From the NCBI RefSeq assembly GCF_026151205.1, contig NC_087076.1, forward strand, positions 7,664,902 through 7,728,901: DNA of 64,000 nt, given 5' to 3'. Below, piece after piece: positions 1-64,000 of the stretch. The notes under the pieces were generated by a model. It saw only the letters and a program-made list of their open reading frames with translations. It ran no database searches and was not told the DNA's origin. The translations under genes and the position numbers were made by a program. The stretch's first letter is position 1. The number at the start of each line of letters is the position of its first letter. The DNA comes from Bolinopsis microptera (Eukaryota > Ctenophora > Tentaculata > Lobata > Bolinopsidae).

Positions 1-1
1 T

Positions 2-511
2 GTGAAAAGTGCAGCTCAGAAAGAGATTAAGACCTTTTCGTCTCTGTTGAAAAACACGTGCAAAAACGCCTTTGCACCGAAGAAAATCCAAGCTGCAGTG
101 AAAAGGGTTGCCCTAGAAGAAGATCGAAGTAAAAGTCTGATTATCTTTGGGATTCCAGAGACTGAGGAGAACCTGGATGCTAAGGTATCTGGTATTTTGT
201 TGGACCATCTCAACGAAAAACCAAAAATTTTGAGATGTAATAGAGTTGGAAAGGACACAAGTGAACGAGTCAGACCAGTTAAATTCACTTTGTCAAGCTC
301 AGATCAAGCTCGTACCATCTTGAGCAAGACTAAGTTATTAAGACATGTAGACGGGTTTACTTCTGTTTACATAACTCCTGATAGATCAGCTGCAGACAGA
401 ATAGCCTACAAGAAAGTTGTCGTCCAGCTACTCAATAAAAGGACAGCAGAGCCGGACAAAGTTCACGTAATCAGGAACTTTAGAGTCATTAGCTCGGAGA
501 AGGAGCCTTGA
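2..511 (+). CDS. LINE ORF1-like protein fragment
   Basis: Open frame of 169 codons reaching the left edge, so the true start may be outside the window. The protein has the layout of the RRM-like ORF1 proteins of invertebrate non-LTR retrotransposons: a basic N-terminal part, a beta strand reading SLIIFGIPE (about residues 45-53), an RVGK turn, a RPVKF strand (about 97-101) and a VYITPDRSAADR segment (about 122-133). In such elements this protein binds the element RNA as a chaperone. No ORF2 follows on the same strand: the next recognisable retrotransposon piece (1179-1460) is on the opposite strand. I read it as a decayed or partial element rather than a host gene. The family is recognised by pattern only. 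Confidence 0.6.
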   Translation: MKSAAQKEIKTFSSLLKNTCKNAFAPKKIQAAVKRVALEEDRSKSLIIFGIPETEENLDAKVSGILLDHLNEKPKILRCNRVGKDTSERVRPVKFTLSSSDQARTILSKTKLLRHVDGFTSVYITPDRSAADRIAYKKVVVQLLNKRTAEPDKVHVIRNFRVISSEKEP

Positions 512-1178
512 GAGTTTTATATTTTCTATAAGTACAATATTATATGTTTTGATTCATTGATTAATTAATTGTTGCTAGGGCCCAATGTTATTGCGGGTGT
601 GGTATTTACTGCACACTACCGTGTTTTGGTTACCCCTCTTTCAATACATAATTTGGGTTTCGATATTCTGGGATAGTGAAAATTAGGGCTATATCGGTTT
701 TTTCCTTTTATAACTGGGTTTATTTAGAAGCATTCAATTCTGTATAATTATGTATTGTTTGAAAAGTTTTAGATAAAAAATGTGCCTACGCGTACTGCGT
801 GCCGCGCTTGTTTCATAAGTAGGATAGCCTCCGGCGGTCGCGCGCTACTGCAAGCGAGAGGGCTCTGGTTAGAGCAAGGTATTTTGTATGTATTTGTTTC
901 CACATCTGCACCGTTAGGAAGATGATCTTGTGACAAGAGTTTCAGAGTTATTTTTATACATAGAGAATCTCTAGCTCACTCCCTAGACTAATGTTACACT
1001 GGCATTTAAAGTAAAACTCACATAAAATTTGTTGTACAACTTTTTGTAACTTTTTTGTAAATTTTTTGTAAAATTTTTGTTGATCACCATACTTGCCGGT
1101 CCCTCTTTTGCAGAGTACAGTACTTACTTTTGGTTACTTTGGTTGTGTTTATCCTCGTAGCAGGAAGGGCCAGGGTCA
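512..1178. other. non-coding gap between two LINE remnants
   Basis: No ORF of note. It contains a GC-rich patch near 787-850 and short T-rich runs around 1040-1080. It probably consists of decayed retrotransposon sequence. Confidence 0.35.
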
Positions 1179-1460
1179 TCAGATTTCTGACCACCTCGAT
1201 TGCGAGTAGTCTTCCAGGGAATTAGACCAGCTGCAGCTATAACCGGAAGTCGGAGTGTTGTCCGGTATCAAAGCAATAAACTTGGACAAACTAACTTTAA
1301 ACGACTCAAAAGTAGCTTCAGCTTTAATACTATCAGGCACTTTGTTCCATAGTTTTGGTCCTCTTACAGCAAATGAGCTGTCATAGCGTGTCTGGTTGCT
1401 CGAGGAACTCAACCTAGACAGGGAAGGGATGATTGCTTGGGTACCATGTAGTACTTCCAA
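1179..1460 (-). mobile_element. C-terminal end of a non-LTR reverse transcriptase (remnant)
   Basis: Ninety-three codons on the minus strand, ending at a stop. The segment from RYDSSFAVRGPKLWNKVP (about residues 25-42) followed by ESFKVSLSKFI is the conserved tail of CR1/L2-type LINE ORF2 proteins, which lies after the reverse-transcriptase thumb. The polymerase motifs themselves are absent: upstream of it on the minus strand (towards 1700) the frame is not continuous with recognisable reverse transcriptase. It is therefore a 5'-truncated, inactive copy. It points towards the ORF1-like fragment at 2-511, so the two pieces come from different insertions or were rearranged. Confidence 0.6.
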
Positions 1461-2300
1461 GATTTTTGATAATCACCAGCTAACCAGGCCCTATTTAATT
1501 TTTGCCTCCAATATTTGCTGCTTTTTCATCAGTTGATATCTAAGCAACTTGGTGGAAGTTGCTAATGGCCTCTTCTGTAGGTTGGTATGTGTTGGTGGTA
1601 CATAGGGATGTCATGCCACTGCCTTTCATAGTAAATTAATCTATAATTTTATTTCACTTGTTGCTGCCACTTGTGTCATGCTACCAGGTTTAGGTCGGCA
1701 CTCGGCCAAATGTGCAATTCTGACTGTTTTCCTGTAGAAGACCTGCAGAACCTGCTCAACCCAAAAGGAGTCACTCAATGTTGTTGAGCCTTCACTTACT
1801 TTGGTGTAAGTTGATTTTTCGGTTATAATGTGAGACACAGATGCCTGTGATATATGGAGAACAAGAGAATGTTTTGTTGATTGCTCTGCTGCCTCGTCTT
1901 CATTCAAACAATATATACATTCAATCCTCTTTACAATAATTATGGAGCAAGCGATATTTTGACAATAACAATTTGACAATATAACAATTTGTGTGTAAAA
2001 AACACAGGGGATAGGCTTTCTATTGATATTATAAGATACACGATATTGTGGTCATGGTAACTGACAGGGCCCCTCTTCATTTAACCCTCAATCAATGTTC
2101 TCTGATCATTTGGTTTATTCTATCTTGTGGGTTTGTGTAGATCTTAGCTTAAAAATTTAAGGCAATAGTAGGGCTTAAACAATAAACAAACTTAATTTCG
2201 ATAAGAAATATTCTTAATTCCCATGAATTCCCCTTTCGTGTTTCCAAATGTTTTTACACAAAAGCATGTAACTGACACATGCTCGAAAAGGGGCCTCCTC

Positions 2301-2620
2301 TTAAGGCCACAGGGGGGGGGGTCAGAGATCGAAAAATTTTGTTGGTAGATCACATACTATCTGACGCTCACACACCACCCCTAGCCCCCCAGAGCGCCTA
2401 GTTTGTCGTAAAATTGAGGTTAACTATTGCCTATTCAATCAGTTAACCTTGCTAATAACCAGTTCTTAATGGCCATCCAATGTGAACAGAACTAGTATAT
2501 GCCTTTTATTTATTGGAAAATTGAGGTTAAAATATTTTCTCGAAAATCAGTCTTTTGGCTCTCTTTTGTAAAATAAGGAGATGAAAAAATCCCCAAATAC
2601 CATGATTTAATTTGGGGTAC
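2301..2620. repeat. fragment related to the 20.5 kb TTAA element
   Basis: Begins TTAAGGCCACAGGGGGG at 2301, nearly the same as the terminal repeat of the element at 20538-22056 (TTAAGGCCAGAGGGGGG). It is followed by GAGGTTAA words near 2417 and 2524, the word that recurs throughout the larger element. Only one end is visible, so it is a truncated relative. Confidence 0.45.
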
Positions 2621-3259
2621 GATATGTGGCGGTTTTCGTTTAAAATTCCCATATTTTCGTTCACAAATCATTTAGGTCACCGGAATTATGTCGAACATAA
2701 ATATGTATTATGTATCGTAAGGTAGCTGTTGGTTACTCCTTCATGAATTAATCTAGTCTACAGATGTTTGAAACCGTTTCGATGTATCGTGGACACCCTG
2801 TATTATGTATATCGTGAAGTTATGTACGTATAACTAACATTATAAGCTATTATATCCAGGTAATCTCTAATACAATCTCTAATACAATCCCAACAGAATG
2901 GGGTACGTACAAAATGTTATTAAACAAAAGTCCTAAGTACCAGAGAACTACAAGTTGCATCTTCAAGTTGTAGATACGATACTGCGATAGATTGGTTTAT
3001 AATTTTTCTTGGGCAACTACAGCATTGTCATTTATTATTATCAGCTCTTTCCTCGATTTTTAATTCATAATTGTCATCATAAAATAAAGCAACACTTTTC
3101 TTCAAGTGAACAAGTTGTTCTTAGGCACGTGGTTCTGGAACAAGTGGTCCTATGGCCATATTATATGGCATATTATATGGTAATCGGACAGAATGAGGTT
3201 TAAATCACTTTACATCTTTAATTCTATCGAGTGTCTGTTTGTTATTTACAAATGGTTAA

Positions 3260-3380
3260 ATCAAGAAAACGGTAAGAAATATGGCCTGGGACTGGTTTTT
3301 TCGGTATAGTACCGACAAAACTTTGACGAAGCCAAATGGTTAAGGTTTTTTAAATCGGTCGGTGGTAAATGGTTTAATTG
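3260..3380 (+). repeat. dispersed repeat, copy A
   Basis: Similar to 56643-56766 and 61766-61884. Shared words in the same order are ATCAAGAAAA, GGTTTTTTCGGTATAGT, CCGACAAA, TTAAGGTTTTT and ATGGTTTAATTG. It is non-coding and its ends are not defined. Confidence 0.55.
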
Positions 3381-3709
3381 ATCATTTTGTGACCCACACA
3401 GGTTTCACTAGTAAAGTTATTATATAGATTAATTGTTATAATTATTGATCAATGTTCTTATTGTTCCAAATCTCACATAACAAATTAACTACTAACTAAC
3501 CATATGCCTAACACATTACATATTAATATTATGTTATTTCCTCATCTTTCGGAATTTGGTCTGCTAAAGCACAAAATAATATCAACTTCATGGGAAAAAT
3601 TGAAATATAATCCCTGTGCGTGCGCGTGCTGGCGTTATGTGTGTTAAATACATAAAGAACGTGATATTTGCCCCTCGGATTTAAACTTAAAGAAAAATGC
3701 AGATAACTG

Positions 3710-3809
3710 AAAAATCACGATTTGTTGCGAGGATCTGAGAAAATCGCGATTTGTTGCGGCAAACGTCAAAAATCGCAAATTGTTGCGGAGAATGGGGAAA
3801 ATCGCGACT
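3710..3809. repeat. degenerate ~30 bp tandem repeat
   Basis: Three near-copies plus a partial fourth of a unit centred on AAAATCGCGATTTGTTGCGG. The core TCGCGA is palindromic. Confidence 0.6.
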
Positions 3810-5312
3810 CAGCACGTGCCACAATTTCCTTTTGACCTTGATTACACTTCACAAACCCATCGGGTATGTTTATGAACAGAAGACTTCGACTATCTGAATT
3901 AATCTCAATATTATATTGATTTCCCAACGTATGCATAGGTCGATCCAGATAAAGTCAGGGAAGAGTTTTAAAATATAATCCTTCAAAAAGCCCATGAAAT
4001 TGCAATTGCTGTGTTCCCAAATGGTTTCAAACATATAAAATCCTTGAAATAGGGCCCTAGTCTGATGTGGATGTGTTTTTGAAAGAAATAATCATTTATT
4101 TTTAGACTAAATGGGTCTCTGACTAATTATGTAGACATGGGTGTTGATTAGCCTATAAATGTATTATCCTTGGCCTTGTAAATGTAAACTCTGATAGAAG
4201 CCTGACAGCCTATATCCATGGTACAAAACACAAATCTATATATATTTATGTGTATCCTCTTCCTGTGCTATTGTATTAATTACAATTATACTTTATAATC
4301 AGGCATCCACCATTAAATTTTCGCTAGTCAGCAAAGACGTAACTTTAGAAGATATATCGTTCAACATCTTTTACTGCATTGCACTACCGCTGTCATTTGA
4401 CTTCAATAGCTGTACTAGTCGAGCCTTTATTTCTTTTGTTTTATTTTTACGTAGTTGAAACTACCTAATAACTGTTTCTTCTCTCATCTTCTTCTCATGT
4501 ATTTTTGAACAAAGGCAGGGAAATTACTATACTGTTTGTGTTAGATACAACACACTAATTGTCTATTATTATATAGTATTGACCATTTGACCATGAAAAG
4601 TGGATGTGATGAATGATGGTCGACAGATAAAATTTAAAGGTGGTACTGCGATGTAACATCCTCATACAAAGAATAGTGGTGCCAATTATGCTGTGTCTTA
4701 GGTATTGTGTGGTAACGAGTGTAACTTGGCGTTTCATTGTTGAGACTCACTGTTTACCAATTACGAAGCCCAAGGGGGCCTAAAAGTGAACATGTACTGA
4801 ATCGTGGGTGTATATCTTTTCTTCTGGTTCGAACATATTCTTAACATTGACAATGCTAATTTCAAATAGATACAGTCCTTCTTTGTTTAAAATACGTTCT
4901 GGGCCTGATTCCCTAAAATTGTGGTTACTAAGTATAAGCATATAAACCCGACGGTGTAAGACTCTATGTCGGAGTTTAAAGCAAGATTTAACTTAATTTA
5001 CTGCGTTTCGGGTGACTTTAATCATCTTTAAAAACGAAGGTCCCTTTAAAGGGCATGCGTCGAACTAACACATTTACCGCCGCAATTTGTGGCTAACTAC
5101 CTTCAGTTAAGCTGTTCTATGGATTTGCTTAGCTTTGACTATATGGAGGCATTTCGTAGTGGTTTAATTCAATGCAGCCGCTGTTCTGGGAATGAGATAA
5201 TTTTTCTGTTTAATCTAATTTGGTAGTCATTTGCTGCTGTTTGTAAAATAGGGAAAATGAATTATTTGCTTGCTTAGAATTCGTATAAGTCTGTGCCTTG
5301 GACGAAATGTTC

Positions 5313-5320
<8 letters not shown>

Positions 5321-5347
<27 letters not shown>
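5321..5347. repeat. (AT)n microsatellite
   Basis: About 27 bp of alternating A and T in an intergenic region. Confidence 0.85.
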
Positions 5348-5354
<7 letters not shown>

Positions 5355-8300
5355 ACATAATATATAGACTTGTCGTAGGAGATGTACATGGCCTGGGTAT
5401 GAGCTATTGACCATTAGTGGCAGGAGGTGTTGACAGAATAAGCTCGAAGCTGCTGACAGAATATCTTCATAGTAGTTTTAAGCAAAAACACGTTACTGTT
5501 CCGTCTAGAAGTAGTGCCGATATTCGTACCTTTTTTCTAGACGGATCTCGATTTCTAGACGGATCTCGACAATGTTGTGTTGTCTTGTTGTATTCATAGT
5601 CGACTCTAATCAAAATTTTTGTTCCTGCTTCTCCTACTTTATAAGTCAAGCTAATGTGAGCTCGCTAAATACGTTTTATTAGATTCGGGAGAATTATAGT
5701 CTCATATGGCGCCGAAATAGAGCTCAAATATTTGGTAAGATCTCCTGAATCTCAATAAGAATTTTTGCCAGCGATTACAAAGTTTGTCATAAAGTGTGCA
5801 GGGTGATCAAAATATGTTCTGTCAGAATATTATATTCTTGAATACCTACCTCATTAGCTAGCTGTCAACATGTGCACGTGTTTTGAACTGTCCGTATATC
5901 TGATTTGACTTAAATTGACTAGTGATGAGAGATATGGCACTCAAACGTTTTTGCCTATTTTTAAAAGTTTTTATGCATTATCTTTTCATTTCATGCATTT
6001 GTTTTCTTTTAGGATATGTATCTAGTGCGACGACAGAATAGAATTGACGATGGCTTAATGTATTTCGACCATAGCATAGTGTTTGACCAGTCAGCTTGTA
6101 GGATCGGGTTTGGTAAATCAGAACTAACTTACAAGTCTCTTTTGGGTGTCAAAACGGTCTGCTGAAAACCTAGTTCATTTGCTTTTCTAAACACTGAGCT
6201 GTCTCTTTTTATTACTTTCCCTATAATTTCGCAACTGATCAACAAAACATGCAGTTATGATATGACATTGAACTTAATTTAGCTTTTTTAGATATAATGT
6301 TTTCCTATGTCCTATTTTTACCTTGATTTGTTTTCTACCATTCCGCGATGGCTGACTATCACCCCTTTCTGAACTAAAAAAACATTAGTATACTGAACGT
6401 CTAGACTTTATAAATGATGCAATGTTCTTCCTGACTGAGCAAAGTTTTAATTACTGTGGGCTCAAACCATTCTCAAAATATGTTCTTAAAGTAGGTTCAT
6501 TGTCTTCTACTATCAGTAGTTTGAGCTTTTGAGAAGCCCTAGATGATATGAATTGCTTCTTTTGTCTTCATTGTGAACACTGGAGTAAATAAAGATGATA
6601 GGAATGCATTTTCTACTGATTTCTTTCAATCGTTGTTCCCCTGGGATTCTCCAAGTCAGACAACAATAATGGGAATAGGTGACTTCGTTGTATCCAAACG
6701 TTAAATAATTGTGGAACAAAGCTTATCTACTGCTCTCAAGATACAATAGCTAATGAGCCGTGGCTCTGTAACTATCGGTTGGCCACAGGCTTTAAAGTGG
6801 TTAAACCAAAACAATAAATTGCTCTTTCATACAGTGTGTGACCACGCACAATTTTTGTTCCGAAGTTGTCGTCACATCCTGTATTGTCTGGATTCCAACT
6901 AGCTGGAAAACCATTTAGTGGCACTGCTCCAGGCAGTTAGTAATTAACACTCACAACCACGTAATTTGTCTTTGAGCAACATTTTGAAGCTCCAGATGCT
7001 CAAAGATGCCGAAGATTACCCGGTCAAAAGAATTTTGATAATTGTCATTTATATAAATTATAAAAAGGAAACAATGCATTAAATATTTTCTTGTTAAATG
7101 TCGCATAACAATGAAATTTACATCACAAAACATCTATTGACATTGTCATAGAGAAATTAAAATGTTTACAGCAAGTCAAATTTGTATTATAGATTTACCC
7201 GGGCTTTTTTCATTGCAGAAAAGCAAAGCTTGCCGGGGTAATCAACAAATTTAGCTGAACGCTTCTCATACACTCCATACCATGGAACGTCAGAATTCCA
7301 ACCAGAACAATTTATATCTAGTAGCCAGTAAACATGGCCTCCGTACTTTAAACTGCCAAGTGCTTGCTCGCGCACAACTAGAGATTTAAACAGCAGCCAG
7401 ATATCGAGCAAGTTGAGCAATTATGTTGTTGTTGTTTGGTTACGTTCTATATACTCTTTACGGTCTATATACTATTTGGCTATTTTAATGTTTAAACTTA
7501 AAAACGTGCCGAGCGAACCCGTCGTAGGAATATTCGCCTGGGAAAGTGGGAAATTTATTGACAGTCAGAGAAATCGCCCTTCGCTATAGCTCGCCGTGTA
7601 CGTTGCCCTGTAATCGTTTGTCGCTTTTCTGTTTGGCATATATATAATATATAATATATGTATATTAGCATTACTTTTTGTTGGGTTTTACTTCATAGTC
7701 GGGTGCTACCTTAGTCATAAACGATCGAGGCTGTTACATACAATATAATTTGTGAATTGTAAATGGTATAATCCGTCTTTTTATCCATGACTTATTGAGT
7801 TTTTATCTGCCGAAGCTAAGTTGAGCTAGAATGACAGAGAATAATTAGATATTAATTACATAGTAATTTGGTTATCATTTTATAATCAAGCCATCCTGGA
7901 TGTGAGCTGAGAAAGAAACGATCTGAGTAAGTGTGATTGCCTCTCGTTGGGCTTCCTCCAGATCTCTCACTTTCTTTCCATTGAAGTCAGTGTGCGTGTG
8001 ACTCGTTGCAAGCTCACTTACAATAATTACACAGCTAGCCCCATCTTTATTAGAGCTTTATTTTTAACACTTTTTTTCTGTTGACTGACGTGTACATTTT
8101 GATCATAAAAATAGGTGAATGTGTCATTTTTAGATCATTTGAGCAAGCTGTTGTCAACTTTACTGAGTCAACAGACCACCTGCTCATTTTTATCATGCTG
8201 TTTAAAAATATTTAATCCTTCGGCCAATGGCCTATGAAATAGTACAAGGGATGTGCAAAATTGTTTTTGTTGAAACATTTATTTCATACGGTGGCTCAGT

Positions 8301-10738
8301 TTACATTCTGCTCTACAGTCTACATTATACCTTAATTGAAGACAGCTGCAAAACGGAGGCGACTGACTTCGTCTCAGATGCCTTGATGGATCTCAGGTTC
8401 AAAGTTAAATTGAACTCCGTAGTCGAGAATCTTTCTATTCTTAGTTCAAAATGAGTTTCAATTGCACCGAGACCACTTTGCTCCGACTATTTTATTTCTT
8501 ACAATTTGAACCTCTGGTCAATTACTCGACTAATAACTGCTAGTACGCCGTTTACAGCATTTCACGTGACTAAACTCATTATATTTTCCGTGGCTCGTGG
8601 GGCGCTAATCGTTCGTTATGCCCAGCTAGAGCTCTTATTTTTTCATTTTGGTGGTTGTGTTCCGCTCTCAGATGTAGTTAGATGTGTAATGTGTATGACG
8701 TATCTATATTATACGTGTTTAGGACTGAGTTCAATTTGATCACGTGTCATTGTTTAAGCCAAATAATTTGAGTTCAATTGCTCCATGGATCGTCCTTAAT
8801 TTATTAAGTCATGACGCAACTTCCTGTTCAAACATTTACCGTTAAACCAAGCCTCGATCCGTCTTACCAGGAATAAGTAAATTTATACCTGGAAAACTCT
8901 TCAGGGCCAGTTTACTGTTGGCAAATAAGCTAATAGCTGTCATTACAAGCGAGATTATATTTATCCTGTAAAACGTTCGAAGAGCTGCAAATGTGGGAAT
9001 GTGACTGACACGCTATATAATAATCCAGGATATTGAATAATATATTAACGGCTAATAAAACGTTTATCTAACTCTTAATGGTCACCTGCGTATTGATATG
9101 TGTGTACTGGACACTGGTCTGTAGTCTAAATGTCTTGCTGTGTAATTCGATGGCGTTTAGACTTTAGAGTTTTATTATATAAGCATTCTACATTTTACCT
9201 CAGTTCGCGAGTCTGAAGAAGTTGAATAATGACGGCTGCTCTTAGCTTTACTTGTCCAGTTGTACTTGTACATATCGCGTTTCACTTTTGTTTTTCTTCA
9301 GCTTTATTCAATATTCTCTATAGAAATTAACTCGATCACTAAGTTTTCTTACACTGTATAACATACCATGGAATAAATGTAACCGTGCTCGGCTACAGCC
9401 TTAACGTATTAGTCTAACAAAGCCTCGCTGTTCTGGTAAAAATTTGCAGATTATGGCTCACAATTCTTCTATTATTTCGTCAATAGTCAATAGTCATACT
9501 TATAATCTTCATCGTGCACAAATATGCATCCCGTACGCATTCAAGGCGCAACATATAATGGTTTCATTAAGAGCGTGCCAGCCAACATTTTTTGTTGAAC
9601 ATGTCGTTTTGTAATTATTATCACCGCATGGAATTAGAACAGTTTGTCCTACGTTCTGTTTTGTTTGAAACCGCTAAACCGCAAAATTTGCTATTAGGTC
9701 GCGGTCGCAGTGCAATCAATAATTAGCATGTACTACGATACATTATAATACAAAATATACACAGCCTAAGCTACATACCACAATTCATAGATTAACTATT
9801 ATATATGTGGATCATTTGTCAGGAGATAGTATGCTTGCCTAAGACACGCTGTGTTTATGAATTGTAGAGAAGAGCGATTGTTTGAGACTTATGCTTTTTT
9901 TAGGCTACATAAAATATGCACACATATAATAATATTATGATCTTCAGGTCAGGTGCTGTGATAACGCATGACATGCTCAGCCTATAACAGCCCACTCAGG
10001 TGGATCCACCAGGCTGGTCATTATATACATGTAGAAGGTGTGTCAGGGTTTGCCATGTCCGTGTTATCCGCACAGTTGTCTCGCTGATCCATATTATATG
10101 ATAATACAGGCTCGAGGAGAAGGCTGTGGTGTATTTATGTGTCAACTAGCTAGATCTAATGATATTGTTAATGTCCATATAGCAGGCAACAAAGTACAAC
10201 CTAATGACTTATTAACTCCTGTGACGTGGTTGCAGTAACCAGATCCCGTGTTTTCAGCACGGCTTATTATCAGGCTTGCCTTGTATTTGTTTGTTTTGTC
10301 CGTGTGTGACGCGCCACACTGTTGTCGTTACATGTGTGTATAGACTATATGTACGATCAGCTGGTCGCCGGTTCCTTGTGTGACAAAATCTTCGAGGCAT
10401 GTATTGGCATATTGTGTACAGGCGGAGTTGGGTGATTTGAACAATTGAATTAATATTAGCAGCAATATGTCATTCGTTTTGTGGGTCTATAATGATCGGC
10501 ATAATAGCACTCATTGCTCCAAGTGGCCATGGCAAGTAAAAGATTTGTCATTAAATTTTAATCAGTGATCATGTAAGCGGGGACAAATGTCAATTTATCT
10601 CGACTTCAGTTAATTCATTGGTTAATTGATGATAATGATATCATAAATTAAATCACGATCTTCTAATATTTATGATTAAGCTTCCCGATATATTCAGAGA
10701 ATTAAGAAAACAATTATTTTAATAGAATAATTATTTAT

Positions 10739-10766
10739 TTCATACTTCATACTTCATACTTCATAC
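10739..10766. repeat. TTCATAC tandem repeat, four copies
   Basis: Four exact copies of the 7-bp unit, followed by a broken fifth. Confidence 0.85.
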
Positions 10767-12260
10767 TTTAACTTAATTACTCAAGCTTAGTCCATAAGCC
10801 CAATTGGATCGGTTAGAATTTTCGATCATCGTTAATTGCATCTATAGTTCCTAACTGACACAAATATTTATCGATAAATTTCTGTATAAATTCGAATTTA
10901 TTTATTTATTCCTATCTTGCTGTAAAACCAATTTGCATTCGAGAGCAAGATTTCTGTCCAGTTTTTGATGTATCTCATCTGTACATGCTTGCTTACTTCT
11001 TAGTAATTTGCTTCATCATAATTATTTCAATTTCAGATTGACGTAGGTTGTCTTGTGTTGTATAGTACAACTTTCATCATAATTGAGATTAAGTGTTAAA
11101 GTTTCCGGAGAAGATTTGGTAAGGAAGTAAAATCACTGGGTTTGGGAAAGTAATTTAACTAAAAAATAACGTTTTGTATTTTATACTTACACCAACAATT
11201 CTGGGATTTTTATACATATTCATGACTTTTGTCGTAGAATTCTTGTGCTCTATTTTCATCACATGATACTAGATCAATTTGCACGCTTTATAAACTTGAT
11301 TTTAAATTGGATCCTCATGCACTCTCGCTTTATAGTTTATACTCTTGATTTAAAATCGTACGATCCTCACGCGCTCTCGTATCGTAAATTCGTATAAAAC
11401 CGTTGCTGCTGTTTTTATTGACAGAAGGACAAGTTTTTGTTTACATATGACCTACTATCAAGCATATGTAATGCGTATGGTTTGTTATGATTTCAAAATA
11501 CAACATTTACAATTGTAATGGGCTTGTGTTTTTATAGCAAATTATTTTGCATGCTTTGCTTATAGCATCTGTCTGTGTCACCAGTACAGTGCTTTTATGT
11601 GAGTGATTGTATTGCTCGATGTTATGTCGACATCGTTTGTTACGACGAACAGTTTTAAATCGTCATTCAGCCACTTCAAAAAGATCGAACGATTCGAACC
11701 TATATCCATTATTCAATGCTTAACGGAGTGACTATTAACATCAGATACTGCCATTCATATAGATGTTCATTCATAAGCGAGAATCATTTCCATCATGTTA
11801 CATTTGCTTGTGTTTTAAGCAAGGGCCGCAAATCACGAAGCATTTCCGATTTTTAAAGTTTCACATCGCACGTTGCTATGAAATATTTCATAGGGTCTAG
11901 ACTACACGTACGCGTACCACATTGTTTCACGATAATGAACATAATTAAAATTTATAAATACCATTTGCTCATGTGCATTTGAGGTGTAAGCTGATCGAGT
12001 AAACATGATATTTCTCTGTACTATGAAATTTGTTTTGGTCCCCATTAACGTAGTTATCTCATTTTAAAATCCATTTAACTGTTGTGACATGATCACAGCG
12101 GTCAGGTGGCCCAGACATCTTTTGTAAAACAACAGCTCCTTTACACCCCCTGGGATCACCACTTCTTTGCTTGCTTCTCTGCTTGCTGCTTTGATTGCTG
12201 GTCTTTACCAGGATTTAACATTTTAGAAAATTGTTCAAGTCTGTCATAAAGCTGTCGAAA

Positions 12261-12344
12261 GGGTAAAGTTCAGCCACTAGTGGGTAAAGTTCTACCCCTA
12301 GAGGGAGAAGTTCAGATCCTAGAAGGTGAAGTTCAGCTCTTAGA
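12261..12344. repeat. 21-bp tandem repeat, four copies
   Basis: Units start at 12261, 12282, 12303 and 12324, each of the form RGGWRAAGTTCNRNNCNTAGW with a constant AAGTTC core. Copies have diverged, so the array is not recent. Confidence 0.7.
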
Positions 12345-15300
12345 CCATGGTGTGGCCCAGCATAATTTAGATGTTAGCAATTAGTTAAAATTTTACTCAA
12401 GGCGACGAAACTGAAGTACTTAATGATTGGTTGAATTAGCCACTCTTAAATTTGAAACGTTGAAACAATGAAAAATGTTGACTCTGACTCCGCCATGGCC
12501 ATACTGACACATTATGTATATTTGCATCAAATTACCAACCAGAATTTGGGTCCAGAAAGCTAAAATGAGGCTTTGTAATTGAACTAAATTGAAGCAAAAA
12601 TGTGGCGCTGTAATTTTCTTGATATAAATTTACATTCACATTTGCTTTCATGTTTGCAGTCGTGTCTTAGTCACGAATGAAATAACGAGTCAACTAAAAT
12701 GCCAATAATATGCTTCATGTATAATGCATTGCAATTGCTTTGATCAAAGGACCACAAAACTCTAAAATATGCAGCAGACTAATTATTGTACCCTGGTTGT
12801 TGGGATGATTTACTCCCACTGTCCCAAAAGTAATTTAAGTTTAGACAATTTCCCACTAATTGTCTGGAACAAAGTAATTATCGTCGGTAAAGCGTTTATC
12901 CAAGGGGAATTTTGTGTAAGATATTAATTATTAATCTTATCTTTACCAAAATTCTTATCTCGATTCCCAGCCTTTGACATAAAAATTTAGCCTCTCTGTC
13001 GTGCTAATATTTGATAATACTATTGACTAATCCTGGTGCATTTTATCATACCAATATAGCTCATTGCTTCAGCTTTGGTTGATGTCCATGGCAACCACTA
13101 AGAATTGTTTTGGGGCAGCTTCTGGGCATTTTTACTATAGCTTCGGGCTATGTCCGAACAATAGCCCTGCTCAGTAATTACGATTTATTATTAAGACGAC
13201 TCATCTTGTCAACTGCTCTTAATTGTCCTGATTTTGTTATTCGTTTAATTCGGATGCTCAATTTCCAAATTGTATATAGTTTGACGTAGTGTCACGGCTA
13301 GCCATCCTGTGTCCAGTGGCAGGAGGCCATTCTTTATAATGTACCTCACGTGCATCGCTCATTTTCTTATCATTGGTTTCAATCCGCTTAATCATAGCAA
13401 TTACTTTTATTTCCGGTCAAATTTACTGTCGACTGTGGACTTGGGTTCGGTTTCGTTGCCTAGTTTGGTTTGATAATTTCGTGTAATTAAGTTTAACGAG
13501 ATGTTACGTACTGAACTAAAATTAAGGGCTTATAGTTTAGTTGGTCTGTAGATTCTGTAGAACAATCCTGACATTTATGGATGACGTTCGAATTTAAATT
13601 GATTGGGCTGTCAAGTGCCAGTGTAACATAATTAGTGATAATTTTGGTGACATTTTATAATACGACAAAGTATAATTACCATAATATTGTATTTTATGTA
13701 TGACGTGAGATGAGCTACGTTAAGCTTGAGTTACGTATCAACGTTCATGTCATGGTCATACAACCCGCAGACATGCGTCCTCTCACTATATCAGAACACT
13801 CGCATATCCTCCCCACCAAGGCATCAATCTAGACAAGAAAGGTTGTCATCGGGTGTTATATATCCACTTTATATCGGCTCTCGATCGATCGCGATTGTTT
13901 CTTGTAGATCAGCATATAAGGTTGCAAGGTGTGACAGCTTGTCAATTGTCACAGTTATATAGCGTCACGTTGTTGGGAATACCTGCCATTGACCTAAAAC
14001 TGACAGTACTGTTCATTTCATTACCGCTCTCAGCTCACTCTCCTTCTTCTACCTCTCTTTGAAGTGTCCAGATGAGTCATATTGTTTATTACGGTCACCG
14101 TCCTCATCAATCACTTGACTACCGGTACGTACGTACATTCAACTGAAATGTACATGTAATATGTTTCGGATCTCGTCCGAGTATCATATAATAATGATCC
14201 ATTGTTTTATCGTATTATATAGTGCGGTGATAGTTAGTGCGGTATGAACAGTGTCTGTGGCCAGTGCATCACTGTTTTATACTTTATATGGTCTGTGTAC
14301 GTGCACTGTGTGTTGCTGTGTCATGGCTGGCTGTTTGCGTGAACTTGATACTTATATTTTAAATACCTATTCAATATTCATGCGACTTTGCTTACTTGGT
14401 AGAACTAGACATCGCTCTTGGATCTTCAGGATTTGTGGAGTTGTACAACCGCAATGCCTTAATTGGGTGAAGGAAGGAGACACCGTCGTCAGTTATTACT
14501 TGTAATTGTAACGTGTCATGTCTTATGTCAACACCCAGGTTATCATTCTTATCCCGAGCGTACAAGTAATTGCTTGCAACGTTATTTAATCTAGTAAAAT
14601 CGTTTTGCGAACTTCTCAGAACTAGCTAGAAAAATTTCAGCAGATTTTCTTGGGCTTGCTTCTTTGCTTGTGTGAATACCGGTGCTCCAGGCGACAACCA
14701 ACAAATTTTGTAATTTTGTAGTTGCCCTATCACCGACATGCTATGTTGAATGTTTACATTTCAGTTCAGAAGTTCTCAACTATGTACCTACACGCATATG
14801 GCAGTACCTAGATATGTGATTTCTGGACATTTTGTGCAACATAAAGTTTTCAGCCTGTTGCAGTTGCACGGCCTGTTGATAAGTTCAGGGACATTTGTTA
14901 AACATAAAGTTACACTGTGACAATAGAAAAACACATTTAGTTTTACAAAATAGCTCCAGCCCGGCCATGTTAAACAAATAACTGAGGGAACTCATTTTAT
15001 TGTCAGAGTTCAAGAAGGTGGTAATATGACCCATTTCCATTGACACAAAATTAAAGTTGCGCCCTATATATGATATATGTACATAGTCTCTACTGAATTA
15101 TGCGAGTGCTCGATAACAAAAAACATCGTTACTATTGTGGAGAACCCTTACCGCGACTGTTATTTGAGGTGTCCACATAGTTGTCCCGTTAGCGCACAAT
15201 TGTTACTGCAATTTCACCTCGTGTTCTAAAGTTCCCGTTACACAGAGCTGTCACAAGTTCCACGTGACATTTTGTGTTGAAACCGCAGGTGCTATCCGCA

Positions 15301-16779
15301 CATTCCGGTATTCAGGCTAGATTATGTTGATGATGGAGCATGCGCACGCACTATCCTAGGTTAGCTTTCGTTTTGCAAGGTTGCATCCGGCTTTTTAAAC
15401 TAATCAATGTGTTGGTTTGAGCTGCTCCAAAGGTGTGGCAACAGCCTCAGACCAAAATACCTGCCTGTGTTTGCCTTGACTATTTTGAAGATTAAACGAT
15501 CAAACGCTAATGACTGGACTGTAGAATTTTTTAGCTTCCATCTGTGATCAATTATAGTGAAAATACTTTTGAACCCGTGCAATGTTCACACCTTTATTAT
15601 GCCAATTCATAACCGACCAGTATTGTGATTCCTGTAATTTTGCTAAAGCACCGCACTTTATATTATGAGTAAACTTCGACTGTATTTTAAGACCCAAGTA
15701 GTTAAAGTTGATATTATGAAGGATTTGATAGTTGGAAAATAAATTTTTTTTCCCCGATTTATTGTCCACCTCGCTAGCCTACCCAAAAAGATAACGACGC
15801 CACGGCATAATTGACTTATAAGTTATAGTTATTGTATGTATAAAACATGCAATATGTTTGCAAAATGTATCATATTGATTCTCTTAGAGACACAAGAGCC
15901 ATTGGTTTATCACTTACCTAAGTAAGGCAAAGCATTGAGGAGACAATGTTGCGTCAAATTTCACGAGGGCAGTATTTTTTGTAGAATTAAATTAGCGAAT
16001 GTTAAACATCATACCAATGCATTCCCTGTCTCGGCTACAACATATTAAACAGATTCACCGTTACAGTTCGTCCTCATTACAGTTATATAGTACAACAGAT
16101 TGTATGATTCGAGAGTTACGCATAGCGATCTGCTGTTACAGCATCGATTTCAAACACCACCATTTAACCTTTATCACAGTTAACCCTCGTCGGGTATTCA
16201 ATATTGCTCACTTCTTTACTTGTTCTACAGCGAGCCGAAAGGTTTCGTGCTTTAACATTCTTGATTCTCGCCGTTATTATCAGTCGTAGTCAGGGCAGTG
16301 TGTTTAAAGTATTGTGTTATCGTGTAGTTCAAATCCTATGCGGGAATGTTCCTCGTCGTTCATCGTCTTTAATGGGTTGTTGAAATATGTTGAATCTTGG
16401 TTTTACGTCATCATGTGTGCAATTAGTATTAAAACCGCGAGAGTCTACCTTTGGCTCGTATTAAGCTGTTACGTTTTAGCTGTCCTGCACATTTATCATT
16501 AGAAATTGCTTTATAATGATGTTAATTGGGCAAAGTAACGCGTCAATCTTGAACAAAGAATTTTATACCAATTTAGATCTGTCTGTCTGCTTTAAACAGG
16601 TCCGCCGTACGTTGATCAATCGTTTCAGGAAGTCTTGCTGCCTTGAGTGATTCTGCTAACTTGCAGTAATCAGATGTCAGCATTTTGAACTGACAATGAC
16701 ATTGGTGTCATTTGACGTACCCTTTTACGTACTTTCCTATAATACTAGGTCCATTCTAGAACATTGCACTTTTAAAATT

Positions 16780-16824
16780 ATAACTCAACTTGTTGGTAAC
16801 ATAGTTATCAACAAGTTAAGTTAT
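16780..16824. repeat. short inverted repeat (hairpin)
   Basis: Arms of 16 bp (16780-16795 and 16809-16824, 15 of 16 pairing) around a 13-base loop. It lies about 0.7 kb before the exchanger ATG, and no function can be inferred. Confidence 0.5.
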
Positions 16825-17530
16825 TTATTCGAACTTTTCATCTAGAAGTGAAACAAATTCTTCATGTTATGGAGCCAGGGTGTGGACAGTTATTAGCTTA
16901 TGTTATTAATTTATGCTAAGTTATTTATTTTATTTTAATATGTTACATAAATGTTTTATAATGGTCAGTATATAACACGTTTTTCATTTCTTTTTAAGAT
17001 TTAAGAACTTCTCATAGAATCTCTCCACTTTTCTACAACTTTCATATTATTATGTTTTTGACCTTTAGTTTAACTTTTAATTTGTATGTCTCGTTCATCA
17101 TTTCTGTGGTACGGATTCATGAAGTCCTTTGATGAAGTAGAGTGAGATCTATCATCTTTGATAAACATTCATTTGTCATCGAAGAGTGTTTAATGTATCA
17201 TAACATTCAATTATTATATATTAGATCATTCCAGGCCACGCTACTTTGATTGAGTACACATAACTGGAGATTCAATTACCATCACCTTGTATAAAACGAA
17301 CAGTTATGTTAATTATGCTTCAGTAAATTTATGCAGCTACTGCCTGTATTGTATAATAATTTTTATTGTTAGCATATAATTATACGTTCTGAAAATTTAT
17401 ATGTTCTATATATTATTGTCGATTATTATTATTAGCTCAAGATATACATACTTAGTTCCAATTCATAATTGCGTAATATTTACCAAAAATATTTGTAGGG
17501 CATGTAAGGGAGCGGAAAGGCCACATAAGA

Positions 17531-47554
<30,024 letters not shown>

Positions 47555-48752
47555 AACCTAAATAACCCTAATTCTTTGGGTTAAAATTTGGTCGACAACA
47601 CCGATCTCTTGTATGATAGAAGAATAGAAATCCAGCAAGTTATAGGGGGCTGATAATTAAGATTTGCTTGCTGGTGAAAGACATTCCTTTCTCGGAGAAG
47701 GAGAGGTCAATTTTAATCAGATGTCCGTTGGGTCCTTACAATGTCAAACTTATCCATGGGAAACGATACCTAAGCAAATACCAATACGCTAATACTTTCA
47801 TGATCATGGCTTCGATTTAATGGTACGTCATACCATGTGACCTGGTGGAAAGATAAAAATCCTTACATTGGCACATGTAACAGGAAGGGGGAGTGTTCAT
47901 TTGATCTGGTCGTGATGATTGGTGTTGAAATTTTTTCGGCTAAAACTGATGTTAGATAATTAAGTAGAGAGACAGGCTTTTGAGACGTATACTCTAGGTA
48001 AGGTGATGCCGATACCTTGATTTTTCCGAGGAAACAGTTAAAAAGCCTATTTCTACTTATTTAAATCATTACAATCTATTCAACCTATTGTGGTCGCATA
48101 TTCGTTTGGTAGCAAAAATCATTTTGTACAGTTGCTTCTTAAAATTATGATGGATAATATTATCTTAAAGTCATTTTACGCTAGTCTCTTTTACAAGATA
48201 TATTCAAAAATTTGTCCAAGTTATGTAATTTACGTTTTTTAATCCAACCACTTTAGTTTAGTGGGATGTGTATTTATAACAAGAAATTTCTGTGAACAAT
48301 TTGTGAAACATGAAGTAATTGTGTCTACTCTATTCAAGGCTAAACAGTGATGCTAATATTAATATTTTTTATCTCTAAAGAATTGTTAATATATTTCTGT
48401 AAAATAGTCATAGATGGCACATTAACCAGCATGAGATAGCGCCTGAAATGGCATTTTGTACTTATAGCTTTAACAGCTAAACAAGTTCCCATGGTTTGAA
48501 CGAGATTAAATTATACAATATACATAGGATTAGGATGGATGAAAGATTCACAATTTGTCGATTCAGGACCCTGTAAAATTAGAGTATCATTTTGATTTAA
48601 GTATAAACTGAGTTGATAAATTAACATATTTTCCCTTGTTTTCATCTTGAAGACAATCCAAATGGTTATCTATCACGTGACTAACTTTAAGTTTAACACG
48701 TACTCCAGCTCTATATATTACGGTTCTGACGCACAATCCAAAATCATAACTC
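47555..48752. other. 3' flank of the exchanger gene
   Basis: 3' UTR and intergenic DNA. No gene or element recognised before the hAT-like insertion. Confidence 0.5.
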
Positions 48753-49259
48753 CAAGGTTGTTAAATACGTATTAGGAGGGAATACGTATTGGAATACGAA
48801 TACGTATTAATCCTCGAAAATTGACGTATTACGACGTATTCTTTATTCCAAAAATTCAAATACAAAATATGTTGAGGGGACTGAACTTTAGAAAATGGTC
48901 TTAAACTTTGATAATATTAATTGCGAGATCGTTTTAGGAAACGAAATCATTAAATATGTATTAATATGTAATTGATAATTTCGCAAAAAATGTTAGCTTA
49001 TTATCCATGAAATTTGATTACAAATTTAAGTTATCATGTATAACTGCACTCCTTTAATGCATGATCAATGATGAGGGTGGCGCGCAGCTGTAATGTTTAA
49101 TTTTGACAAATCAGCGTATTACGGCGTATTATGGCGTATTCGTGGACGTATTTAACAATCCATAGAAATTACCGTAATCCGGCGTATTACGACGTATTCT
49201 TTATTAGAACCGAATACGTCGTATTCTTTCACGAAAATTTGACGTATTTAACAACCTTG
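48753..49259. mobile_element. hAT-like non-autonomous element (MITE), 507 bp
   Basis: Perfect 18-bp terminal inverted repeats beginning CAAGGTTGTTAAATACGT, flanked by an exact 8-bp direct repeat CATAACTC at 48745-48752 and 49260-49267. An 8-bp duplication and a CARGG start are hallmarks of the hAT superfamily. The interior is filled with ACGTATT and GCGTATT words in both orientations and has no transposase frame. Confidence 0.88.
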
Positions 49260-49522
49260 CATAACTCTACTAGCTGACCCTGACCCAGTCTCTAACCAAA
49301 GCATTCTGCATTTGTCAAACCGTAACCATATCGAGAATCAGAAATTCCTACTTCCTTATATTATTATTATGGTCATGTAACGCGATCAAAACAGTTCTTC
49401 GTTGAAAACTCTTCATGGAAGCATATGCAAGTGTCATGTAGGGTTGACAAAAGGTGCATTTCCCTTTGCGTGCGCGATAAAAAGGGACATGCTGATGCAT
49501 CGTGTTACATGTGGAGCGATTT

Positions 49523-49725
49523 TACCTCGGGACCTCAGCGCGGCAGCCCTCAGGCTTTTTCTGTTCATAAACAGATTACTGGGCGGTGCTCAGCCTGTCT
49601 ATTCGGCGGAATGATTATGATTATGAACATAAATATATTATATAATAGCTTGGGCTCCCCAGGTAAATAAACAGATTGAAGCTACGGCGTGGAATGACAT
49701 TGACAAGCTGAGCGCCACCCAGTAA
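49523..49725 (+). mobile_element. short-element family, copy 1 (interrupted by copy 2)
   Basis: Left end TACCTCGGGACCTCAG, right end TGACAAGCTGAGCGCCACCC then AGTAA. Both are diverged versions of the family ends. Removing copy 2 and one of its target repeats rejoins CTGTTCATAAACAG to GATTGAAG and restores an element of about 100 bp. Its own target duplication is only suggested (GGAGCGATT against GGGTGATT). Confidence 0.55.
49576..49665 (-). mobile_element. short-element family, copy 2 (90 bp, inverted, nested)
   Basis: Runs from TTACTGGGCGGTGCTCAGCC to GGGCTCCCCAGGTA, i.e. the family ends in reverse orientation. It is flanked by ATAAACAGA at 49567-49575 and 49667-49675, a 9-bp target duplication. 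Confidence 0.75.
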
Positions 49726-49806
49726 GGGTGATTCGGAATCAGCGATCAAAAATAAGTCTTAACGAAAAATCTCAACATTTGAGTGTCTGTGTATATATTG
49801 TCATAT

Positions 49807-49912
49807 GTCATACGTTGTATGACCCGCCGCGCACTAGTGCGCGGCTCCCCCTGTATCGTAGAAACTCTACACTACTATAGTGAAGCGACAGTGGGGGTCA
49901 CCACGTGATACA
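49807..49912. repeat. GC-rich palindrome block, inverted partner at 53050-53160
   Basis: Contains a perfect 20-bp palindrome at 49826-49845 (GCCGCGCACT and its complement) and a TCATAC/GTATGA hairpin next to it. The block, through TATCGTAGAAAC to GGGGGTCAC, recurs in reverse complement at about 53050-53160 with roughly 80-85% identity by eye. Confidence 0.7.
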
Positions 49913-49954
49913 ATGTATATAATATCAATGATTTTGGAATTGAATCCGCGAGCT

Positions 49955-50765
49955 TACCTAGGGGACCCCAGGCTATTATGTTCATAAACTAATAATAATA
50001 GGGGGTGCACCATAAAAATAAACTTGCTCGGATTTAAAAAATGTTTGTACCATTGTTTTCTAGAGACTGTGAGAATTTTCACAATACCAAATTTGTCATA
50101 CTTTTTTAGAAAGATCAGTGAGTTTCGCCTAGGTGCCATATTTGATGGTGTGCGGCTTTGGGAGCAAAATTAGCTGTAAAAGTCGCGTAATTTGACCAAA
50201 TTTGACCAAATTCGTTGATTTTTGTCGTATTATTTGGATATATCTTCAATTCCTTGAATTAGATCATTCTGAAAATTGGCGACGACCTTCCAATAAAGCT
50301 TTTACACCTGTCCGAAAAATTTGGTGGATATCGGAGTTGATATAGTAATCAAAATGGGGCAAAATACGCTGCTTTTAGCTGTAAGTGTAACATAATGTCT
50401 GATGGTTGGATATGCTTTAAACTTTTCGGACACTTTCCTTGTAAGTCTATGAGTAAGCTTACCAATTTTTGTTGCAATCGGAGGTCGGGAAGGATACTTA
50501 ATATCTATTTGTTTGAAGAAAATTGTGCTGGCCGAAATTAGCGCTAAAAAACCATCCTACAGTCGGCACGCGCGGCTCACTGTCAATGGCGCACTACCTA
50601 ATAATAAAGATTCGGCGGAATGACAGGCTGAGCGCCGCTTTGACCATTGTTAATGATTTGGCCCGGCGCGTGCTACTTCGTAGCACTTGCCATCGAGAAG
50701 AAAGCGGCGCGCGCTACTTCGAAGAAATTTAGACGAGAAACATCCGTCAAAGCGCCGCCCAGTAA
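49955..50765 (+). mobile_element. short-element family, copy 3 (long version, 811 bp)
   Basis: Left end TACCTAGGGGACCCCAGGC then TTATGTTCATAAA; right end GCGCCGCCCAGTAA at 50752-50765. A second, internal copy of the right-end core lies at 50621-50638. The flanks ATCCGCGAGCT and ATCCGAGCT look like a target duplication with a 2-bp indel. The interior has a GTGCTAC/GTAGCAC hairpin at 50670-50686 and no coding frame. Confidence 0.55.
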
Positions 50766-51441
50766 ATCCGAGCTTGGAGGACTTCGACGCGCCGCGCAAA
50801 CTAGCATTCTGATCTTGCATCGCTTTGCAGAGCCACAATCTGGAAGGGTTGACATCGTCAATCAAATCCGAGCGTGCTTAATTGTTAATCACTTTACAGT
50901 TATAAAAAACATAACTCATTAAGTATTATCAATTAAAGAATTAATAATTTGTTAAGACCTGATGAATTCAGTAACTTCATGCTTGTGAGAAATAATATAT
51001 GCTCCACTGAACATTTTCCTGGTAATTTTGTGTCAGGATGTACACGCGGGTCGCGTTATATTTACAATGTATTGCAATCAAAAGCAATCAATTTCATATG
51101 TTGTGGAATGTGGATGTCACTGTTTTATCATTATTAATTTACTCACCGGTCACACCATCTTCTGTCCTATTGATATTAATATTTGAGTCCGAACGTGCTG
51201 AATCACTATACACTGGATTTAATATGTTATAATCACTTATCACACCGTACGAGCTTACTGATACTTCGCTAGTAGTATTAAGTATAGTGGGTTATGTCCA
51301 ATTTGTATAAGTTTAACTGGATCCTGCAGAAAAAAGTTAAAGGGCTGATGAAATTTAAAAAGTGCTGCCCTTATTTTGTTGAACTAACCTGTAACCTTGT
51401 AGCGCGCGATGCGTTACTGGGCCGCGCATCCAATAATGCTT

Positions 51442-51444
<3 letters not shown>

Positions 51445-51474
<30 letters not shown>

Positions 51475-53026
51475 GAGGCTGGGCCAAGATAGCCCACGAG
51501 AGGATAGCATTGAGATGCTCTGCCTACCTCTGGGGTGTGGCAACCTTGGGGAAGGTTGCCGGTGAAATCAGAGTGATTGGTGGAGGATGGTGTAAGATGA
51601 TATATGAGTCAAAATGATACGCTTAAATGCCAGCTGGGTTTGGAAAAGTAAAACGAGACGAGACAGCATATGAGCTAATACTTTAAGTCACCCCGGTCTG
51701 ATCCAGCTCTTCCGGCACAATTAAGCGTTTGGTGCGGTTTGCGAAATTGACAATTGTGGTGATGTGTTGGTTGTCGAATATGTCATTGACAGAGAGGTAG
51801 TAGTCCTGGAAATATTGACCTCTAATTTGGGCAATAGCTGGACACTGTCCAAGGAAGTGTGAGACAGTTTCCTCTCCGTCGCCGCACATAGGACAAGCAC
51901 TGGTGTTTGATTTGCAAATGGTGTGAAGGTGTTTGTTTAAGCCGCAGTGACCCGTGATGAGGTGAACTGCAGTTCTGTAATCTTGTCTGTTTTTGCTGAG
52001 TGTAGTGTTGAGGTTTTTGATGATTTTGGCATGCTTGTGGCCGAGTGTCAGTTTGGTGTGTCTGGGACCGTCAGTTAACCAAGTTTCCTGATTCAGTCTG
52101 TTGACTTTGTTGTCGATTTGACGCTTGATGTAGGATTGTGGATTTGGACACTTCAAAGTGGATTCACTGGTTGTACCAAGCTTGGCCAGCTCATTTGCTT
52201 TTTCGTTCCCCCACAATCCGATGTGTGCTGCAATCCATCGTATCTCTAGCGTGTTGTTGGATCCGAGTGCATTAAGAGAGTCGTAACAGTCTCTTGTAGT
52301 TCTACTTCGCGTTGAAAGCGCAGAGATAGCTTGTATAGATGAGAGACTGTCAGACCATATGATGATATGTGTGTTGGTATAGGTAGAGAGATATTTGCAA
52401 GCTTCAATGATGGCGGTGAGCTCTGTTTGGTAAACAGTGCAATAATCAGGGAGCTTGAATGATCTTTCTTCAAGGGTGGTGTTATTGTTGTCAGTTGTGA
52501 TGATATAGCCAGCCCCGCATCCTGAGTCTGTGAGTGACCCGTCAGTGTAGCAGGTGATCGTTTCACTGGTAATGTTGTCGATGGTGTTTTGAAGTGAATT
52601 TCTATATTCAGTGGTATCGGCTCCAGGAGTTGTGACGGTGAAGTGCCGTCCCAGCATCATGGTTGGTGTTGTTAGGTCTCTCGTTGCTCTAGGTGGGATA
52701 ATGAGGTCTGCCATGAATTGCTTGTTGATAGTGGTATGATTTTTGATAGTTCCCTTCCTGAAAGCGATAGTTTCAAGAGTGAGGCTGCCATAAGCTTGTA
52801 GCCTGGCCGCACCCTTTGCTGCTTCGCCTTGCAGGAACAGTATGATGTCAGAAGTGTCGGTGAGGTGATTCAATGCGATAAAAGGTGTGCTTGGCATGGC
52901 ACCAGACATCATTCTGAGTGCCAATGCCTGAACACGTTTGAGTTTCTTCGCGTTATAGTCCGTTTGAGTGGCCCTGATCCATATACTACAGCAGTAGGAT
53001 AGGATTGGACGGATGACAGCCGTGTA
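51445..53026 (-). mobile_element. 5'-truncated non-LTR retrotransposon (RNase H-bearing LINE)
   Basis: The poly(A) tail appears as a T run on the plus strand (to 51470), followed by about 210 bp of 3' UTR and the end of ORF2. The insertion is flanked by the identical 14 bases CAATAATGCTTCTT at 51431-51444 and 53027-53040, a classic target-primed insertion. Truncation removed everything before the reverse-transcriptase thumb. It inserted into older repeat sequence (the CGCGATGCGTTACTG block, which recurs inverted at 53225-53240). Confidence 0.92.
51683..53024 (-). CDS. LINE ORF2 C-terminus: RT thumb, RNase H, zinc finger
   Basis: The frame can be read from an ATG at 53044, but its first six codons come from flank and target duplication. 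Element sequence starts at Tyr7 (YTAVIRPILSYCCSIWI, the thumb). RNase H follows with Asp168 (CYTDGS), Glu208 (YQTELTAI), Asp232 (IWSDSLSSIQAI) and AHIGLWGNEKANELAKLG, where the usual final Asp is Asn284. A zinc finger C384-x2-C387-x8-H396-x4-C401 closes the protein. RNase H downstream of RT is typical of I/R1/LOA-type LINE clades. Because polymerase and endonuclease are missing, the copy is dead, yet the remaining 450 codons are intact, so it is young. Confidence 0.88.
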
Positions 53027-53186
53027 CAATAATGCTTCTTGCAACCACTTCTATCACGCCGTGACCCCCATTGTCGTTTCACTAAGTGGCGTCCCCTTTA
53101 GCGTTTCTACGATACATGGGAGCCGCGCACTTGTGCGCGACGGGTCATACAACGTATGAAAAGCATATAACGTATGAAAAGCAATT

Positions 53187-53322
53187 AATTGACGATGTCA
53201 ATTCATCTCAGCTCGGCGCGGCACAGTAACGCATCGCGCTACAAGAAAAGCAACCACTTCGTTAGATCGGCGAAATGCGCTACTGGGCCTCGCCGAGCTG
53301 CGAAGAATTGACGTCGTCAATT
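53187..53322. repeat. imperfect 32-bp-arm hairpin, GC-rich
   Basis: Left arm 53187-53218 (AATTGACGATGTCAATTC through CAGCTCGGCG) pairs with 53291-53322 (CGCCGAGCTG through GACGTCGTCAATT). The ~70-base middle contains GCGCTAC words seen elsewhere in this island. Confidence 0.6.
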
Positions 53323-53449
53323 AACAATTAACCTGTAACCCTCCTAGCCCTATAGAGTGTAAGTGTCGTCGATTAATTGCACATGTGGCGAGGTGGAAGC
53401 CAGATCAATAGATTGTATATATAATTACACTGCATGCAGTATCACTATT

Positions 53450-53519
53450 TACCTGGGGACCCCAGGCATTATGTTCATAAAAGATTTGGCGGAATGACAG
53501 GCTGAGCGCCGCCCAGTAA
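53450..53519 (+). mobile_element. short-element family, copy 4 (complete, 70 bp)
   Basis: Starts TACCTGGGGACCCCAGGC, continues TTATGTTCATAAA, ends TGACAGGCTGAGCGCCGCCC then AGTAA. It is flanked by an exact 10-bp direct repeat TATCACTATT at 53440-53449 and 53520-53529. This is the clearest copy and defines both ends. Confidence 0.85.
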
Positions 53520-53742
53520 TATCACTATTAGCTAGTGAGTTATGTCCAATTTTAATTTATTTTTTAAGAATGGTATGGATCCTGACGAAACATTGCACTA
53601 AACCAGAATATAGCCCTGGCCTGCGCGCTATACTATTAGTATAACTAAAGAGACAGGTCGCTGGCGCAGAATTTGTAATTCTGTGCAGTGAAAACAAACA
53701 CATTAAGTACTAGTAGCCTTAATCTTATCAAACTGCAAACTT

Positions 53743-53985
53743 TACCTGGGGACCCCAGGCCAATAATGTTTATGAACATATTAATATTATAACGGGTGAT
53801 ACTCGTAAAATATTTGTTTCAAATATTATAAAATATTTGTTTCAAATTGAAATAAGACCGCGTCGACGAGTCTGGAGTCGAACTCGGCGCGAGTCTTGGT
53901 AGGTTATAAACGGAAACCTACAATAAACATACAACATAGATTGTGGATTGAGGCTGCCGGTGACAGGCTGAGCGCCGCCCAGTAA
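53743..53985 (+). mobile_element. short-element family, copy 5 (243 bp)
   Basis: Same left end (TACCTGGGGACCCCAGGC at 53743) and right end (TGACAGGCTGAGCGCCGCCC then AGTAA at 53961-53985). The flanks share ACTT only. The left boundary of the 5.1 kb tandem duplication falls inside it, so only its right part reappears at 58938-59086. Confidence 0.65.
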
Positions 53986-54768
53986 ACTTTGATTAAAATT
54001 ATATAAGTATAACTAACTTAAATAAGTTAACTAACTTAAATAGGATATTAAAAATAAAATATAAATAATATATCCATTGTTAGTTGTTAGTATTGTTAAG
54101 CATTGAGATTGGAGATTGCAACTTTATTTAAATGAAAACATTATTATCATTTATGTCAAAAGTGGAAAAAAGTTAACAGGAGTTTCAATATAAATAGCGA
54201 TAGATTGATAATGATAAATTGTTTTGTTGGACACACATTTTCATTCACACATATTAGATTTAGATAACATCAGAACTTTTTAATAATATTGCAAAAAAAC
54301 TTCGCTCGCAACCGACTGAATTCAGGGACTTGGAAGAAAAAAAATTTACGACTGCAAAATTGCAAATGCTCATATTCAATATTGTAATAAAACATTGTAT
54401 TATTCATTGTTGCCACGTGAATTACATGCAAATATTATATATTGAATTATTCCTAAAATAGTTTTAATCTGGAAAATTATTAATAGGTAAATCATGGGCT
54501 TCATCTGCGATCTGCAAATATCTGAAAGTTCAGAAAAAGACAATTTTCAAACAATTCTATTTACGGATCATTAAAATATTTATGAAGCAAAAAGTTTCTA
54601 ACTTTAGCCCTCCCACCATTTTGCTTTGGAAGTTTATGATTTTCACCAAAACTAAAAAAGAAATTTATAGAACATTTATAAATGCTTCCTCATTCCTAAG
54701 CCGCAAACATCAAAATTTGTCAAAATTTTAGTTAATTGAAAAGCTTTAAATAATTGCAGTCACTTCGA
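53986..54768. other. AT-rich spacer of the duplication unit
   Basis: No coding sequence seen. The equivalent in unit 2 is 59087-59880. Confidence 0.5.
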
Positions 54769-55190
54769 AAGTCGTATTCATAAAAAGCTGAAAAAATTTG
54801 GTATTCACGAATACCAAATTTTAAAATACAATTACAAACTACCTTTTGCATAGGCATTGCTAGGTAGTCTGTATGCTGTAGTCGCTAATTTTGATGAATC
54901 TCTGGCTGTAAAGTTTACAGAAGGTTCTGGTATTTACTAGATGTGTGTATTTTTCGGTGAGGACCAACTTTTTCTCCGACAACTTTTTTGTAAAATCATT
55001 ATTCAATAGGATAATTAGCTAATTACTTTACAGCCGGATATGTATCAAAATTAGCGACTACCTACCAATTCAGCTTAGCAATTGCTAAGCAAAAGGTAGT
55101 TGGTATTCATAAAAGGTAGTTGATATTCATAATTTTTTTATTTGGTATTCATGAATACCAAATTTTTTCAACTTTTTATGAATACGACTT
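54769..55190. repeat. long inverted repeat (MITE-like), unit 1
   Basis: Ends AAGTCGTATTCATAAAAAG and its reverse complement, with an inner TTTGGTATTC/GAATACCAAA palindrome on each side. Further inside, GTAGTCGCTAATTTTGAT is matched in reverse. The two halves pair over most of the 422 bp. It starts about 80 bp past the CDIPT stop codon, in the 3' UTR or just beyond. No target duplication found. Confidence 0.8.
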
Positions 55191-55267
55191 ACGCGATCTT
55201 ATCTGTACAGAGCTAGATATAACTAATAATGTTTAACAATATCAGAAGAAAGAACACGTTGATTTTT

Positions 55268-55354
55268 CTATTCCTTTGCTCGAGTGTGTTCCTCCGTGTC
55301 AACAACAACGATGTTATTTGCTGCAGCTATTAACTGTACCACTGATATCACGCT
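55268..55354 (-). CDS. CDIPT: CDIPT copy 1 exon 5 (C-terminus)
   Basis: TATTTCAG acceptor, reads SVISVVQLIAAANNIVVVDT then EEHTRAKE and a TAG stop. Confidence 0.9.
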   Translation of the reverse strand, partial: SVISVVQLIAAANNIVVVDTEEHTRAKE

Positions 55355-58200
55355 CTGAAATAAAGACAATAACAATAAAGTGCACTACCTGGACCCAAGT
55401 TCGACACGTACTAAAGTTCGACAAGAGAACTTCGACTGTCGAACTACAAACTAGAGTTTTGAAATCTCCGATCTCAAGCAACAATCCCTTACGGTTTTGA
55501 AATCTATTCGTTTGTTTGGTTCCCACTTGTCTCATGCTGTTCAACTATGTGTGAATGTAATCTCTATATTCCATATCTATGAACATTTAATGGACATCAG
55601 ACTGAATTGTTAGTTAGCAGAATTGTAGACTTAGCGGAGAGATAAAAGACTATCGTGGTAACTCGTACTCCGTTTTATAGATCTAGATTGTAGAGTACGC
55701 TATATAAATATCTACCACATACCACACTTTATATTATCACAAACGACTAGTAACCGAGTACCCGTCTAGAGATTTGGCTGTTGAACCGGAAACAGTCTGA
55801 TATCAATCTATTTTCCTGTTAGCTAGACCAGAACTGATTGGCAAACAGGAAAATTAGAACTACGTATACTGAAAGGTTTTGGAATTTCTAACCGCTGGTT
55901 GCTAGATGTCAGAAAATTGTTTTATCTGCAATTGAACCCTGTGATCCTTCCTATGATGAGGACCCGGCAATAACCGTTGGATCACAAGCAGAAACTATTT
56001 GTCGAACTAGAGTACGCTACCTGGACTCTAGTTCGACTCATACCGAAGTTCGACAGGGGTGATATCTGGCGAACTTAAGTTGTCGAACTAGAATACGTGA
56101 ATCACCTCCGGCTAGATTTCAAGAAATAAAATACAAAATTCCTCGAGAACCGGTTAAAATAACGTTCATCAACAAAGCAAGGACCTACCTTGAGGACCAT
56201 AACCGGTGCACAGCAGATAACTACTGATCTGAAGAAACCATAACCTCCGATATTGGGACCTTCACTAAAGTAAAGTAGGTAGAGGGCCGCGAAGAATAAC
56301 TCGTTTCCTGGGAGAGAGAGAACAGTGTAAATAAATCCAGTAAATAATTTGTGCACTTATAACGCATGGGACCCGGACTCTACGGCGTAAGATTTTCGGG
56401 CGCAAAAAATTGAGGTTTGGGTTTGGTTATGACATGCGAGAATTTTTCTGAATAGCTCACGCGGTAGAGTCTGAAGAGGTAAAGTACCGAACCCTTTTTT
56501 TTGTAGATTCCTCCAAGTTAATAGATTAATAATATCAGTGAAAAATTCGTCGGTGGATGGGTGGATACTCGTGTAATTCACGAATGACTTATATTACTTA
56601 TATATAAGTAATAATAATATAATTATATTATACTTAATCACCAATCAAGAAAATGGTAAAAGTTGTGGGAATGGTTTTTTTCGGTATAGTGCCGACAAAC
56701 CTCTGCAGACGAACCTAAATGATTAAGGTTTTTATAAATTGGAGATTCGGACGATGGTTTAATTGGTGGTTCATTAGTAAGGAGTCTAGTTGTTCATTAG
56801 TTGTTGTCATTTATTATAGCGGCGGGTGCTATCTGAAATATATACGAGATTTAATTCGACTTAGCTGCCCCCTCTCTCACTCTCCCTCATTGCGTAACCT
56901 GCAATAATTAAATATTCATAGTGGGCCTGACACCATGATTGCTACTGTCCGCGGGGTCTTTTAGGAAGCTCAATTGCTAATATTATTGGAAATAATGTTA
57001 AATAATGTTAATTTGTAATTAATTGGAAATAATGTTAATAAAGTTTGTCACTATGGTGATGTTTTATAATTTTGTTTTATAGATGACTCTTGATCGCTTG
57101 ACAATTTTGTCGCAACACGCAAGCTTTTTTATAATGCAGTTTTGGACAGTTCATACTTTTGGCCCTTTAATTAAAGTTTAAACTGCGACAGTGAAATCCC
57201 GGCAGTAGGCTGGGTTACACTTGTAAAATGATAATGACATAAAGATTAATAGAGTTAAACTGCACCTGCACACATTGAGAAGAGAACGGTTCTGTTTTGG
57301 TAGTAGTAATACAGTATCGGGTTAGAGGACAGGTCTATAGTCTTGTGTGAGGTGGCACCTGATTTAGGCGGTATAAAATAATAAATTTGGAAAGGTTAGT
57401 TCCCCACCACTGGCACTAGCTTCACATCGCGATATTCCCATACATTTTTAAAATCTTCAATAAACTCTATAATGTATAATGTATAATATTTAAGTTTGTA
57501 TCAGGATACGTTCAAACAGTAGATTTTCTCCGTAATTGTGAAATGATCCTCGTTAAAAAGGGTGATCGAGAGATAAACCATCTCTTTAAGTTTCAATTCA
57601 AGATCTTAGTAAATTCTGCAATAACCTGAGTAGTGGGAAGCAGTGAGATGAAGCCAGTGCGAAACTATGTCCAGGACTGCGTAACATTGGAAGAAAAAGA
57701 ACCAATCTTTGTACAGAAGGCCCAGTGCCATAACCAGCCCTAATGTGCTACATCTGATAATAAATATTATGTTATTAACCTGTCAACCTGACACGTGATA
57801 ATAGAAGTGTGATATTGAGTTAAGTGATTGGCCAAAAATTGATCGTTTCAATTTCTCATGGCAAACCTTTTTTTTCTTATGCTTCCATAAAAACAACTTG
57901 GTATCTAAAAGCTCCCGCCAACCTAATAGTCCGGAAGTATCAGACAAACCTGTCGGTGAGCATGTCTAACATTGCACCCAGTTTTGAAGTCTGGCCGAGC
58001 ATTCTGGCGGCGTGACCGTCAACCGCGTCCAGCAGCTGACTCAACAGATAGCAGGTCATGGTCACATGGTACATTCCAGGATCTGTTATAAAGTAGAAAG
58101 CGACAAACATGAGCGCAACTCTGGCGTATCCGATGAGGTTCGGGACAAAAAGATAAACGTTGGGTTCCGTTGAAGCCATCTCCGTACTACTACTATCCAT
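55268..58200 (-). CDS. CDIPT: phosphatidylinositol synthase (CDIPT), copy 1, five exons
   Basis: Exons in coding order: 58200-57950, 57753-57626, 57358-57266, 56307-56189, 55354-55268. Phases 2, 1, 1 and 0 agree, giving 225 residues against about 213 in the human enzyme. The enzyme transfers a phosphatidyl group from CDP-diacylglycerol to myo-inositol in the ER membrane, feeding all phosphoinositides. The complete CDP-alcohol phosphotransferase signature is present: Asp58, Asp61-Gly62, Ala65-Arg66, Gly75, Asp79, Asp83. Further family marks are TDRCST across junction 1, SHWLHL, IDLSSNP, CAGNELFF across junction 3, LYFSEGP, and SVISVVQLIAAANN near the C-terminus. An N-terminal extension of about 12 residues precedes the VYLFVPNLIGYAR segment. 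All splice sites are GT-AG and nothing suggests inactivation. Copy 2 differs by Ile to Phe after FSEGPN. Confidence 0.95.
55391..56095. repeat. AGTTCGAC-word clusters in CDIPT intron 4
   Basis: Two clusters, 55391-55457 and 56004-56095, each built on CTACCTGGACYCNAGTTCGAC plus AAGTTCGAC and its complement GTCGAACT. The clusters sit near both ends of the intron in direct orientation, as terminal repeats of a small element might. Present in unit 2 as well (about 60500-60562 and 61128-61222). Confidence 0.5.
56189..56307 (-). CDS. CDIPT: CDIPT copy 1 exon 4
   Basis: CTCTCTCCCAG acceptor, reads GNELFFAALYLLYFSEGPN through APVMVLK, donor AAG|GTAGGT in phase 0. Confidence 0.94.
56643..56766 (+). 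repeat. dispersed repeat, copy B (CDIPT intron 3, unit 1)
   Basis: Related to 3260-3380 and duplicated at 61766-61884. It is preceded by a TTACTTATATATAAGTAA palindrome at about 56595-56612. Confidence 0.6.
57266..57358 (-). CDS. CDIPT: CDIPT copy 1 exon 3
   Basis: AAATCAG acceptor, reads GATSHKTIDLSSNPILYYYY then QNRTVLFSMCA, donor GCAG|GTGCAG in phase 1. Short, and not apparent from long ORFs. Confidence 0.92.
57626..57753 (-). CDS. CDIPT: CDIPT copy 1 exon 2
   Basis: ATTATCAG acceptor; completes Arg84, then CSTLGLVMALG through SHWLHLTASHYS; donor CAG|GTTATT in phase 1. Confidence 0.92.
57950..58200 (-). CDS. CDIPT: CDIPT copy 1 exon 1 (catalytic motif)
   Basis: ATG at 58200; ends GACAG|GTTTGT in phase 2. 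Carries the whole DxxDGxxAR...GxxxDxxxD motif and the first two membrane segments. Confidence 0.95.
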
Positions 58201-58254
58201 TATTTGAGGGATAAGCGGTTAGATAAGATGAGATTTGCTAAAACTTGAGAGATT

Positions 58255-58362
58255 TTAGTACGAAAAGTCGTCGTCGTCGTTGAATAGTATGAAATAAGCA
58301 AGGATGGTACTGAACATAACAGTGTCAGCACCAATCAATAGCCAGAGAGCTCCTCGGGCGAT
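58255..58362 (-). CDS. terminal exon of an unidentified membrane protein, unit 1
   Basis: Strong acceptor CCTCTCCTTTTCAG followed by 35 codons and TAA: one hydrophobic helix (GALWLLIGADTVMFSTILAY then FILF), then an acidic tail NDDDDFSY. It ends only about 55 bp before the CDIPT ATG on the same strand. Exact conservation of the frame in both units supports it as coding. I do not recognise the family. In unit 1 no upstream exon is apparent in the ~0.57 kb before the unit boundary, so this copy may be an orphaned 3' end. Confidence 0.6.
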   Translation of the reverse strand: MARGALWLLIGADTVMFSTILAYFILFNDDDDFSY

Positions 58363-59880
58363 CTGAAAAGGAGAGGAACGTAAAAACACTAAAATTAAAA
58401 AGTACAAGCAACGTTATGCACTTGAATACCGGTGAGAAAGCAACTGAGGAAAAACTACTCTTGAAATATTATTATTCTATTGTATACGTTGCATTGTATA
58501 TCGTAAGTTAATTAATGAATTCATTGCGAACAATATAATTATACACTCCCTTGCAAAACGCTCGACGTTAGAAGAACTTTCGAATGTTTCCCTTCCCAAA
58601 CTTTCCAGCACAATACAACACGTTAAACAAACGATGGAGCATAATTACGTATGTCAAAGAAACAAAACTCATTATTATCTCCGGTTACACAAAACTATTT
58701 ACTAAACACTGAACAACAAACAATGATCTAATTCTACGCACAATGCAGTGTGCAACGTTTACGTGTACATATTATTAGTTCCTTAGTGTAATCTGAAGCG
58801 AGAAAGGATTGGTGCCGCGGCCGCCAGGTTCAACCCTAAAAGTTGGTTGAGCAGTTTTTATTAGAAAAACAACTACCAGATTTACACTTTTTTTCTTAAG
58901 AAGGATTCTTAAGAAGGATTGATACCCAGGCAGCATATTATAAAATATTTGTTTCAAATAAGACCGCGTCGACGAGTCTGGAGTCGAACTCGGCGCGAGT
59001 CTTGGTAGGTTATAAACGGAAACCTACAATAAACATACAACATAGATTGAGCTGCTGCCGGTGACAGGCTGAGCGCCGCCCAGTAAACTTTGATTAAAAT
59101 TATATAAGTATAACTAACTTAAATAAGTTAACTAACTTAAATAGGATACTAAAAATAAAATATAAATAATATATCCATTGTTAGTATTAGTAGTATTGTT
59201 AAGCATTGAGATTGGAGATTGCAACTTTATTTAAATGAAAACATTATTATCATTTATGTCAAAAGTGGAAAAAAGTTAACAGGAGTTTCAATATAAATAG
59301 CAATAGATTGATAATGATAAATTGTTTTGTTGGACACACATTTTCATTCACACATATTAGATTTAGATAACATCAGAACTTTTTAATAATATTGCAAAAA
59401 AACTTCGCTCGCAACCGACTGAATTCAGGGACTTGGAAGAAAAAAAATTTACGACTGCAAAATTGCAAATGCTCATATTCAATATTGTAATAAAAAATTG
59501 TATTATTCATTGTTGCCACGTGAATTATATGCAAATATTATATATTTAATTATTCCTAAAATAGTTTTAAATCTGGAAAATTATTAATAGGTAAATCATG
59601 GGCTTCATCTGCGATCTGCAAATATCTGAAAGTTCAGAAAAAGACAGTTTTCAAAGTTCAAACAATTCTATTTACGGATCATTAAAATATTTATGAAGCA
59701 AAAAGTTTCTAACTTTAGCCTCTCCCACCATTTTGCTTTGGAAGTTTACGATTTTCACCAAAACTAAAAAAGAAATTTATAGAACATTTATAAATGCTTC
59801 CTCATTCCTAAGCCGCAAACATCAAAATTTGTCACAATTTTAGTTAATTGAAAAGCTTTAAATAATTGCAGTCACTTCGA

Positions 59881-60299
59881 AAGTCGTATTCATAAAAAGC
59901 TGAAAAAATTTGGTATTCACGAATACCAAATTTTAAAATACAATTACAAACTACCTTTTGCTAGGCATTGCTAGGTAGTCTGTATGCTGTAGTCGCTAAT
60001 TTTGATGAATCTCTGGCTGTAAAGTTTACAGAAGGTTCTGGTATTTACTAGATGTGTATTTTTCGGTGAGGACCAACTTTTTCTCCGACAACTTTTTTGT
60101 AAAATCATTATTCAATAGGATAATTAGCTAATTACTTTACAGCCGGATATGTATCAAAATTAGCGACTACCTAGCAATTCAGCTTAGCAATTGCTAAGCA
60201 AAAGGTAGTTGGTATTCATAAAAGGTAGTTGATATTCATAATTTTTTTATTTGGTATTCATGAATACCAAATTTTTTCAACTTTTTATGAATACGACTT
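59881..60299. repeat. long inverted repeat (MITE-like), unit 2
   Basis: Duplicate of 54769-55190, with a few short indels. Confidence 0.8.
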
Positions 60300-60375
60300 A
60301 CGCGATCTTATCTGTACAGAGCTAGAGATAACTATAATGTTTAACAATATCAGAAGAAAGAACACGTTGATTTTT

Positions 60376-60462
60376 CTATTCCTTTGCTCGAGTGTGTTCC
60401 TCCGTGTCAACAACAACGATGTTATTTGCTGCAGCTATTAACTGTACCACTGATATCACGCT
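60376..60462 (-). CDS. CDIPT: CDIPT copy 2 exon 5
   Basis: Same 28 codons and TAG as copy 1. Confidence 0.9.
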   Translation of the reverse strand, partial: SVISVVQLIAAANNIVVVDTEEHTRAKE

Positions 60463-63339
60463 CTGAAATAAAGACAATAACAATAAATAAAGTGCACTAC
60501 CTGGACCCAAGTTCGACACGTACTAAAGTTCGACAAGAGAACTTCGACTGTCGAACTACAAACTAGAGTTTTGAAATCTCCGATCTCAAGCAACAATCCC
60601 TTACGGTTTTGAAATCTATTCGTTTGTTTGGTTCCCACTTGTCTCATGCTGTTCAACTATGTGTGAATGTAATCTCTATAATCCATATCTATGAACATTT
60701 AATAGACATCAGACTCAATTGTTAGTTAGCAGAATTGTAGACTTAGCGGAGAGATAAAATACTATCGTAGTAACTCGTACTCCGTTTTATAGATCTATAT
60801 TGTAGAGTACGCTATATAAATATCTACCACATATCACACTTTATGTTTAATTATCACAAACGACTAGTAACCGAGTACCCGTCTAGAGATTTGGCTGTTG
60901 AACCGGAAACAGTCTGATATCAATCTATTTTCCTGTTAGCTAGACCAGAACTGATTGGCAAACAGGAAAATTAGAACTACGTATACTGAAAGGTTTTGGA
61001 ATTTCTAACCGCTGGTTGCTAGATGTCAGAAAATTGTTTTATCTGCAATTGAACCCTGTGATCCTTCCTATGATGAGGACCCGGCAATAACCGTTGGATC
61101 ACAAGTGCATGGCAGAAACTATTTGTCGAACTAGAGTACGCTACCTGGACTCTAGTTCGACTCATACCGAAGTTCGACAGGGGTGATATCTGGCGAACTT
61201 AAGTTGTCAAACTAGAATACGTGAATCACCTCCGGCTAGATTTCAAGAAATAAAATACAACATTCCTCGAGAACCGGTTAAGATAACGTTCATCAACAAA
61301 GCAAGGACCTTAGGACCTACCTTGAGGACCATAACCGGTGCACAGCAGATAACTACTGATCTGAAGAAACCGTAACCTCCGAAATTGGGACCTTCACTAA
61401 AGTAAAGTAGGTAGAGGGCCGCGAAGAATAACTCGTTTCCTGGGAGAGAGAACAGTGTAAATAAATCCAGTAAATAATTTGTGCACTTATTACGCATGGG
61501 ACCCGGACTCTACGGCGTAAGATTTCCGGGCGCAAAAAATTGAGGTTTGTGTTTGGTTATGACAAAGGGGAATTTTTCTGAATAGCTCACGCGGTAGAGT
61601 CTAACGAGGTAGAGTACCGAACCCTTTTTTTGTAGATTCCTCCAAGTTAATAGATTAATAATATCAGTGAAAAATTCGTAGGTGGATGGGTGGGTACTTG
61701 TGTAATTCACGAATGACTTATATTACTTATATATAAGTAATATAAGTATATTATACTTAATCAACAATCAAGAAAATGGTAAAAGTTGTGGGAATGGTTT
61801 TTTCGGTATAGTGCCGACAAACCTCTGACGAACCTAAATGATTAAGGTTTTTATAAATTGGAGATTCGGACGATGGTTTAATTGTTCATTAGTAAGGAGT
61901 ATAGTTGTTCATTAGTTGTTGTCATTTATTATAGCGGCGGGTGCTATCTGAAATATATACGAGGTTTAATTCGACTTGGCTGCCCCCTCTCTCACTATCC
62001 CTCATTGTAATTGCGTAACCTGCAATAATTAAATATTCATAGTGGGCCTGACACAGTGACTCCATGATTGCTGCTACTGTCCGCGGGGTCTTTTAGGAAG
62101 CTCAATTGCTAATATTATTGGAAATAATGTTAAATAATGTTAATTTGTAATTTATTGGAAATAATGTTAATAAAGTTTGACTGTAGTCACTATGGTGATG
62201 TTTCATCATTTTGTTTTACAGATGACTCTTGATCGCTTGACAATTTTGTCGCAACACGCAAGCTTTTTTATAATGCAGTTTTGGACAGTTCATACTTTTG
62301 GCCCTTTAATTAAAGTTTAAACTGCGACAGTGAAATCCCGGCAGTAGGCTGGGCTACACTTGTAAAATGATAATGACATAAAGATTAATAGAGTTAAACT
62401 GTACCTGCACACATCGAGAAGAGAACGGTTCTGTTTTGGTAGTAGTAATACAGTATCGGGTTAGAGGACAGGTCTATAGTCTTGTGTGAGGTGGCACCTG
62501 AGGGGGGCGGTATAAAATAATAAATTTGGAAAAGTTAGTTCCCCACCACTGGCACTAGCTTCACAACGCGATATAACCATACATTTTTTAAATCTTCAAT
62601 AAACTCTATAATGTATGTTTAATGTATATGTTTAACTTTAAGTTTGTATTAGTATACGTTCAAACAGTAGATATTCTTCGTTATTGTGAAATGATCCTCG
62701 TTAAAAAGGGTGATCGAGAGAAACCATCTCTTTCAATTCAAGATCACAGTAAATTCTGCAATAACCTGAGTAGTGGGAAGCAGTGAGATGAAGCCAGTGC
62801 GAAACTATGTCCAGGACTGCGTAACATTGGAAGAAAAAGAACCAATCTTTGTACAGAAGGCCCAGTGCCATAACCAGCCCTAATGTGCTACATCTGATAA
62901 TAAATATTATGTTATTAACCAGCCAACCTGACACGTGATAATAGAAGTGTGATATTGAGTTAAGTGATTGGCCAAAAATTGATCGTTTCAATTTCTCATG
63001 GCAAACCTTTTTTTCTTATGCTTCCATAAAAACAACTTGGTATCTAAAAGCTCCCGCCAACCTAATGGTCCGGGAGTATCAGACAAACCTGTCGGTGAGC
63101 ATGTCTAACATTGCACCCAGTTTTGAAGTCTGGCCGAGCATTCTGGCGGCGTGACCGTCAACCGCGTCCAGCAGCTGACTCAACAGATAGCAGGTCATGG
63201 TCACATGGTACATTCCAGGATCTGTTATAAAGTAGAAAGCGACAAACATGAGCGCAACTCTGGCGTATCCGATGAGGTTCGGGACAAAAAGATAAACGTT
63301 GGGTTCCGTTGAAGCCATCTCCGTACTACTACTATCCAT
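60376..63339 (-). CDS. CDIPT: phosphatidylinositol synthase (CDIPT), copy 2, five exons
   Basis: Exons in coding order: 63339-63089, 62893-62766, 62497-62405, 61439-61321, 60462-60376, with the same lengths and phases as copy 1 (225 residues). All catalytic residues of the CDP-alcohol phosphotransferase signature are kept. Seen differences in coding sequence are one Ile to Phe change in exon 4 (FSEGPNF) and a silent change in the TCA/TCG serine codon of exon 3. The exon 3 acceptor has a better pyrimidine tract (CCCCCCTCAG) than in copy 1. Either the two copies are a very recent gene duplication with both products functional, or they are the two alleles of one gene placed in tandem by the assembler. 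Confidence 0.94.
61321..61439 (-). CDS. CDIPT: CDIPT copy 2 exon 4
   Basis: Phe replaces Ile after SEGPN. The intron right after the donor carries an 8-bp local duplication (AGGACCTT) absent from copy 1. Confidence 0.93.
61766..61884 (+). repeat. dispersed repeat, copy C (CDIPT intron 3, unit 2)
   Basis: Tandem-duplication counterpart of copy B, shortened by two small indels. Confidence 0.6.
62405..62497 (-). CDS. CDIPT: CDIPT copy 2 exon 3
   Basis: One silent change; donor GTACAG instead of GTGCAG. Confidence 0.92.
62766..62893 (-). CDS. CDIPT: CDIPT copy 2 exon 2
   Basis: Same nucleotide sequence as exon 2 of copy 1. Confidence 0.92.
63089..63339 (-). CDS. CDIPT: CDIPT copy 2 exon 1
   Basis: Translates identically to exon 1 of copy 1, with the catalytic motif. 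Confidence 0.95.
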
Positions 63340-63393
63340 TATTTGAGGGATAAGCGGTTAGATAAGATGAGATTTGCTAAAACTTGAGAGATT

Positions 63394-63501
63394 TTAGTAC
63401 GAAAAGTCGTCGTCGTCGTTGAATAGTATGAAATAAGCAAGGATGGTACTGAACATAACAGTGTCAGCACCAATCAATAGCCAGAGAGCTCCTCGGGCGA
63501 T
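63394..63501 (-). CDS. terminal exon of an unidentified membrane protein, unit 2
   Basis: Same 35 codons, acceptor and stop as 58255-58362. Its upstream exons would lie beyond the right edge, so this may be the 3' end of a complete gene. Confidence 0.6.
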   Translation of the reverse strand: MARGALWLLIGADTVMFSTILAYFILFNDDDDFSY

Positions 63502-64000
63502 CTGAAAAGGAGAGGAACGTAAAACACTAAAACACTAAAATTAAAAAGTACAAGCAACGTTATGCACTTGAATACCGGCGAGAAAGCAACTGAGGAAAAA
63601 CTACTCTTGAAATATTATTATTCTATTGTATACGTTGCATTGTAGATCGTAAGTTAATTAATGAATTCATTGCGAACAATATAATTATACACTCCCTTGC
63701 AAAACACTCGACGTAAGAAGAACTTTCGAATGTTTCCTTTCCCAAACTTTCCAGCACAATACAACACTCAACACGTTAAACAAACGCTGGAGCATAATTA
63801 CGTATGTCAAAGAAACAAAACTCATTATTATCTCCGGTTACACATAACTATTTACTAAACACTGAACAACAAACAATGATCTATCTACGCACAATGCAGT
63901 GTGCAACGTTTACGTGTACATATTATTAGTTCCTTAGTGTAATCTGAGCGAGAAGGATTGGTGCCGCGGCCGCTAGGTTCAACCCTAAAAGTTGGTTGAG

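Follow-up and report, generated by a model that had tools for sequence, protein, structure and literature searches.

Mutator-like elements (MULEs) and Merlin elements provide the nearest comparisons for the short transposons analysed here, and both are cited from excerpts of the papers concerned. MULEs generate target duplications of 8–11 bp, and some of their groups are listed without terminal inverted repeats (TIRs) in the excerpted part of a MULE survey (PMC6446971). In Aedes aegypti, 14 of 14 MULE families carry duplications of 8–9 bp (PMC5225508, excerpt), and most arthropod MULE termini have a conserved G/C in their first three base pairs (PMC13359780, excerpt). Muta1, a Phantom-group MULE of Ae. 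aegypti, leaves 8- or 9-bp duplications, has a short imperfect palindrome at its terminus and has more than 300 putative non-autonomous derivatives whose interiors are mostly variable; it also has 145-bp TIRs, subterminal tandem repeats and a known transposase (PMC5225508, excerpt). The Merlin superfamily likewise leaves duplications of 8 or 9 bp, with highly imperfect TIRs in some families and a conserved 5′-GG-3′ at the TIR terminus (PMC8101967, excerpt).

We compare these systems with a family of very short elements in the window, the whole 64,000-nucleotide stretch of the Bolinopsis microptera genome that was analysed. The family resembles Muta1 in its 8- or 9-bp duplications, its short terminal palindrome and its many non-autonomous copies. 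Unlike Muta1, its TIR is just TTAC(-)TGGG and no transposase has been tied to its ends. The family is most likely a nearly TIR-less, high-copy MITE family, that is, a non-autonomous cut-and-paste DNA transposon, that is moved in trans. No such family appeared among the titles and abstract openings screened for work on MITEs, MULEs, Merlin and introners and on record-short elements; the literature was queried by topic rather than by end sequence, and its coverage excluded Repbase and most subscription journals. The elements seem to constitute a new and genuine MITE family, of a kind already known, whose end sequences are themselves a candidate for novelty.

A short family with constant ends

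Across the genome (264.65 Mb, 232 contigs), the exact left end TACCTGGGGACCCCAGGC occurs 908 times and the exact right end GGCTGAGCGCCGCCCAGTAA 910 times, compared to 0 occurrences for the backward-pattern control of either. A sequence-only reading of the window had described five sequences that share these ends and differ in length; all five are present where it placed them, and the roughly 900 exact occurrences of each end bear out its claim that the ends stay constant. Its lengths (70, 90, about 100, 243 and 811 bp) need a small correction, as each element starts one T earlier. Almost all copies read include this T as part of the element, so that the true termini are TTAC...GTAA and the true sizes are 71, 91, 104, 244 and 812 bp. 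The consensus of the short-element family is TTACCTGGGGACCCCAGGCTATTATGTTCATAAACATAGAATAAAGATTCGGCGGAATGACAGGCTGAGCGCCGCCCAGTAA, with 82 positions, and its copies are typically 70–100 bp long and code for nothing. Divergence from the consensus has a median of 6% and a range of 0 to 17% in 35 copies, a set in which young copies are over-represented because most loci were picked via the exact left end. When a profile of the element was compared with 20 pre-chosen 10-kb stretches, it detected 3 copies at E < 1e-4, 2 of them full length, and a reversed-sequence control on the same stretches detected none up to E = 1; the 27 elements of this profile analysis were restricted by script to 110 bp. These 20 stretches suggest a genome-wide copy number of very roughly 4,000 (Poisson range about 800 to 11,600).

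The weak terminal repeat noticed earlier (TTAC-TGGG) is confirmed at less than 10 bp: the TIR amounts to TTAC(C)TGGG versus TTACTGGGC, about 8–9 bp with one gap. Of the two palindromic ends, the left is near-perfect over 15 bp and the right is imperfect. Both ends had been said to fold on themselves, which is clear for the left palindrome and not clear for the right end. Folding of five copies as single-stranded DNA gave a z-score of -6.4 in one longer copy and of -0.9 to -2.4 in the other four. Covariation within the left palindrome is not supported in a very small sample, with a compensating base in 1 of the 5 genome copies that have a C-to-G change in the left arm. No Rfam entry matched within the window at its gathering score.

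The 71-bp copy, TTACC...GTAA, is a complete short element at 53449..53519 (+) and reads as a clean insertion between two 9-bp target duplicates, TATCACTAT, at 53440..53448 and 53520..53528. The exact 10-bp repeat TATCACTATT formerly assigned to this copy consists of these 9 bp plus the element's own T. The inverted copy, previously described as sitting inside an older one, does so: a complete 91-bp element occupies 49576..49666 on the minus strand, bordered by the 9-bp duplicates ATAAACAGA at 49567..49575 and 49667..49675. Its host is an older diverged copy spanning 204 bp (49522..49725, +), which measures 104 bp once the nested element and one 9-bp duplicate are subtracted. The 812-bp sequence (49954..50765, +) had been counted among the five copies at 811 bp; it is a composite, in which two later insertions interrupt a short copy, and not a longer relative. 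Its own duplication is degenerate. One of the two inserts, in its right end, belongs to a second short family (TTGAC...GTCAA, about 111 bp, with one extra T before it; 50639..50750, +) and is bordered on both sides by the 8-bp repeat AGCGCCGC; the other is presumably hAT-like, judged from the look of its ends. The 244-bp copy (53742..53985, +) differs in its interior and lacks a target duplication in register. A second occurrence of its right half, together with the downstream flank, lies at 59029..59086 (+), with no recognised left end. At up to 3 mismatches, the window contains 4 left-end matches (one being the same palindrome on the other strand) where 0.02 are expected, and 6 right-end matches where 0.00 are expected; 4 mismatches are needed to match the left end of the 204-bp and of the 812-bp copy.

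The window also codes for a Na/Ca exchanger and a rhodopsin-type receptor (GPCR). At 51683-53044 (minus), an open frame of LINE type that includes an RNase H domain lies beside a poly-T run at about 51443-51470, and comparison of its protein with viral contigs confirmed no relative. Words resembling GTATTACGGCGTATT recur densely, by eye, at 48800-49260.

Longer members of the family do occur elsewhere. Among the matches listed on contig 1 (99 left and 87 right ends), exact left and right ends form 22 pairs at a spacing of 69–104 bp, one pair at 198 bp and three at 350–373 bp. The three longest copies have a common interior and define a subfamily of about 350 bp, with the same ends and the same type of target duplications as the short elements. 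Used as a query, this interior produced 278 candidates, and the 40 that were scored yielded 41 matches at 84–100% identity. The sequence-only reading had proposed a search for a longer relative with a transposase; among the exact ends listed, no transposase was found between these ends.

Flanking duplications and empty target sites

Duplications were tested on the 35 profile matches that reach both ends; loci L017 and L018, which are repeats of window copies, were omitted from this test, from the reading of the termini, from the consensus and from the second-family comparison, and were kept in the comparison made for the window's copies. Perfect flanking repeats of 8 bp border 7 of the 35 copies and perfect repeats of 9 bp another 7, compared to 0.18 and 0.21 expected when flanks are shuffled among the copies; repeats of 10 bp border none of the 35. 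The 8- and 9-bp classes are separate registers, and neither is nested in the other. We also tabulated 41 insertions by hand, consisting of the 35 profile copies (21 with and 14 without a duplication) and six added rows that all have one, namely L028, the three 350-bp copies, the C4 copy and a 6-kb pair; this table does not include the foldback arms or the window copies of 204, 244 and 812 bp. Flanking repeats are present in 27 of the 41 insertions, 16 of 8 bp and 11 of 9 bp, of which 19 are perfect and 8 have one mismatch, and are absent from the remaining 14. The duplications of 9–10 bp reported earlier are accordingly revised to 8 or 9 bp, and the flanking repeats predicted for other genomic copies appear in about two-thirds of those tabulated. 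A 55-bp copy (L028) and a 60-bp copy (L020) have perfect repeats of 8 and 9 bp, respectively; single copies such as these may have been shortened by deletion after insertion.

Empty sites, whose search had also been proposed, were found, and those observed are paralogous. The copy at L002:1443-1519 sits within an abundant repeat, and its uninterrupted target, a single TGGTTAGAG, aligns in L011, where the alignment continues rightward. A 22-mer of that repeat, with the target once and just one base to its right, is intact at 800 genome places. The same 22-mer also spans two other targets, that of L002:1285-1366 and, at one mismatch, that of the C4 copy, and therefore three insertions have entered the same repeat at different points. 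A second short repeat surrounds the copy at L001:1438-1519 and has uninterrupted versions in the window, L004, L047 and L020. As a separate observation, the abundant target repeat with its 800 genome places is located at 856-876 of the window and contains GCGAGAGGGCTCTGGTTAGAGC, which we take to resemble the A-box region of a tRNA.

Together, the constant ends, the 8- or 9-bp duplications and the empty sites establish that the elements inserted as DNA through a staggered-cut enzyme. Because the short element codes for nothing, we infer that this enzyme acts in trans. The same evidence bears on the proposal that the sequences are not mobile at all, and form a dispersed satellite or a recombination relic with chance flanking repeats. 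The 244-bp copy could be read in this way, with its missing duplication and its segmentally repeated right half. However, shuffled flanks supply about 0.2 perfect 8- or 9-mers against the 7 of each that are seen, and empty sites exist; the duplications and empty sites refute this explanation, and we give it practically no weight. What remains is a short, non-coding, high-copy family with constant ends, a fixed class of target duplication and empty sites, as in a MITE.

The lengths and sequences of the duplications also speak against two other kinds of short element. MITEs of the hAT superfamily are likewise short and non-coding and may have 8-bp duplications; hAT duplications are 5–8 bp long (PMC4482050, excerpt), whereas 11 of the 27 found here are 9 bp. 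Introners, which spread by supplying introns, are similarly very short and high-copy, with median lengths of 30–654 nt and, in some cases, 3–9-bp duplications and no TIR (PMC9860276, excerpt). In contrast, neither strand of the elements here begins with a donor site, and they carry no fitting splice sites. GT is present in just 9 of the 27 duplications by eye, about the chance level and without visible enrichment, and several copies sit inside other repeats. It is highly improbable that the family consists of introners.

Candidate sources of the transposase

The transposase is most likely Mutator-like, of the Phantom/Muta type, and supplied in trans, an assignment to which we give about an even chance. 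We rank it first because animal MULEs make a mixture of 8- and 9-bp duplications, some MULE groups lack TIRs, and this genome contains MULE genes: the MULE transposase domain PF10551 has 88 matches in it, some in open frames of 300–500 aa. The sequence-only reading had favoured Mutator-like transposases from the size of the duplications, which remains plausible at 8 or 9 bp and within the 8–11 bp of MULEs; Merlin makes the same duplications, though, and no transposase is tied to these ends. The TIR is below 10 bp rather than long, which does not exclude a MULE as some groups are listed without TIRs. The termini begin TTA, unlike the G/C start of most arthropod MULEs, and for this reason the Mutator-like assignment is placed slightly lower, and Merlin and an undescribed lineage slightly higher, than they would otherwise be. 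The 14 tabulated copies with no duplication also count against it. Mutator-like mobilisation remains the most likely, the other two are ranked second, and the family is not filed as a MULE.

Under Mutator-like mobilisation, a DDE transposase acting in trans would bind two subterminal motifs, the left palindrome CCTGGGGACCCCAGG and the right motif CTGAGCGCCGCCCAG. It would join ends that are just about 40 bp apart and would make staggered target cuts of 8 or 9 bp. The subfamily of about 350 bp could then derive from the missing autonomous element with less of its sequence deleted.

Among the exact-end pairs in the matches listed, no element unites TTAC/GTAA ends with a transposase, and no PF10551 match falls within 8 kb of any of the 140 non-canonical end sites that were listed in full. 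On contig 1, the matches listed include two pairs at 1.0 and 1.3 kb, in which the left end is already paired elsewhere, and further left–right pairs at 5.0, 6.07, 6.7, 12 and 17 kb. A perfect 9-bp duplication flanks the 6,073-bp pair, and 1.5 kb from its middle holds no open frame longer than 65 aa; on the strength of this 1.5 kb of interior, we interpret the pair as a short copy that other insertions have interrupted. The 5.0- and 6.7-kb pairs have no duplication. Two PF10551 matches lie close to family ends. One, in L050, is beside a left end that has its own right end 78 bp away, and the other is about 650 bp from a 350-bp copy that is a complete element with its own 8-bp duplication; in both cases, a complete element of the family lies beside the gene and not around it. 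The open frame at L050:2897-4318 (minus) encodes FLYWCH and MULE domains in 474 aa, and 21 inverted-repeat pairs, among which its terminal repeat may lie, were listed across 7 kb at this locus. As it is drawn from exact ends among the matches listed, the missing autonomous partner is weak evidence.

Another candidate partner was TTACCTGGGGACCCCAGGCTG, which forms 17 facing (-,+) pairs, 0.8–9.7 kb apart (e.g. C12:6245336-6248245 and C10:11453879-11456672); the same listing contains two more neighbouring pairs in (-,-) and none in (+,-) orientation. As an autonomous element these pairs were rejected, as the inverted repeats run on at both sides of the arms in the two pairs with both arms read. 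Each arm read holds a short-element relative, oriented to face its counterpart in the other arm, between 9-mers resembling TGCCAGCCG that by eye are identical at 8 of 9 positions in the C10 pair and at 7 of 9 in the C12 pair. The C10 pair has seven extra bases ahead of TTACC, and 900 bases of one pair's interior are largely minisatellite. We read the TTACCTGGGGACCCCAGGCTG pairs as a foldback-like carrier and not as the partner; the short transposon has apparently been amplified as a passenger of foldback-like elements.

Alternatively, the transposase moving this kind of MITE could belong to Merlin (IS1595-type), a superfamily whose duplications are also 8 or 9 bp, as found here, and in which some families have highly imperfect TIRs. 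Merlin transposase genes share the genome with the short family: PF12762 has 58 matches, several of them in open frames of 318–337 aa whose identical scores suggest recent copies. Against an expectation of 1.16 (7 x 0.166), five of the seven Merlin matches on C1 have an exact family end within 10 kb, four of them on the same strand. However, the three of these five neighbouring end sites that were read are two complete short elements and one that continues as the left part of the 350-bp subfamily, and no element shared between Merlin and the short family emerged from them. The conserved terminal 5′-GG-3′ of Merlin (PMC8101967, excerpt) is likewise absent from the TTAC...GTAA termini, and we consider mobilisation by Merlin unlikely. 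In a separate region of about 0.46 Mb (C6:15354568-15818579), 5 MULE and 7 Merlin transposase matches are interspersed, possibly forming a transposon-rich cluster.

A second short family and the minimal transposon

The second family, about 111 bp long with TTGAC...GTCAA termini, has members at window positions 50639-50750, at L047:1429-1543, and in L001 and L005. By eye, its duplications are 8 or 9 bp long (AGCGCCGC in the window, GGTAAGATC in L047 and CAAAATGG in L001), and a copy in L004 has none. The first 20 bases of this family, preceded by C, occur at 38 genome places.

The two short families of the window have a common formula, TTAC..GTAA or TTGAC..GTCAA with 8–9 bp duplications, which is what would be expected if both belonged to a separate, undescribed DDE group seen just as tiny derivatives. 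Their termini match neither the G/C start of most arthropod MULEs (PMC13359780, excerpt) nor the GG of Merlin (PMC8101967, excerpt), and the exact-end lists contain no MULE or Merlin gene between TTAC/TTGAC-type ends. This evidence comes from exact ends among the matches listed, however, and no new transposase was seen. MITEs are also commonly without an autonomous copy, and we hold such a group to be rather unlikely, with Mutator-like mobilisation still preferred. A broader and more speculative possibility, which we would not expect to hold, is that several unrelated families of 55–110 bp with this formula and 8–9 bp duplications are moved by one undescribed transposase lineage that pairs ends a few DNA turns apart. 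If true, the 55-bp copy, whose duplication is perfect, would approach the smallest size physically possible for a cut-and-paste substrate.

Repeat finders tend to overlook elements as small as about 80 bp. Finding the partner transposase would make the minimal spacing of two transposon ends directly measurable. A high-copy family of about 80 bp, with hardly any TIR, shows how little DNA a eukaryotic transposase needs.
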